Origin: Halorhabdus amylolytica
Lineage (GTDB): Archaea > Halobacteriota > Halobacteria > Halobacteriales > Haloarculaceae
Assembly: GCF_004944975.1 (NCBI RefSeq)
Contig: NZ_SPQG01000003.1
Coordinates: forward strand, 287,023 to 345,611
Reading direction: 5' to 3'
Length of the DNA: 58,589 nt
The notes under the pieces are model-generated. The model had not been told where the DNA came from. It made no database searches and was given only the letters and a program-made list of their open reading frames with translations. The first letter of the stretch is position 1. Each line of letters begins with the position of its first letter. The position numbers and the translations under genes are program-made. Shown here in pieces: positions 1 to 58,589 of this stretch.

Positions 1-1245
1 CTGTTCACCGTCCTCCCGATCGGTGCCTTCGTCGAGCCAGACGAACAGAGCCAGCAGGCGGCCGATCGCGGATCGAAGACGCGGATGTTCGCCGCGGGCG
101 TGACCAACAACTTCGTGCTGACGGTCCTGGCACTGTTGTTGCTGTTCGGCCCGGTGGCGGGATCGATAGCAGCCGTCGACGGGGTGGCTGTCGGCGGCGT
201 ACTCGCGGGCTCACCCGCCGATCGGGCCGGGCTGGAACAGGGTGACGTCATCACGTCGATCAACGAGTCCGCGGTGACGTTGCAGGGGGGCGAGACGGTC
301 CCGATCGATCGGTCGGTGACGGTCACGGCGGCCGTGGTGGACGGGCCGTTCGACCTCGCTGCGAACGACACGATCACGGCGGTCGACGGGACGGCTGTCG
401 AGACGATCGGGGACTTCGAGCGGGCACTCCGGAACCGCACTGTCGTGACAATGACGACGAGCGGGGAGACCGAAACGACGGCCCCGGTCGGTGCCTATGT
501 GAGTCGTATCCTAGCGGATGCCCCGCTGTCGAACGCGAGTGCGCCGGCCGGCGAACCGACCGTCGTCACCCGGATCGGTGATCGTCGGATCCTCGACAGC
601 GACGCTCTCGTCGAGACGCTGGATGGGATGGAGCCGGGCGATCGGGTAACTGTCGAGGCGTACGTCGATGGAACGCGGGCGACCTACAACGTCACGCTCG
701 GTCGAGATGAATCGGACAACGCGTTCCTCGGAGTGGCAAGGGTGCAACGGGGGTATTCAGGCGCCACCGTCGAGGACTTCGGGTTCGGAATCCGCGGCTA
801 TCCGGCCGAACGGACGCTCGCGGTGCTTGGCGGTGACGGGAGCGGGAACGTCGACTTCGGATTGGGTGAACAGCTCCTGTGGTTCCTGACGTTGCCGTTC
901 CTGACGCTCCTGGACCCCAGTGCGTTCGGCTTTGCGGGCTTTAGCGGTTACGTCACGAACTTCTATACGATCGGCGGCCCGCTCGGGTTCCTCGGCGGTG
1001 GGGTGTTCGCGCTGGCAAACCTGTTGTTCTGGACCGCCTGGATCAACTTCAACGTCGGGCTGTTCAACCTGATCCCGCTGTTCCCTCTGGATGGGGGACA
1101 CATTCTCCGGACGAGCGCGGAGGCGATCGTGGCTCGGACGCCTGTCGACAGACGCTGGGCGGTGAAGGTGGTAACCGTCTCGGTGGGACTGGTCATGTTC
1201 GCCAGCCTGCTCGTGATGCTGTTCGGTCCGATGGTGCTCGCCTGA
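1..1245 (+). CDS. Site-2-protease-like membrane metalloprotease (M50 family), 5'-truncated by window edge
   Basis: C-terminal 414 residues of an intramembrane zinc protease of the S2P/RseP type, read in frame from base 1. The HExxH helix lies left of the window, but the third metal-ligand motif is present as PLFPLDGGH near the C-terminus, within hydrophobic segments. A PDZ-like region (GSPADRAGLEQGDVI) follows the first visible membrane segment. The protein is a close tandem paralogue of the next gene. Alignment by eye shows about 20 residues missing from the PDZ-like region, between the equivalents of NGTKVT and LRGGET, so this copy carries an in-frame internal deletion. The stop codon TGA coincides with the first base of an 83-bp palindromic repeat. 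The family cleaves membrane-spanning substrates; the substrate here is unknown. Confidence 0.85.
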   Translation: MFTVLPIGAFVEPDEQSQQAADRGSKTRMFAAGVTNNFVLTVLALLLLFGPVAGSIAAVDGVAVGGVLAGSPADRAGLEQGDVITSINESAVTLQGGETVPIDRSVTVTAAVVDGPFDLAANDTITAVDGTAVETIGDFERALRNRTVVTMTTSGETETTAPVGAYVSRILADAPLSNASAPAGEPTVVTRIGDRRILDSDALVETLDGMEPGDRVTVEAYVDGTRATYNVTLGRDESDNAFLGVARVQRGYSGATVEDFGFGIRGYPAERTLAVLGGDGSGNVDFGLGEQLLWFLTLPFLTLLDPSAFGFAGFSGYVTNFYTIGGPLGFLGGGVFALANLLFWTAWINFNVGLFNLIPLFPLDGGHILRTSAEAIVARTPVDRRWAVKVVTVSVGLVMFASLLVMLFGPMVLA

Positions 1246-1327
1246 TACGGATTCTTGTAGTGATGTACCGGTATCCGTCGACCCCCCGGGTCAGCGTCAT
1301 CCGGAAATAATCTACAAGAATCCGTAT
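1245..1327. repeat. 83-bp palindromic repeat, copy 1
   Basis: Perfect 16-bp terminal inverted repeats (ATACGGATTCTTGTAG at 1245-1260 and its complement at 1312-1327) enclose a 51-nt centre. The centre holds its own small hairpin around GACCC..GGGTC. The first base is the last base of the upstream stop codon. A second copy lies at 7831-7912 with a nearly identical centre but changed stem bases that still pair. It could be a MITE-like element or a terminator/RNA structure that captured stop codons. No target-site duplication is evident. Confidence 0.8.
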
Positions 1328-1438
1328 GAGTGGAGGGATATCGTCGGCCTCGGGCGCCGTCTCGGAGCGATCAGCCCCCAGACGACGCCGGCCGGAGGAC
1401 GCAATTCTCTTCCCGCACCGGACCGTCCGATCGGATAG

Positions 1439-3202
1439 ATGGTCGACACGCTGACGCTGGTCCTCGCCGGCGTTCTCGCTTACATGGTCGCCACGACGGT
1501 GCTCCGTCGCCGGGGGTATCTCCCGTCGTTCGTGCGCGTCTCGGGTCCGATCACGACGATCCGTACTGCTCGCGGGCGTGCCTTGCTCGAACGACTGGCG
1601 CGCCACCGGCGGTTCTGGCGAGCCTGGGCGAACGTGGGGCTGGGATTCGCCCTGCTCGTGATGGTCGGGATGTTCCTGACGATCGTCCTCTCGGGGATCG
1701 CGAGCCTCCAGCAGCCAGGGGCAAACCCGATTCAGGAACCCAAAAACGCCCTGGTGATCCCGGGGCTCAACGACTTTCTTCCCCTCGCCGCAGCCCCGGA
1801 GATCGTCTTCGGGCTGGCGGTGGCGATGATCGTCCACGAGGGTGGCCACGGGCTGCTCTGTCGGGTCGAGGACATCGAGATCGACTCGATGGGCCTGGCG
1901 TTGTTCACCGTCCTCCCGATCGGTGCCTTCGTCGAACCGGACGAGCAGAGCCAGCGGGCGGCCGACCGCGGATCGAAGACGCGGATGTTCGCCGCGGGCG
2001 TCACTAACAACTTTGCGTTGACGATACTGGCGCTGTTGTTGCTGTTCGGCCCGGTGGCGGGCTCGATCGCGGCGGTCGATGGGGTGGCTGTCGGCGGTTC
2101 GCTGCCGGGATCACCCGCCGATGAGGTGGAGATCCAACAGGGAGACGTTATCACTGGGGTCAACGGTACCAAGGTCACGAATCAGTCGACGCTCACCGAT
2201 GCGCTTGAGGGTGCTGCGGGCCGGACCGTCGACGTGTCCCTGCGCGGGGGTGAGACCAGGCGGATCGAGCGCTCGGTGTTCGTCACGACGGCGATCGAGG
2301 ACGGACCACTCGCCGTGACCAGCGGCGACACGATAGCTCGCGTCAACGAGACTGACGTCCACACGGCAAAAGCGTTCCGCGCCGCACTCGAAAACCGGAC
2401 GATCGCAACCCTAACGACGGCTAACGGTACCGAGACGACCGGTCCGATCGGTGCCTACGTCAGCGACGTCGCGATTGACGAACCGCTGGCCGACGCCGGC
2501 GCACCCATCGGCGAGTCGATCGTCGTGACCCGCTTTGACGGGGAGCGCATCGTGACGGGCGGGGATCTCTCCGAGGCGCTGGACCGGACGACTCCCGGTC
2601 AGGAGGTCCAGGTCGAAGCGATCGTCGACGGCCGGTCACGCCCCTACAACGTCACGCTGGGGAAACATCCACGCGCGGACGTGGGCTTTCTCGGCGTTTC
2701 GGGCGTCCAGTCTGGCGTCAGCGGCGTGGCGGTCAACGACTTCGGCATCCGTGCCTACCCCGCAGACGCGTATCTGAGCCTCCTGGGCGGGGACGGACAG
2801 GACCTGGGCCTCACGATGGCCGAACGGCTCTTTTCGATCATCACTCTCCCGTTCGCCACGATCGCCAGCCCGCTGGTCCCGTTCAACTTCGCGGGATTCA
2901 TCGGCCCGATCACAGAGTTCTACACAGTCGGTGGGTCGCTGGGGTTCCTCGGTGGCGGGGTGTTCGTGCTGGCGAACCTGTTGTTCTGGACCGCCTGGAT
3001 CAATCTCAACCTCGCCGTCTTCAACCTGATCCCGCTGTTCCCCTTAGACGGCGGGCATATGCTCCGGGCGAGTACGGAAGCCATCGTCGCCAGGACGCCG
3101 CTGAACAGGCGCTGGACGGTGAAGATTGTGACCGTCTCGGTGGGGCTGGTGATGTTCGCCAGCCTGCTCGTGATGCTGTTCGGCCCGATGATCCTCCCCT
3201 GA
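1439..3202 (+). CDS. Site-2-protease-like membrane metalloprotease (M50 family) with PDZ-like insert
   Basis: Full-length 587-residue intramembrane metalloprotease. Visible features: N-terminal membrane segment (about residues 4-22), a second at about 66-88, the zinc-binding HEGGH motif at 133-137 within a hydrophobic helix, a large PDZ-like extracytoplasmic insert (about 200-450), then the conserved PLFPLDGGH motif and a final membrane helix. This is the architecture of archaeal S2P relatives that perform regulated intramembrane proteolysis. It is a tandem duplicate of the preceding gene and keeps the full PDZ-like region. No strong ribosome-binding site precedes the ATG, so a leaderless transcript is likely. 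The physiological substrate cannot be told from sequence. Confidence 0.9.
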   Translation: MVDTLTLVLAGVLAYMVATTVLRRRGYLPSFVRVSGPITTIRTARGRALLERLARHRRFWRAWANVGLGFALLVMVGMFLTIVLSGIASLQQPGANPIQEPKNALVIPGLNDFLPLAAAPEIVFGLAVAMIVHEGGHGLLCRVEDIEIDSMGLALFTVLPIGAFVEPDEQSQRAADRGSKTRMFAAGVTNNFALTILALLLLFGPVAGSIAAVDGVAVGGSLPGSPADEVEIQQGDVITGVNGTKVTNQSTLTDALEGAAGRTVDVSLRGGETRRIERSVFVTTAIEDGPLAVTSGDTIARVNETDVHTAKAFRAALENRTIATLTTANGTETTGPIGAYVSDVAIDEPLADAGAPIGESIVVTRFDGERIVTGGDLSEALDRTTPGQEVQVEAIVDGRSRPYNVTLGKHPRADVGFLGVSGVQSGVSGVAVNDFGIRAYPADAYLSLLGGDGQDLGLTMAERLFSIITLPFATIASPLVPFNFAGFIGPITEFYTVGGSLGFLGGGVFVLANLLFWTAWINLNLAVFNLIPLFPLDGGHMLRASTEAIVARTPLNRRWTVKIVTVSVGLVMFASLLVMLFGPMILP

Positions 3203-3685
3203 ACAATATTTAAGTCTTTCTCCGCCCTGCCGGGTCCGAAGGCCTGCGTCGGTTCATAAGTGATCCCGTGACGTAGGAGTTCTTGCATGGTCCCCTGACG
3301 ACTTCGGCCCTCCACCCTTGCGGACCTGCTGACTGCGATGGCCCCTCCGGCCGGACGCTCGACGGATCTCGATCGCCCTGAATTCCGTCACGCCCGTTCG
3401 CATCGATCCGATATCGTTGCGGACCATGCGAACTAACAGTCGCTCGACGGTGCGGAACCACCTGAGAGAATTCCGAATCGTCAGTCCTCACCCCCTGCTC
3501 GCCAAGGCATACCCCACGAACTGCGAGACCTCCGAACCGGTCGTGTCTTGTCAGATTCGATTTCCCATGCGCTCGGTTCTATTTCCCATGCATTCACTCC
3601 TCGAACACTTGGATGTGTGATGGCCAACACGGTACGCCGGCCGGCGGAACGTTTTTGACGGCACCCGTGACAAGCCATAACCCGT
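3203..3685. other. Intergenic region without a recognisable gene
   Basis: About 480 bases between the protease and lipoprotein genes. Short open frames occur on both strands but none has a recognisable protein, good start context or family signature. An AT-rich stretch (caatatttaag, 3205-3215) follows the protease stop. The only clear structure is a pair of 11-bp direct repeats near 3560-3591, listed separately. Confidence 0.5.
3560..3591. promoter_or_regulatory. Pair of 11-bp direct repeats, possible operator
   Basis: ATTTCCCATGC occurs at 3560-3570 and again at 3581-3591, a 21-bp period equal to about two helical turns on the same face of DNA. It lies roughly 95 bases upstream of the lipoprotein start. 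A regulator-binding role is inference from spacing only. Confidence 0.35.
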
Positions 3686-4864
3686 ATGCAGGTCCCCGAA
3701 CCGACGTGGCGGCTGCTGGGTATCCTCTCGGTCGCCGTACTCGCTGTCTCTCTCGCCGGCTGTGGAGTGCTCTCCGGAGGATCCGGCTCGCTCCCGGACG
3801 GCGAGACGGTCAGTAGCCAACTGGACTCCCTGGAGACGATCGAAACCACGATCGCCACGGAGATCTCGAACGGAACGGCCACCGAGCCATCGCGCATCAG
3901 GGCGCTCCGGAACCTCCGGACGGGTGCGTCACGTGCGACGATCGTCTCCGGTCCACAGGAAGGCGTGACCATCGGATCGAACGGCACGGCGATATGGATG
4001 TACAACCGTTCGGACAACCGGGTCGAAGTTCTCCGGACGAACCTCTCGTTGTCGAATCGCAGTCGGCCCTTCGGGACCGTCGAAACGATCTTCGATCGAC
4101 TTCACGAGGCTGAGCGGGGAGAACCGACCGAAGCCTCGATCTCACAACTCCCCGTCGTTCCCCGGGCCAGTGGCCCGGTGACCGCCGGAGCGAGTGCCGT
4201 CTCGATCTACGGGAACGTGACGCTTACCTACGGTGGCACGGAATCGGTCGCCGGTCGGAAATCCTACGTCGTCCACATACGGCCGATCGACGACGAACAA
4301 CTCGTCGGGAACACGACGATGTGGTTCGATAGGGAGTGGTACTATCCAGTCAAGACGACCACGACGGTCTCGATCGGCAACGAGTCGACGACATCGACTG
4401 TTACCTATCGGAACGTGACGTTCAATCCGGACGTGCCCGAAGGAACGTTCGCGTTCGATCCGCCCGAGAACGCCACGATCGTTACGCAATCGGCACCCGA
4501 GACCGAGACGTATGACTCGCGGGAAGCACTCTCGACAGCGGTTGAGACCCCGCTACCGGATCCCGAGGTGCCCGCCGGATTCGAATTCGCCGAGGGACGC
4601 CGGTCGATATTTGAGGGTAACGCGACGGTCACGCTCGAATATACGAACGGGACGGCGAACGTCTCGGTCCTGACGAGTCCCGGGACGGCGAGCGAGTCGG
4701 ACGTTGGCGAGTCGGTCGATATCTCCGGGCGCGAGGGTCGCTTGCTGGACCTCGGCGAGAGCGACTACGTGACCTGGGCGTGTGACGGGCGGTCCTATAC
4801 CGTGAGCGGGCCGGTCGGGGAGGAGACGTTGCTCTCGATCGCCCGGTCGATCGACTGCGGGTGA
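3686..4864 (+). CDS. LolA/DUF4367-like cell-surface lipoprotein
   Basis: 392-residue secreted lipoprotein. The signal peptide ends in the lipobox SLAGC with the modified cysteine at residue 26. There is no twin-arginine motif, so Sec export is likely. After a Ser/Gly-rich linker the body is mostly beta-type and contains many N-x-S/T sites, as is usual for haloarchaeal surface glycoproteins. The central part, with alternating beta strands and the FNPDVPEGTFAFDPP segment, resembles the LolA/MucB-like fold of haloarchaeal outer lipoprotein-carrier-like proteins (DUF4367). The C-terminus has two cysteines that could form a disulfide (WACDGRSY and SIDCG). Function is unknown; a role in lipid or envelope-stress sensing would be a guess. 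Confidence 0.75.
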   Translation: MQVPEPTWRLLGILSVAVLAVSLAGCGVLSGGSGSLPDGETVSSQLDSLETIETTIATEISNGTATEPSRIRALRNLRTGASRATIVSGPQEGVTIGSNGTAIWMYNRSDNRVEVLRTNLSLSNRSRPFGTVETIFDRLHEAERGEPTEASISQLPVVPRASGPVTAGASAVSIYGNVTLTYGGTESVAGRKSYVVHIRPIDDEQLVGNTTMWFDREWYYPVKTTTTVSIGNESTTSTVTYRNVTFNPDVPEGTFAFDPPENATIVTQSAPETETYDSREALSTAVETPLPDPEVPAGFEFAEGRRSIFEGNATVTLEYTNGTANVSVLTSPGTASESDVGESVDISGREGRLLDLGESDYVTWACDGRSYTVSGPVGEETLLSIARSIDCG

Positions 4865-5001
4865 CGGCGACCGTCCGATCGCGAGTGATTGGTATCGATG
4901 GCGGAACCTCGATGGCGAACCGTCTCCAGGGGACCTCCGCGACGAACTGTCGACAACGGAACTTCGACGATGAAAACGAGTTTCGAGTGCCCGCGATCCC
5001 G

Positions 5002-5313
5002 TCAGGGGCGGCGATACAGCGAGTACGTGATGAAGACCAGCCCGGCGAACTGGGTAATCCGCGCCAGGAGTAGTATCGGCGTCTCGAAGGATAGTGGGAT
5101 GACTCCCCAGCGTAACAATAGTGTTCCGAAGGCTGCAAGCGAGAACGAAACCGCCGTGAGCAGGATTAGCCCCAACGAGAGATATCGCATGGAGGTGCTG
5201 TCGTGGCGGCGAAAGCCCCGATAGGCCTGGTAGCCGATGACCAGGCCAAGCATCGCGGAGGCCAGCGGGATCGAGACTGTCGCCACCTCGACGGGGTCGA
5301 CGCTCCCGATCAT
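5002..5313 (-). CDS. Small haloarchaeal membrane protein (DUF7521-like)
   Basis: 103-residue protein with three predicted membrane helices: about residues 10-30 (PLASAMLGLVIGYQAY), 40-62 and 75-95. The chosen start is the ATG whose first bases overlap the stop of the upstream regulator gene (ATGA overlap at 5310-5313). A longer upstream frame would be an artefact of the overlap. Tight coupling to a winged-helix gene is a common haloarchaeal pairing and suggests the membrane protein is a sensor or effector for that regulator; this is inference. No catalytic motif is visible. Confidence 0.75.
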   Translation of the reverse strand: MIGSVDPVEVATVSIPLASAMLGLVIGYQAYRGFRRHDSTSMRYLSLGLILLTAVSFSLAAFGTLLLRWGVIPLSFETPILLLARITQFAGLVFITYSLYRRP

Positions 5314-5669
5314 AGGTCCTGCCACATCCTGGTGAAGCGATCGGCCGGGTCTTCCTCGGCCGGCGGACGTCGTTGCAGTTCGATTTGGCACTCGTCGTCC
5401 TCGAAGGTCACGTTGACAGACTCGAGTCGAGAGACGTAGACGCTATAGTGGTGACCGTCCGGATCGAACTGTGTCTGTTCCTCGATCAGATCATGTTCTT
5501 TCAGGCGATCGACGCGGCGGTAGATCGTCGAGTCCGACGCGTCACACCGTTCGGTGAGCTGGTCTGCTGACATGGGTTGGGCACTCGTGGCTGTGAGGAT
5601 CTCGCGGGCGTATTCGTCGTCGAGAAGGGCGAGTATTTCCGCCTCGTCGCGATCCTCGCTCACGGTCAA
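5310..5669 (-). CDS. Winged-helix transcriptional regulator (ArsR-like)
   Basis: 119-residue protein with an ArsR-type winged helix in the first 75 residues. The segment ILALLDDEYAREILTATS is followed by a recognition-helix region around SDSTIYRRVDRLKEHDLI, then a wing and an acidic tail. The downstream membrane gene overlaps its stop by four bases, so the two are co-translated. It is transcribed divergently from the PitA-like gene, and the 122-base gap between them carries a perfect palindrome. It may therefore act on its own operon, on the haem gene, or on both. The ligand is unknown. Confidence 0.8.
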   Translation of the reverse strand: MTVSEDRDEAEILALLDDEYAREILTATSAQPMSADQLTERCDASDSTIYRRVDRLKEHDLIEEQTQFDPDGHHYSVYVSRLESVNVTFEDDECQIELQRRPPAEEDPADRFTRMWQDL

Positions 5670-5751
5670 ATTTCGACGCGGCGGGGGTTAAAAACCATCT
5701 CTCGACTGCTGGGTCGGCAGTCGTCGAAAAGGGGATGAAGTTGGGGGGAAG

Positions 5752-5767
5752 GGTAAGGTTCCTTACC
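5752..5767. promoter_or_regulatory. 16-bp perfect palindrome upstream of PitA-like gene
   Basis: GGTAAGG-TT-CCTTACC is a perfect dyad ending 24 bases before the ATG of the PitA-like gene. It lies in the divergent region with the winged-helix gene. The position suits an operator overlapping the start of transcription. The identity of the regulator (metal-dependent DtxR-type or the adjacent winged-helix protein) is not decidable from sequence. Confidence 0.45.
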
Positions 5768-5791
5768 GCGAGGACCGAACTGATTCGTATC

Positions 5792-7831
5792 ATGGTCAGA
5801 CGCGAGGCCCCGCTCACGACCGAAGGGTGGTATGCGCTGCACGACTTCCGGACGATCGACTGGGACGCCTGGCGCGAGGCCTCCCGGCGGAGCAAGGACA
5901 CCGCCGTCGAGGAAGGGCGCGATTTCCTCGAAGCGGCCACGACGGTGGGTGACGCCGAAGAGGGCGACTCAGCCGTCTACGCGATGCTCGGACACGAGGC
6001 GGACCTCTTGGTCGTCCACCTTCGACCGACGACGGTGGACCTCGACGCGCTCGAACGGCGCTTCGAGCGGACGGCACTTGCTCGCTTTACCGAACGGACC
6101 GAGTCGTTCGTTTCCGTGACGGAGGCCTCGGGGTACTCCGAACGCGCTCGCGAATTTCTGGAAGGGAAACTCGACGAGAACTCCGGGTTGGCGAAGTACA
6201 TGCGCTCGCGTATCGAACCGGAGATTCCCGACGCCGAACACGTCAGCTTCTATCCGATGAACAAACGTCGCGATCCCGAATACAACTGGTACGACCTGCC
6301 CTTCGAAGAACGGGCCGAACACATGGACGCTCACGGCGATATCGGCCGGGAGTACGCCGGCAAGGTCACCCAGATGATCACCGGTGCGATCGGGATCGAC
6401 GACTGGGAGTGGGGCGTGACGCTGTGGGCCGACGATCTGACGGATATCAAGGAACTCCTCTACGAGATGCGGTTCGACCCCTCCAGCTCGAAGTACGCCG
6501 AGTTCGGTCCCTTCTGGGTCGGCCGCCGGATGGCACCTGAGGACCTGGAGGCGTATCTCGCTGGCGAGCCGCTTGCCGCGGCGGCCGGTGGCGACAGTAG
6601 CGGGACGGATCGCGCGCCGACGCCGGACGCGGCGGCCGAGCGTGACGCAGACGGCACGGACGCGACGACACACCCACACGAGATGACGACGGAGCAAAGC
6701 GACGACACCCCTGTGGATCATCCGCCTGCAGAATCGGGCCACGGCAAGACGACGGATGGGGACGACACTGGTGGACATCCCGAGAGCGTCGGCGGTCGGC
6801 CCGACACGGGCGACGCGACGTTCTCCAGGGTCGAGAACCTCGACGAACGGCTATTCCAGGTCGGGCTCCGGGAGGGAGAAGATTACGACGGTGGTGAGTT
6901 CGGCCTGCTGTTCTATTCGGACGCCAACGCCGAGGAGTTGGCCGAGGACGTGGCGGGTCTCCGGGAAAACTTCGATCACTACGACCGCCACGTCACGACC
7001 GTCACCCGGGCATCGGGCGGTCGATCGGCGGTCGCGTCCGTGTGGACTGCCGAGGACGCCGCCGAGACCGCTGCCGGCTTTCTCGGTGATCTTCCAGGCA
7101 TCAACGAGCGCTACGGGGGCGTTCTCGGCGACGAGCAGGACAGCGACGGATCGGCCGGTGATGAGACAGCAGACACGAGCGACAACGGATCCACGGCCGA
7201 AGCGGGGACGGACGAGGGGACGGCCGCGTCTGTCAGGGCCGAACTCGCCGAAGCGGGCGTCTACGCCGGCCAACCCCACGGTGAGGATGTCTACGCCATG
7301 GTGGTGTACTCAGCGGCCGACGCTGATGAACTCGCTGGGCCTGTCGAAGAACTCAAGGACCGCTTCGCGCACGCCGACGGCCATGTCAGGACAGCCATTT
7401 ACGAACCCGAAGTGGGCGAGGTAACTGCAGTCGGCGACAGAGAAGCGACCGCGGTCGTCAGTCTCTGGGAAGGGGTCGAGGATGCCGAGTCGGCCGCCGA
7501 TGTCCTGACAGAATTGCCGGGCGTCCTCGGCCGAGCGGGCGAAGGCGACGGGTTCGCCACGATGGGGATGTTCTATCGGGTCAAGCCCGATTACCGCGAA
7601 GAGTTCGTCGACACGTTCGGGACTGTCGGCGAGAAACTGGCAGGGATGGACGGCCACCGGGGGACGGCGCTGCTGGTCAACGACGACGAGGAGACCGACA
7701 TGTTCATCGCCTCGAACTGGGACGCCCGCGAGGACGCGATGGCCTTCTTCCGTTCGGACGATTTCCGCGAGACTGTCGAATGGGGACGTGAAGTGTTGGC
7801 CGATCAGCCCCGGCACGTCTTCCTGGCCTGA
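5792..7831 (+). CDS. pitA: PitA-like protein: coproheme decarboxylase/chlorite-dismutase domain fused to ABM-type domains
   Basis: 679 residues. Residues 1-255 are a HemQ/chlorite-dismutase-family domain with the coproheme decarboxylase signature YPMNKRR (Tyr154) and the proximal haem histidine in HGDIGREYAGKV (His181). WEWGVTLWADD and YAEFGPFWVGRR follow as in HemQ. An acidic, low-complexity linker spans about 255-350. Two internally homologous ~105-residue units follow (about 360-470 and 490-605; compare SDANAEELAEDV with SAADADELAGPV). The end, about 610-679, is an antibiotic-monooxygenase-like ferredoxin fold. Haloarchaeal PitA is known as a Cld-ABM fusion; this version appears enlarged by the duplicated middle units. 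The likely role is the last step of haem b synthesis by the coproporphyrin route. The start is chosen at the ATG matching the HemQ N-terminus. Confidence 0.88.
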   Translation: MVRREAPLTTEGWYALHDFRTIDWDAWREASRRSKDTAVEEGRDFLEAATTVGDAEEGDSAVYAMLGHEADLLVVHLRPTTVDLDALERRFERTALARFTERTESFVSVTEASGYSERAREFLEGKLDENSGLAKYMRSRIEPEIPDAEHVSFYPMNKRRDPEYNWYDLPFEERAEHMDAHGDIGREYAGKVTQMITGAIGIDDWEWGVTLWADDLTDIKELLYEMRFDPSSSKYAEFGPFWVGRRMAPEDLEAYLAGEPLAAAAGGDSSGTDRAPTPDAAAERDADGTDATTHPHEMTTEQSDDTPVDHPPAESGHGKTTDGDDTGGHPESVGGRPDTGDATFSRVENLDERLFQVGLREGEDYDGGEFGLLFYSDANAEELAEDVAGLRENFDHYDRHVTTVTRASGGRSAVASVWTAEDAAETAAGFLGDLPGINERYGGVLGDEQDSDGSAGDETADTSDNGSTAEAGTDEGTAASVRAELAEAGVYAGQPHGEDVYAMVVYSAADADELAGPVEELKDRFAHADGHVRTAIYEPEVGEVTAVGDREATAVVSLWEGVEDAESAADVLTELPGVLGRAGEGDGFATMGMFYRVKPDYREEFVDTFGTVGEKLAGMDGHRGTALLVNDDEETDMFIASNWDAREDAMAFFRSDDFRETVEWGREVLADQPRHVFLA

Positions 7832-7912
7832 TACGGATTATTCTCGTGATGTACCGGTATCCGTCGACCCCCGGGTCGGCGTCATCCTGAAATAATCGAC
7901 AATAATCCGTAT
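7831..7912. repeat. 82-bp palindromic repeat, copy 2
   Basis: Terminal inverted repeats ATACGGATTATTCTCG (7831-7846) and the complement of ATACGGATTATTGTCG (7897-7912), with one mismatch, enclose a centre almost identical to copy 1 at 1245-1327. The inner CGTCGACCC / GGGTCGGCG arms can pair over 9 bp. As in copy 1, the first base is the final A of the upstream TGA stop. Stem bases differ between the copies yet remain complementary, which suggests the structure is under selection. Confidence 0.8.
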
Positions 7913-7986
7913 GAGATTTTTCCCACGTTTTGCGCGAGCGCGAGCGGAAAAGGTGGTCTCAAGTGTATCCCCGCCTATGGACTGCC

Positions 7987-8349
7987 ATGTCGAACGATAG
8001 CGACGGGGATCCGACTGTCCCGCCCGGTCCTGCCGACGTCGAAGACCTCCCGACGGTCAGTTGTGAGCGCTGTGGTCGGGAGTGGGACCTCGCGTACGAA
8101 CTCGAAGAGGTCGCCGTGGGGAACCAGGCGTTCGAGCAGTTCGCCCTGGACCATCAGCGCCACACCGGTCACTTTCCGGACGGGATCTCGACGTGGCGGG
8201 CGGATTGTCGGCAGTGTCCCGAGGCGATCCAGCGCCTGGACGAACGGGCGGCGCGACGGTGGGCCGAGACCCACGCAAGACACACCGGTCACGCAGTCGA
8301 AGTTGACCATGCCGATCAGGAGTCCACGACGATCGAGCGGTCCGAGTGA
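7987..8349 (+). CDS. Small zinc-finger-like haloarchaeal protein
   Basis: 120-residue acidic protein with two putative zinc-binding halves. The first has CERCGREW followed by DHQRHTGH; the second has CRQCPEA followed by THARHTGH. The duplicated C-x2-C ... H-x3-H arrangement with the RHTGH motif suggests two knuckle-type zinc sites. The ATG at 7987 is preferred to upstream codons because the acidic MSNDSDGD start is typical and the upstream extension is basic and unlike the rest. Function is unknown; nucleic-acid or protein binding is plausible. Confidence 0.65.
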   Translation: MSNDSDGDPTVPPGPADVEDLPTVSCERCGREWDLAYELEEVAVGNQAFEQFALDHQRHTGHFPDGISTWRADCRQCPEAIQRLDERAARRWAETHARHTGHAVEVDHADQESTTIERSE

Positions 8350-8398
8350 ACGTGATCGGGTGACAGTACCGGGACAGGAAGGTAAATCGCGCTGCAGG

Positions 8399-8839
8399 TT
8401 ACTCCTCGTGGACGTCGTCGTCTTCGGTACTGGTCGCATCGAGATCTTTCTCGCCGAAGTAGATCTCCGCGCCGTCCTGGGCGACCTTCTCGGCCAGGAC
8501 TGCACACTTTACGCGCATGGGTGAGATGTCCACACCGAGCATGTCGATGACGTCGTCGCGGTTGAGTTCTTCCAGCTTTTCGACCGTCATGCCTTCGAGA
8601 CGTTCCGACAGCATCGACGCCGAGGCCTGCGAGATGGCACAGCCGTCCCCACGGAACGCGACGGATTCGATGACCTCTTCATCGTCGTCCAGGACGACAT
8701 CCATCTCGATAGTGTCGCCACACATCGGATTCTCGCCGACGTGCGTGAACGTCGCTCCCTCGATCTCGCCGTAGTTGCGTGGGTTCTTGTAGTGATCGAG
8801 GATCTGCTGTCGGTACATGTCACTCCCGCCGATTCCCAT
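8399..8839 (-). CDS. sufU: Fe-S cluster assembly scaffold SufU/IscU
   Basis: 146-residue U-type scaffold on which [Fe-S] clusters are assembled from sulfur supplied by cysteine desulfurase. The three conserved cysteines are in NPMCGD, GDGCAIS and RVKCAVL. The N-terminal MYRQQILDHYKNPRNYG is characteristic of SufU. The ATG at 8839 (MGIGGSDMYR) is the upstream choice; the internal Met before YRQQ is possible. In many haloarchaea the gene lies directly beside sufS. Here sufS is on the same strand but 3.3 kb upstream, separated by two opposite-strand genes, as if the pair had been split by an insertion. Confidence 0.92.
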   Translation of the reverse strand: MGIGGSDMYRQQILDHYKNPRNYGEIEGATFTHVGENPMCGDTIEMDVVLDDDEEVIESVAFRGDGCAISQASASMLSERLEGMTVEKLEELNRDDVIDMLGVDISPMRVKCAVLAEKVAQDGAEIYFGEKDLDATSTEDDDVHEE

Positions 8840-8996
8840 TGGTACGACCAGATTGGCGATACCGGCGGAAAAACGTTCCGCGGCAAAACCTATCATGAGA
8901 AATAGTAGCTACAGCGTGATAGAATGGATTGCATCAGTAATATTATAATCTCTCGGTCATTTTATCGAGTCATTGTTCACAAAGAGGGATACCGAA

Positions 8997-10253
8997 ATGT
9001 TGGATGACATACAGGAATTGCCGGATACAGAGCTAGGGAACATTGCTACGACTGGGTCGGTAAGTGGTCCGATTGAAGGATTACTGCGAGAACACGAACA
9101 GCCCAGAGACGTTGTGGTGGGCGAGAGTGTCGAATACGCGACTGGAGAACGAACGACCACAGTTGAACCCGACGGTGAGTCTCACACATATTTGATCGCA
9201 ACCGATGATCGCGTGTTGGTCGTTCTTGGGGAACAACCGTCCGACTGCGAGATCGAATTCGAGTTGCGGTCAGTATCACGAGCAGCAGTCAATAGCGGAT
9301 TGCTGAACACGACCCTGGTAGTCGAGCAAGGAGAGAAGTCGCTCCGGTTATCGCCCACACATGGCGATGCGGAAGGGATCGCGGAGTACATTACGGTGAT
9401 GTCTGAGGCGTACTCTGACGTCGAAGACGCTATCGCGTCGGCCGAAGAGATGACCGAAGAACTCGAATCGAAGGTCCGTGAGAGCGGAACGATCGGATAT
9501 CTTCGTCTCCAGATCCAATCAGAACTTTCGGACGCGCGCCAGTCAGTTACACGAGAGAAGGTTCACACTGACCGACTACTTGAGCGGGTTGAAGCCGCCG
9601 ATAAGGAACTCAACCGACGGTACACCGACGCCTGGATCAACCGCATCAACGACACGATGGGGCGGGCCGAAACGGCGCTCGAACAGAACGAGTATACGGC
9701 ATTCTGCGAAGCGTACGTCGAGGCCGTGGACGCGCTGGCTTCGCTGCGGGATGTGCTTGCTGACCTCAATGCACCGCCCCGAGAAGTGGCTGACGAGGTT
9801 ACCGAGAAGGCCAACGAGGTTGACCAACTCGCTGAAACGTATGTCGAGTCGATCCGTAACGCACACGAGCACGCAACAGAAAGTGACGACCCCGAGGAGA
9901 CTGCCAATGCCTGGCTCGAAACCTTCCGGCGTGTGACGGCCGCCCGCAAAGCCGACTGGGGGACGGAAGTTGATTCGATTGACTTTCCATTCTCGAAGAT
10001 CGAACCGATCGCCGAGGCGACAGTCAACGCGTTAGAGCGCCACGCTGAGACCCTCCAGACAGCAGGTGAGCGAGCACTCGATACCGATACCGCTGAAGCC
10101 CGGAGTTACTTCGAGCAGGCGGTAGCGCGTATTCGGCGGGCCCAAGAGATCACCGAAACACATCCAGTCGGGGATAGTTCAACCTTCGACAGGCGCCTCG
10201 AAGAACTCCAGGAAAAAGTCGAAGTGACTGAGTGGGAGTGGGGAATGGACTGA
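8997..10253 (+). CDS. PH-like domain plus helical-repeat protein, paralogue 1
   Basis: 418-residue protein I do not recognise as a named family. The N-terminal ~125 residues look like a PH/GRAM-type beta domain (YLIATDDRVLVVLGE, then EIEFELRSVSRAAVNSGLL). The rest is highly helical and acidic, with TPR- or coiled-coil-like heptads, ending in EWEWGMD. It has no signal peptide or membrane helix, so it is cytoplasmic. The start is the ATG at 8997, preceded by GAGGG at a good distance; an upstream TTG is in frame but less likely. An AT-rich promoter region (taatattataatc) lies just upstream. A clear paralogue follows 376 bases downstream. The pair interrupts the sufS-sufU neighbourhood and uses more AT-rich DNA than its neighbours, which hints at transfer. 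Confidence 0.75.
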   Translation: MLDDIQELPDTELGNIATTGSVSGPIEGLLREHEQPRDVVVGESVEYATGERTTTVEPDGESHTYLIATDDRVLVVLGEQPSDCEIEFELRSVSRAAVNSGLLNTTLVVEQGEKSLRLSPTHGDAEGIAEYITVMSEAYSDVEDAIASAEEMTEELESKVRESGTIGYLRLQIQSELSDARQSVTREKVHTDRLLERVEAADKELNRRYTDAWINRINDTMGRAETALEQNEYTAFCEAYVEAVDALASLRDVLADLNAPPREVADEVTEKANEVDQLAETYVESIRNAHEHATESDDPEETANAWLETFRRVTAARKADWGTEVDSIDFPFSKIEPIAEATVNALERHAETLQTAGERALDTDTAEARSYFEQAVARIRRAQEITETHPVGDSSTFDRRLEELQEKVEVTEWEWGMD

Positions 10254-10629
10254 CTACTCTCACAATGGCGTGATCTGTTCTACTGGTCACAGGCCACGGC
10301 CGGCACTGGGCAGTACCGAGAGCCCTTCCGGTCGGACGCCAGGGGTCGGGCCGAACCAGTCCACTCCCTGATTGAGACGACACAGATAGGTGGTTCATGG
10401 TCCGTATTGCTGAGATCCAGTACCGTCAATTCATGTGTGAGTCATTCCGACACCGTCGAGGCTGTCCCTACGAGGTAGTACAGCTACCGTCTCCGACCTT
10501 CGACACCGATATGACGATAAGTAATTCAGTATGAATGATAAATAGGGGAATATCTAGAGCCTGTATAGTTAATACCCTACGATATTATTGGAGGTATAGA
10601 GTGCGCGTCCATCCCGGGAGTAACCAGCA
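10254..10629. other. Intergenic region between the two PH-like paralogues
   Basis: About 375 bases with no convincing gene or RNA. The right half is markedly AT-rich (around 10505-10600: aagtaattcag, gataaatagggg, tagttaatac) and probably contains the promoter of the second paralogue. A small dyad GGTAG..CTACC lies near 10475. GGGAG at 10616-10620 provides a ribosome-binding site for the next ATG. Confidence 0.5.
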
Positions 10630-11940
10630 ATGTTCGACAGAGTAAATGAGCTATCGGATTCGTTGATCGGCGGTTCGGGTGGGGATAGAGATGTCAACGA
10701 GGATACGTTCGTCGAGTTGTTACGCGACGATGAGCGTCCTTCGCATGTACTGATAGGGAGCAGTGTCGAGCGCGAAACGGGTGGACGGACCACGACTGTC
10801 GAGCCCGATGGGGATCACGAGGTTTATCTGATCGTAACGGACGAGCGGGTGATGATCGTTCTCGGGGACGAACCAGATACGGTCGAAATCGAGTTTGAAC
10901 TGGGTTCAGTCAGCCGGTGTACTGTCCAATCCGGCCTTCTGAACAAGACGCTGGTCGTGGACGGCGGTGACGAGTCCATTCGTTTTTCGCCTACGGAGGG
11001 GGATCCAGAAGCCGTCGAGGATTACGTCGAACAGGCGTCCGAGATCTATCAGGACGTCGGCGACGCTCTCAAGACAGCCACGGATCGATTCGACACGCTT
11101 GAATCGAAGATCCAGAACGAGGGTGAGGGCTCGGATCTATGGTTACGTGTTCAGTCGAAGCTCTCGGAAGCCCGGAGTCATGCGACTCACGATGGTGGAC
11201 AGCATCCCCTCGGACCGGTCGAGAACGAAATCACGCTGGATCGGCTACTCGACCGGGTAGTGGACCTAGAACGTGAGTTTCAGCAACGCTACGTCGAGGC
11301 CTGGCTCGAACGCGGTCGAGCGCAACTCGACGAGGCACGGGACGCCAAGGAGACCAAAGATTATGCCACGTTCTGTGCCTCGTATACGAGTGCAGTCGAA
11401 GCCGCTGTTGTACTACGAAACGCGACCGACCGATTGGATCAGGTACCCCAGCAAGCGGCTGACGAGATCGAATCGTTCAGGGGGGAACTGGACGGGCTCG
11501 ACCGTGCGTACGTTGAAGCGACACGGGACGCGCTCGACAGAGCGACTGAAGGGGGCGACCCGGAAACCACAGCAATGCGCTGGTACGAAGTGTACCGACG
11601 ATACGATGCCGCCCGCGCGGCGGACTGGGATCGAACTGACGACCTCCCGGAACTCGAGGCGGAGGACGAACTCGATTCGATCGTTCCGGCGACGGTCGAT
11701 GCTTTCATCGAACACGCCGGTGCGCTCGAAGCCGCAGGTGAGGACTGTGAGGACGACGACGCCGAGGACGCCCGCGAGTACTACGAACAGGCGACCGAAC
11801 GATTACACACTGCGGAGGCGATCGTCGACGAGGAAGACGCCAATCTCGACGACCGGTCGTTCGAGGAGCGAATCGAGAGCCTCGAAGAGAAGATCGATCG
11901 CACCAAGTGGGAGTGGGGATCCCCCGGATCGACATCCTAA
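10630..11940 (+). CDS. PH-like domain plus helical-repeat protein, paralogue 2
   Basis: 436-residue paralogue of the preceding gene. Shared landmarks are VERETGGRTTTVEPDGD, YLIVTDERVMIVLGDEP, EIEFELGSVSR, SGLLNKTLVV, the helical body with LLDRVVDLEREFQQRY, a run of Asp/Glu near 375-385 and the C-terminal KWEWG signature. The N-terminal third resembles a PH-type domain; the remainder is TPR/coiled-coil-like. No transmembrane segment or catalytic motif is visible. A good ribosome-binding site precedes the ATG. The gene ends close to a duplicated fragment of the sufS 3' end. Function is unknown. Tandem duplication and location suggest an accessory module. Confidence 0.75.
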   Translation: MFDRVNELSDSLIGGSGGDRDVNEDTFVELLRDDERPSHVLIGSSVERETGGRTTTVEPDGDHEVYLIVTDERVMIVLGDEPDTVEIEFELGSVSRCTVQSGLLNKTLVVDGGDESIRFSPTEGDPEAVEDYVEQASEIYQDVGDALKTATDRFDTLESKIQNEGEGSDLWLRVQSKLSEARSHATHDGGQHPLGPVENEITLDRLLDRVVDLEREFQQRYVEAWLERGRAQLDEARDAKETKDYATFCASYTSAVEAAVVLRNATDRLDQVPQQAADEIESFRGELDGLDRAYVEATRDALDRATEGGDPETTAMRWYEVYRRYDAARAADWDRTDDLPELEAEDELDSIVPATVDAFIEHAGALEAAGEDCEDDDAEDAREYYEQATERLHTAEAIVDEEDANLDDRSFEERIESLEEKIDRTKWEWGSPGSTS

Positions 11941-11981
11941 TTCGTTCTCACGGTCTGGATCGGTGTCGTGACCGGTTTTCG

Positions 11982-12017
11982 GCTCACGCAAACAGTTCGC
12001 GAGCGTCGTTCATCGCC
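11982..12017. repeat. Duplicated 3' end of sufS (36 bp)
   Basis: 36 bases match the true sufS 3' end at 12138-12173 at 35 positions. On the minus strand they still encode NDARELFA plus stop. This is a direct repeat with a 156-bp offset and marks a recombination or insertion event beside sufS. Confidence 0.85.
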
Positions 12018-12137
12018 ACGCCACCTTTTTCCCGCTCGGGTCGCCCTCGGCGACCGCTCGCGGCAAAAACGTGGGCGAAAAAACCGGTCCCTCAGCGATG
12101 CTTCGGGACCGGCCAAACGCGGCCATAGGCCGCGTCT
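12018..12137. terminator. Three nested hairpins between sufS-end repeats, probable bidirectional terminator
   Basis: Three strong inverted repeats lie in 120 bases: GGTCGCC-CTC-GGCGACC (12039-12055), CCGGTCCC..GGGACCGG (12084-12112) and CGCGGCC-ATA-GGCCGCG (12118-12134), with T and A runs nearby. The position between convergent genes (PH-like paralogue 2 and sufS) suits transcription termination. The same segment is bounded by the duplicated sufS ends, so it may instead be a small mobile or recombination-derived element. Confidence 0.5.
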
Positions 12138-12139
12138 GC

Positions 12140-13387
12140 TCACGCAAACAGTTCGCGAGCGTCGTCCATCGCCTCGATCAGGACGTCGATCTCCTCGCGA
12201 GTATTATAAACGTAGAACGAGGCCCGCGCAGTCGCGGCCACGCCCAGCTTGTCGTGTAGCGGCTGCGTACAGTGATCACCGGCACGGATCGCGACCGCGT
12301 AGTCGTTGAGGATCGACGCGAGATCGTGGGCGTGGACGGACTCCAGGTTGAACGAAACCAGACCGCCGCGTTCCTCGCCCGCGGGCGGCCCGTAGGTTTC
12401 GACATCGTCGAACTCTGCCAGACGGTCTATCGCGTACTGGGCGAGTTCGTTCTCGTGACGAGCGATCCGGTCCATGCCGATGTCGTCGAGATACTCGACT
12501 GCTTCTGCCAGTGCGATCCCCTGGGCAATCTTCGGCGTTCCGGCCTCGAACTTCCAGGGGAGGTCGTTCCAGGTAGCGTCCTCGAAGGTGACTTTCGTGA
12601 TCATGTCGCCGCCGTAGTTGAACGGCTCCATGTCCTCTAAGATCGCTTTCTTGCCGTACAGCGCGCCGATACCGGTCGGTCCGGCCATCTTGTGCCCCGA
12701 GAAGGCATAGAAGTCCGCGTCGATCGCCTCGACGTCGACCGGCCGGTTGGGAACGGCCTGGGCGCCGTCAACGAAGATCAGCGCGTCGTTCTCGTGAGCG
12801 AGATCCGCGAGATCCGCGACGGGATTGATCGCCCCGAGCGTGTTCGAGACGTGCAGTACTGAGACCATCGCCGTGTCCGGGCCAATGACCTCCTTGGCGT
12901 GATCCATGTCGAGGTGGCCGTCGTCGGTGACCCGGATGTACCGGACCGTCGCCCCGGTTTTCTTCGCGATCTGTTGCCAGGTCACTAGCGAGGCGTGGTG
13001 TTCCATCTCCGTCAGGACTACCTCGTCGCCGGGGCCGAGTTCGTTCAGTCCCCAGGCGTAGGCCACCAGATTCTCTGACTCGGTCGTGTTCGAGGTGAAG
13101 ACCAACTCCTCGCGGCCACCGGTTGCGCCGACGAACTCGGCGACCCGGTCGTGGGCCTCTTCGTAAGCGATACTGGCCTCCTGGCTGAGCTGGTGGAGTC
13201 CCCGGTGGACGTTTGCGTTGTAGGTCTCGTAGTACTCGACGATGGCGTCGATGACTCGTTCGGGCGTCTGGGTCGTCGCCGCGTTGTCAAGGTACACTAG
13301 CGGCGTGCCGTCGAACTCCCGTTCCAGCACGGGGAAATCCTCGCGGATCGACTCGATGTCGAGGGCCCCGGACTCACGTACCGTCAT
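12140..13387 (-). CDS. sufS: Cysteine desulfurase SufS
   Basis: 415-residue class V aminotransferase-fold, PLP-dependent enzyme that converts cysteine to alanine and passes persulfide sulfur to the Fe-S assembly machinery. YLDNAATTQTP near the N-terminus, the PLP lysine in FSGHKMAGPTG and the catalytic cysteine in RAGDHCTQPLHDKLG place it in the SufS (group II) type. The ATG at 13387 gives a normal N-terminus; upstream codons would add a cysteine- and serine-rich stretch unlike the family. It presumably works with SufU encoded downstream on the same strand, from which it is separated by two opposite-strand genes. Its last 36 bases are duplicated at 11982-12017. Confidence 0.95.
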   Translation of the reverse strand: MTVRESGALDIESIREDFPVLEREFDGTPLVYLDNAATTQTPERVIDAIVEYYETYNANVHRGLHQLSQEASIAYEEAHDRVAEFVGATGGREELVFTSNTTESENLVAYAWGLNELGPGDEVVLTEMEHHASLVTWQQIAKKTGATVRYIRVTDDGHLDMDHAKEVIGPDTAMVSVLHVSNTLGAINPVADLADLAHENDALIFVDGAQAVPNRPVDVEAIDADFYAFSGHKMAGPTGIGALYGKKAILEDMEPFNYGGDMITKVTFEDATWNDLPWKFEAGTPKIAQGIALAEAVEYLDDIGMDRIARHENELAQYAIDRLAEFDDVETYGPPAGEERGGLVSFNLESVHAHDLASILNDYAVAIRAGDHCTQPLHDKLGVAATARASFYVYNTREEIDVLIEAMDDARELFA

Positions 13388-13472
13388 TACGCAGTAATGG
13401 GGGACCGAGACGGAACTTTCCTTCGGTCCGCCTAGAAGAGGTGGGCGACTGCGAAAACGGGGTACGACTGGT

Positions 13473-13739
13473 CTACTCGCCGAGGTGCTGCTGGATCGCG
13501 AACGCGTACATCGCGTACAGCAGCAATACAATGACGCCGACGAGAATAAGTCCCGCCCGGATGGTCGGATCGATCAGGACAGTGTCGGGGACGGCGCCGT
13601 CTCCGTTCACTGGACCGGCCGATCTGCCGGCGATCGATTCGAGCAGTCCTAGCACGACGACTCCCAGGATGATCAGTCCGCCGCCGAGCGCCATCGCGAC
13701 CTTGTCCGCCATCGTCTCCGTAGTAGTGTTGGTTGCCAT
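13473..13739 (-). CDS. Small two-helix membrane protein linked to DoxX
   Basis: 88-residue protein with two membrane helices (about residues 15-35, GGGLIILGVVVLGLLESI, and 58-80). The ATG at 13739 follows a strong ribosome-binding site (GGAGGTG on the minus strand). The gene starts 13 bases after the DoxX-like gene ends, so the two form an operon. The hydrophilic loop between the helices is short. No family is recognised with certainty; a subunit or accessory of the DoxX protein is likely from context. Confidence 0.7.
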   Translation of the reverse strand: MATNTTTETMADKVAMALGGGLIILGVVVLGLLESIAGRSAGPVNGDGAVPDTVLIDPTIRAGLILVGVIVLLLYAMYAFAIQQHLGE

Positions 13740-13752
13740 GTTTGTCACCTCC

Positions 13753-14274
13753 TTAGCCGAGTATGTATCGCAGCCACTGGTTGTTCCGGACGAGGGCAGT
13801 CCGCTCGATGTACGCATCGAGCCCCCAGACACGACCGGCGCCGAGAACGATCAGCGCGATGAACAACACCAGTCCCATCAGGTCGCCGTTGACCATGCCG
13901 TGGGCCCAGTCCTGATTGGCCGTCGTGAAGAAGACCATCAGGAAGGCCCCGAAGAACGCGGCCAGCCTGAGCAGGCAGCCGACGATCAGGCCGAGCCCGA
14001 TCAGCGTCTGCCCGACCGGAACCATGAAATTCACGATTTCGAGCCCGATTCCGCTACTGAACGGCGCCATGATCGGTGAGACGACTGTCCCTTCCGAACC
14101 CACGAACCAACTCGCGTCGAAGGGCCAGTTCAGGATCTTGTCTAACCCGGCGTGGAGGAACCACCAACCGACGATCAATCGCAGCAACAGCGTCCAGTAG
14201 GCCAGCCACCTACCGTCTATCTCGTACGATACATTCGTCCCGAACAGGGTCGTGTTCACCTCGGTGTTTGCCAT
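13753..14274 (-). CDS. DoxX/DoxD-family membrane protein
   Basis: 173-residue membrane protein with four predicted helices. The conserved DoxX features are WTLLLRLIVGWWFLHAGLDK near the N-terminus and the later GQTLIGLGLIVGCLLRLAAF helix. DoxD is the large subunit of thiosulfate:quinone oxidoreductase in Acidianus. Most haloarchaeal DoxX proteins lack an assigned function, so electron transfer to quinone from a sulfur compound is only possible. It is first in a two-gene operon, with a good TATA element upstream. Confidence 0.8.
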   Translation of the reverse strand: MANTEVNTTLFGTNVSYEIDGRWLAYWTLLLRLIVGWWFLHAGLDKILNWPFDASWFVGSEGTVVSPIMAPFSSGIGLEIVNFMVPVGQTLIGLGLIVGCLLRLAAFFGAFLMVFFTTANQDWAHGMVNGDLMGLVLFIALIVLGAGRVWGLDAYIERTALVRNNQWLRYILG

Positions 14275-14310
14275 TGGTACCTACCTCACACTCTGACTTC
14301 TCCGGAGAGG

Positions 14311-14319
14311 TATATTAAA
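14311..14319 (-). promoter_or_regulatory. TATA element of the DoxX operon
   Basis: CTTTAATATA on the minus strand lies about 37 bases upstream of the DoxX start codon. It predicts transcription start some 12 bases before the ATG. The match to the haloarchaeal TATA consensus is good; no BRE is defined. Confidence 0.5.
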
Positions 14320-14465
14320 GGGGGTGCTATTTTCACTTCCTGATAACCTTTGTAGGGGATCTTAGCTCGCCCAAATACCGCTGGAGCTTCTGCCTGGAGC
14401 CCACAACGTCGTGATCTCGAATTCCATCTCATCCAATCGTTTTAGGTACCCAACACTATTCTATA

Positions 14466-15101
14466 ATGGATCTTATACGGGCGAGCAGGGTCAGGACCCG
14501 GGCAGTTTTCCGAGCTGAGGACGACCCCCTCGATATGTCCGAAGACACGCTCGCCTGGGAGACCATCGATTCGGGGACGGCCTACACCTGCGAAGGGTTC
14601 GACGTGATCACCGAGGCCGTCGAACTGCCCGACGGTACCGAGACGACTTTCGACTACCTCGCCGAGGGCGAGAGTGTCGTCGTCCTCCCGTTCACCCGGG
14701 ACGGCGATGTGGTGGTCATCGAGGAGTGGCGACAGGCCATCAGGCGGGTAAACTACGGCCTCCCGGCAGGGAGTCTGGAATCCGATGACGACGATCCCGC
14801 GACGGCCGTCGAACGGGAACTCGGGGAAGAAACGGGCTACGAGCCGGGAACCGTCGAACACTTGACGACTGTCGAACCGGCCAACGGCTTCTCCGACGCC
14901 GTGTTTCACTACTTTCTCGCGACCGACTGTACGCCGACGGCCGATCGGAACCTCGATTACAACGAGTCCATCGCCGTCGAGACCACCACGTTCGATGCGC
15001 TCGTCGAGGCGGCCCGGGAGGACGAATTACGGGACGGTCGAACGATGCTCGGCGTGCTCTATTACGCGCTCTTCGAAGGCGTCGCGGAACGGAATCCTTA
15101 G
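14466..15101 (+). CDS. Nudix hydrolase, ADP-ribose pyrophosphatase-like
   Basis: 211-residue Nudix enzyme (188 if it starts at the ATG at 14535). The Nudix helix is seen as [15 protein letters not shown], preceded by [16 protein letters not shown]. The spacing has one extra residue, and Asp stands where the first Glu is usual. [18 protein letters not shown] is typical of ADP-ribose/NDP-sugar pyrophosphatases. A TTTTAG element 22-27 bases before the first ATG supports a leaderless transcript from there, but the family N-terminus fits the later MSEDTLAW start better. It lies directly upstream of tgtA with 25 bases between, so co-transcription is possible. Confidence 0.85.
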
Positions 15102-15126
15102 GCCCGCGGATCGTCCAGGGAGGGGC

Positions 15127-16596
15127 ATGCGCGATCACTTCGAAATCCGCGGCTACGACGCCGCGGGGCGACTCGGCGAGTTAACCGTCCCCCGGGCGGA
15201 CGTCACCGTCGAGACGCCTGCCCTCCTGCCGGTGATCAATCCCCATCACGAGACGATCGATCCCGGCCGACTCGAGACGGAGTTCGGAGCCGAGATGCTC
15301 ATCACCAACAGCTACGTCATCTACGGCAGCGAGGAAGTGCGGGAGCCCGCACTCGAGGACGGCCTGCACGAACTGCTCGGATTCGACGGTGCGATCATGA
15401 CCGACTCGGGCTCCTTCCAGCTGGCCGAGTACGGCGAGATCGACGTTACCAGCCGGGAGATCCTGGAGTTCCAGGACGATATCGGCACGGATATCGCCAC
15501 GCCCGTGGACATCCCGACACCCCCCGACGTGGGCCGGGAGCGTGCCGTCGACGAACTGGCGACCACCCAGAAGCGCCTGGAAGCCGCCGCCAGCCTCGAC
15601 CTCGGCGAGATGCTCATCAATGCGCCCGTCCAGGGCTCGACGTATCCCGACCTTCGCGAGCGGGCTGCCGAAGACGCCTATGGCACGGGACTGGACGTGT
15701 TCCCGGTCGGCGCGATGGTGCCGTTGATGAACGACTACCGCTACGGCGACATGATCGAGGCGGTCATGGGGGCAAAGCGTGGACTCGGCGAGGACGCCCC
15801 GGTGCACCTCTTCGGCGCGGGCCATCCCATGATGTTCGCCCTCGCCGTGGCGGCCGGCTGTGACCTCTTCGATTCGGCCGCCTACGCGCTGTACGCCCGG
15901 GACGATCGCTATCTCACCGTGCGGGGCACCCGTCATCTCGAGGACCTTGAATACTTCCCCTGTGAGTGTCCCGTCTGTACGGAACACGATCCAGCAGCTG
16001 TGCGGGACCTCCCGGACGACGCACGGACCGAACGCCTCGCCGAACACAATCTCTATGTCTCCTTCGGTGAGATGCGTCGCATCAAGCAGGCTATCCGGCG
16101 GGGGAATCTACTCGAACTCGTCGAGGCGCGTGCGCGGGCACACCCGGCCGTTCTCGACGGATATCGAGCGCTGCTCGAACACGCCGACCAGCTCGAGACG
16201 ACCGATCCCGCCTCCAAGGACGCCTTCTTCTATCTCTCGGGGGAGAGCGCCGGTCGACCGGAAGTCCGCCGTCATCACGACCGCCTCGCCGAACTGTCAC
16301 CCCCCGATGACCTCCTATTGACAGTCGATCCGGCGGCCAGCGACGAGGAGTTCGAGGAGATCTGGGAAGTCTACCCGCCGTTCGGTCCAGTTCCACGGGG
16401 GCTCGACCAGACGTACCCACTCACCGCCGAAGTGCCCGATCACCTCGACGAGCGGGCCTACCTGGAAGCCGCGCGAGGCGTCTCCCGCCTTGCGACTGCC
16501 GACGCCTCGATAACCCTCCTCGGCGATGGCTGGCCGGCCAGCGCGCTCGACGTACTTCCTGACAGCGTCGAGGTGAGCCACACGTCAAAAGAGTGA
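15127..16596 (+). CDS. tgtA: Archaeosine tRNA-ribosyltransferase TgtA
   Basis: 489-residue enzyme that exchanges guanine-15 of the tRNA D-loop for preQ0, the first tRNA-level step to archaeosine. The catalytic nucleophile is Asp93 in MTDSGSFQ. The zinc site is formed around FPCECPVC near residue 280, plus a downstream histidine. The NAPVQGST and [22 protein letters not shown] blocks are typical of archaeal TGT. The ATG at 15127 matches the family start ([11 protein letters not shown]). The enzymes for the next steps, ArcS and RaSEA, lie within 7 kb on the same strand. Confidence 0.95.
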
Positions 16597-16691
16597 TTTC
16601 CCGCCTCCGTCTGGCGATCGCAGCCAGAAGCGATCCCGGTAAGGACTGACAGCACCCGCACGTTTTCCCGTCCGCTCGTCGTGCGCCCGAT

Positions 16692-17633
16692 ATGAGTCAA
16701 TTCGATCGGACCGGCGGTTCCATCGGCTCGTCCACTCCGGAGACCGAGGGGACTCTCGGCCGGACCGAGTCACGGATCGCACCGTCGGAGGTCTTCTCTA
16801 TTCTGGGCAACGACACACGGGTGGCTATTCTCCGGGCCATGCTGGAACTCGGCGCGGACGAGCAGCCGGTCAGCTTCACGGCTATCTTCGAGCGGATCGA
16901 CGTCGACGACAGCGCGAACTTCAGTTATCACCTCGAAAAGTTGACGGGACATTTCATCGCTCACCGCGAGGACGGCTACGAGTTCCGGTATCCCGGCCGG
17001 AAGGTCGTGAGTTCGATCTTCACCGGCACGTTGACCGAGCGTGCCCAGCTGGGCTTTTTCCCCGTCGCTGGGTCGTGTTACGCCTGTGACGGGCCGCTGC
17101 ACGGCTGGTACGTCGACGACGAACTCTCGATCGGCTGTACCGACTGCGGGACGATTCAGGTCAGCTACCCGTTTCCCGCCGGTGGACTCGACGACCGCAC
17201 GACCGAGGACGTCCTGGAAGCCTTCCAGCACTACGTCCGCCACCATTACTGTCTGGCCGCCGACGGCGTCTGCCCCGAGTGTACCGGCTCGGTCGAGACC
17301 GACCTCGTTGCTGATCCCGACGAGGACGACCTGGACGTCGCCGTCGAACACGTCTGTGAGCGCTGTGGCTATCGTCTCGAGTCGACCGTCGGGATCACGC
17401 TGCTGGACGCCGCCGATGTCCTGGTGTTCTTCTCGAAGCGTGGCGTCGATCTGAACGCCGAACAGTTCTGGCGTTTCGACTGGTGCGTGAGCGACGAACA
17501 CACGGAAATCGTCGACGAGAACCCGCTTCGCGTCCGGGTAACTCTCCCCTGTGAGGGCGACGAACTCCGCGTCCTTCTCGACGAAACGGTTTCCGTGATC
17601 GAGACTGCTGTCGTCGAGCGTCTCCCGGAGTGA
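16692..17633 (+). CDS. Winged-helix regulator with zinc-ribbon sensor region (DUF7351-like)
   Basis: 313 residues. An ArsR-like winged helix lies at about 35-110 (FSILGNDTRVAILRAML, then SANFSYHLEKLTGHFI). A cysteine-rich region follows with CYACDGPL..CTDCG and a second pair CPECTG..CERCGYR, which suggests two zinc ribbons. The remaining C-terminal domain is acidic and undefined. This architecture is common in haloarchaea and unassigned functionally. Its stop TGA overlaps a GTG that begins a 55-codon frame, so a small partner may be translationally coupled. Target genes are unknown. Confidence 0.8.
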   Translation: MSQFDRTGGSIGSSTPETEGTLGRTESRIAPSEVFSILGNDTRVAILRAMLELGADEQPVSFTAIFERIDVDDSANFSYHLEKLTGHFIAHREDGYEFRYPGRKVVSSIFTGTLTERAQLGFFPVAGSCYACDGPLHGWYVDDELSIGCTDCGTIQVSYPFPAGGLDDRTTEDVLEAFQHYVRHHYCLAADGVCPECTGSVETDLVADPDEDDLDVAVEHVCERCGYRLESTVGITLLDAADVLVFFSKRGVDLNAEQFWRFDWCVSDEHTEIVDENPLRVRVTLPCEGDELRVLLDETVSVIETAVVERLPE

Positions 17634-17797
17634 CGTCGACGCGATCGACATCTCAGATCCGTTACTGGATTCGGCTACAGCAAGCACTCAAGCCGATCGA
17701 GCCCTTCGAAACGCCGTATGACGCTGCTATCATCGACTGGATGGATCGCATCGACTGGATGGATCGCATTGACGACGCGGGCGGTCGGACGGAGTGA
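17630..17797 (+). CDS. Candidate 55-residue small protein coupled to the upstream regulator
   Basis: An open frame starts with GTG overlapping the upstream stop (GTGA at 17630-17633) and ends at TGA 17795-17797. The product has a plausible amphipathic sequence: RYWIRLQQALKPIEPFE, then PYDAAIID, then DWMDRI twice in tandem, then an acidic end. Overlap coupling, and composition similar to neighbouring genes, support coding. Short length and lack of known relatives argue for caution. The DNA of the doubled hexapeptide is an exact 18-bp tandem repeat. Confidence 0.45.
   Translation: MTSTRSTSQIRYWIRLQQALKPIEPFETPYDAAIIDWMDRIDWMDRIDDAGGRTE
17731..17766. repeat. 18-bp tandem repeat, two copies
   Basis: CATCGACTGGATGGATCG is repeated exactly at 17731-17748 and 17749-17766, followed by a partial third copy (CATTGAC). 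In the candidate small protein it encodes IDWMDR twice. It is a recent slippage or duplication. Confidence 0.85.
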
Positions 17798-17806
17798 TCG
17801 GTAACG

Positions 17807-18304
17807 ATGGTCGACGCAGAACAGTTTCGGGCCGTTCTCGGCCAGTTCGCGACCGGCGTGACCGTCGTGACGCTGCCGGCGGACCCATCGCACGGGATCA
17901 CCGTTAGCGCCTTCGCCAGTCTGTCGATCGACCCGCCGCTCGTACTCGTCTCGCTGGATCACGACACCGATGCCCACCGGCGGCTCGCTGACGGGGACGA
18001 CGATGGATTCGCGGTCAACATCCTCTCTCGGCAACAGCGCGAGAGTGGCGAATTCTTCGCTGGCATGACCGACGAGGGCGATCCGCTCGCCGAGGCGACC
18101 GACGCGCCGGCTACGGGTGCCCCCATCTTCGACGACGACCTCGCGTACGTCGACTGTTCGCTGTACGATAGCTTCGAGGCCGGGGATCACACGGTCTACG
18201 TCGGCCGGGTCGAAGCTGCCGAACTCCTGAACCCGGACGGTGAACCGCTCACGTATCACCGCGGGGAGTGGGGAACGATTGCGTCGTCGTCCGACGATTC
18301 CTGA
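17807..18304 (+). CDS. Flavin reductase-like FMN-binding protein
   Basis: 165-residue split-barrel flavoprotein of the flavin reductase domain family. The N-terminal FRAVLGQFATGVTVVT, HGITVSAFASLSIDPPLVLVSL and the ending EPLTYHRGEWG are the conserved elements that form the FMN site. Members use NAD(P)H to reduce flavin, often for a partner monooxygenase. No partner is adjacent; superoxide dismutase follows convergently. Confidence 0.88.
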   Translation: MVDAEQFRAVLGQFATGVTVVTLPADPSHGITVSAFASLSIDPPLVLVSLDHDTDAHRRLADGDDDGFAVNILSRQQRESGEFFAGMTDEGDPLAEATDAPATGAPIFDDDLAYVDCSLYDSFEAGDHTVYVGRVEAAELLNPDGEPLTYHRGEWGTIASSSDDS

Positions 18305-18448
18305 TCACCGACGACATTACTTTGCGAAACGATGTCTTGAGACACGGCTATTTCGACCATCGCCGTGATCGGGTGACCGACGGTTCAGCGGCCGGAAAAT
18401 GGGTTCGCAAAATGCCCACTATCGGGTGTTTGGGACGGCGTCGCTCAG

Positions 18449-19051
18449 CTATTCGAAGAGACCGACAGCCTGCTCGTAGCGGGCGGCGGGCTCTTCCCAG
18501 TCGACGACTTCGAAGAAGTTCTCGACGAACTCGCCGCGGGCGGGGCCGTAGTCGTGATAGTAGGAGTGTTCCCAGACGTCCAGGGCGAGGACGGGGTGAC
18601 TCCCCCAGAGCGCGCCCTGATCGTGCTTGTCGACGACGACGTTGCGAAGTTGGTTGCTGTGGGTGTCATAGACCAACAGTGCCCAGCCGCCGGCCGCGCT
18701 CGCGGCCGCCTCGAACTCGCCCTTCCAGGCCGAATAGGAGCCGAAGTCCTCCTCGATTCGCTCGCGGAGGTCGCCCTCGGGTTCGTCGCCGCCCTCGGGA
18801 CTCATCGACTGCCAGAAGAGGTCGTGCAGGACGTGGCCCGACCCGTTGTGCGTGACGTTGCGGATCGCACCCGCCGAAGAGTCGAACTCCTCTGCTTCGC
18901 GGTTCTCGGCGAGGGTCTCCTCGGCGGCGTTCCACCCGTTGACGTAGCCCTGGTGGTGGGTGTCGTGATGCCAGCGCAGTACCTGTTCGGAGATGTGCGG
19001 TTCCAGTGCGTCGTAGTCGTACGGCAGCGGCGGTAGCTCGTAGTCGCTCAT
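18449..19051 (-). CDS. sod: Superoxide dismutase (Fe/Mn family)
   Basis: 200-residue cytoplasmic Fe/Mn superoxide dismutase that disproportionates superoxide. The four metal ligands are visible: His in WHHDTHHQGYV, His in GSGHVLHDLFW, and Asp and His in LDVWEHSYYHDYG. The second-shell motif GGWALLVYD is also present. Manganese is usual in haloarchaea. The ATG at 19051 gives MSDYELPPLPYDY; an extra in-frame Met three codons earlier is possible. The upstream region is AT-rich and shared with the divergent arcS gene. Confidence 0.95.
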   Translation of the reverse strand: MSDYELPPLPYDYDALEPHISEQVLRWHHDTHHQGYVNGWNAAEETLAENREAEEFDSSAGAIRNVTHNGSGHVLHDLFWQSMSPEGGDEPEGDLRERIEEDFGSYSAWKGEFEAAASAAGGWALLVYDTHSNQLRNVVVDKHDQGALWGSHPVLALDVWEHSYYHDYGPARGEFVENFFEVVDWEEPAARYEQAVGLFE

Positions 19052-19147
19052 GTTATGCATTTTCGACTGATGGGCGAGAAGGATATGAACGTTCCCTGTA
19101 GCGTATTTTAGAAGTGAGTCTGATATTTAAGATATCCGTAAAATTGG

Positions 19148-19157
19148 CTATAAAAGG
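19148..19157 (+). promoter_or_regulatory. Strong TATA-like element upstream of arcS
   Basis: CTATAAAAGG is a near-perfect TATA box in the forward direction. The expected transcription start near 19180 would leave an arcS leader of about 150 bases. That leader contains a 14-codon frame from the ATG at 19192. Promoter use is inferred. Confidence 0.4.
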
Positions 19158-19328
19158 GCATTTATCGGCACAAACAAAATAAAAACATATAGATGCCATC
19201 ATTTATTGGTTGCCGCGAACAGATCCCGCATATATCCGAATAAAATCAGATGACGTATGGATCAAATGCCGGCAGAGTCGAGTTGTGAGGAGCTTCGACT
19301 GGAAAGATAGTTGTGAGCGGGTCTCCGA

Positions 19329-21086
19329 ATGGGTTCCATGACCGAGTACTTCGAGGTGATCGACCGCGACGGGGCCGCCAGGATCGGTGACCTCCGGCTC
19401 GCCGAGTCGATCACCACGCCGGCGCTGATCGACGACGTTCTCACCGACGCCGGCAGCCTCTGGACGGCGGACAGGTCGGTTCCCGACGGCGATGAGGAGA
19501 CGCTGACTGTCCTTCCCCATCGCGGTTTCCCGGCCGGAACACCTGATGAGGTCCAGACGGCCTTCGACCCTGCCGTCCCAGACATCGAATATCCGACCGC
19601 CGCCGTCGTCACCCCGGAAACGGCCGCCGATCACGGCACCGACGCCTACGTTCTCTCCGGCGGATCGGGGCTCGTCGGCCACAGCGAGGCGTTCGTCGAC
19701 GCCATCGTTGCCACACGCGAGTCGATCCCGCCGGACGCCGGCCTCTACCTGCCCGGCGTCGCCACGCCCGGCAACGTTGCAACCCTGGCGTACGCGGGCG
19801 TCGATCTCTTCGACACAGACCGGGCGGTCGTCCGCGGGACGCAGGGGTGGTATCTCACCCCCGACGGCGAGTTCAGACTGGATGCCCTCGATGAACTTCC
19901 GTGTGCCTGTGAGGTCTGCCGGCAGGGGATCGACGAGTTCGACCGCGAGGACTGCCTTGAGCACAACGTCGCCACCCTCGAGGCCGAACTGGCGGCCGTG
20001 CGCAACCGCATCCGCGAGGGGCGTCTCCGTGACTATCTCGAAGGCCAGGCCCGCCACGAGCAGTGGCTGACGGCGACGTTCCGACGGCTCGACGACCAGT
20101 ACGCCTACCTCGAACAGCGAACGCCGCTTGTCCGGAAGGCCGAGATCACGGCGGCGAGCGCCGAGACACTCGACCGTGTCGAGATCCAGCGCTTCGCCGA
20201 GCGGGTCACCGAACGCTATCGCTGTCGGTTCGACGCGCCGCTGGTGCTTGTCCCGTGTTCCGCGACCAAACCCTACAGCGATTCCCAGAGCCACGGGCAG
20301 TTCCAGGACGCGATCCACTTCCGGGGCCACGTCGCCTCGATGACTTCGCCGATCGGCGTCGTCCCCCAGGAACTCGAACTCACCTATCCCGCCCAGCACT
20401 ACGACAGTGTCGTGACCGGCCGGTGGTCCGAAACGGAGATCGAGTTCGTCGTCGACGTGCTGGAAGCCTACCTCGAATCGAACGAGTATCCCCGTGTGAT
20501 CGCCCACGTGCCCGAGGACTACCGGGCGATCACCGAGCGCGTCGAGGAGCGCCTCGATCGCGAGTTCGAGTACACCGTCGAGGCCCATCCCACGACCGAC
20601 GAATCGCTCGCGAATCTCTCGGAGGCGCTCGCGGGCAAGCCCAAATACCGCAAGCGCGAGCGCCAGCACAACGTCATTCGGGCGATCGCCGACTACCAGT
20701 TCGGCGCGGGAGCCGGCGAGGCGATCTTCGGGGATCTACAGGTCGAGAGTCACTACCCCAAGCTCCGCGCGAACGACGCCGACGGCGAGCAACTCGCGGC
20801 GATGGTCCCCGAGTACGGCGTCCTCTCGCTGACGCTTGCGGGCGCTCGCCGGTGGATCGAATCAGACGTGCCCACCAAACGCGTCGAGATCGGCGGGTTC
20901 GTCCCCCACGGGAGCGTCCTCGCGCCCGGGATTCTCGACGCCGATGAGTCGATCCGGGTCGGCGACGAGGTCGTCTTCGAGGGGCCAGACGCGTTTGCCG
21001 TTGGCCGGGCGAACATGAGTGGCCCCGAGATGGCCCGGAGTTCTCGGGGCATCGCCAGCGAAGTCCGCCACGTCACGGAGAAATGA
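19329..21086 (+). CDS. arcS: Archaeosine synthase subunit ArcS (TgtA2)
   Basis: 585 residues. The N-terminal half is a degenerate TGT-like barrel, with GVATPGNVATLAYAGVDLFDT and a CACEVC zinc site. The central ArcS signature is PCSATKPYSDSQSH. A C-terminal PUA domain (about 500-580) starts near KRVEIGGFVPHG. ArcS attaches lysine to preQ0-15 of tRNA; RaSEA then cleaves it to archaeosine. RaSEA is encoded 0.8 kb downstream on the same strand and TgtA 3 kb upstream. The start may be the ATG at 19329 or 19338. The stop overlaps the next gene (ATGA). Confidence 0.93.
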   Translation: MGSMTEYFEVIDRDGAARIGDLRLAESITTPALIDDVLTDAGSLWTADRSVPDGDEETLTVLPHRGFPAGTPDEVQTAFDPAVPDIEYPTAAVVTPETAADHGTDAYVLSGGSGLVGHSEAFVDAIVATRESIPPDAGLYLPGVATPGNVATLAYAGVDLFDTDRAVVRGTQGWYLTPDGEFRLDALDELPCACEVCRQGIDEFDREDCLEHNVATLEAELAAVRNRIREGRLRDYLEGQARHEQWLTATFRRLDDQYAYLEQRTPLVRKAEITAASAETLDRVEIQRFAERVTERYRCRFDAPLVLVPCSATKPYSDSQSHGQFQDAIHFRGHVASMTSPIGVVPQELELTYPAQHYDSVVTGRWSETEIEFVVDVLEAYLESNEYPRVIAHVPEDYRAITERVEERLDREFEYTVEAHPTTDESLANLSEALAGKPKYRKRERQHNVIRAIADYQFGAGAGEAIFGDLQVESHYPKLRANDADGEQLAAMVPEYGVLSLTLAGARRWIESDVPTKRVEIGGFVPHGSVLAPGILDADESIRVGDEVVFEGPDAFAVGRANMSGPEMARSSRGIASEVRHVTEK

Positions 21087-21493
21087 GCTCCCGGTGGGGC
21101 GGCCGACCGCTACGGTGGCTGGTCGTGCTCGTCGTCGCGGCCATCCTCTTCCTCGCGGCGGTCGTCGAGCCCTCGACGGGGATCGCCCGATATGGGCCGT
21201 TTGGCCTCCTTACGCGGGCGACCTGGCTGCACGTCTTCGGGTACGCCGCCCTCAGTCTGACGCTGGTGTACGCACTGCTGGACGTTCCCGGTGGCTCGAC
21301 GCTCCATCCGGCCGTCGTGCCCGTCATCGTCGTCGCTTACGGGACGCTGCTCGAACTCGTTCAGCTACTGATTCCCTACCGATCGTTTGCCGTCGGGGAC
21401 ATCCTCGCGGACGCCGTCGGGGCCGTCGTGGTAGTCGCCGTGTGGGCCTATGGCCGGGCCGCGCTGGCGGCACTCGGGTTTCGGCGATTCTGA
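21083..21493 (+). CDS. VanZ-like membrane protein
   Basis: 136-residue membrane protein with four predicted helices. The VanZ-family pattern is seen in WLHVFGYAALSLTLVYAL and YGTLLELVQLLIPYRSFAVGDILADAVGA. The start ATG overlaps the arcS stop by four bases, so translation is coupled to arcS. Function in archaea is unknown; no mechanistic link with archaeosine is evident. Confidence 0.8.
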   Translation: MSSRWGGRPLRWLVVLVVAAILFLAAVVEPSTGIARYGPFGLLTRATWLHVFGYAALSLTLVYALLDVPGGSTLHPAVVPVIVVAYGTLLELVQLLIPYRSFAVGDILADAVGAVVVVAVWAYGRAALAALGFRRF

Positions 21494-21566
21494 GAGGGCA
21501 TTCGAGAAAAGTTCAATGTACCTGAACTATAACGATGGGTAGACGCCCTCGACGTCGAAGACGAAT

Positions 21567-21809
21567 ATGACCGACTCGAGCGATCCACTGGCGGAGAAAC
21601 ACGAGCGCAATCGCGAGCAGCGCCGCGCGGAGGTCGAGCGGTGGGTCACCTACATTCAAGAGAACCCACCGGACGTCTGGGGCCCGCAACTCAATACGCT
21701 CATCGAGTCCCAACTGGAGGCGGCACGCGAGTCGGGAGTCTCCGCGGAGCAGCGTGAGCGGGTTGAACAAGCAGGTCGGGAGTGGGCGGAAGAAGAGCGC
21801 GAAACGTAG
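21567..21809 (+). CDS. Small helical hypothetical protein
   Basis: 80-residue, strongly charged and helical protein (EKHERNREQRRAEVERW, then a C-terminal helix rich in Glu/Arg). A central NPPDVWGPQLNTLIESQ segment is less charged. No cysteines or membrane segments are present. It lies between VanZ and RaSEA on the same strand with short gaps and is probably co-transcribed. Family not recognised. Confidence 0.65.
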   Translation: MTDSSDPLAEKHERNREQRRAEVERWVTYIQENPPDVWGPQLNTLIESQLEAARESGVSAEQRERVEQAGREWAEEERET

Positions 21810-21860
21810 CGTCCGGTCGTCCCGCAGGGGCTTTAGGCACTGACCGGCTATCGCTCTCCA

Positions 21861-22937
21861 ATGAGCCAGCCGAGTCCGGAGGTCTACGAGCGCGGGAAGG
21901 GTATGGACGCCCATAATCAGGTGATGCGGGAGATCCGCTCCCGCAACGACGCTTCTTACGAACCCGACGAACCCACCCGGGTCTGGATCGACCGGGACAA
22001 CACCCCGGACGGCGTCCTCGATTCGCTGACGATCGTCCTCAACACCGGCGGGTGTCGGTGGGCACGAGCCGGCGGCTGCACGATGTGTGGCTACGTCGCC
22101 GAGAGCGTCGACGGCGGCACGGTCGCCCACGAGGACCTCCTCGCCCAGATCGACACCGCACTCGATCAGGAGCGCGAAACTCACGACGGCACCTGCCGGC
22201 AGGTCAAAATCTACACGTCTGGAAGTTTCCTCGACGAACGCGAGGTCCCCGCCGAGAGCAGGCAGGCGATCGCCGAACGGTTCGGCGACCGCGATCGCAT
22301 CGTCGTCGAGTCACTCCCCGACTTCGTCGACCGCGAGAAGATCGCTGACTTCCGTGAGCAAGGACTTGAAACGGACGTGGCGATCGGCTTGGAGACGGCG
22401 ACTGACCAGGTTCGCCACGACTGCGTCAACAAGTACTTCGACTTCGCAGACTTCGAGGACGCCTGCGCGGAGGCCGTCGCCGCAGAGGCGGGCGTGAAGG
22501 CCTATCTCCTCATGAAGCCTCCCTTCCTCAGCGAAAGCGAGACGATCGAGGACATGATTTCCTCGGTTGAGCGATGTGGGGCCGTCGAAGGATGTCACAC
22601 TGTCTCGATGAACCCGACGAACGTCCAGCGCTACACGATGGTCGAGCAACTGTACTTCGACGGCGGCTACCGTCCGCCGTGGCTCTGGAGCGTCGTCGAA
22701 GTCCTTCGAGAGACGGCCGAGGAAGACGTCACCGTCGTCTCCGATCCCGTCGGTCACGGCAGCGACCGCGGGCCGCACAACTGCGGGGAGTGTGACGACC
22801 GTGTCCAGACGGCCATCAAGGATTTCAACCTCCGGCAGGATTCGAGTGTGTTCACGCAAGTCGAGTGCGAGTGCGAGCGGACGTGGGACACAGTGTGCGA
22901 CCGAGAGAAGAGTTACTCGTTGCCCCTAGCCCAGTAG
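21861..22937 (+). CDS. Radical SAM enzyme RaSEA of archaeosine synthesis
   Basis: 358-residue radical SAM enzyme. The [4Fe-4S]-binding cysteines are in GGCRWARAGGCTMCGY, the unusual spaced motif of this family. KIYTSGSFLDEREVP and VAIGLETATDQVR follow, and a C-terminal cysteine cluster (HNCGECDDR, ECECERTW) may bind zinc or a further cluster. RaSEA acts with ArcS to convert lysine-modified preQ0 in tRNA to archaeosine. The presence of tgtA, arcS and this gene in about 8 kb supports the assignment. Confidence 0.92.
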   Translation: MSQPSPEVYERGKGMDAHNQVMREIRSRNDASYEPDEPTRVWIDRDNTPDGVLDSLTIVLNTGGCRWARAGGCTMCGYVAESVDGGTVAHEDLLAQIDTALDQERETHDGTCRQVKIYTSGSFLDEREVPAESRQAIAERFGDRDRIVVESLPDFVDREKIADFREQGLETDVAIGLETATDQVRHDCVNKYFDFADFEDACAEAVAAEAGVKAYLLMKPPFLSESETIEDMISSVERCGAVEGCHTVSMNPTNVQRYTMVEQLYFDGGYRPPWLWSVVEVLRETAEEDVTVVSDPVGHGSDRGPHNCGECDDRVQTAIKDFNLRQDSSVFTQVECECERTWDTVCDREKSYSLPLAQ

Positions 22938-22953
22938 CGATCGAATATCGGTA

Positions 22954-23628
22954 TCAGACGAACGCTTCTAACACGCCACGGCCGTCAGTGCCGCCGATGT
23001 CGGGCAGGGACATTCGTTCGGGGTGGGGCATCATCACGGCGATGTGATCGCGATCGCCGGTGACGCCGGCGACGGCGTGTTTCGAACCGTTCGGATTGGC
23101 CTCCGGCGTGACGTTCCCCTCGGCGTCACAGTACCGAAAGAGGATCCGATCGTCGGCCTCGAGCGCTTCGAGGCGTTCGTCGCCGATCTCGAAGCGACCC
23201 TCGCCGTGGGCGATGGGCAACTCGATCACCTCGCCCTCGTCGTACTGTCGGGTCCAGGGCGTCTCGGCGTTCTCGACGCGAAGGTAGACGTGTTCACACT
23301 GGAAGCGCGCGCTCTCGTTCGTCGTGAACGCGCCGGGAGTCAGTGACGCCTCACAGCCGATCTGGGCACCGTTACAGATCCCAAGCACCGGGATCCCCTC
23401 GCGAGCACGCTCGCGGACCTCGTCCATGATCGGGGACTGTGCGGCCATCGCGCCCGCCCGGAGGAAGTCGCCGTAGGAGAACCCGCCGGGCAGGACGACG
23501 CCGTCGACGTCCGCCGGGAGGCCGTCCTCGTGCCAGACGAGTTCGGCCGAGACACCGATCGACGCGAGCGCCTGGACCGTGTCCCGGTCGCAGTTGCTCC
23601 CGCCGAACTGGATGACTGCGACGCTCAT
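22954..23628 (-). CDS. purQ: Phosphoribosylformylglycinamidine synthase glutaminase subunit PurQ
   Basis: 224-residue class I glutamine amidotransferase that feeds ammonia to the FGAM synthase step of purine synthesis. The nucleophile cysteine is in GICNGAQIGCEAS, the oxyanion region in LPGGFSYGD and the His-Glu pair in MMPHPERM. It works with PurS and the separate PurL, which is not in the window. Its start overlaps the purS stop (ATGA), so the pair is translationally coupled. Confidence 0.95.
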   Translation of the reverse strand: MSVAVIQFGGSNCDRDTVQALASIGVSAELVWHEDGLPADVDGVVLPGGFSYGDFLRAGAMAAQSPIMDEVRERAREGIPVLGICNGAQIGCEASLTPGAFTTNESARFQCEHVYLRVENAETPWTRQYDEGEVIELPIAHGEGRFEIGDERLEALEADDRILFRYCDAEGNVTPEANPNGSKHAVAGVTGDRDHIAVMMPHPERMSLPDIGGTDGRGVLEAFV

Positions 23629-23876
23629 CGTTGGTCGACGTCGATGTCGTAATCGTGGATCGTCGGGTTCGCCAGCAGGCGCTCGGTCATCTCCTCGGCG
23701 CGCTGCTGGGCGGCCGTCTCGTCCTGGGCCTCCAGATCGATCTCGAAGCGCTCGGCAGAACGGAATCCCTCGAGTTCGAACCCGAGACGCTCCAGAGCCC
23801 GCCGGGTCGTCTCGGCCTCCGGATCGAGGACGCCCTCCTTGAGCCGGACCGTCACGGTCGCTGTGTAGCCAGTCAT
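23625..23876 (-). CDS. purS: Phosphoribosylformylglycinamidine synthase subunit PurS
   Basis: 83-residue PurS, the small bridging subunit between PurQ and PurL. Recognised by VTVRLKEGVLDPEAETTRRA near the N-terminus, the EIDLEAQDETAAQQRAEEM segment and LLANPTIHDYDID at the end. First gene of a two-gene purSQ operon. Length is normal for the family. Confidence 0.95.
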   Translation of the reverse strand: MTGYTATVTVRLKEGVLDPEAETTRRALERLGFELEGFRSAERFEIDLEAQDETAAQQRAEEMTERLLANPTIHDYDIDVDQR

Positions 23877-24082
23877 CGCCTCAACGGCCGTCGCCCCCGG
23901 CGAAAACTCTTGTGAATCCTGAGTGGAGGGTGTTCCTGACGGGCGAGTGAAATCATTGGGTCTAATAGAATACCACTTTCCCGACTAGAAGCGGCAGAAA
24001 ATGCCTATTTTCCTTCGTGAGAAACTAAAAGTCTACAAACGAAGCAAGCTTTATCTGGATCGTTGGGCTATTTATAGGTGTA

Positions 24083-24433
24083 ATGGTGACCGAACTGCTT
24101 CTTGCGCCGCCGATCGCGTTCGGTATCTTTTTGCTGATAATTTTAATTATCGACCGTGTTGGAGACAGCATCTCGGCCGACCGTGTGACACCAGAGGGAT
24201 CGTTCCGGACGGCCTGGGCAAGCGGTGAGGATCCGCCCGAGCAGTCCGGTCGGCCGAGCTACCGGCTCTATCACGTTGGAATCGGCTTCACAATCGTTCA
24301 CGTCGCCGTCCTGCTCGTGGCGACGATGCCCACGGACACCGGCGGAGCCGTTCTCGGCTTGCCGTTGCTGGCGGTCGTGGGTCTCTCGCTGTTCGCGCTA
24401 CTGGATTCCGGACGACCATCACCAGGGAGGTAA
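24083..24433 (+). CDS. NuoA-like small membrane subunit of the hydrogenase complex
   Basis: 116-residue protein with three predicted membrane helices (about 5-25, 62-80, 90-108). The cytoplasmic loop contains AWASGEDPPEQSGRPSYRLY, reminiscent of the YESGExP loop of complex I subunit A. The acidic FDxE segment that follows in NuoA is replaced by hydrophobic VHVAVLLVAT. It starts the operon and is followed after 5 bases by the NuoB-like gene. A CTTTAT element at 24049-24054 may be its TATA box. Assignment as subunit A is by topology, loop motif and position; sequence similarity is weak. Confidence 0.6.
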   Translation: MVTELLLAPPIAFGIFLLIILIIDRVGDSISADRVTPEGSFRTAWASGEDPPEQSGRPSYRLYHVGIGFTIVHVAVLLVATMPTDTGGAVLGLPLLAVVGLSLFALLDSGRPSPGR

Positions 24434-24438
24434 CACAA

Positions 24439-25017
24439 ATGGGACGCATCATCGACTGGGCGCGGAACCGCTCGCCGTGGATACTCCACCTCAACTGCGG
24501 GAGTTGCAACGGCTGTGACATCGAGACGATCGACGCGCTGATGCCCCGCTACGACATCGAGCGTTTCGGCATCCAGCAAAAGGACACCCCCCGCCACGCG
24601 GACATCCTCGTCGCGACGGGGCCAGTGACCGAGCAGATGGCCCCCCGGCTGAAGCGGGTCTACGAGCAGATGCCCGAGCCGAAGCTGGTTATCGCCGCGG
24701 GGTCGTGCGCCTCGACTGGCGGCGTCTTCTACGACTGTTACAACTGTCGGGAGGGGATCGACGACGTGATCCCGGTCGACATGTACATCCCGGGCTGTCC
24801 GACGTCACCGGAGGCGTTGATAGACGGGATCGTCAAACTCTTGGCGGAATCAGGCAAGGAGGCCCAGGCCGAGCGCTTGGCCGAGAAGAAGCCGGAAATC
24901 GTCGAGGAGGGGACGCCGATCGACGAGGCGGTGCCAAAGGAACCGGACGCCGACCGCACCGAAACCGACGACGCACCACAGGAGGGGGCCGATGAACCCG
25001 AACCAGTTGAAGTCTGA
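24439..25017 (+). CDS. NuoB/EchC-like small subunit of group 4 [NiFe] hydrogenase
   Basis: 192 residues. This subunit carries the proximal [4Fe-4S] cluster that relays electrons between the NiFe site and the ferredoxin-like subunit. Cluster cysteines are in HLNCGSCNGCDIE (residues 20-26), the AAGSCASTGG motif and PGCPTSPEAL. Beyond about residue 145 an acidic extension (EEGTPIDEAVPKEPD and on) is a halophile feature. The 3' end overlaps the NuoC-like gene by 26 bases. Confidence 0.92.
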   Translation: MGRIIDWARNRSPWILHLNCGSCNGCDIETIDALMPRYDIERFGIQQKDTPRHADILVATGPVTEQMAPRLKRVYEQMPEPKLVIAAGSCASTGGVFYDCYNCREGIDDVIPVDMYIPGCPTSPEALIDGIVKLLAESGKEAQAERLAEKKPEIVEEGTPIDEAVPKEPDADRTETDDAPQEGADEPEPVEV

Positions 25018-25465
25018 CCTCGACGAGCGACTCGAGGACGTGATCGCAGCGTCGGGCGAGCGCGAGGACGGTCGCCTGGAGTTCGTCCTCGCGGATCGGG
25101 CAGATCTTCCCGACGCCGTCTCCCGGATCCGGGACGCCGGGGTAACCCATTTGATCACTATCACGGGCGTCGACGGCGGCGAGGAGATCGAGGTCCTCTA
25201 TCACTTCCTCAAGTACGGCGAGTACGACGGCGGCGATCTGAGCGAGGGGATCGAACTCACGCTCCGGGCTATCGTGCCGAAGGGGGATCCGACGATCGGG
25301 ACGATCACTGACCAGATCCCCGCCGCTGGACTCTACGAGCGCGAACTAATGGATATGCTCGGCGTCGAGGTGCCGGACCATCCCAATCCCGAGAAGTTGC
25401 TCCTGCCCGACGACTACGACGGCGGGCCGCCCCTCAGGGCGGAGAACCTGGAGGTGACCGACTGA
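24992..25465 (+). CDS. NuoC/EchD-like subunit
   Basis: 157-residue hydrophilic subunit of the 30-kDa complex I type, which holds the small and large subunits together. Conserved features: ITGVDGGEEIEVLYHFL, the hydrophobic strand with IELTLRAIVPKGDPTI, and the end motif LYERELMDMLGVEVPDHPNPEKLLLPDDY. The start overlaps the preceding gene and the stop overlaps the next ATG (TGATG), implying coupled translation. Confidence 0.9.
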   Translation: MNPNQLKSDLDERLEDVIAASGEREDGRLEFVLADRADLPDAVSRIRDAGVTHLITITGVDGGEEIEVLYHFLKYGEYDGGDLSEGIELTLRAIVPKGDPTIGTITDQIPAAGLYERELMDMLGVEVPDHPNPEKLLLPDDYDGGPPLRAENLEVTD

Positions 25466-26742
25466 TGTCCGAGAAGGCCTCGGGCACGGAGATCCCGGTC
25501 GGGCCACAGCACCCCTCACTGAAGGAGCCCGCGAACTTCACGCTGACCGTTGACGGCGAGGTCATTACCGGTGCCCAGATGAAACTGTCGTACAACCACC
25601 GGGGCATCGAGCAGGCGGTCCTCTCGAAGTCCTATATCGAGGCGATCTACCTCTTAGAACGGATCTGTGGCATCTGTTCACACGCTCACACGTCGGCGTT
25701 CACTCAGGGTGTCGAAGAACTGCTCGATCTCGAAGTGCCGCCCCGGGCCCGGTACATCCGGACGCTGATCGGCGAACTCGAACGCATCCACAGCCACATG
25801 CTCTGGTTGGGCGTGGCGGGCCACGAGATCGGCTTCGACACGCTCTGGCAGTACGCCTGGCGCGACCGTGAGATCGTCATGGACCTCCTCGAGGAGATCA
25901 CGGGCAACCGCGTCCACTACTCGATCAACACGATCGGCGGCGTCCGGGAGGACCTGACCGACGAGCACTGCGAGACGATCCTCGAAGGCATGGACGACCT
26001 CGCCGAACGCATCGACTTCTATCAAGAGACAGTGCCCAACGAGGAGACCGTCCGGATGCGCTGTGAGGACGTCGGGGTCGTCCCGGAGGACCTCGCACGC
26101 GAGTACTGTGCGGTCGGGGCAGTCGGTCGCGCCTCGGGTGTCCCCACGGACGTCCGGAAGGACGCACCCTACGCCGCCTACGACGACGTCGACTTCGACG
26201 TGATCACCGACGACCGGGGTGACCTGCTGGCCCGGACGGTCGTCCGGATCGGCGAGATCGCCCAGGCGATCAGGATCATCCGGCAGGTCGCCAAACGGAT
26301 CCCGGAGGGAGACCTGAAAGCCAGCGCGAAGCCGCCACAGGCGTTGCTCGCACAGGTCCCGGAGGACGACGTCGTCAGTCGCTACGAGGCTCCCCGTGGG
26401 GAGTTGATCCACTACGTCCGTGCGGACGGAACGGACACGCCTGCCCGCGTGCACATCCGGGTGCCGACGCTCGCCAACTGGCCGACTGTCGTCGAGTCCT
26501 TGAAGGGGAGTTACATCGCCGACACGCCGATCGTCGTCGCCGGGATCGACCCCTGTATCAGCTGTACGTCCCGGATCGGCGTCGAGACCGACGGCAACCA
26601 CGGCGGCGAGAACGCCTTCGATCTGGACGAACTCCGTGAGTACGGGATCGAGTGGTACGACGACCGTAGCGACGTCGAACGACCCTCCCTCGATGGCGAC
26701 GAGCGGACGGTCTCCGGCGGTACGCGGGGTGATCGAGCGTGA
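25465..26742 (+). CDS. Group 4 [NiFe] hydrogenase large subunit (NuoD/HycE-like) with intact NiFe ligands
   Basis: 425-residue catalytic subunit. Both cysteine pairs that bind the NiFe(CN)2CO centre are present: RICGICSHAH (Cys68, Cys71) and DPCISCTSR (Cys364, Cys367). Complex I NuoD and non-hydrogenase relatives lose these, so this should be a true hydrogenase. A 55-residue acidic extension follows Arg370, exactly where HycI-type proteases cut HycE after Arg. The presumed function is proton reduction with electrons from ferredoxin, or H2 oxidation, coupled to ion transport. Hyp maturation genes are not in the window. The stop overlaps the next GTG (GTGA). Confidence 0.93.
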   Translation: MSEKASGTEIPVGPQHPSLKEPANFTLTVDGEVITGAQMKLSYNHRGIEQAVLSKSYIEAIYLLERICGICSHAHTSAFTQGVEELLDLEVPPRARYIRTLIGELERIHSHMLWLGVAGHEIGFDTLWQYAWRDREIVMDLLEEITGNRVHYSINTIGGVREDLTDEHCETILEGMDDLAERIDFYQETVPNEETVRMRCEDVGVVPEDLAREYCAVGAVGRASGVPTDVRKDAPYAAYDDVDFDVITDDRGDLLARTVVRIGEIAQAIRIIRQVAKRIPEGDLKASAKPPQALLAQVPEDDVVSRYEAPRGELIHYVRADGTDTPARVHIRVPTLANWPTVVESLKGSYIADTPIVVAGIDPCISCTSRIGVETDGNHGGENAFDLDELREYGIEWYDDRSDVERPSLDGDERTVSGGTRGDRA

Positions 26743-27728
26743 GCCTGGAACTCGATCTGGCAACCGGGTTGCTATACCTGCTCGTGTTTCCGGGGTTTGC
26801 GTTCCTGTTCGTCTACGGGCTGACCGCCGAGTACCTCGACCGGAAACTGTACGCCCGGCTGCAGAACCGCGTCGGGCCGCCGGTCGTCCAGCCGCTGGCA
26901 GACTTCCTGAAGCTACTGGCCAAGGAGTCGGCCGTCCCCGAGGACGCCACGGCCCGGATCTACAACGCCGCGCCGTGGACCGGTCTGGCGGGCGTATTCA
27001 CCGCGATGCTCTACGTCCCGGTGTGGAGCGAGCAGGCGGCCTTCGCCTTCGAGGGCGACCTGGTAGTCGTCCTCTTCTTGCTCTCGTTGCCGTCGTTCTC
27101 GCTGTTCTTCGGCGGCTGGTACTCGGGGAACGTCTTCAGCCGAATCGGGACCACCCGAACGATCACCCAACTGTTCGGCTATGAGATCCCGTTCTTCCTC
27201 GCCTGCTTCGCGCCAGCGGTGGCGGCCGGGACGCTCTCGACTTCCGGTATCGTCGCGTTCGTCGAGGCGAACCCGTTGTACGTCTTCGTTCTCCTGCCGG
27301 CGTTCGCGATCGCGTTGCTCTCGCTGCAGGCGAAACTCGAACGTATCCCCTTTGACATCCCCGAGGCCGAGACCGAACTGGCGACGGGGGCCCTCGTCGA
27401 GTACTCCGGGCGGAAGCTGGCTCTGTTCCGGCTCACGAAGGACGTCGAGCTGGTCGTCGGCGCGGCGCTGCTCTCGGCGCTGTTCCTGGGCGGGCCCGCC
27501 CCCGCCGGGGCGATCGAAGGTTCGGTTGGACTCGTCGCGGGCGTGGTCGTCTTCTTCGTGAAGACTCTCACCGTGATCGCACTGCTGACGGTCTTGAAGG
27601 CCGTCGTCGCTCGCCTGCGAATCGAGCAGATGGTCGACGTGTTCTACCGGGTGCTGGTCCCGGTGGCGCTCGTCCAGATTGCACTCGTGCTGGCTGTCGG
27701 ACTGTACACGAACGGAGTGATTCCATGA
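26739..27728 (+). CDS. NuoH/EchB-like membrane subunit
   Basis: 329-residue membrane protein with about eight helices that joins the catalytic arm to the membrane arm and forms the entry of the quinone-like cavity and E-channel. Conserved segments: KLYARLQNRVGPPVVQPLADFLKLLAKE, IPFDIPEAETELATGALVEYSGRKLALF (each seen as shorter blocks) and IEQMVDVFYRVLVPVALVQI. The start is GTG overlapping the upstream stop. Retention of PEAETEL indicates a functional coupling loop. Confidence 0.93.
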   Translation: MSLELDLATGLLYLLVFPGFAFLFVYGLTAEYLDRKLYARLQNRVGPPVVQPLADFLKLLAKESAVPEDATARIYNAAPWTGLAGVFTAMLYVPVWSEQAAFAFEGDLVVVLFLLSLPSFSLFFGGWYSGNVFSRIGTTRTITQLFGYEIPFFLACFAPAVAAGTLSTSGIVAFVEANPLYVFVLLPAFAIALLSLQAKLERIPFDIPEAETELATGALVEYSGRKLALFRLTKDVELVVGAALLSALFLGGPAPAGAIEGSVGLVAGVVVFFVKTLTVIALLTVLKAVVARLRIEQMVDVFYRVLVPVALVQIALVLAVGLYTNGVIP

Positions 27729-28084
27729 GCATCCCAGGCAAAATCGTCCCCGAGGCGCTGAAGACTCTCGGCAAGGACAACGCAACCGTATCGTACCCCA
27801 AAGACAAGCGCACGATGCCCGACCGGTTCCGCGGAGCCGTCGAGTTCGAACCCGAGCCCTGTACCGGCTGTGGGATGTGCGAACGCCACTGTGCGGCCGA
27901 CGCCATCGTCGTCGAGGCCGACGCAGACGGCAACGTCACCTGGAGCTATGACGTCGCTAAGTGTATGTTCTGTGGCCAGTGTGAGGAGTCCTGTCCGACC
28001 GACGCGATCGTCATGGGCAAAGAGTTCGAACTCGCGGCCAGCGACAAGCCGGCCTTCGAGGACAGCTACACGTTCAAGCGGTAA
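27725..28084 (+). CDS. NuoI/EchF-like 2x[4Fe-4S] ferredoxin subunit
   Basis: 119-residue polyferredoxin-type subunit with two complete cluster motifs: CTGCGMCERHCAADAI and CMFCGQCEESCPTDAI. It carries electrons from soluble ferredoxin to the small subunit. Start overlaps the NuoH-like stop by four bases. It is the last gene of the first half-operon. The next gene, on the opposite strand, ends only 3 bases beyond it. Confidence 0.93.
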   Translation: MSIPGKIVPEALKTLGKDNATVSYPKDKRTMPDRFRGAVEFEPEPCTGCGMCERHCAADAIVVEADADGNVTWSYDVAKCMFCGQCEESCPTDAIVMGKEFELAASDKPAFEDSYTFKR

Positions 28085-28087
28085 GCG

Positions 28088-28591
28088 TCAGGCCGTCTCG
28101 TTTCTCTCGTCGATTCGCAACGTCTCGACTAGACGCGCCGCCAGTCCGCCGAGTCGCTCCTCGACGGTCTTCGACAGGCTTTCCCCTCGATCGATGTCGG
28201 CCGGCTGAACGCCGAACAGCACGACGTCGGCCCCAGTCTCACGGGCGAGAAAGGTCCGTAACATTGCGGGCGTCGACTTGTGCGAGGAGAAGGATTCGCC
28301 CCCGAGGTCGTCGGGATCGATCCACTCGCCGGAACCCGGATCGCCGCCGAAATCCACGGCATCGACGAGGACGATCCAGTCGGGGTCGAACCGTCTGACG
28401 ACGCCGGTGTGGTTTTCGGGTGCGACCCCGCCCTCGACGACTAGCAATCGATCGGCGTCGGACCCGAGGCTCCGTGTCTCGATCCGTCGGGCGAGTTCGA
28501 GACCCACAGCGTCGTCGCCGCGCAGTTCCGATCCGATCCCGACGACTGCGATGCGGTCGGTCGGATCGATCGTCGGCTGACCGGTACTCAC
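28088..28591 (-). CDS. hycI: HycI-type hydrogenase maturation endopeptidase
   Basis: 167-residue peptidase of the M52/HycI family, which removes the C-terminal tail of the [NiFe] large subunit after nickel insertion. The nickel-binding residues are visible: GIGSELRGDDAVG, VLVDAVDFGG and SSHKSTP. GVQPAD near the end is also typical. The start is GTG at 28591. It is encoded antisense between the two halves of the hydrogenase operon. The large subunit has a 55-residue tail after the DPCxxCxxR motif, so the pair is consistent. Confidence 0.9.
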   Translation of the reverse strand: MSTGQPTIDPTDRIAVVGIGSELRGDDAVGLELARRIETRSLGSDADRLLVVEGGVAPENHTGVVRRFDPDWIVLVDAVDFGGDPGSGEWIDPDDLGGESFSSHKSTPAMLRTFLARETGADVVLFGVQPADIDRGESLSKTVEERLGGLAARLVETLRIDERNETA

Positions 28592-28625
28592 ATGCCTTAC
28601 GACGGGATCGGGACGCTAAAACGGT

Positions 28626-28697
28626 CCGAAAGTTATCCGTCACGCTCTGGCGACTCTGGCAAGGTCTCGGTGTTGGACCCGAAAGTTATCCGTCACG
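28626..28697. promoter_or_regulatory. 19-bp direct repeats in the divergent hydrogenase promoter region
   Basis: CCGAAAGTTATCCGTCACG occurs at 28626-28644 and 28679-28697, a 53-bp offset of about five helical turns. Both copies lie in the 311-base gap between hycI (leftward) and the NuoN-like gene (rightward). A shared regulator-binding site controlling both directions is likely. The rest of the gap shows no gene. Confidence 0.5.
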
Positions 28698-28902
28698 TTC
28701 TGAGGAGCTGTCCGGAAGAACTGTCGGACAATCGCGCTCCTGGCGAACGGATGCCGCGTACGGAGAGTGGAGGGCGAACTGGGCGCACTGTACCGTCCCA
28801 TTGTTGATGAATATTCGGGAAGTCCAGCTCCCGGAAGTCGAATGATTCAAGAAGTATTCGCCGCAAACTTGACGGTATGAATACTTTCGGGAGGGTACTC
28901 GT

Positions 28903-30402
28903 GTGAGTGGCACTTATCTCGCCATCGTACCGCTGGTTGCGCTGTTCGGCGGCGTTTTCGGGACCTATCTGGCCGGTCGATACACACGCGAACGGTCGAC
29001 GGCGTGGGCCGGTGGGATCGCAGTCGTGTCGTTGCTGGTCGCGCTGGCGGCGACCGCGCTGTTGTGGATACGTTCGCTCCCGATCGAGTACGCCCTGCTC
29101 GGGGAGGGCGTCGGCGTCAGGGTCACTGCGCTGGCCGTCTTCCTCTCGTCGATATCCTGTCTGGTCGGTCTCGCAGCCACGGTCCACGCGACTGGAAGTG
29201 GTGACGCCGAAGACGCCCCGGAGGTGTACTTCCCGCTGGTGCTCGCGGCCGCCGCGGGCGTCGTCGGGATCGGCTTCGCGGCGGACCTGTTCTCGTTGTA
29301 CGTCTTCTTCGAGGTGATGGCCGTCGCGACCTACGCACTGGTTCCCTTCGCGGTCGATCGCGCGACTGCTGTCGAGGCGGGCATCAAGTACGTCGTGATG
29401 AACGCTGCGGGATCACTCCTTGCAATCTTCGGTATCTCGATTGTTTATGCACACTCCGGCGGCGTGCTCGACTTCGCGACGCTCTCTGGAGAACTTGCCA
29501 CGACGACCGGTCCCGGACCTCTCGAAGCGGCTGTCCTCTTTCTGGTGGTCGGGTTCGGCGTGAAGGCGGCAGTCGTCCCGCTTCACACCTGGTTGCCGGA
29601 TGCCTACGCGGAGTCGCCGGCCAGCGCGAGCGCGTTGCTCGCCGGACTGGCAACGCCGGCGGCGATCGTCGCGATGATCAAGGCACTGGCGGTCGTTCCC
29701 GACGGCGTCTCGGTGGGACTCCTTCTGCTCGTCCTCGGCGGGCTGACCATGACCGTCGGCAACTTCCTCGCGCTCGGTCAGCGTGACCTCAAGCGACTGC
29801 TGGCGTACTCCTCGATCCCGCACGTCGGCTACATCGTCTTCGGGTTCGGCGTCGGTTTCTACGGCGGCTTCTCCGTTGCCTTCGACGGTGCGCTCTTTCA
29901 CGTCCTCGCGAACGCGTTCATGAAGGGCGGGGCCTTCCTCGCGGTCGGCGCGATCACCTACCGGCTGGCCGAGATCGAAGGCGAGACCCGGACTCTCGAC
30001 GCACTCTCTGGCGTCGGCTATCGGATGCCGGTCGCTGCGGGCGCGATCGCCGTCGCCGTGCTGGCACTTTCGGGGGTGCCACCGCTCGCGGGCTTCTGGG
30101 GCAAGCTGTTCATCGTCCTCGGGAGCGCCGAAATCTCCGGCACGGTCGGGGTCGGCCTCGCCCTGCTCGTGATCGGGAACTCCTTCCTCTCGCTTGGCTA
30201 TTATCTCCCGGTGCTGGGGGCGCTGTTCGGCACACCGACCGACGCCACGCGGGTGGTCGACCGGACGCCGGTAGCACTGGCGGTCCCGATCCTGGCACTG
30301 ACCGCCGGAACGATCCTGCTCGGGCTCGCACCGGCGTTCGGGCTCGACCTCGTCGGGTCGGCGGCTGACGTACTCCAGGGCGGATTGGAGGTGGCACCAT
30401 GA
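28903..30402 (+). CDS. NuoN/MrpD-like antiporter subunit
   Basis: 499-residue Mrp-antiporter-type membrane subunit with about 13-14 helices. The conserved proton-channel residues are in LFSLYVFFEVMAVATYAL (Glu of helix 5), GVKAAVVPLHTWLPDAYAESP (Lys/His of helices 7-8) and GQRDLKRLLAYSSIPHVGY. The second Lys is in NAFMKGGAF. The start is GTG at 28903 after GGGAGGG. It heads the second half of the hydrogenase operon; its stop overlaps the next ATG. Confidence 0.92.
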   Translation: MSGTYLAIVPLVALFGGVFGTYLAGRYTRERSTAWAGGIAVVSLLVALAATALLWIRSLPIEYALLGEGVGVRVTALAVFLSSISCLVGLAATVHATGSGDAEDAPEVYFPLVLAAAAGVVGIGFAADLFSLYVFFEVMAVATYALVPFAVDRATAVEAGIKYVVMNAAGSLLAIFGISIVYAHSGGVLDFATLSGELATTTGPGPLEAAVLFLVVGFGVKAAVVPLHTWLPDAYAESPASASALLAGLATPAAIVAMIKALAVVPDGVSVGLLLLVLGGLTMTVGNFLALGQRDLKRLLAYSSIPHVGYIVFGFGVGFYGGFSVAFDGALFHVLANAFMKGGAFLAVGAITYRLAEIEGETRTLDALSGVGYRMPVAAGAIAVAVLALSGVPPLAGFWGKLFIVLGSAEISGTVGVGLALLVIGNSFLSLGYYLPVLGALFGTPTDATRVVDRTPVALAVPILALTAGTILLGLAPAFGLDLVGSAADVLQGGLEVAP

Positions 30403-30926
30403 TCGACCAGCTGACAACGGCAGCGCTGGTCGTCACGGTCCTGGCGGGGCTGGTCGCGGTCGCAGCCAGGGACTTCCTGGTCTCGATCCTCTCGCTGTCG
30501 AGCGCGAGCGTCGCGCTGGCAGTGTACTTCTATCTAGCGGGCGCGCCGATCGCGGCGGTGTTCGAGGCTGTCGTCGCCGCCGGACTGGTGACCGTCCTGT
30601 TCCTGTTCGTGATCAGCCTGACCGAGACCGACGCCGCCGAACGGATCTCGGGCGCGAAACTCCCCCTCGTCGGCCTGGCGCTGGGCCTCCTGCTCGGTGT
30701 CGGGATCGTTGTCTGGGTACTGGTCGATCCGACTGTCGGGGGCAGGGCCAGCGATGTGGCCTTCGCCGAGACACTCTGGAGTGCCCGGTCGATCGACTTG
30801 CTTGCCGTCACAGTCCTGGTGTTCGTCGGCGTGCTTGCCGTCGTGCGGTTGACCGCCGAACAGCTCGAACCCGAGAGCGACGGCGAAACCGGACCCACCG
30901 CCGGCTCCCGGGAGGTGGAGCCATGA
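30399..30926 (+). CDS. NuoJ/MbhD-like membrane subunit
   Basis: 175-residue membrane protein with five predicted helices. YFYLAGAPIAAVFEAVVAAG followed by LVTVLFLFVISL resembles both the NuoJ helix 3 region and the APDVALTEA motif of Mrp/Mbh DUF4040 subunits, with the conserved Glu present. It ends in an acidic tail. In complex I this subunit transmits conformational change from the cavity to the antiporter subunits. Overlaps both neighbours by four bases. Confidence 0.8.
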   Translation: MIDQLTTAALVVTVLAGLVAVAARDFLVSILSLSSASVALAVYFYLAGAPIAAVFEAVVAAGLVTVLFLFVISLTETDAAERISGAKLPLVGLALGLLLGVGIVVWVLVDPTVGGRASDVAFAETLWSARSIDLLAVTVLVFVGVLAVVRLTAEQLEPESDGETGPTAGSREVEP

Positions 30927-31207
30927 CGGCGCTTGCCTACGGCGCGGCACTGGCGTTGCTGGTGATCGGTCTGGCGAGTATCGTCGCCGGTCGCAACGTC
31001 GTGAAGACGCTGATCGGCGTCGAACTCGCCTCGAAGGGCGTGCTGGTGAACTTCGTGGCGACTGATCCCGCCGGCAGCCAGGGCATTGTCGTCCTGTTAA
31101 TCCTGATCGACGCGATCGTGGTCGCGGTGTTGCTGGGCGTGGCCGTCGCAGCGTATCGACAGTACGGAACACTCGATCTCGAGGCACTCGGGAGGTTGAC
31201 ATGGTAA
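30923..31207 (+). CDS. NuoK/MrpC-like membrane subunit
   Basis: 94 residues, three helices. GRNVVKTLIGVELASKGVLVNFVA contains the conserved membrane Glu of NuoK helix 2, and LLILIDAIVVAVLLGVAVA corresponds to the third helix, where NuoK has its second acidic residue (here Asp). Start overlaps the J-like stop by four bases; its own end overlaps the NuoL-like gene by seven. Confidence 0.88.
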   Translation: MTALAYGAALALLVIGLASIVAGRNVVKTLIGVELASKGVLVNFVATDPAGSQGIVVLLILIDAIVVAVLLGVAVAAYRQYGTLDLEALGRLTW

Positions 31208-33081
31208 CGAACCGACGGACGCTACTCGCATCGACCCCCGGCCTGCTGGTCGCCGGTGCACTGCTGGCCGCCGTCGCGGTCATGGCTCCCGGACAGCCGA
31301 CCCCGGCCGTTCTGGCACTCAGCGCGATCGTTCTGCCGCTGGTCGGCGCGGCCCTGCTGCCCTTCGTGGCCATCGCCGGTGATCGCGTCCGGAATGGAAC
31401 GGCCGTGCTGATCGGCCTCGCGACCGCTGGACTGACGCTGTCGCTCGTCCCACGAGCGCTGTCGGGCGATCCCGTCATCGTCCAGTACGATGTCGCCTGG
31501 GTTCCAGCTGCTGACGTTTCCTTCGGCCTCTACCTCGACGTGCTGGGGATTCTAATGGCGACGATCGCCGGGATCGTCGGTGCGCTCGCACTCGTCTTCT
31601 CGACGCGCTTCATGGAACGCGAGGGTGGGCTGACGCGATACTACGCGCTCACGCTGCTGTTCGTCGGCGGCATGATCGGCTTCGTACTGACCGACAGCCT
31701 CGTCGCGCTGTACGCATTCTGGGAAGTGCTGGGACTGTGTTCCTTTGGCCTGATCGCTTTCTGGTTAGAGGACGAGACCTCCTTTGGGGCTGGCGTGAAG
31801 GCCTTCGTGACGACCCGCTTTGGCGACATCGGCTTGCTGGCCGGGATCGCGGTGTTGTGGGTCGGCGGCGGGACGTTCTCGATCCGTGAACTGATCGATC
31901 AGGCCGCGAGCGGGGCACTGCCGACCTGGACGCTCGCGGCGGCGGGCGCGCTGTTCATCCTTGCGGCGGTCGGCAAGTCCGCACAGTTCCCCTTACACGT
32001 CTGGCTGCCCGACGCGATGGAAGCCCCGACGACCAGCACGGCGCTGATCCACGCCGCCTGTATGGTCAACGCCGGGCTCTATCTCCTGCTCCGAACGCGC
32101 CCCATCTTCGACGGACTCGAATGGTGGACGACCGCCGTGCTTGCGATCGGCACGATCACTGCGTTCCTCGCGGCCGTCCTCGCGACCGTCGAGAACGACT
32201 TCAAGCGGGCGCTGGCCTATTGTACGATCAGCCAGCTCGGGTACGTCACCGCGGCGATCGGGCTGGCCGGCGGCGTCCTGCCCGCGAGCTACCACCTCTT
32301 GAGTCACTCGATCTTCAAGGCCCTGCTCTTCCTCGCGGCCGGATCAGTCATCTACGGCATCGGCGGGACGGTCCACAAGCACGTCGACATGTTCGAGTAC
32401 CGCGGCGTGGGCAACCGCGAGCAGATGCCCCTCACCAACGTCGCGTTCCTCGTGGGCATCCTCGGGCTGATCGGCGTGCCCGGGTTCAACGGCTTCTGGA
32501 GCAAGGAACTGATCCTCTCGACAGCGCTGGAAGGGAGCGCGATCGAGCAGGTCGCTTTCGCCGTCTTGGCGGTGACGGCCGTGCTGACCGCAGTGTACTC
32601 GATCCGGATCTACTATCTCGTGTTCGTCGCCGAGCCGACGGCGAACGCGCAGGAGTCGCCCCTCGCGATGACTGGTCCCCTCGCCGTGTTGGCGGGCCTG
32701 ACGGTCACTTCTTGGCTGGCGATCGGCCCGCTCTCCTCCGGGCTGGCGACGTACTTCCCGGAGAGTCACCTCCACGCCTACACGCTCCTGGAGTTCCTCG
32801 AACACACGCTGACGCCTCGGACGGCGGTCCTGACGACCGGCATCCTCGGGCTCGGCTATCTCGGCTTTCATTTCCGGGCGTCGATCAACGACGCTGCGCC
32901 GGCCGGACTATTGGCCGTCCTCGATGCGGGCTATGGCTTCGACCAGCTCTACGAGGGGCTCGTCGCGGCCTACCGCTGGTGGTGTACCCGCACGCGGCTT
33001 ATCCAGACTGGTGACGTCAACTACAACACCGTCGGGATCGTGCTGGCGCTGGTGATCGGCGCCGTGGTGCTCGTCATCTGA
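31201..33081 (+). CDS. NuoL/MrpA-like antiporter subunit
   Basis: 626-residue antiporter-type subunit, the distal pump of the membrane arm. Conserved blocks: ALYAFWEVLGLCSFGLIAFW (helix 5 Glu), GKSAQFPLHVWLPDAMEAPTTSTALIH (written in two parts in the protein), ENDFKRALAYCTISQLGY and HSIFKALLFLAAGSVIY. The long C-terminus carries extra helices like the lateral-helix region of NuoL, ending in a final transmembrane segment. Last gene of the hydrogenase locus. Confidence 0.92.
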   Translation: MVTNRRTLLASTPGLLVAGALLAAVAVMAPGQPTPAVLALSAIVLPLVGAALLPFVAIAGDRVRNGTAVLIGLATAGLTLSLVPRALSGDPVIVQYDVAWVPAADVSFGLYLDVLGILMATIAGIVGALALVFSTRFMEREGGLTRYYALTLLFVGGMIGFVLTDSLVALYAFWEVLGLCSFGLIAFWLEDETSFGAGVKAFVTTRFGDIGLLAGIAVLWVGGGTFSIRELIDQAASGALPTWTLAAAGALFILAAVGKSAQFPLHVWLPDAMEAPTTSTALIHAACMVNAGLYLLLRTRPIFDGLEWWTTAVLAIGTITAFLAAVLATVENDFKRALAYCTISQLGYVTAAIGLAGGVLPASYHLLSHSIFKALLFLAAGSVIYGIGGTVHKHVDMFEYRGVGNREQMPLTNVAFLVGILGLIGVPGFNGFWSKELILSTALEGSAIEQVAFAVLAVTAVLTAVYSIRIYYLVFVAEPTANAQESPLAMTGPLAVLAGLTVTSWLAIGPLSSGLATYFPESHLHAYTLLEFLEHTLTPRTAVLTTGILGLGYLGFHFRASINDAAPAGLLAVLDAGYGFDQLYEGLVAAYRWWCTRTRLIQTGDVNYNTVGIVLALVIGAVVLVI

Positions 33082-33093
33082 CTGGGGAAAAAC

Positions 33094-33104
33094 GCACCCT
33101 TTTT
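33094..33104 (+). terminator. T-run terminator after the hydrogenase operon
   Basis: GCACCCTTTTT follows the NuoL-like stop by about 15 bases and is of the U-tract type used by archaea. No stem-loop precedes it. Confidence 0.4.
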
Positions 33105-33130
33105 GCTCGCGTGGCCGCCATAGCTTGACA

Positions 33131-33169
33131 ATGAGCCGTAGTAAGCGACCCGCGAGGTGGTGGCCGTGA
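33131..33169 (+). CDS. Possible 12-codon leader peptide upstream of purU
   Basis: ATG at 33131 opens a 12-residue frame, MSRSKRPARWWP, whose TGA (33167-33169) overlaps the GTG start of purU (GTGA). The sequence is basic, unlike the acidic haloarchaeal norm, so it may be fortuitous. If translated, it would couple ribosomes to the purU start. Confidence 0.25.
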   Translation: MSRSKRPARWWP

Positions 33170-34131
33170 CCCGCGAATTCACCGAGATAACCGTCGTCGG
33201 CGACGACGACACGGGATTGATAGCCGAAGTCACCTCGCTGCTGTTCGAGCGTGGGATCAATATAGAGGACCTCGATCAAGCCGTCCGGGAGGGCGTCTTC
33301 CGGATGACGACGCTCGTCGACACGAGCGAGATGGTCTGTACCGAGGCGAAGCTGCGTGAGGACATGGCAGACCTCGCAGACGATCTCGGAGTCGACATCA
33401 CTGTCCGGTTCCCCAAGGATCGTGAGACACAGACCATCGCCGTCCTCGTCACGAAAGAGAGTCACTGCCTGGAGGCGATCTTCGAGGCCTGGGCCAGCGG
33501 CGACATCGACGCCGACATCGAGGTCGTCATCGGCAACCACCCCGACCTCCAGCCCCTGGCAGAGAAGTACGACGTCCCCTTCCACGACATCGGCGACGAG
33601 AAGGGCACGCCCGACGAGGACCAACTGCTGGATCTCCTTGCGGAGTACGACACCGATCTGATCGTTCTCGCGCGGTATATGCGCATTCTCAGCCCGGATG
33701 TCGTCTTCCGCTACGAGAGCCGGATCATCAACGTCCACCCGTCGCTGCTCCCCTCCTTCCCGGGTGCGTCGGCGTACATGCAGGCCATCGAGGAGGGCGT
33801 CCGGATCGCCGGCGTCACGGCCCACTACGTGACGACCGACCTCGATCAGGGGCCGATCATCACCCAGCGGGTGTTCAACGTCCCGCCGGAGGCCACCGAG
33901 GCGGAGCTCCAGGAGATCGGCCAGCCCCTGGAGGCCGAGGCGCTGCTGGAAGCGATCGATCTCCACCTCAACGACGAGATCTACGTCCACCGCGGACGCA
34001 CTCGCCTGCGCGACCCCGAGGAGACTGACGCTCAGCTGGGCGCGCCGGAGAAGGTCGACGAACTCAATCCGGACCGACCGATCGACGGACTGGGAGAAAT
34101 AGTCGCCGAAGGCGGCGAAGCCGACGACTGA
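33166..34131 (+). CDS. purU: Formyltetrahydrofolate deformylase-like protein PurU
   Basis: 321 residues. An N-terminal ACT domain (about 1-80, ITVVGDDDTGLIAEVTSLLFE) is fused to a formyltransferase-type domain with the catalytic Asn-His-Asp set in NVHPSLLPSFPGASAYMQA and ITTQ-like VTTDLDQGPIITQ. PurU releases formate from 10-formyl-THF, supplying formate for purine synthesis. An acidic C-terminal extension (about 285-321) is a halophile feature. The GTG at 33166 is preferred because GAGG lies 8 bases upstream; a GTG nine bases earlier is in frame. Confidence 0.9.
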   Translation: MTREFTEITVVGDDDTGLIAEVTSLLFERGINIEDLDQAVREGVFRMTTLVDTSEMVCTEAKLREDMADLADDLGVDITVRFPKDRETQTIAVLVTKESHCLEAIFEAWASGDIDADIEVVIGNHPDLQPLAEKYDVPFHDIGDEKGTPDEDQLLDLLAEYDTDLIVLARYMRILSPDVVFRYESRIINVHPSLLPSFPGASAYMQAIEEGVRIAGVTAHYVTTDLDQGPIITQRVFNVPPEATEAELQEIGQPLEAEALLEAIDLHLNDEIYVHRGRTRLRDPEETDAQLGAPEKVDELNPDRPIDGLGEIVAEGGEADD

Positions 34132-34280
34132 ACCACCCGGCTACATTGTGCCTTGGACCCGGACAGCCCGAGCCGCGACTCGCGTGAGGGGCCCTGTGAA
34201 CGATCCCGAACAGCGCAAAGCCGCTGGCTAGTTGTCTCCAGCGAAAGTACGACCGGTGGAACCCCCGGTCAAAAGACCAG

Positions 34281-34502
34281 TTATTCGAGGCCGAGATCCG
34301 CCAGCGAGTGCGTGTGCTGCCACGCACCGGCGATCGCATCAATATCGAAGGTGAGGACGCCGTCGGTGAGTTCGAGTCGAACCGTATCGTCGTCGATTTC
34401 CGTGTCGTGGAGGTGTAGTTCCAGTGGCTGGCCGAAGTCCGCGACTGCGATCATCAACTCACCGTTCGTTTCAAGCATCTCCTGGAGTTCGTCTGCTTCC
34501 AT
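34281..34502 (-). CDS. Small acidic hypothetical protein
   Basis: 73-residue protein starting MEADELQEMLETNGEL, predicted alpha then beta. It ends in GAWQHTHSLADLGLE. The composition is typically halophilic and the frame has a sensible start at 34502. No family recognised. It resembles the small halobacterial proteins of the HalX type in size, but no specific motif supports that. Confidence 0.6.
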   Translation of the reverse strand: MEADELQEMLETNGELMIAVADFGQPLELHLHDTEIDDDTVRLELTDGVLTFDIDAIAGAWQHTHSLADLGLE

Positions 34503-34665
34503 AGCACTCGTCAGTACGCTCGAACAGCCCAAAAAGATTGCTACGTCATGGATATTTCAACGGGAGCGCCAGGAACTGCCGACTCTTCTGTTTTTGGCCG
34601 GCCTAAAAGAGGCAGAACCCGCCCCTTCTAGAAGGGCTAAACACGTCGGTCTCTGCGTTCGTGAT

Positions 34666-34776
34666 ATGCAGGTCGCCCATTACGACACGTGCCAGGACTG
34701 TGGCGCCGAACTCGCCGAGACGACAACCTACCGCAAACACGCTTACTGTGGCGATTGCGGCGGCACCCTCGCCTGA
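34666..34776 (+). CDS. 36-residue zinc-ribbon micro-protein
   Basis: Short gene whose product has two CxxC knuckles, CQDCGAEL and CGDCGGTLA, spaced as in a single zinc ribbon. The ATG at 34666 gives MQVAHYDTCQD. A perfect 14-bp palindrome (CCCTTCTAGAAGGG, 34623-34636) lies 30 bases upstream, with a GCCTAAAAG TATA-like element further up. Such small two-CPxCG-type proteins are numerous in haloarchaea and usually unassigned. Confidence 0.65.
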   Translation: MQVAHYDTCQDCGAELAETTTYRKHAYCGDCGGTLA

Positions 34777-34797
34777 GTCGCGCCGAAAACAGTCAGC

Positions 34798-35826
34798 TCA
34801 GAGTTCCTCGATGCCCCCAATCGCATCCTCGATCGCGGGCGCGTCGAAGACTTCTCGGCCGACGTAGGCGTTGGTTCCCGCACGGTAGAGATCGCTTGCG
34901 GCATCGATGACGCGTTCGTCGAGCGGGTCCGGTTGCCGGTCACAGAGTGATTTCCACTCGGCGATTCCGCGGTCGTTCGCCCGTCGTTTCGCCTCGCTGA
35001 CGGCTTCGACCCACTCGGGCTGAGTGCGCTTGTGATACTGGCGGATGACCTCCTTGCTTATCTCCTGGCCGTCGTAGGAGAAGCGGTTCTCGTCGAAGGT
35101 ACCGACGACGTCGGCCACCTGGATCTCCCCGTCGTGGGAGAGACACTCGATCTTGCCGTCTTCGTGGACGAATCCCGCCTCGGAAGCCCGACGGTTGAGC
35201 AGGCCGTTCACCTCCCGCGCGAGGGATTCGAGATCAGCGATGTCGACACGGCCGGCGATCCGATCGGCCTCCTCACGGGAGAGATACCGGTCCTGTTCCT
35301 CGTACTTCGTCGAGAACTCCACGACCGGCTCGGGGAGATCGACGGGCACCTCGGGCCACTGGTCGTAGTCCAGACCGTGATCGGCGGGCTCGGATCGCTT
35401 CCGGAGACTCGAGCCGACCGGGACGGTGTTGCGGAAGACGATCTCCATCGGGACGAGGTAGTTCTCGCCCGCCGCGTCGTGGTAGGCGTCGTAATCGTAG
35501 CCGCCGGTATCGTGGGGTAGATCGGGCACCTGCGTCAGCGCGATGGACATCTCCCGTGGCGGCCGGCCCCGTTCGAGAGCCGCGTCGAGAGTGACCGTCT
35601 CACCGTCGAGGACAACGCCCTCGTAGTGGGTCGGGATCCCTTCCTCGGCGAGCAGTTCGAAGTTGTAGGCACCCATCGTACACAGCGCCGCGCCCTTCCC
35701 GGGGATCTCGTCGGGCATCTTCCCCCAGTCGAACACCGAGTAGTCGTCGGTGAAGACGAACGCACCCCGGCCCAGGCCGGTCGGGGTCGGCTTCTCGTCG
35801 ATCCGGAACTCCTTGACGCTGGTCAT
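34798..35826 (-). CDS. purC: SAICAR synthetase PurC
   Basis: 342-residue phosphoribosylaminoimidazole-succinocarboxamide synthase, ligating aspartate to CAIR in purine synthesis. Family features: N-terminal [20 protein letters not shown], the substrate-binding [37 protein letters not shown] and the C-terminal [15 protein letters not shown]. It is longer than bacterial PurC, as in other haloarchaea. Start at 35826. It stands alone, near purU and, further off, purSQ and guaB. Confidence 0.93.
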
Positions 35827-35933
35827 CGGGTACCCCTTCCAAGTGGGCACCCTTAGAGGTTGTACATCGACCCAGCTTGCCCGATCGTCCGTCTTCGAGT
35901 GGCTTATGTCGATCCCGCTACAATGCGCGGGGG

Positions 35934-37304
35934 ATGAGTGATCCGGAACGCGCCGTCGTCGAGTTCGTTCTGACGGCGGCAGTGTACTCCGATCGGGACG
36001 ACCTAGAGCCCGACGACCTGCCGCCCGCCTACCGTGCGGTGTTCTGGGAGGACGGGACGATCGAACGTCCGCTCGTGGCGACCTCGGAGGCCATCACGGA
36101 CGCCACCGGCGTCGAACGACCCTGGAGCGCCGTCTCGGGACTGATGTTTACCGACCGCGACGAGTTCTCGAACGCGATCGAGTTCACTGACCGGAACATG
36201 GCCAAAGAGTGGCTCGAAAAGCGGATCGAGCCCGAGGAACTGCTGGAGAACCCGACGCTTGCGGCCGAATTCGAGGACGAAATCGAGGGGGTCAGCCACG
36301 AGCAGGCCCGCGAGCAGGTTCGTCCGGCCCGTGCAGATCGGGCCTGGATCGACAGTCTCCTCGAAGAGTACTTCGAAGAGGAGGAGGAAGAGGAGATGCT
36401 CGATCTCGTCGAGATCCGCGCGCCCGAGGAGGTCGAGATGACGCTCGACGAGCTGGTCCTCACCGAGGACCAGGAGGCCGAGATCGGCAAGCTCGTCAAA
36501 GCTATCGAACATCGGGAGTACCTCGCGAAGATCGGCCTCAGGGAGATCGGGAAACTCCTGTTCGTCGGCCCGCCGGGGACGGGCAAGACCAGCGTCGCGC
36601 GGGCGTTGGCTCACGATCTTGACCTCCCGTTCGTCGAGGTCAAACTCTCGATGATCACCTCCCAGTACCTCGGCGAGACCGCAAAGAACGTCGAGAAGAC
36701 CTTCGAGGTGGCAAAACGACTCTCGCCGTGTATCCTCTTCATGGACGAGTTCGACTTCGTCGCCAAGACCCGGGCCAGCGACGAGCACGCTGCGATCAAG
36801 CGTGCCGTCAACACCCTGCTGAAGTCCATCGACGAGGTCAGCCTGATCCAGGACGACGTACTCCTCATCGGTGCGACCAACCACCCTGACCAACTCGACG
36901 CTGCCGCCTGGCGGCGTTTCGACGAGATCGTCAACTTCCCCAAACCCGACGACAAGATGCGGGCGGACATCCTACGCGTGGTCACCCGGGAGATGGAGAT
37001 CGCTGATTTCGACCCAGAGGGTCTCGCCGAGATGACCGAAGGCCTGACCGGAAGCGACCTCCGGCTGGTTCTCCGAGAGGCCGTCCTCGACGCGTTGACC
37101 GAGGAGCGGACGACGTTGACCCAACAAGACCTCGAAGACGCCGTCGCCAACTTCGAGGAACGAGACAACCTCAAGAACCTCGATATGATCGAGGGCGATC
37201 ACGACGCCCTCGTTGCCGGCGGAACGCCGGACACCGGCGAGGATGGGGGCGGACACGACCACGATCACGCCCACGACCATGCGGCCGATCACGCCCAGGA
37301 CTGA
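35934..37304 (+). CDS. AAA+ ATPase with His-rich C-terminus
   Basis: 456 residues. The N-terminal ~150 residues are helical and acidic, with a run of seven Glu near 145. The AAA+ module (about 170-410) has Walker [10 protein letters not shown], Walker B LFMDEFDF, sensor-1 IGATNHPDQ and a sensor-2 region around [12 protein letters not shown]. The C-terminal tail is a histidine-rich [16 protein letters not shown], a likely metal-binding segment. Its last base overlaps the start of a PhnP-like metallo-hydrolase, so the two are coupled. Substrate unknown; a metal-related chaperone or unfoldase role is speculative. Confidence 0.85.
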
Positions 37305-38182
37305 TGGAGGTCACGCTGCTCGGGACCGGCGACACGACGGGCACCCCGACGGTCGGCTGTGACTGTGAGACGTGCCAGCGCGCCCGCGATCCGGACGACG
37401 AACTCCGTGAGCAGTTGCACGACCGGGGCGTCAACGTGGGATCCCGAGGCGTCGAGCGGACGCGCTTCTCCGTGCACGTCCGTAACGAGCGGACCGGCGA
37501 GACGCTACTGATCGATGCCAGTCCGGATTTCCGGACGCAGTTCCTCCGTGAGGATCTGAACGCGCCCGACGCCGTACTGATCACCCACGTTCATTTCGAT
37601 CATCTCGACGGGCTGGGCAACGTCTATCGGCTGACACGCGATCTGCCGATCTACGCTTCGGGAAAGACAGACCCCACGACCGGAAAGAGCGTCGCCGAGA
37701 GCATCCGTGAGCGGTACGACTACCTGGATGTCATCGACGTACGTCCCCGTGACCCGTTCGAATCCTTCCGGGTCTGTGGGCTCGACCTCACGCTCGTCGC
37801 TGTCGACCATCCGCCCCTCGATTGCTACGGCGTCGTGATCGAGGATCCCGAAACGGGTGGGAAACTCGCGCTCACCGGCGACACCAGCTATCGGGTGCCG
37901 CCGGAGTCGAAGGACGCGCTGGCCGACGCCGACCTGTTGCTGGCGGACGGCATCCTGCCAGCCGATCGCTGTGATTCCCACCCTGCGGGCGGCGCCCACC
38001 ACGACGACGCCGGCGTCCCCATGACCTACGGGAGCAAACACATGACGATCGAGGGGGCGCGTTCGCTCGCCGACGAACTCGACGCCGGGGAGTTGCGGAT
38101 CGTTCACCTCTCGCATTACCTGTCGGCGGAGACGGCTTTCGACGCACCCCGGGCGGTCGACGGCGAGCGCTTCTCGCTGTGA
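37304..38182 (+). CDS. PhnP-like metallo-beta-lactamase-fold phosphodiesterase
   Basis: 292-residue MBL-fold enzyme. The metal-binding motif THVHFDHLDG and the downstream LALTGDTSYR and VHLSHY provide the two-metal site. The N-terminal GTPTVGCDCETCQRARD with three cysteines matches the extra zinc site of PhnP, the 5-phosphoribosyl 1,2-cyclic phosphate phosphodiesterase. No C-P lyase genes are nearby, so another cyclic phosphate substrate may be used. Translation is coupled to the upstream ATPase. Confidence 0.85.
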   Translation: MEVTLLGTGDTTGTPTVGCDCETCQRARDPDDELREQLHDRGVNVGSRGVERTRFSVHVRNERTGETLLIDASPDFRTQFLREDLNAPDAVLITHVHFDHLDGLGNVYRLTRDLPIYASGKTDPTTGKSVAESIRERYDYLDVIDVRPRDPFESFRVCGLDLTLVAVDHPPLDCYGVVIEDPETGGKLALTGDTSYRVPPESKDALADADLLLADGILPADRCDSHPAGGAHHDDAGVPMTYGSKHMTIEGARSLADELDAGELRIVHLSHYLSAETAFDAPRAVDGERFSL

Positions 38183-38258
38183 AGACGATCTATTTTCTCC
38201 CGGCGAGATCCCGTTCGCGGCGGGCAAAACCTTTGTCCCGGGGCTCGAAGGCGACGGC

Positions 38259-38495
38259 ATGGACCCTGATCTCGACACTGACCCGGCGACGCTGGAGGGC
38301 GTTCCTGCCGATCGGCCGTTCGTGGCGGTCGCCATCGCGGCGGTCGTCGCCACAGTCGTCTACCTGGCGATCCAACTGGCGATGGACGGACGGATTGACT
38401 TCGTCGAGACGGCAGCCTTTGTGATCGTCTTCACGGGCGTCTACGTCGCCTTCCTGTATCTGCGTCGGCAGTTGTCCGGCGACAAAGGCGAATGA
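38259..38495 (+). CDS. Small two-helix membrane protein
   Basis: 78-residue protein with an acidic N-terminus and two transmembrane helices (about 21-41, FVAVAIAAVVATVVYLAIQLA, and 50-68). The TGA ends directly against the stop of the convergent DUF5787 gene. No family assigned; common type in haloarchaea. Confidence 0.65.
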   Translation: MDPDLDTDPATLEGVPADRPFVAVAIAAVVATVVYLAIQLAMDGRIDFVETAAFVIVFTGVYVAFLYLRRQLSGDKGE

Positions 38496-39461
38496 TTACC
38501 CGAAGTGATCCAGGCCGGCCTGGCGGCGACGCTGCCCCTCAGGATCGCGTCGCCAGGCGCTTCGTTCGGCTCGCCGAGCCACGTGGTCGATCTCCGGTGG
38601 GTCGGCCGGTTCGTGACCGGCACAATCCGTCCCGCACTCGCTGGCCGGGTCGACGATCCGGCCGGCCCACTGACAGTACGGCACCGCCACGTCCGGCCCG
38701 CCCTCTGGGGCACACTGTCCGCAGGCCGGAAGCTCGAACGTCCGCCAGCCCTTCCCGTAGGCCCGTTCGGCGATCCGCCGTCGCACACGCCGCTTCTGGT
38801 CGGCTGTGACGATCGCGATGTCCGACCGGCCGGGCTGGCGATCGAGAATTTCGACCCCCGCTGTCGCCGGATCGAGCGGTTCCGGCTCCCGGAGGACCTC
38901 CCGATCACCCGTCCTGGAATCGAACTGCCAGATCCCGACCTCCTCGGGGATGCGGTTGCGATGGGCGCCAGTAACGTGGGAGGCCGTCGCCAGGACGACT
39001 TCGTCAAAGATACCCAGCGAGACGTCAGTCCGGAGCTGTGCCTGGAGATCGCCCGGCCGGTCGAGGTCGGGTTTGTTCTCGATGCCCACGAGACGGTCGA
39101 ACCACGCGTCGGGATACCGACAGACCTGCCGGACGGCCGGATCGCCGTCACAGCGCTCGCGTTCGAAGAAGTCCGCTTTGACGGCCCGCTCGACGATCCG
39201 TTGGCGCTCTTCGGGTCGCCGATTCGGGAAGACTTCCTTGATACGCCGGGCGCTGCCCGGACCGACGGGCGCTTCGATCGCTACCGGCGGGATCGTCCCG
39301 TCGGTGATGGACGCTCGCCGCTCGAACGCGGGCCCAGGTTCGACCGTCACGACGTCGACGATCCGGCGGCCCTGGACGTGTGCGCCGAGCTGGCGGGCCA
39401 GGAGTCGCTCCTCGCTTTCGAGTTCACCACACAGCGCCAGCTCGAACGCGTATTCGCGCAC
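38496..39461 (-). CDS. DUF5787 protein with PD-(D/E)XK-like and cysteine-cluster features
   Basis: 321 residues from a GTG start at 39461 (VREYAFELALCGELE), the start typical of this haloarchaeal family; an upstream ATG would add a basic low-complexity stretch. Visible: Pro117-Asp118, then Glu128-x-Lys130 within YPDAWFDRLVGIENK, the spacing of PD-(D/E)XK nucleases. Cys11 lies near the N-terminus, and a C-terminal set Cys247, 250, 263, 276 and 280 could bind an Fe-S cluster or zinc. This layout resembles Cas4/AddB-type iron-staple nucleases, but that is inference; the family has no assigned function that I know. Confidence 0.75.
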   Translation of the reverse strand: MREYAFELALCGELESEERLLARQLGAHVQGRRIVDVVTVEPGPAFERRASITDGTIPPVAIEAPVGPGSARRIKEVFPNRRPEERQRIVERAVKADFFERERCDGDPAVRQVCRYPDAWFDRLVGIENKPDLDRPGDLQAQLRTDVSLGIFDEVVLATASHVTGAHRNRIPEEVGIWQFDSRTGDREVLREPEPLDPATAGVEILDRQPGRSDIAIVTADQKRRVRRRIAERAYGKGWRTFELPACGQCAPEGGPDVAVPYCQWAGRIVDPASECGTDCAGHEPADPPEIDHVARRAERSAWRRDPEGQRRRQAGLDHFG

Positions 39462-39601
39462 ACTTCGAGGTCGGGTGGCGATCCGCAAAAACGTCTCGCC
39501 CGGGGCGGTCGTCGACGATCCGACGCAGGACTGCCGGTGGACACGTGGTCGTCGCCGAATCCGTCGGTAGGGTTTTGACTGCGTTGGCACAAACGACCGT
39601 C

Positions 39602-40150
39602 ATGTTACTGCTCCTCGCCGACCTGATCGACTCGACGCTGGGATCGTTCCGGGCGGACGTGGTTGCCACACTGCCCCGACTGCTCTCGGGGCTGGTGTTC
39701 GTGTCCCTCGCATACGTCGCCATCACGGTCGTCACGAGCCTGCTCCGGTCGGTACTCGAACGCGTCTATCCCGCAGAGGAACAGCTCATCGTCGAGTTTT
39801 TTGTCCTCGTCGTGGCCGTGTTCATGTGGTTCGGCGCCGGACTGGTTCTGTTGAACATCGTCGGGCTGGGCGAGGTTGCGGCCAGTCTCGGCACCGCCGC
39901 GGGATTCATCGGCCTCGGAATCTCCTATGCACTTTCGACGATGATCGAGGACACCGTCGCCGGGGTGTACCTGCTCCGTGATCCGGATTTCAACGAGGGC
40001 GACAGCGTCCGGACTGCCTCCATGACCGGGATCGTCACGGACATCGGCCTCCGGAAGAGTCGGTTTCGAACCGACGAAGGCATCGAGGTCGTCGCCAATC
40101 GCAACGTCGAATCGCGCTGGACGTATCTGACCGAGGACGGCGATCCCTGA
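39602..40150 (+). CDS. MscS-family mechanosensitive channel (small)
   Basis: 182 residues. Three membrane helices are followed by the pore helix region GEVAASLGTAAGFIGLGISYALSTMIEDTVAG, split here as the conserved glycine/alanine-rich TM3. A short beta domain follows with DPDFNEGDSVRTASMTGIVTDIGLR and ANRNV. Length is at the lower end of the family because the C-terminal cytoplasmic cage is truncated. Likely role: release of solutes on osmotic downshift. Transcribed divergently from DUF5787. Confidence 0.85.
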   Translation: MLLLLADLIDSTLGSFRADVVATLPRLLSGLVFVSLAYVAITVVTSLLRSVLERVYPAEEQLIVEFFVLVVAVFMWFGAGLVLLNIVGLGEVAASLGTAAGFIGLGISYALSTMIEDTVAGVYLLRDPDFNEGDSVRTASMTGIVTDIGLRKSRFRTDEGIEVVANRNVESRWTYLTEDGDP

Positions 40151-40263
40151 GGGCCATCGGGCTGTCTTCGCGCGATCAGGACGGTTTCTCGGCCGGCATC
40201 TCGTGGCGAGAACAGTAGGTTTATCACTTCAAGGAGGGTAATCCAGCTACGATTACTGTGGAG

Positions 40264-41495
<1,232 letters not shown>

Positions 41496-41499
<4 letters not shown>

Positions 41500-41870
41500 C
41501 CGCCGTTCTGGACACCAACGCACTGATGATGCCCGTCGAGTGTGACGTCCGCGTCTTCGAGGAACTCCAGCGTTTGCTCGGCGCGGGCGAGTGGTTGGTT
41601 CCCGAAGCCGTCGTCGCAGAGCTCGAGGACTTATCGGCGGGCGCGGGCGAGGAGGCCACAGCCGCCAGCGTCGGGCTGGATCTCGTCGATCGGTGTACGG
41701 TCCGCGATCACGCGGCCGAGTATGCCGACGACGCCGTCCTCGAATTGGCCAGCGATCTCGACGCCTACGCCGTTACTAACGACGGCCCACTCAAGCAGCG
41801 CCTGCTGGACGCGGACGTTCCAGTAATTGGTTTAAGGGGCCGGAACAAACTCGCGATCACTCAGTCATAA
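41496..41870 (+). CDS. PIN-domain protein (Fcf1/UTP24-like)
   Basis: 124-residue PIN nuclease-fold protein. Acidic active-site residues appear in [29 protein letters not shown] and VTNDGPLK. Its conserved place between aIF2-gamma and Rpo7 identifies it with the archaeal homologue of the rRNA-processing nuclease Fcf1 rather than with VapC toxins. Start overlaps the aIF2-gamma stop by four bases. Confidence 0.88.
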
Positions 41871-41871
41871 C

Positions 41872-42444
41872 ATGTACAAACGGGTTCGTCTCCGCGATAC
41901 GGTCGAGGTACCGCCCGAGCATCTGGCCGACGTCCGGCCGGAGCTTGTCAAGAAACTGCTACAGGACAAACTGGAGGGACGCATGGACGAGGACGTCGGT
42001 AGCGTCGTGAGCGTCACGGAAGTCCACGACGTCGGTGAAGGGGCCGTGCTCCCCAACGAGCCCGGCGTCTACTACGAGGCCGAGTTCGACGCCTTGACCT
42101 TCGACCCCCAGATGCAGGAAGTCGTCGACGGCGAGGTCGTCGAGGTCGTCAACTTCGGCGCGTTCGTCGGTATCGGTCCCGTCGACGGCCTGTTGCACGT
42201 CTCTCAGATCTCCGACGAGTACCTGGCTTACGACGGCGAGAACCAGCAACTCGCTTCCCGGGACTCGAATCGGACGCTGACCGTCGGCGACGCCGTCCGG
42301 GCTCGCATCGTCACCAAGTCCATCGACGAACGCAACCCCCGGGACAGCAAGATCGGCCTCACGGCCAAGCAGGTCGGCCTGGGCAAGCACGGCTGGCTCG
42401 AGGAGGAACGCAAAGAGCGAGCGAAAGCCGCGGGTGAGAGCTGA
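41872..42444 (+). CDS. rpo7: RNA polymerase subunit Rpo7 (E')
   Basis: 190-residue stalk subunit of the archaeal RNA polymerase, pairing with Rpo4. The N-terminal SHS2-type domain (to about 80) is followed by an S1/OB RNA-binding domain, VVEVVNFGAFVGIGPVDGLLHVSQIS. It contributes to open-complex formation and RNA binding. The stop overlaps the spt4 start (TGATG). Confidence 0.95.
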   Translation: MYKRVRLRDTVEVPPEHLADVRPELVKKLLQDKLEGRMDEDVGSVVSVTEVHDVGEGAVLPNEPGVYYEAEFDALTFDPQMQEVVDGEVVEVVNFGAFVGIGPVDGLLHVSQISDEYLAYDGENQQLASRDSNRTLTVGDAVRARIVTKSIDERNPRDSKIGLTAKQVGLGKHGWLEEERKERAKAAGES

Positions 42445-42641
42445 TGGCCGATCGGTACGTCTGCCGGGAGTGCCACCGCGTTCAAGATTCGGCAGAGGCC
42501 GAGATCTGCCAGGCCTGCGGGTCGAGTTCGCTGACCGAGGACTGGGCCGGATACGTCATCATCGCTCACCCTGCCGAGAGCGAGATCGCCGCGGAGATGG
42601 AGGTCACAGAGCCCGGAAAGTACGCGCTGAAGGTCCGATAG
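42444..42641 (+). CDS. spt4: Transcription elongation factor Spt4 (RNA polymerase E'')
   Basis: 65-residue zinc protein with CRECHRV and CQACGSSS knuckles and the typical WAGYVIIAHPAESEIA segment. Partner of Spt5 in the processivity clamp on RNA polymerase. Coupled to rpo7. Confidence 0.95.
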   Translation: MADRYVCRECHRVQDSAEAEICQACGSSSLTEDWAGYVIIAHPAESEIAAEMEVTEPGKYALKVR

Positions 42642-42644
42642 ACC

Positions 42645-43256
42645 GTGTCGGAAGACTCATCGACAGCAGTCGGCAGCGACAGAGCCGATCCAGAGAGCGA
42701 GATCGTCCTCGAACTCCCGGACGCGCTCCGACCCGCCCTCAAGGAGCCGTTCGGGCCCGTCCATACGGACCCGGAGGCAGTGCTCGCGGTTGCCGGCGAA
42801 CCGCTGATCGCCGTCGGCGACATTGTCACCTATCACCTTCTGGAGGCGGGGCGACGACCGGACGTCGCCTTCGTCGACGAACGGACCGAGCGTAGCGCGG
42901 TCGAGGACGGTATCAGACAAACCGTCGTCGGTGATGGGGGGCCGTGGTTCGATCAGCGCATCGACGTGGCCAATCCTTCGGCGACGCTGACTACGTCGTT
43001 GCTAGAGGCCCTCGTCGAAGCCCTCGCGGCCGAGGATGCGACGACAGTGGTGATCGTCTACGGCGAGGAGGATCTGGCGACTCTCCCCGCGATCCTGGCC
43101 GCGCCCGAGGGCGCGAGCGTCGTCTACGGACAACCCGGCGAGGGGATGGTCCACGTCGACGTGGGGGACGGGGTCCGCGGGCGTACAGCCGAACTGTTCG
43201 ACCGGATGGACGGCGATCCGGGACGGGCGCGTGAACTGCTCGGGATCCCGGACTGA
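42645..43256 (+). CDS. GTP-dependent dephospho-CoA kinase (DUF359)
   Basis: 203 residues. It belongs to the DUF359 family, shown in Thermococcus to phosphorylate dephospho-CoA using GTP, the last step of archaeal CoA synthesis. Motifs: GDIVTYHLLE, the mid-protein VANPSATLT and the hallmark YGEEDLATLPAIL. It starts at GTG three bases after spt4 and ends the operon. Confidence 0.9.
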   Translation: MSEDSSTAVGSDRADPESEIVLELPDALRPALKEPFGPVHTDPEAVLAVAGEPLIAVGDIVTYHLLEAGRRPDVAFVDERTERSAVEDGIRQTVVGDGGPWFDQRIDVANPSATLTTSLLEALVEALAAEDATTVVIVYGEEDLATLPAILAAPEGASVVYGQPGEGMVHVDVGDGVRGRTAELFDRMDGDPGRARELLGIPD

Positions 43257-43285
43257 ATCGTGCAGGCGCCCGTCTCCGTCTCACA

Positions 43286-43326
43286 GCGATCGTGACGTCA
43301 TTTTCTCCGGGCGATCGTGACGTCAT
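43286..43326. promoter_or_regulatory. Two 16-bp direct repeats with TGACGTCA cores
   Basis: GCGATCGTGACGTCAT is present at 43286-43301 and again at 43311-43326, a 25-bp period. Each copy contains the palindromic octamer TGACGTCA. They lie in the 206-base gap before the amidohydrolase-like gene and resemble paired regulator sites. Confidence 0.45.
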
Positions 43327-43462
43327 CTCTTCAGGGTCGACGTTGTCCCGGCTCACCGGCGTTTTCCGTCCGAGATCGGTCACGGAGTGCCCATGGAGAG
43401 TCGCTGACTCCCTACGCCGTAGAGCGATGATTTAATACGCGAACCGGGAGAACGATCGGGGG

Positions 43463-44272
43463 ATGTTGGAGCTGGAGCACGGGTTCCGGGTCGTCGACGT
43501 GCACACGCGATTGACTCCTGATGCCGACCGACAGTCGGGAGACGTCCCGGGGACTCCGGAGCGGCTCGAGCGGGAGATGCACCAGGCCGGGATCGTCCGA
43601 TCGCTCGTCTATCCGGCCGGTCGAGAAGAGAGTTATCTGAAGGCCAACAACGCCATCGCCCGCATGAGCGTCGGCCGACCGTTGGTGGCGCTGGCACGTA
43701 TCAACGGGCCGCTGGATCCGGGTGACGACGCCGGGACGCGGTTGCGCAATCTCACCGCGAGCCGCGCGGACGAACACACTGGCCCCGAGGAAGTCAAACA
43801 GTACGCCTACGACGATCGTTTCGAGGGGTTCAAACTTCACCCCGGACGGGATGGTCTCCCTGATGAGGCGGTGTTCGAGGCCCTCGAATCGGTCGGATTG
43901 CCAGTGCTCGTCCACGGTGGTGACGCGTTCCCCCCGGAGGCCATCGAGGAGACGATCCTCGAGTACGACTTCCCCACGATCGTTGCCCACTTCGGCGGCT
44001 ACCCGCTTGCCCGCGACCGGATGGAGACAGCTATCAATCTGCTGGAGACCCACGACCAGTGTTACCTCGACACGAGCTTCGTCAGGTTCCGCCAGCCCCT
44101 AGAGCAGGCGCTCCGCGAACACCCGGATCGCGTACTCTTCGGGAGCGGTGCCCCTACCACGCACCCGAACGTGGCGATCATGGAGATCCTGACCCTGGAC
44201 GTACCGGAAGACGCGATGCGACGGGTGTTCACCAAGAATCCTGCACGGGTGATCGACGCGCTAGCGCCGTGA
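43463..44272 (+). CDS. Amidohydrolase-family (TIM barrel) protein with altered metal ligands
   Basis: 269-residue amidohydrolase-2-type barrel. Conserved parts are VVDVHTRL at the first strand, FKLHPGRDG, VLVHGGDAF, IVAHFGGYP and LFGSGAPTTHP near the end. The usual first HxH is H-T-R here, and the usual final GSD is GSG, so two metal ligands are missing. It may be non-metal-dependent, or not an enzyme. A pair of direct repeats lies upstream. Confidence 0.8.
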   Translation: MLELEHGFRVVDVHTRLTPDADRQSGDVPGTPERLEREMHQAGIVRSLVYPAGREESYLKANNAIARMSVGRPLVALARINGPLDPGDDAGTRLRNLTASRADEHTGPEEVKQYAYDDRFEGFKLHPGRDGLPDEAVFEALESVGLPVLVHGGDAFPPEAIEETILEYDFPTIVAHFGGYPLARDRMETAINLLETHDQCYLDTSFVRFRQPLEQALREHPDRVLFGSGAPTTHPNVAIMEILTLDVPEDAMRRVFTKNPARVIDALAP

Positions 44273-44290
44273 GGCCTCCCCTCGCCGCGT

Positions 44291-45190
44291 TCAGTTCTCG
44301 AACACCGAGACTGCACGGTCCCGACGGCTCGATCGGCCGCGCGGGTTCCGTCGCTGGCTCCGGTCGCGTGCCCGGGCCGTGAGACCATCCTTGAGTCCCC
44401 GCACGACCCCGCCGATCACCTGCCGGCCGGTGTCCAGCCAGACTGATGCCTGTCGCTCGCCGTTGAACACCTCACCGAGTGCGTCGGTCCCATCGCTGAC
44501 GGCGTTCCGGTAGACGCGACCGATCACCGCCGGCCGGAGGCCGTAGTTCTTCGCGAGGCGGTAAGCGAGCGACCGGTACTTCCAGCCCCAGTCTCGTTCG
44601 GTGCTCCCACCGTCGGCACCGACTACGCGTTCGACCGCCATCTCCGGTTGCCAGCTGACGCTGCGCTCTATGCCGGCAACACGGTGAGAGAAGTCCCGCG
44701 CCCCGCCGATATCGAGGTACTCGTCGAACCCGTCGAGGTCGTCGATCACCTTCCGCGTCACCCCCAGATTTCCGGGGTTGACGTACGTCACTGTTCGCCC
44801 GGCGATCGTCCCGCGTTCGACTGGCTCGGTCGTCTTTCCGGCACGGACGGGTCGATGCGTCGGCCCGGTCACGACCGGGGCCTCCCGGAACCCGGCCCGG
44901 AGGGCGTCTATCCACTCCGCCGTCAGTGAGAGTCCCTGATTGACGAGCGCAACGGCGTCGCCGCTTGCGTGCTCGATCCCGGCGTTGCGTGCGGCGTTGA
45001 TCGATCGGTCGGCGATCTCGACGAGAACGTCGACGTCCGTCCGATCGCGGACCATCCCGGTCGTCCCGTCGGTCGAGGGACCGTTGACGACGATCACCTC
45101 GACCTCGGGGGCGTTGGCCGCGACGGAATCGAGTGTCCCGGCCAGTTGTTCGCGCCCGTCGAGGGTCGGGACGACCACGGACAACTCCAT
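44291..45190 (-). CDS. Glycosyltransferase family 2-like protein
   Basis: 299-residue GT-A fold protein. The N-terminus MELSVVVPTLDGREQLAGTL is typical of family 2, and VIVVNGPSTDGT is the nucleotide-binding strand. The acidic DxD expected near residue 85-95 is not evident (ALVNQG stands there), so metal binding may be unusual. The C-terminus is basic with no clear membrane helix. Probably acts in surface glycan synthesis. Methyltransferase gene upstream on the same strand. Confidence 0.78.
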   Translation of the reverse strand: MELSVVVPTLDGREQLAGTLDSVAANAPEVEVIVVNGPSTDGTTGMVRDRTDVDVLVEIADRSINAARNAGIEHASGDAVALVNQGLSLTAEWIDALRAGFREAPVVTGPTHRPVRAGKTTEPVERGTIAGRTVTYVNPGNLGVTRKVIDDLDGFDEYLDIGGARDFSHRVAGIERSVSWQPEMAVERVVGADGGSTERDWGWKYRSLAYRLAKNYGLRPAVIGRVYRNAVSDGTDALGEVFNGERQASVWLDTGRQVIGGVVRGLKDGLTARARDRSQRRNPRGRSSRRDRAVSVFEN

Positions 45191-45268
45191 ATCACTACAT
45201 AGCGCCACGAACGGGTATAAGCGTCGCGGGATTCCGTGATACGTATTTTTAAAATTATAGGTTCGGAA

Positions 45269-45973
45269 TCAAACCTCACACGTCCAGTAGGAGACGGACG
45301 CGAATCGGTCCCCCCCTGGAACCCGACCGATGGCCCGGTCGACGCTCCTGAACGCGGCCGCGAGGCCGTCGGGGATAGCCCGGTAGAACCCGTAGGGGAC
45401 GACGAAGTCTTGGGCGACCTCGACCAGCGTCAGGTCGGCCGCCGACACCAACCGGTCGACCTCCCAGCGGGAGTACAGCCGCGACCCCATCGGGAGCGCC
45501 CAGTTGTAGATCGAGCGGGCGCTGAACCGGTTGAACGTATCGAAGAAGACCACGTCTTTTGCGACTCGGTGCATCTCGGCGAGGTAGGACTCCGGCGTGT
45601 CTGCCAGGTGGAAAAAGCGCATCGCCAGGACGGCGTCGAAGTGGTCGTCGGGAAACGGCAGTCGACCGGCGTCGCCCCTGAGAAACTGGAGATGATCGTC
45701 GACGCCCGCGGCACGGGCCTTCTTGTGACCCTGCTGCAACATTGGCGTCGAGATGTCTAGACCGACGATGTCGGCCCCGCGCTCGGCCAGCATGACTGTG
45801 AACCGTCCCGTCCCGCAGGCAATTTCCAAGACGCGCTTGTCTTCGACCGGCCCCAGGGCCTGCAGAACTGCTTCTTTCTCCCGACGATCGATCAGTCGCC
45901 CACCCCCGGAGAAGCGCTTGTCCTCGTAGGCCTCGGCTATCTCGTCGGCCTGGTACCACTCCTGTCCCTTCAC
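45269..45973 (-). CDS. SAM-dependent methyltransferase
   Basis: 234-residue class I methyltransferase. Motif I is VLEIACGTGRFTVMLAERG, motif II the acidic IVGLDIS, motif III FPDDHFDAVLAMRFFH. The N-terminal YQADEIAEAYEDKRFSGGG is typical of UbiE/Coq5-like or class 11/25 enzymes. Substrate unknown. Same strand as the glycosyltransferase, 78 bases apart. Confidence 0.85.
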   Translation of the reverse strand: MKGQEWYQADEIAEAYEDKRFSGGGRLIDRREKEAVLQALGPVEDKRVLEIACGTGRFTVMLAERGADIVGLDISTPMLQQGHKKARAAGVDDHLQFLRGDAGRLPFPDDHFDAVLAMRFFHLADTPESYLAEMHRVAKDVVFFDTFNRFSARSIYNWALPMGSRLYSRWEVDRLVSAADLTLVEVAQDFVVPYGFYRAIPDGLAAAFRSVDRAIGRVPGGDRFASVSYWTCEV

Positions 45974-46112
45974 GTCCCGATGTCACCACGGGGCCACTAA
46001 AACGGTATTGGATCGTCGGCTCCAGCGATGTATAAGGACATGCATACGGACCAAGGTATCATATCTACCATATAGCCAAGCTTTACCAATACCGACCGGG
46101 TTTTCTCCACGT

Positions 46113-46391
46113 ATGAGCACGACCGTCGAAGACGGATCCAGAACGGAAGTGGTCCTCACGGACGCGGAGTTCCGTGAGCGTCTCCGTGAGCTGCCGCCGA
46201 GCGCGAAACTGATCGCCAAGGTCCTAGAGACGGACCAGCCGCTCTCCCAAGGGGAACTCGCCGAGGAGTCCCTGCTACCCGACCGGACTGTCCGGTACGC
46301 ACTGAACCGCCTGGAGGAGGCCGACCTCGTCTCGTCGCGGTACAGTTTCCGGGACGCTCGCAAGCAGGTCTACTACCGAACCAGCGAGTGA
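46113..46391 (+). CDS. Winged-helix DNA-binding protein (MarR/TrmB-like)
   Basis: 92-residue protein that is almost entirely a winged helix: FRERLRELPPSAKLIAKVL, then the recognition helix in LLPDRTVRYALNRLEEADLV, then the wing SRYSFRDARKQVYY. ATG at 46113; upstream codons would read through an AT-rich promoter region (catatctaccatatag). Probable autonomous regulator. Confidence 0.85.
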   Translation: MSTTVEDGSRTEVVLTDAEFRERLRELPPSAKLIAKVLETDQPLSQGELAEESLLPDRTVRYALNRLEEADLVSSRYSFRDARKQVYYRTSE

Positions 46392-46455
46392 GTACTGCGA
46401 GCGGCGTTCAGGAACGGCCCGACGCGTTTTTCCACCCTCGACGGATAGTCGATCC

Positions 46456-47100
46456 ATGGAACTCGAAGCCGAACTAGCCGCTGCGCGCGATCTCGACATG
46501 GCGGGCATCGCAGACGCCATCGAGCGGATCGGTTTCGAGTGTACGCGCTGTGGCCACTGTTGTAAGGGGATGGACGAAGAACACACGGCAACTGTCTTTC
46601 CCGACGAGATCCGGGCGATCCAGGCTGGGGAAAGGGGCGAGTGGCGTGACGTCGCCCGGCCGATGCCCTATGGGTTGGACGCGGACGGTGAGGGCGAGAC
46701 GTTCGAGTGGGCGTTGCAAACTGACGACTGTGGCGATTGTTCTTTCTACGACGCCGACGGCGGGGCGTGTTCGATCTACGCGGACCGGCCGCTCATCTGT
46801 GAAACGTATCCGTTCAGCATCGCGCTCGGGGACGGCGGGGCCACGAGCGAGCCGATGGGGAGCGTCGTCGACTGCGAGGGGCCTGTTCGCGCTCACGAGT
46901 GTGAGGGACTCGGGCGTGCTATCTCACGGGACGAGGCCGAGGAACTGGCGGTCACTCTCAAAGAACGGGCGATCCGTGACCTGAAGGAGGCGATCGCCGT
47001 CCGTGAGAACTACGAGCCGGTCGATGTCGAGGGCGTCGTCGTCCACGATTCCGAAGGCCAGAAACGCCCGGACGGGGCGACGCTGGACGCCCACGACTGA
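46456..47100 (+). CDS. YkgJ-family cysteine cluster protein
   Basis: 214 residues. The metal-chelating signature is FECTRCGHCCKGMD, then DCGDCSFYD and CSIYADRPLICETYPF, giving eight or more cysteines. YkgJ proteins bind Zn or Fe; their reaction is largely unknown. Mostly cytoplasmic and acidic. Upstream HTH gene is on the same strand, 64 bases apart. Confidence 0.85.
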   Translation: MELEAELAAARDLDMAGIADAIERIGFECTRCGHCCKGMDEEHTATVFPDEIRAIQAGERGEWRDVARPMPYGLDADGEGETFEWALQTDDCGDCSFYDADGGACSIYADRPLICETYPFSIALGDGGATSEPMGSVVDCEGPVRAHECEGLGRAISRDEAEELAVTLKERAIRDLKEAIAVRENYEPVDVEGVVVHDSEGQKRPDGATLDAHD

Positions 47101-47113
47101 CGCTCCGTGCGAT

Positions 47114-47881
47114 TCACTCCGGAAATATCTCGTCTTCCCGTTCGATCCCGTCGATTACGTCGTGATCCTCGGGGTCGAGTTCGAGATCGGCGGCTTCGAG
47201 ATTCGCTCGGAGGTGGACCTCACTGCTGGCTTTCGGGATCGCCACGACGTTGTCCTTGGCCGTGAGCCAGGCGAGACAGATCGCCTCGGGCGTCGCGTCG
47301 TGTTTCTCGGCGATCTCGACTATTTCCGGGATGTCGCTGGCACGGCCGTTTGCCAGCGGAGAGTACGCTACGAGGTAGTACTCGTGTTCGCGGGCGTCTT
47401 CCAGCGCGGCTTCAGGCTGGTACAGCGGGTGATACTCGACCTGATTGGCGAAGATAGGGGCCTCCAGGTGGTCTCTGGCTCGATCCAGCTGTCGAACGGT
47501 GAAGTTCGAGACGCCGACGTGTTCGATGTGTCCGCTGTCTCTGAGTTCGTCGAAAGCCGGCAACGTCTCGGCAGGTTCGTAGTCGCCCCGCGGTCGGTGG
47601 ACGTACAGCAGATCCACGGATTCCATTCCGAGACGCTTCAGACTCGCCTGCGTCGAGTTGACGACCGCTTCCGGGGCGAGTTTGTCGATCCAGACCTTCG
47701 TCGCGACGAACAGATCCTTCCGATCGAGTGAGGAACGCTCGACACCCTGGCCCACGACTCTTTCATTACCGTAGATCTGTGCCGTATCGAGGTGGTCGTA
47801 TCCGAACTCGATCGCAGTCGTGATTGTCTCGGGATCGTCGATCCCCATGGTGCCCAGACCGATCGGCTGGAGCGTGTCCAT
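47114..47881 (-). CDS. Aldo/keto reductase
   Basis: 255-residue NADP-dependent TIM-barrel reductase. The catalytic tetrad is Asp and Tyr in HLDTAQIYGNE, Lys in ATKVW and His in YVHRP. VGVSNFTVRQL and IPKASSEVHLRAN are the family signatures near the cofactor site. Substrate unknown. Confidence 0.92.
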   Translation of the reverse strand: MDTLQPIGLGTMGIDDPETITTAIEFGYDHLDTAQIYGNERVVGQGVERSSLDRKDLFVATKVWIDKLAPEAVVNSTQASLKRLGMESVDLLYVHRPRGDYEPAETLPAFDELRDSGHIEHVGVSNFTVRQLDRARDHLEAPIFANQVEYHPLYQPEAALEDAREHEYYLVAYSPLANGRASDIPEIVEIAEKHDATPEAICLAWLTAKDNVVAIPKASSEVHLRANLEAADLELDPEDHDVIDGIEREDEIFPE

Positions 47882-48016
47882 ACCTCTCATTCCGGCGGAT
47901 CGGGGCAAAAGTCTACGGGGTCGATCGGAGGGTCCGCGGCGCTTTGGACGTCCGTGATTCGAATTGTCGTCAAGTTCTTTAGGGAGGGCGCCGACGCGGC
48001 GAACGGAGGACTGACT

Positions 48017-48415
48017 GTGGAAATCTCAGAGAAGCTCTTGTGTCTGTTCAGCGCGGAAGTGACGGCCGAGGACGACCGCTACGTCGTCGAGGTGCCCCGC
48101 CGCGAGGTCGAGACCGGCTCGATCGAGCCCGGCGACACCTATCGGGTCGCACTCATCTCGGGTGACGCCGGGGAGGTCGAAGAACAACCCTCAACCGAAG
48201 GGGCCCCTTCGGAGCCCCAGCCCCCGGTCGAGAACGGCGAGATCCGCTACGTCGAGATCGAGGACATCGGCAAGCAGGGCGACGGTATCGCCCGCGTCGA
48301 GCGCGGGTACGTCATCATCGTCCCCGGTGCCGACGTCGGCGACCGCGTCAAGGTCGAGATCACCGAGGTGAAGTCCAATTTCGCCGTCGGCGAGATAATC
48401 GAAGAGGACATCTGA
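48017..48415 (+). CDS. TRAM-domain RNA-binding protein
   Basis: 132 residues. The C-terminal ~60 residues are a TRAM beta-barrel (YVEIEDIGKQGDGIARVERG, then YVIIVPGADVGDRVKVEI). The N-terminal half is a small, acidic domain unlike classical TRAM chaperones. The start is the GTG at 48017 after a good GGAGGA. Small TRAM proteins act as RNA chaperones in archaea. Confidence 0.85.
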   Translation: MEISEKLLCLFSAEVTAEDDRYVVEVPRREVETGSIEPGDTYRVALISGDAGEVEEQPSTEGAPSEPQPPVENGEIRYVEIEDIGKQGDGIARVERGYVIIVPGADVGDRVKVEITEVKSNFAVGEIIEEDI

Positions 48416-48544
48416 CCCGGTAGCCGAGTTACCCCGCCGTACCAGGCGCCCCTCCAGGGGAACGGTGAGATCGCGATCGGACCCCTTTCATCCGGAAGAA
48501 TCGCACTACAGGAGTCGATTAACCGACCGTACCAAACTCCCTTT

Positions 48545-48564
48545 ACCGTTGTCCGAGCAACGGT
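48545..48564. promoter_or_regulatory. Inverted repeat just before a small HTH gene
   Basis: ACCGTTG-N6-CAACGGT ends 5 bases before the ATG at 48570. Position suggests an autoregulatory operator or a small mRNA hairpin. Confidence 0.4.
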
Positions 48565-48569
48565 GAGAC

Positions 48570-48818
48570 ATGAGTGTTCGTACGGCCACGGGAGCGGAGA
48601 CCGAACCACTCTCCGAGAAACAGCGGCGGATCCTCGAGTACCTGCGGGAGAACGCCGACGACCGGACGTACTTCAAGTCCCGACTCATCGGCGACGAACT
48701 CGGCCTCTCGGCCAAGGAAGTCGGAACGAACATGACGGCCATCGCCGACGGCGAGTTCGACGTGACTGTCGAAAAGTGGGGGTACTCCTCCTCGACGACA
48801 TGGATGGTCGATTCCTGA
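48570..48818 (+). CDS. Small HTH-like haloarchaeal protein (DUF7123-like)
   Basis: 82 residues with a winged-helix look: LSEKQRRILEYLRENADD, FKSRLIGDELGLSAKEVGTN, and a short beta wing around EFDVTVEKWGYSSSTTW. Widespread small regulator type in haloarchaea. An inverted repeat lies directly before its start. Confidence 0.75.
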   Translation: MSVRTATGAETEPLSEKQRRILEYLRENADDRTYFKSRLIGDELGLSAKEVGTNMTAIADGEFDVTVEKWGYSSSTTWMVDS

Positions 48819-48939
48819 TCGAACACTGTCTATCCCGCTTTCGTCCTGCGGTCTTCGTTCAGTGGCCCGTTCCGTTCTCTGTGGCGATCGAGCCCTGGTG
48901 AGGCTGCTCGGCCATATCGATCAACTGTAGCGGCCGGTC

Positions 48940-49545
48940 TCAGCCGTCGTAGCTGACTCGTTCGTCGGCGTCGGCGGCGAATGCGATCGCGTCGGCACCG
49001 AAGGAGTCGGCGTAACGGACGACCAGCAGGAGCAGGGTCTCGGGTTCGAGGAGTTCGTATCCGTCCTCGCGCCGGAGCAAATCCGCATCTTCCAGTCGGG
49101 CGGCGTGCTTGCTGATCGTCGGTGTCGAGACATCGAGCCTCGTGGCGAGTTCACCGGCCGATGCCGAGGGATCATCCAGCAGACCGATGATCATCCCGCG
49201 CGGCGTCTCCCGGCGGAGATAGCCCAGCGCCGTCCGCTCGAACGCGTCGAAGCGGCCGGCCGGGAAGAACCGACGATATTCCCCGTCACGTTCACTTTCG
49301 ACAGCGTCCTCGGTGAGTAACGTCCGGAGATGATGCTGGGTCTCGCCCGTCCCCAGTTCGAGGTCGTCGCGGATCTTCGAGAAGTGTGCACCCGGCGTCT
49401 GGGAGAGGTACCCGGCGATGGCGTCCGGGGCACGGCTGTCGCTGCCGGTGTCTGCGAGGCCGACCAGCGGACTGGCGGCACCGAGCGCGGCGAATCGACG
49501 GAGGGTTGCTCGCTTGTTCTCGTCGACGCCCTCGCCATCAGGCAT
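48940..49545 (-). CDS. Regulator with two winged helices and a Tat-like N-terminus
   Basis: 201 residues. The N-terminal NKRATLRRFAALGAASPLVG looks like a twin-arginine signal with a short hydrophobic stretch. It is followed by two winged-helix domains (about 45-105, FSKIRDDLELGTGETQHHLR; and 115-180, GELATRLDVSTPTISKHAARL). Export of a DNA-binding protein would be odd, so the hydrophobic part is probably structural or a remnant. Target unknown. Confidence 0.75.
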   Translation of the reverse strand: MPDGEGVDENKRATLRRFAALGAASPLVGLADTGSDSRAPDAIAGYLSQTPGAHFSKIRDDLELGTGETQHHLRTLLTEDAVESERDGEYRRFFPAGRFDAFERTALGYLRRETPRGMIIGLLDDPSASAGELATRLDVSTPTISKHAARLEDADLLRREDGYELLEPETLLLLVVRYADSFGADAIAFAADADERVSYDG

Positions 49546-49592
49546 TGATAGATACACGTCAGGCAGTCACAAAACGGCTTCGCTTGATCGGG

Positions 49593-50723
49593 TCAGGACG
49601 ACTCGCCGCCGTCGAACTCGTCGTCCATCTCTTCGATCACTTCGTCGGGATCCTTGATGTCGGCCGTTTCCGCGCCGGACTTGACTGCCTCGGCCTGCTC
49701 TTCCATCTCTTCGACGTCGACTTCGGCTTCCTGGTCAATCTGTCCCAGAATCTCCTCGATGTCGTCCAGTCCAAGCATCTCACGGGTCTCCGCGTCGAAC
49801 TCCAGACCCTCGAGCAATTCGCCGTCGGTCCTGGTGTCCGAGCCGGTGAGGTGCTTGCCGTAGCGGCCGACCAGCGACGTCAGTTCCTGGGGCAGGACGA
49901 ACTTCGTCGACTCGCCCTCGCCGATCGCTTCTAAGGTCTCCATCCCGCGCTCGATGACCGCACGTTCGCCCATCGCCTCGGCAGACTTCGCCCGGAGAAC
50001 GGTCGAGATGGCATCACCCTGCGCTTCGAGGATCTGGCTCTGCTTCTCACCCTGGGCGCGGATGATATTGGACTGTTTCTCACCCTGGGCCTCCTCGACG
50101 GCGGAGCGACGCTCGCCCTGTGCTTCCAGAATCATGGCACGGCGGCGGCGCTCGGCGGAGGTCTGTTGCTCCATTGCCTGCTGGACGTCCTTGCTCGGGT
50201 TGACCTCGCGGACCTCGACGCTCTCGACGCGGATGCCCCACTCGTCGGTCGGCTCGTCGAGTTCCTTGCGGATCTTGGCGTTGATCTCCTGGCGCTTGTT
50301 CAGCGTGTCGTCCAGTTCCATGTCGCCCAGCACGGCACGGAGAGTCGTCTGGGCAAGGTTCGAGACGGCGCGCTTGTAGTCGTCGACCTCCAGGAACGCC
50401 TTCTTGGCGTCCATCACCTTGATGTAGACGACGGCGTCGGCGGTGACCGGCGAGTTGTCACGCGTGATCGCTTCCTGGCGGGGAACGTCCAGGGTCTGTG
50501 TCCGCATGTCGAACGTGTACGTCCGGGAGACAAAGGGCGGGACGAAGTTTATCCCCGGCTCGAGGAGTTTGCGGTACTCCCCAAGGACCGTGAGGGCCTT
50601 CTTCTCGTATGCGTCCGTGATGACGACCATCTGCCAGACCGTCACCACGGCAATGGCGAGCAGTACGAACGCGACGATGGGGAAAATGTCCCCACCCAGT
50701 TGCAGCGGGGTTATCGGAAGCAT
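49593..50723 (-). CDS. SPFH/Band 7 (stomatin-like) membrane protein
   Basis: 376 residues. One N-terminal membrane helix (about 12-33) is followed by the Band 7 domain (about 40-200; YRKLLEPGINFVPPFV, RTQTLDVPRQEAITRDN, VTADAVVYIKV), a coiled coil with AQGE-repeats (EAQGERRSAVEEAQGE and on) and an acidic tail. It scaffolds membrane microdomains and commonly pairs with NfeD, encoded just upstream on the same strand. ATG at 50723; another Met three codons upstream. Confidence 0.92.
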   Translation of the reverse strand: MLPITPLQLGGDIFPIVAFVLLAIAVVTVWQMVVITDAYEKKALTVLGEYRKLLEPGINFVPPFVSRTYTFDMRTQTLDVPRQEAITRDNSPVTADAVVYIKVMDAKKAFLEVDDYKRAVSNLAQTTLRAVLGDMELDDTLNKRQEINAKIRKELDEPTDEWGIRVESVEVREVNPSKDVQQAMEQQTSAERRRRAMILEAQGERRSAVEEAQGEKQSNIIRAQGEKQSQILEAQGDAISTVLRAKSAEAMGERAVIERGMETLEAIGEGESTKFVLPQELTSLVGRYGKHLTGSDTRTDGELLEGLEFDAETREMLGLDDIEEILGQIDQEAEVDVEEMEEQAEAVKSGAETADIKDPDEVIEEMDDEFDGGESS

Positions 50724-50825
50724 ACGAACCAACTTGGCAGGAACGGAACAAAAGTGTTGGCCCCGGATCCCAGACCGTGAGCGTACGATCGCTCTGGTAC
50801 CGGCCGTTTCCGGACGAGAAACGGT

Positions 50826-51413
50826 TCAGGCTGGATCGGTCTCTGTGTCGCGTTCGGACGGTTCGGTCTCGTGGGTCGGTTCCGCGTCCTCCCGGCGCCG
50901 GCCACGTTCGAGTTCCTCGTCTATCTCGTCTGACCCCAGAACCGCCATCGACTCGACAGTGAGGACGTTACCGCCGCCGGGATCGACGACGATGATTTCC
51001 TCGCCCTCGGGGATCTCGTCGTCGAATGCGCGGGCCTGGTAGTGGGGGTTGAAACCGCCGCTATCGAGTTTGACTTCCCCGTCGGTGTCGGTGACGCGAT
51101 CGGTGACGCGCCCCGTCTTGCCCTTCAACGAGTCGGAGTCACTGGTTCGCGCCTCGCCTTTCCCACCGTAGAAGTCGAACTGACGGTAGCCATACAGCGT
51201 GACCGAGCCCACTGCGAGCACCACTCCGGCCATGATTACGACCGAGAGGACGCCGAGCGACGCCGGGAGTACAAGTCCGACCAGTCCGGCGACAAGCAGC
51301 GCGATCCCCAGGACGATGAAGTACGCCCCTGGTGCCAACGCTTCGGCGATGAGTAACAACGCTCCTGCCAGCAACAACAGCAACGACAGTTCCGTGCCGA
51401 ACACCGACGCCAT
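50826..51413 (-). CDS. NfeD-like membrane protein
   Basis: 195 residues. Three membrane helices (about 9-27, 33-52, 58-78) precede an OB-like C-terminal domain (GKTGRVTDRVTDTDGEVKL, EGEEIIVVDPGGGNVLTVE) and a charged tail. This is the short NfeD form without the protease domain and is the usual partner of Band 7 proteins. The two genes lie 102 bases apart. Confidence 0.9.
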   Translation of the reverse strand: MASVFGTELSLLLLLAGALLLIAEALAPGAYFIVLGIALLVAGLVGLVLPASLGVLSVVIMAGVVLAVGSVTLYGYRQFDFYGGKGEARTSDSDSLKGKTGRVTDRVTDTDGEVKLDSGGFNPHYQARAFDDEIPEGEEIIVVDPGGGNVLTVESMAVLGSDEIDEELERGRRREDAEPTHETEPSERDTETDPA

Positions 51414-51552
51414 ACACCTGCCTTTGGCCCGAGGTAGGTTAACAGTTCGGGGACCCGGTTGCCATCGATTCCTTTCCCAGGACCTGTCGAGATTTCTCTG
51501 TACGTTTGCCGTACCCATCGAGGGTATTGTCTCTCTCACAGATGACGGGTCC

Positions 51553-51771
51553 TTACTCCGTCTCCTCAGGGAGCGGCGGGTTGACGAACAGCCCGTCTAG
51601 GACCAGATACCCACAGACAAGCGATGCTGCGACGACCGCGCCAATCCGCGATCCCACGATCCACCGACCGAGGGCGAAGGTCACGAGGAACGCGACCGGC
51701 AATCCGGCCAGGAGCAGGTCCGGACGGGCGACGGAATCAGCCGATCGCCACCGTTCCAAGATATCCATCAC
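51553..51771 (-). CDS. Small membrane protein
   Basis: 72 residues with two helices (about 18-38, LLLAGLPVAFLVTFALGRWIV, and 44-62). Acidic end PPLPEETE. A start one codon later is equally possible. No family recognised. Confidence 0.6.
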   Translation of the reverse strand: MMDILERWRSADSVARPDLLLAGLPVAFLVTFALGRWIVGSRIGAVVAASLVCGYLVLDGLFVNPPLPEETE

Positions 51772-51977
51772 GGACGGCTCGAGGAACTCTTCACGGAAAA
51801 AAGTAATTAGATATAATTACACCGGGGGTCCTCGACTGGTATTCGCCCTGTCGGTGTGAACTGGCCGTGTCGGCTTTCCTCGATGTCCGGCAAGGGCGTT
51901 TCGACGTGGTGTCGGTCGATCGCCGCAGTACCTGCCTGCATGGCGTCCCTTTTGGTGTTGCCCGCTCGATTGGGTGT

Positions 51978-52985
51978 ATGACCAAACGAGTTTGTGTCGT
52001 CGGCGCCGGCATCGCCGGGGCGGGAGCGGCGCACGCGCTTGCCGACGCCGACGTGACGGTCTTCGAGATGGACACCGTCGGCGGCCGCATGGCGAGCCAC
52101 CGTCGGAACGGATGCGTGTTCGACTTCGGCGCGAACTACCTCGAACTCGGGGACGCCGACCTCGAGTCCGTCATCGAGGACGCCGCCGGGGACGTCGCCG
52201 TCGAGATCGAACCGCCGATCTGGCAGTTCGACGCGAGCGGCGAGATCACCGAGGGGAAGACGCCACAGAACACCCGCTGGACGACCAGCGACGGCCTCGA
52301 CGGCATCGTCCGGGCGATGATCGAGAACAGTGGAGCCGACCTGAAGGTCGGTGTCGGCGTCACCCATCTCGAACGCCTCGACGACGGCTGGCTGGTAACT
52401 ACCGAGGACGGCGAACGCGAGTTCGACGCTGTCGTCCTCGCCGCGCCCGGTGCTTCGGCGTCGGTGCTGTTCGAAACAGCCGAGTGGGACAGTCCCGTCC
52501 GGGATGACCTGGCTCGGGCGGCCGACGGGATCCCCTACCGAACGATGGACTCCGTGGCGTTACACTATCCCTTCGAAGTTGACACACCGTTTTTCGGGCT
52601 CGTCAGCGAGCAAGGGGTCTACGACGTCGCCTGGATTTCGAACGAGGGGCACAAGCCCGGCCACGTCCCGGATGGCGAGGCGGTCGTGATCGTCCAGTTC
52701 GGCCCGAGCTGGGCCGTGACTCACCCCCAGACGTCACCTGCTGCGGCCGCCGAGGCGGCGACGAAACGGGCGGTGGAGCTGCTCGGCGACGACCGGCTGT
52801 CCGAGTCGACCTGGTGGGAGTACCAGCGCTGGGGCGACGCTGTCCCCACCCGAGGGATCGACGACTCGCTACTCGATCGGGCCCTCGATGACGACCTCGC
52901 GATCGCCGGCGACTGGGTCGAGGGGATCGGCCGAACGCGGGCGGCACTCCGGAGCGGACTCCGGGCCGGTCGCGAACTCCGGTGA
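51978..52985 (+). CDS. FAD-dependent oxidoreductase, renalase/amine-oxidase-like
   Basis: 335 residues. The dinucleotide-binding motif VVGAGIAGAGAAHAL is followed by FEMDTVGGRMASHR, as in renalase and MAO-like enzymes. The C-terminal ATG/AGDWVEGIGRTRAALRSGL closes the FAD site. Substrate unknown. The ATG at 51978 is preceded by a TATA-like gattggg region but no clear SD; leaderless start is likely. Confidence 0.85.
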   Translation: MTKRVCVVGAGIAGAGAAHALADADVTVFEMDTVGGRMASHRRNGCVFDFGANYLELGDADLESVIEDAAGDVAVEIEPPIWQFDASGEITEGKTPQNTRWTTSDGLDGIVRAMIENSGADLKVGVGVTHLERLDDGWLVTTEDGEREFDAVVLAAPGASASVLFETAEWDSPVRDDLARAADGIPYRTMDSVALHYPFEVDTPFFGLVSEQGVYDVAWISNEGHKPGHVPDGEAVVIVQFGPSWAVTHPQTSPAAAAEAATKRAVELLGDDRLSESTWWEYQRWGDAVPTRGIDDSLLDRALDDDLAIAGDWVEGIGRTRAALRSGLRAGRELR

Positions 52986-53033
52986 CCGCGTCCGTAACTA
53001 TCTTTGTCGCTCCGGGTCCACAGTTCGATCGCC

Positions 53034-53150
53034 ATGTCGGACTTCGAGACCGACACTTGCGAAACGTGTGGCAAGGACTTCAAGGCACATCCGAGTTCGA
53101 ACGCCGCCGAGACGGGCTACTGTAGCCCAACGTGTGAAAACACCGCCTGA
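53034..53150 (+). CDS. 38-residue zinc-finger micro-protein
   Basis: Short gene between the oxidoreductase and guaB. The product has CETCGKDFKAH and YCSPTCEN, i.e. four cysteines of a treble-clef or zinc-ribbon type. The family resembles the small C-x2-C/C-x3-C proteins of haloarchaea. Terminates at 53150, 34 bases before the guaB stop on the other strand. Confidence 0.65.
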   Translation: MSDFETDTCETCGKDFKAHPSSNAAETGYCSPTCENTA

Positions 53151-53184
53151 GGTGGTTTCCCCTCCAAGCCGGTCCGGTCGTGTC

Positions 53185-54675
53185 TCACTCCTCGGGGCGA
53201 TAGTTCGGTGCCTCGTCGGTGATGACGACGTCGTGGGGATGATTTTCCTGCTGGCCAGCACCGGAGACCCGGACGAACTCCGCGCGCTCCTTGAAGTCAG
53301 GGATCGCGTCGGCACCGACGTATCCCATTCCCGATTTCATGCCGCCGACGAGTTGATGGAGTTCGTCCTCGACGGGGCCCTTATAGGGCGTCGCGGCCTC
53401 GACACCCTCGGGGACGTATTCCTCGTCGTCCTGCCCTTCTTCGACGTCCTTCAGGTAGCGGTCACCACCGCCGGACTTCATCGCACCGACCGAGCCCATC
53501 CCGCGGTATTGCTTGTATTTCTTGCCGTTCATCGTGACGATCCTGCCTGGGGCCTCGTCGGTTCCCGCGAAGTAGGATCCGAGCATGACGGCGTCCGCAC
53601 CGGCACCGATCGCCTTGATCGCGTCCCCGGAATAGCGGATCCCTCCATCGGCGATGACGGGTACGTCGTGCTCGCCCGCGACGTCCGCGACTTCCGCAGT
53701 CGCAGACAACTGTGGCATCCCGGCCCCAGAAACGATCCGGGTCGTACAGATGCTGCCCGGGCCGATGCCGACCTTCAGGCCGTCGGCAAAGTCCACCAGG
53801 TCCTCGGCAGCCTCGCGTGTCCCGATGTTGCCCACGACGACATCGGCCTCGACCTGTGACTTGATGTCACGAGCACTCTCGACGACATCGAGGTTGTGGG
53901 CGTGTGCACAGTCGATGAACAGCACGTCCGCGCCGGCCTCGTCGGCCGCGACGGCCCGCTCCTCCCCGAAGGGGCCGACAGCGACGCCACACCGAAGGCG
54001 GCCGTCCGCGTCGCGGACCGCCTCGTCGTACTCGCGGCGCTGGAGAATCCCCTGCATCGTCACGAGGCCGACGAGGCGATCCCCGTCGTCGACGATCGGA
54101 ACGCGCTCGATCTTGTGATCGTACATGAGTTCGAGCGCTTCTCGGGGAGTGACGTCCTCACTCGCTGTGATGACCTCGTCGGTCATCGCCTCGCTGACGG
54201 CGTCGCTCTCGCCGACTTCGAGGTACGGCCTGATGTCGGTCGCCGAGATGATCCCCAGGACTTCGTCATCCTCGCCGACGACGGGCGCGCCGCTGACTCC
54301 ACGGCGGTCCATCATCGCGTCGACCTCACGCACAGTCTGATCAGGGGCGGCTGTGACGACGTCACGGATGATCAACTCGTCGGCGCGTTTGACGCGCTCT
54401 ATCTCGGCGACCATCCGGTCGACGTCCATGTTCCGGTGGATGACACCCAGGCCGCCGTGGCGGGCCATCGCGATCGCCATCTCGCCCCCGGTGACGGTAT
54501 CCATCGCCGCCGAGAGGACGGGTACGTTTAGCGTGACGTTCTTCGAAACGCGTGTCTCGGTTGTCGCGTCGTCGGGTTCGACACGGCTCTCCTTGGGTCG
54601 TAAGAGGACATCGTCGAACGTCAGCGACTCCGGTACTTCCAGTTTTGTCGAGAACGGTCGGTCGGACTTCGCCAT
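53185..54675 (-). CDS. guaB: Inosine-5'-monophosphate dehydrogenase GuaB
   Basis: 496-residue NAD-dependent enzyme converting IMP to XMP for guanine nucleotides. Catalytic Cys is in [11 protein letters not shown], the flap in GMGSVGAM, and IMP-binding loops in [10 protein letters not shown] and VMLGSYFAG. Two CBS domains (about 95-220) are present in the usual place. The ATG at 54675 gives [12 protein letters not shown]. Confidence 0.96.
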
Positions 54676-55152
54676 GTAAACCGTCCGCCACCTCGGCCCA
54701 AAAGCGTTGCGAGTCGTGGCCGATGTCGACCGAGAGTGATCCACCGACCTGGGAGCGACCTCGACTGAGTTTACCCAAAATCACCCATATGACCGCCATC
54801 ACTGCCGAGTCGTCTACATATCTGTCGTCCCGGTACGAAAATCTATGGGAATGTATCACTTGGGGTCTCCTCTCACGCAATGTTTTTATCCGAATCCATC
54901 ATTGTTTCACACATGGCTTCCGCCATCCCCATTCGATCGCGGACCGCCCGAAAGCGCTGCGGCGATGTTGCAGGGGCGAATACATTTTCGAAATCGATGG
55001 GGACAGCGTTCAATTTCGGGACAGAAAGCAATACAGGCGGCTGGCTTTCCTCCCGAAGCGGACGCGAGGCGGAGCATGCCCACCCCGACAGGCGAGGGCT
55101 TCGGGGCGGGTCCCAGCACCCACGGGCCACGGGAGACGGCCGCCCCTAGGTG
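54676..55152. other. Intergenic region, highly structured, possible decayed element or RNA
   Basis: About 475 bases between divergent guaB and DUF5794. It contains an AT-rich promoter-like stretch (caatgtttttatccg, 54878-54892) and then ~250 bases full of inverted repeats, e.g. CCGAAGC..GCTTCGG near 55056-55103 and CCCCGA..TCGGGG near 55083-55106. Open frames on both strands do not look like known proteins. A terminal fragment of a TnpB-type element or a non-coding RNA are possible. Confidence 0.4.
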
Positions 55153-56025
55153 ATGAGTAGCTCAAGACACCCGATCGCGCTGGCCATCGAGCGACGCGTC
55201 GGCGGCGACGGTCGGCTACTCGCGACTGTCATGTGCCTGCCGCTGGTCGACGGCGTCTTCCCGGCGCTGATCCTCGCTGGCGCCGTGGGAAGTATCTCGG
55301 GCATCTTCGAGGTCGGCCTGCTGGTGTTCGGCGGGAGTGCCACCGTGGCGGTCATTCTCGCCGACATGGACGGCACCCCGCGCGAACAGATCCCGACCGT
55401 CCTTGGCGTCGGCGCGATCCTGTTGCCCGTCGCAGCACTCGAGGCCGCCCTCGCGCCGACGATCGCAAGCGTGCTCGATCTCGCGATCTTCGAGCGCTTC
55501 GCGGGCCTGGTCATCCTGGCGATCGCTGCCCGGACGGCGAGCGCTCGAATCGGCGATCTCATCCCGCGGCCGGCTATCGTCGTTGGGTTCGGGTTGATCG
55601 CCAGTCTCGATCCCTCCGGTGCAGAACTCGCAATCGCGGCCGATCCCGGCCTGATCGTCAACGGGACCGCCGCGGCAGGGGCCGGTGTCGGCTTCGCTCT
55701 GCTGATCGCGATTGCTGGGCCGTGGCTCCGGGCCAGTGTCGATATCGATCGCTTCCGGTTCGGCAGTGCCGTCGCACTCGGCGTGTTGGCACTGTCGATC
55801 TACGGGTTCGTTCCCTCGGACGCCCCGCTCTCGCTGGCCGTGCTCGCCATGGCTGGCCTGCTGGCGTTCGATCCTGACGGATCGCCCGTTCCCCAATCCG
55901 ACGAATCCGCTCCGGGCGGGGAAACGGAAGAGTCACTGCCGGATGGCGGCGATCCGTCCAACCCTGGAAACGAAGCCGAGACGGTCGATTCCGGCGTCAG
56001 CGACGAGCGTTCCCCGTGGCTGTGA
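55153..56025 (+). CDS. DUF5794 membrane protein
   Basis: 290-residue haloarchaeal membrane protein with about seven helices in the first 235 residues (LPLVDGVFPALILAGAVGSI first). It ends in an acidic, disordered tail of ~55 residues. Start at the ATG at 55153; a GTG directly before it is also in frame. The adjacent DUF5795 gene is a frequent companion. Function unknown. Confidence 0.85.
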   Translation: MSSSRHPIALAIERRVGGDGRLLATVMCLPLVDGVFPALILAGAVGSISGIFEVGLLVFGGSATVAVILADMDGTPREQIPTVLGVGAILLPVAALEAALAPTIASVLDLAIFERFAGLVILAIAARTASARIGDLIPRPAIVVGFGLIASLDPSGAELAIAADPGLIVNGTAAAGAGVGFALLIAIAGPWLRASVDIDRFRFGSAVALGVLALSIYGFVPSDAPLSLAVLAMAGLLAFDPDGSPVPQSDESAPGGETEESLPDGGDPSNPGNEAETVDSGVSDERSPWL

Positions 56026-56096
56026 GAGATCGGGACACAGGTCGATAGATTCGCCCGGACGGGAAAGTTTAGAAGTCGCGATACCCAGAGTCGGGT

Positions 56097-56324
56097 ATGG
56101 CCGACAATCGCGTCGTGCAAGGGCGGATGGTGACTGCCGTCGCTCTCGCTGAACTCATCGAGAACGGGGACGTGATGGACGCCGAGTCGATCACGGACGC
56201 CGATCGGGACTGTCCAGATTGCGGTGGCGACGTTCTGGAAGTGGGGTATATGCCGTCGGTGACCGAATTCGTGACGGGGCTGAAGTGCCAGGACTGTGAC
56301 TGGCAGGCGACCGACAGGGACTGA
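56097..56324 (+). CDS. DUF5795 zinc-ribbon protein
   Basis: 75 residues. N-terminal helix region VTAVALAELIENGDVMDAES, then a zinc ribbon with CPDCGGDV and CQDCDWQ. Small haloarchaeal conserved protein found beside DUF5794. Function unknown. Confidence 0.85.
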   Translation: MADNRVVQGRMVTAVALAELIENGDVMDAESITDADRDCPDCGGDVLEVGYMPSVTEFVTGLKCQDCDWQATDRD

Positions 56325-56365
56325 ATCGAAATCCATTTACCGGGAATCGCCTTACGACGGGTCGC

Positions 56366-56543
56366 GGGGTCGTGGCCAAGTCCGGCATGGCGACTGACTC
56401 CAGAGGCACCGCGCCCGGGACGAAACTCCAGACTGATATACTGAGCGACCGGCTGATCACCGGCCGCCTTGATGACCCTCTGGAGTTCCGAGGCGCACAC
56501 CGGAGATATCAGTCGATCGGGGGTTCAAATCCCTCCGACCCCA
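56366..56543 (+). tRNA. tRNA-Trp (CCA) with 104-nt intron
   Basis: Acceptor GGGGTCG (56366-56372) pairs with CGACCCC (56536-56542), and discriminator A is at 56543; CCA is not encoded. D-stem GCCA/TGGC; anticodon stem ACTGA/TCAGT; loop C-T-CCA-G-A with anticodon at 56400-56402. The T-arm is GGGGG-TTCAAAT-CCCTC. The intron lies after position 37 (56404-56507), as in other haloarchaeal tRNA-Trp genes. Confidence 0.95.
56404..56507 (+). ncRNA. tRNA-Trp intron containing a C/D-box guide RNA
   Basis: The intron holds a C-box-like TGATGA (56470-56475) and several D-box CTGA motifs (56433-56436, 56441-56444, 56453-56456). CTCTGGAGT after the C box is complementary to the anticodon region ACTCCAGAG. 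In Haloferax the equivalent intron guides 2'-O-methylation of tRNA-Trp positions 34 and 39. Splicing at the bulge-helix-bulge site would release it. Confidence 0.8.
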
Positions 56544-56742
56544 TTGGGATTATCACTCTATCTTATCAATGCTGGTACAGCGTGTCATAGAAACATTCAT
56601 GACAATTTATTGCGATGAAATGTTGGAATTGATATGATCATCGAGGACAGTGCAAGATATAGAGAGTAAGGTCAGCACGTCGCCCATCGTCGATTTCACA
56701 CCGATCCCGATGAATTAGCTGCTCAGTGTAGTTGCATATGTA

Positions 56743-56934
56743 CTACTGCGCATCTGCAGACCGTTCAAGAGTTTTGACACCGAAATAGATGACTGTCCCT
56801 ACGAACAGACCTTCTACAGCTACATTGACGATAGGCGGCTCGATGAAAGTCAATTGTACTAATTGAGTGATTGCTGTCCCGATCATCGCAAAAGCCCCAG
56901 CAGCGAGCCCGATTCTGAGTTTTTCCATCTCCAT
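56743..56934 (-). CDS. Small two-helix membrane protein in accessory region
   Basis: 63 residues starting MEMEKLRIGLAAGAFAMIG with two helices (about 7-27 and 33-53). More AT-rich DNA and less acidic protein than the neighbours. A longer form with 25 further residues is possible. Not recognised; may belong to the provirus-like remnant. Confidence 0.5.
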   Translation of the reverse strand: MEMEKLRIGLAAGAFAMIGTAITQLVQLTFIEPPIVNVAVEGLFVGTVIYFGVKTLERSADAQ

Positions 56935-57477
56935 TGACACCTGTCTCTGATATATTCTGTTGTGGAGAGAGGAAAATACCTGCCGATGTATTTCCGCTGC
57001 TAAGTACATTCTCTGTACTGAGCAATCTGCTCACTCGAAAACTGGTGGTGTCCGGTGCAAGATACGCGCCCTGTACTTGCACACGAGTCTTGACAAGACT
57101 TGGATAGGCAGAGTGTGAGATGGTTTCTATGGCACGCTGATACTGGTAAGTAACTACTTAATTCAAATCCGTGGTAATCTGACGTGAGTCAGGTCCTCTA
57201 GGCCACGGAGATCCGCAGCACCGAGAAGGTGTTGTCGCCCGCTCGCCGTACGGTAAGAGCGTCCATCGGCCCGATCCCGATAGCGAGGGCCACGGCCGGC
57301 CTGCCAGGAGGGTGAGATCGGCCACGCCAAAGAGTACCGCGAGGTCGCGATCGCCGTGGTCGTACCCCACCGCGAACCCTGCTCGAACTCCGCCTGTTTC
57401 GGCACTTCCAATCGGGGGGACGCCACATTTCGCGTGGGTCACTGGCCAACCGTCCCCTCCGGATACAGGCCTACCAC
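56935..57477. other. Intergenic/degenerate region
   Basis: AT-rich until about 57170, then GC-rich with broken reading frames. On the minus strand between about 57198 and 57440 two overlapping frames combine to a sensible membrane-protein sequence, listed as a pseudogene. Nothing else is recognisable. Confidence 0.45.
57198..57430 (-). pseudogene. Frameshifted membrane-protein fragment
   Basis: Reading the minus strand, one frame gives FAVGYDHGDRDLAVLFGVAD then LTLLAGRP; a second continues as AVALAIGIGPMDALTVRR and ends SVLRISVA plus stop at 57198. Joined, they look like one short protein with a frameshift near 57294. This is inferred by eye from composition. Confidence 0.35.
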
Positions 57478-57651
57478 GTGAGTGCGGTGGTCGCGACGCA
57501 CGGTGAGACGCCGCTGACGCTGTCGGACGTCCAGGGGTTGCTGCCCAGCGAGTCGACCGAGTGGAGTCTCCAGCGTGGCCTACGGGACGCGAGTGACGCC
57601 GGCTCGCTGGAGTGGGACGCCGAAACCCGGGAGTACCGCCAAAGGCCGTAG
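57478..57651 (+). CDS. Truncated HTH-like provirus gene fragment
   Basis: 57 residues from GTG 57478: VSAVVATHGETPLTLSDVQG, then LLPSESTEWSLQRGLRDASD and WDAETREYR. The frame is open further upstream without a better start, so the gene is probably 5'-truncated. It resembles small winged-helix proteins of haloarchaeal proviruses. Confidence 0.4.
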   Translation: MSAVVATHGETPLTLSDVQGLLPSESTEWSLQRGLRDASDAGSLEWDAETREYRQRP

Positions 57652-57703
57652 CGGCCGCGTTGGTCGGCGCTGACTCCCACCCGCACGCGGGGTGGGCAGG
57701 TGA

Positions 57704-58017
57704 GTGACGATCCCTAGCAAGCCCGGCGAGCCGGTCCCGTGGCCGGCCCGCCTGACCGTTCGCGAGCGCTACGCGCTCCCCGCGCCAGCGGCGCTCGAGC
57801 TCGCAGCCGGGTTGTGGCTCGGGCTGTGGATGGTCCCTAACGAGGTCCTGGCCGTCCCAACCGAGACGCCGCCCCATGGCGGCGTCAGTACGATCTACCA
57901 GCCCGTCCCGGAGATGTGCCGTTCGCGACGGTCGTGCTCCTGGCCGTGGCGACGTGGGCGATTGCGATGGTGAGGTTGCCCGTCGCCAGCCCGTCGCTTG
58001 CGTTTACTCGCGGGTGA
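57704..58017 (+). pseudogene. Frameshifted provirus-type small membrane protein
   Basis: Frame from GTG 57704 reads to about STIYQPVP near 57910. It then runs out of phase. The -1 frame continues sensibly as DVPFATVVLLAVATWAIAMV, a membrane helix, to TGA at 58015-58017. The joined protein of ~104 residues has the style of provirus proteins (VPWPARLTVRERYALPAPAA, then LWLGLWMVPNEVLAVPT). A single-base deletion near 57910 explains the break. Confidence 0.55.
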
Positions 58018-58168
58018 TCGTCGCAATGTCGTCGGGGTGTACGCGAGCGCGAGGCTGTATCACGGTGTGCCAAAACGTGTTGACACGGATCCAGGGGGAT
58101 GGACTTGCGCCACACGCGAGAGGGCAGTGGTCTCCCGTGCCTCCGAAACCGCCCCGCGAGGGGCGGTG

Positions 58169-58199
58169 AGTTCCTCCTCGCAGAGAACCGCGGTGCAAT
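58169..58199 (+). repeat. Duplicated fragment of a pilin N-terminus
   Basis: GAGTTCCTCCTCGCAGAGAA followed by CCGCGGTGCAA is nearly identical to the pilin gene at 58429-58459 ([11 protein letters not shown] there, EFLLAENRGAM here). The open frame then closes without the hydrophobic core, so this is a remnant of a second pilin gene. Confidence 0.55.
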
Positions 58200-58376
58200 G
58201 TTTGGGCCAGCATGGGGCATCTGGCCCACGACAGTCGATGGGTCGGAGAGATGTAAATGATGAGGTGTGTTTACAGAATCGGAAGACGGCGTGGCGTTTT
58301 CAGTCTGTGATAATTTCGTCTGACGGGCTCTTAACGAATCTGAAAACACCGTTCGGCGGTGAACGATCCGGTTGGA

Positions 58377-58387
58377 TTTTTATAATA
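58377..58387 (+). promoter_or_regulatory. TATA element of the pilin gene
   Basis: TTTTTATAATA is centred about 28 bases before the ATG at 58410, which predicts a nearly leaderless transcript. Confidence 0.55.
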
Positions 58388-58409
58388 ACCCGTTGATCGG
58401 TCGTTTGGA

Positions 58410-58589
58410 ATGTTCGAGAAAGCGAAGGAGTTCCTCTTCGCGGAGGACCGCGGTGTATCGCCTGTGATCGGTGTCATCCTCATGGTCGCTATTACGGTGA
58501 TTCTGGCGGCCGTGATCGCGACGTTCGTCATGAATATGGGGCCGTCCGAGCAGACCCAGCCCAGCGTGCAGTGGGAATGGAACAACGAG
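58410..58589 (+). CDS. Type IV pilin precursor, 3'-truncated by window edge
   Basis: First 60 residues of an archaeal pilin. A short positively charged leader [15 protein letters not shown] is followed by the hydrophobic [20 protein letters not shown] typical of PilA/adhesion pilins. The prepilin peptidase PibD should cut after DRG. The remainder is outside the window. Confidence 0.88.

Follow-up and report, generated by a model that had tools for sequence, protein, structure and literature searches.

Which process in the haloarchaeal cell is served by a protein of PF19100 (DUF5787), a family that Pfam lists as being of unknown function? The question is raised by one gene of the window, that is, of the whole stretch of 58,589 nucleotides of Halorhabdus amylolytica DNA analysed here. 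Its product matches the family in a Pfam profile search with an E-value of 3.9e-94 and 315.9 bits against a curated cut-off of 25. The initial annotation had described DUF5787 as lacking an assigned function, in agreement with the Pfam entry. A literature search for DUF5787 or PF19100 returned no paper on the family by title or shown abstract; one article (PMC3287961) concerns core and unique haloarchaeal proteins. The predicted fold, the conserved site, a C-terminal PIP motif, the distribution and the paralogy of the family were computed here. Throughout, W denotes the paralogue subfamily of the window protein, and P the second paralogue subfamily of DUF5787.

The start of the W gene was inferred as the point at which the conserved N-terminus of its relatives begins, a GTG codon at 39459-39461. 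Across 139 W genes the codon at this point, a start codon by construction of the script, is GTG in 122 cases and ATG in 16. A plus-strand open reading frame of 357 aa overlaps the gene and was set aside as antisense to it, in GC-rich DNA. The features discussed below are collected in Table 1.

Table 1. Features of the DUF5787 gene, in window coordinates.
Feature	Position	Strand	Basis or remark
DUF5787 gene of the W subfamily, predicted to encode a PCNA-linked PD-(D/E)XK nuclease	38496..39461	-	321 aa, GTG start
Predicted nuclease core, first part, residues 1-45	39327..39461	-	model secondary structure, conservation
Predicted winged helix inserted after β2 and before β3 (residues ~56-116)	39114..39296	-	VIA matches
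Predicted nuclease core, second part, residues 117-192	38886..39113	-	model, profile alignment, conservation
D36 codon, proposed metal-binding Asp	39354..39356	-	conservation, strand β2 of model, structural offsets
D118 codon, Asp of the initial annotation, not conserved	39108..39110	-	139-sequence alignment
E128-N129-K130 (ExK) codons	39072..39080	-	invariant in W
Cys4 site C247, C263, C276, C280 (C250 variable)	38622..38723	-	conservation
Putative PIP box Q314-A-G-L317-D-H-F320-G	38499..38522	-	tail motif, conservation; pLDDT < 50 at 309-321

Predicted fold and active site

The structure model of the window protein, built with 74 related sequences, reached a pLDDT of 88.1 and a pTM of 0.85, and a separate model of a P paralogue was poorer (68.2 and 0.56). 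On VIA re-alignment the solved structure closest to the window model was 3dnx (Z 12.0 over 129 residues, rmsd 2.9), followed by PaqCI (Z 9.3) and XisH (Z 9.0 and 8.7) and then, at Z 7.5-7.7, within the range below 8 that can arise by chance, by Can2, NucS, EndoMS and Card1 (EndoMS/NucS at 7.7). All of these are PD-(D/E)XK proteins. For the P model, too, 3dnx was the top match (Z 10.8), and winged helices matched about residues 67-130. Foldseek returned no match of the window model in the PDB at E<=0.001, and two at that threshold in a viral structure library (4.8e-4 and 7.4e-4), both named MmcB-like. The predicted model and its VIA re-alignment, on which the fold assignment rests, support a PD-(D/E)XK fold of the arrangement α-β-β-β-α-β for the DUF5787 core, and the nuclease fold proposed in the initial annotation gains support from this prediction, from profile similarity to sce7726-like proteins described below and from the invariance of the predicted active site.

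In its first part the predicted core comprises helix α1 with E3, E7, C11 and E15, strand β1 with R23-Q24 and strand β2 with D36; the second part holds β3 with E128-N-K130, a helix with Q142-x3-D146, β4 and the P172..G176 segment. In the model D36 lies in the strand 34-42 and E128 in the strand 121-129, flanking the winged helix, so that the core appears to be interrupted by an insert that separates β2 from β3. Winged helices of the MarR, ArsR and Zα types match the window model only at residues 56-118 in VIA. A Zα, or Z-DNA, reading of this domain was dropped, as the MarR and ArsR types score alike; Zα chains do occur among the Foldseek matches of the model, and the residues that contact Z-DNA are not seen in the window protein.

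The active site had been read initially as Pro117-Asp118, nine residues and Glu128-Asn-Lys130. All of these residues are present in the window protein, but the aspartate is not part of a family motif: position 118 is Asp in 34 of 139 distinct W proteins and a gap in 86, and an acid occurs somewhere in positions 117-120 in 136. In the same alignment E128, N129, K130, Q142 and D146 are invariant (139/139), and D36 is found in 138 sequences, the sole exception being a frame-broken copy. All 59 P proteins have counterparts of D36, E128 and K130. D118 was rejected as the catalytic aspartate on these counts, and on the model this residue is most likely D36, so that Asp118 appears to have been misassigned to the site. 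The alignment, which the initial annotation had named as the check on its Asp, Glu, Lys and Cys residues, upheld E128, K130 and four C-terminal cysteines; D118, C11 and C250 proved variable.

Structural offsets bear on the same residue. The VIA ranges pair residue 126 of NucS with model residue 2, residue 130 of EndoMS with residue 1 and residue 8 of 3dnx with residue 1; counted without gaps, D36 then falls at NucS 160, EndoMS 165 and 3dnx 43, numbers that are taken from ranges and serve as a lead, not as a residue-level test. NucS 160 and EndoMS 165 are the catalytic aspartates, and in 3dnx Asp44 precedes the Glu of the E-x-K by fourteen residues. In Card1 the same ungapped count, with the same standing, puts D36 at 288, six short of the site residue D294 named in the entry title. 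D36 lies outside the confident part of the sce7726 alignment, and its assignment therefore rests on the model and on invariance.

Cysteines and the C-terminal tail

The initial annotation had counted one N-terminal cysteine (C11) and five C-terminal ones (C247, C250, C263, C276 and C280), all of which are present; two more, C104 and C114, had gone unmentioned. It had compared them with the iron-sulfur staple of Cas4/AddB nucleases, in which N- and C-terminal cysteines close round the nuclease core. The comparison has its attractions, as five well conserved cysteines flank a predicted PD-(D/E)XK core and C11 sits in helix α1; an additional set of conserved cysteines on such a nuclease is what it would have in common with Cas4/AddB. 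In those enzymes the N-terminal cysteine of the 4Fe-4S staple is obligatory and the C-terminal spacing is of the C-x2-C-x5-C type. DUF5787 differs in the number and spacing of its cysteines, in its winged-helix insert and in the dispensability of C11. The four cysteines C247, C263, C276 and C280 are each present in 139/139 W proteins, separated by x11-28, then by x12 (129/139) or x11 (10/139), then by x3 (138/139), whereas the cysteine at 250 occurs in 58 of the 139 and that at 11 in 127. Among the 12 W proteins without C11 one is a broken copy, and the other 11 have Ala or Ser at this position with the C-terminal set of four intact; in P the C11 equivalent is Ser in 3 of 59 proteins, again with the four retained. 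An obligatory N-terminal ligand is therefore unlikely. Nor does the loss of C11 seem to be compensated, since a cysteine between 247 and 261 occurs in 1 of the 11 proteins without C11 against 61 of the 127 with it. Pfam scans of DUF5787 members found no Cas4, AddB or RecB-like family, and no Cas4/AddB structure stood among the VIA rows shown, an absence that excludes nothing. The staple was rejected on C11 loss and cysteine spacing, and a Cas4/AddB-like nuclease of this kind is an unlikely description of the protein. Judged from conservation, a self-contained Cys4 site is the simpler reading, and its metal would more likely be zinc than an iron-sulfur cluster.

Beyond the Cys4 site the protein ends in a tail that the model places with low confidence and in which Q314 and L317 are nevertheless invariant (139/139 W). 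The pattern Q-x-x-h-x-x-aromatic occurs within the last 30 residues of every one of the 139 W proteins, ending 0-3 residues before the C-terminus in 133 and a few residues earlier in the other six, and was found at the terminus of none of the 59 P proteins. As a positive control, the box of haloarchaeal FEN1, a known PIP-box protein (QTGLDRWT and variants), was recovered in 25/25 loci read, 39 genomes having been matched. As a background, a PIP-type box was found in 0 of 268 conserved neighbour ORFs, many of which are mutual homologues and hence not independent. The W box, in the form QSGLDRFG, is nearly identical to the FEN1 box QTGLDRWT, and the version in the window protein is QAGLDHFG; FEN1 itself belongs to another nuclease family (XPG_I, PF00867).

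In PMC7776575 the PIP box of H. volcanii is given as QxxLxxFx and its carriers as PolB1, PolD, RFC-B, Fen1 and RNase H2; PMC2737543 gives the consensus as QxxI/L/MxxFF/Y, normally at the extreme terminus. The W box often ends in Gly, not in the second aromatic residue of the general consensus. No DUF5787 protein was named in a literature search on PCNA partners. The W tail, absent from the initial annotation and new here, is a putative PCNA-binding PIP box on the strength of this motif, and because of it a role of W in DNA repair or replication gains support.

Distribution, paralogues and relatives

In a profile search PF19100 was present in 289 of 292 haloarchaeal genomes, which bears out the expectation that the family is widespread in this group. 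Among 14 well-known control genomes it matched only Haloferax volcanii, and a combined W and P profile, run on 392 genomes of the phylum, gave a match in 80, every one of them inside the haloarchaeal order; among the 312 without a match, at least one (G021) lies in the order and at least 19 lie outside it. A search of a genome contig collection with the single window sequence gave no match, and a profile search of genome contigs gave 526 relatives, the best 80 of which have titles naming haloarchaea or halophilic archaea. The window protein found no relative in phage records and the DUF5787 profile none in viral contigs; plasmid records yielded one match, an 828 kb replicon of Natronorubrum that carries the P paralogue.

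Most haloarchaeal genomes have two PF19100 matches each. A third match was in 8 of 8 three-match genomes, on closer look, one P copy aligned in two pieces, and a third family copy was accordingly rejected. In the tree the 139 W and 59 P proteins fall on opposite sides of one branch with a support of 1.0, and in one alignment the window protein shares 47-68% identity with the other 38 W and 30-35% with 35 P proteins. Going by the sequences, the split is ancient: because both groups separate on one supported branch, the duplication is older than the families sampled.

A few genomes deviate. Three small haloarchaeal genomes of 1.9-2.3 Mb (G021, G218 and G285) have no PF19100 match; G021 has FEN1 and also lacks a match to NucS. 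In G184 the W gene matches in two pieces in different frames (L155, L166), no P copy being listed, and its sequence would suit either a broken gene or an assembly error. The W proteins of G032, G045 and G046 give two-piece alignments, split near residues 176-207 with the frame open, so the loop there is probably longer.

The surroundings of the two paralogues are distinct. In 21 W neighbourhoods, with neighbour families assigned from one scanned member per cluster, an Rpb7/RpoE1-like gene and an AAA ATPase gene each occurred nearby in 15, eIF2γ in 14 and an MBL-fold gene in 13, all on the strand opposite W; W is thus probably transcribed as a separate unit, and these neighbours say little about it. 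Of 20 P neighbourhoods, 16 have a Nudix gene, annotated in Natronorubrum as a bis(5'-nucleosyl)-tetraphosphatase, just ahead of P on the same strand, an RDD-family gene intervening in 3, and a small operon of Nudix and P is possible. DUF5797 is near P in 17 of the 20 and faces it in 16. The P copy of the window's own genome (L082 6402-7948, C12) likewise lies behind a same-strand Nudix gene and faces DUF5797. No repair genes and no defence families were found among the neighbour families scanned.

The window protein matches NCBIfam sce7726 (NF033832) over residues 123-194 with an E-value of 0.0027 and 17.6 bits, below the curated cut-off of 70 for membership of that family, and 14 of 74 DUF5787 members match it at E<=1. 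Of 246 genomes of the phylum, 6 have proteins resembling sce7726, all scoring below the curated cut-off. A profile of the DUF5787 core aligned to five of these six with Prob 75.7 and E 2.4e-5 in a first hhalign run and with Prob 90.9 and E 1.1e-6 in a second, in which 0 of 200 column shuffles reached the score and a reversed control gave Prob 0.56; with the full-length profile the values dropped to Prob 36.1 and E 3.8e-4. The alignment pairs E128-x-K130, Q142, D153, P172 and G176, so that the similarity extends over β3 with ExK, the Q helix, β4 and the P..G segment, and a distant relation of the core to these proteins is supported at the profile level. In four of the five relatives, too, the ExK strand is separated from a likely β2 Asp by an insert, here of 103-107 aa. 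These proteins differ from DUF5787 in the cysteines of their insert and in having Q-x3-Y in place of Q-x3-D. With inserts before ExK in both families, this site probably took them up more than once. The sce7726-like proteins with the cysteine-bearing insert (L138-L141) constitute an uncharacterised nuclease-like family in the same phylum.

By fold, the best match of both W and P is 3dnx (SPO1766), which belongs with the MmcB-like family PF06319; when a profile built from eight MmcB-like proteins of phages and plasmids was run against the PDB, 3dnx was the top match, though at no better than E 0.17, and the alignment covered a D-x13-E-x-K segment. Unlike DUF5787, the aligned MmcB-like proteins have no insert between Asp and ExK, no Cys4 site and no PIP box. 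Membership of DUF5787 in this family by sequence was rejected: PF06319 gave no match to 74 full sequences at E<=1 or to 17 core sequences at E<=10, and hhalign values of E 0.011 (Prob 3.9) and E 0.005 (Prob 7.0) with phage MmcB-like proteins were not significant against shuffles, a local rerun scoring 6.62 while five of the top ten of 60 shuffles scored higher, up to 14.95. Haloarchaeal NucS fared similarly, with a core-to-NucS hhalign Prob of 0.2, not significant against shuffles, and PF01939 (NucS_C) not among the families matched by 74 DUF5787 sequences. EndoMS/NucS is nonetheless a PD-(D/E)XK fold neighbour of DUF5787 (Z 7.7, in the range open to chance) and an archaeal DNA nuclease reported in PMC7776575 to interact with PCNA. 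It differs in being a separate gene in the same genome and in that eight NucS C-termini examined carry no PIP-type box. In sequence searches of the PDB the full profile and the core profile each had a single match, at chance level; matches in PHROGs were weak and scattered, and PADLOC gave one weak match, to the window protein over the ExK region (E 0.0077).

Proposed function and its alternatives

We consider it likely that W-type DUF5787 proteins are PCNA-tethered, metal-dependent PD-(D/E)XK DNA nucleases of haloarchaea; metal ions, nuclease activity, a DNA substrate, PCNA binding and a role in repair or replication are what we infer for W from the features above. In such an enzyme the nuclease core would be divided, β2 with D36 and β3 with E128-x-K130 being parted by the winged helix, which may bind duplex DNA beside the active site. 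Metal binding and phosphodiester cleavage would fall to D36, E128 and K130, close to which lie E7 and Q142/D146, and the C-terminal Cys4 site would steady or extend the DNA-binding surface. The disordered tail would dock its QxxLxxF box on PCNA in the manner of FEN1 and thereby bring the nuclease to forks or to patches under repair. The P paralogue, with the same predicted core and Cys4 site and without the tail box, would act without PCNA docking.

Besides the Cas4/AddB-like enzyme considered above, other functions are compatible with part of these data. A restriction or defence-type nuclease directed against incoming DNA is suggested by the presence of PaqCI, a restriction enzyme, and of Can2 and Card1 among the fold neighbours, and by the weak PADLOC match. 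Defence genes are usually patchy in their distribution, whereas DUF5787 is found in nearly all haloarchaeal genomes searched, usually in two copies, with no defence family among the scanned neighbours and with a PIP box, and a function in defence is improbable. We regard as equally improbable an enzyme that cuts RNA as part of the translation or RNA-processing apparatus, which the neighbouring eIF2γ, Rpb7/RpoE1-like and PIN proteins would suit and for which the fold offers precedent, as some PD-(D/E)XK enzymes cleave RNA; in loci that keep this cluster, however, W lies on the opposite strand from it, and the winged helix together with the PIP box points to DNA. Least probable of all, in our estimate, is a catalytically inactive DNA-binding regulator that uses the nuclease fold as a scaffold: the MarR/ArsR-type winged-helix domain would be in keeping with a regulator, but the complete D/E/K set is kept in W and P, and an inactive scaffold would need none of it.

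It is conceivable, and we put it forward tentatively, that a near-universal, lineage-specific nuclease held at the clamp serves an unassigned repair or replication step and that a clamp-independent paralogue shares the work. Candidate steps include, for example, incision at crosslinks or at lesions that block forks, or, in polyploid cells, the nicking of DNA for gene conversion; Haloferax is described in PMC11276520 as polyploid and as having efficient gene conversion. MmcB is portrayed in a review (PMC9578287) as a PD-(D/E)XK endonuclease that guards Caulobacter from mitomycin C. As it is the nearest described enzyme by fold and protects against this agent, incision at crosslinks or lesions would be the first candidate role.

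The PIP box provides a specific prediction that separates W from P, and the presence of the family in Haloferax volcanii, a genetic model, makes direct testing possible. A nuclease active site divided by a DNA-reading domain, as the model predicts, would be a useful case for understanding how such enzymes are aimed. If W-type DUF5787 proteins are indeed clamp-tethered nucleases, a core component of DNA maintenance in a major class of archaea would have been overlooked.
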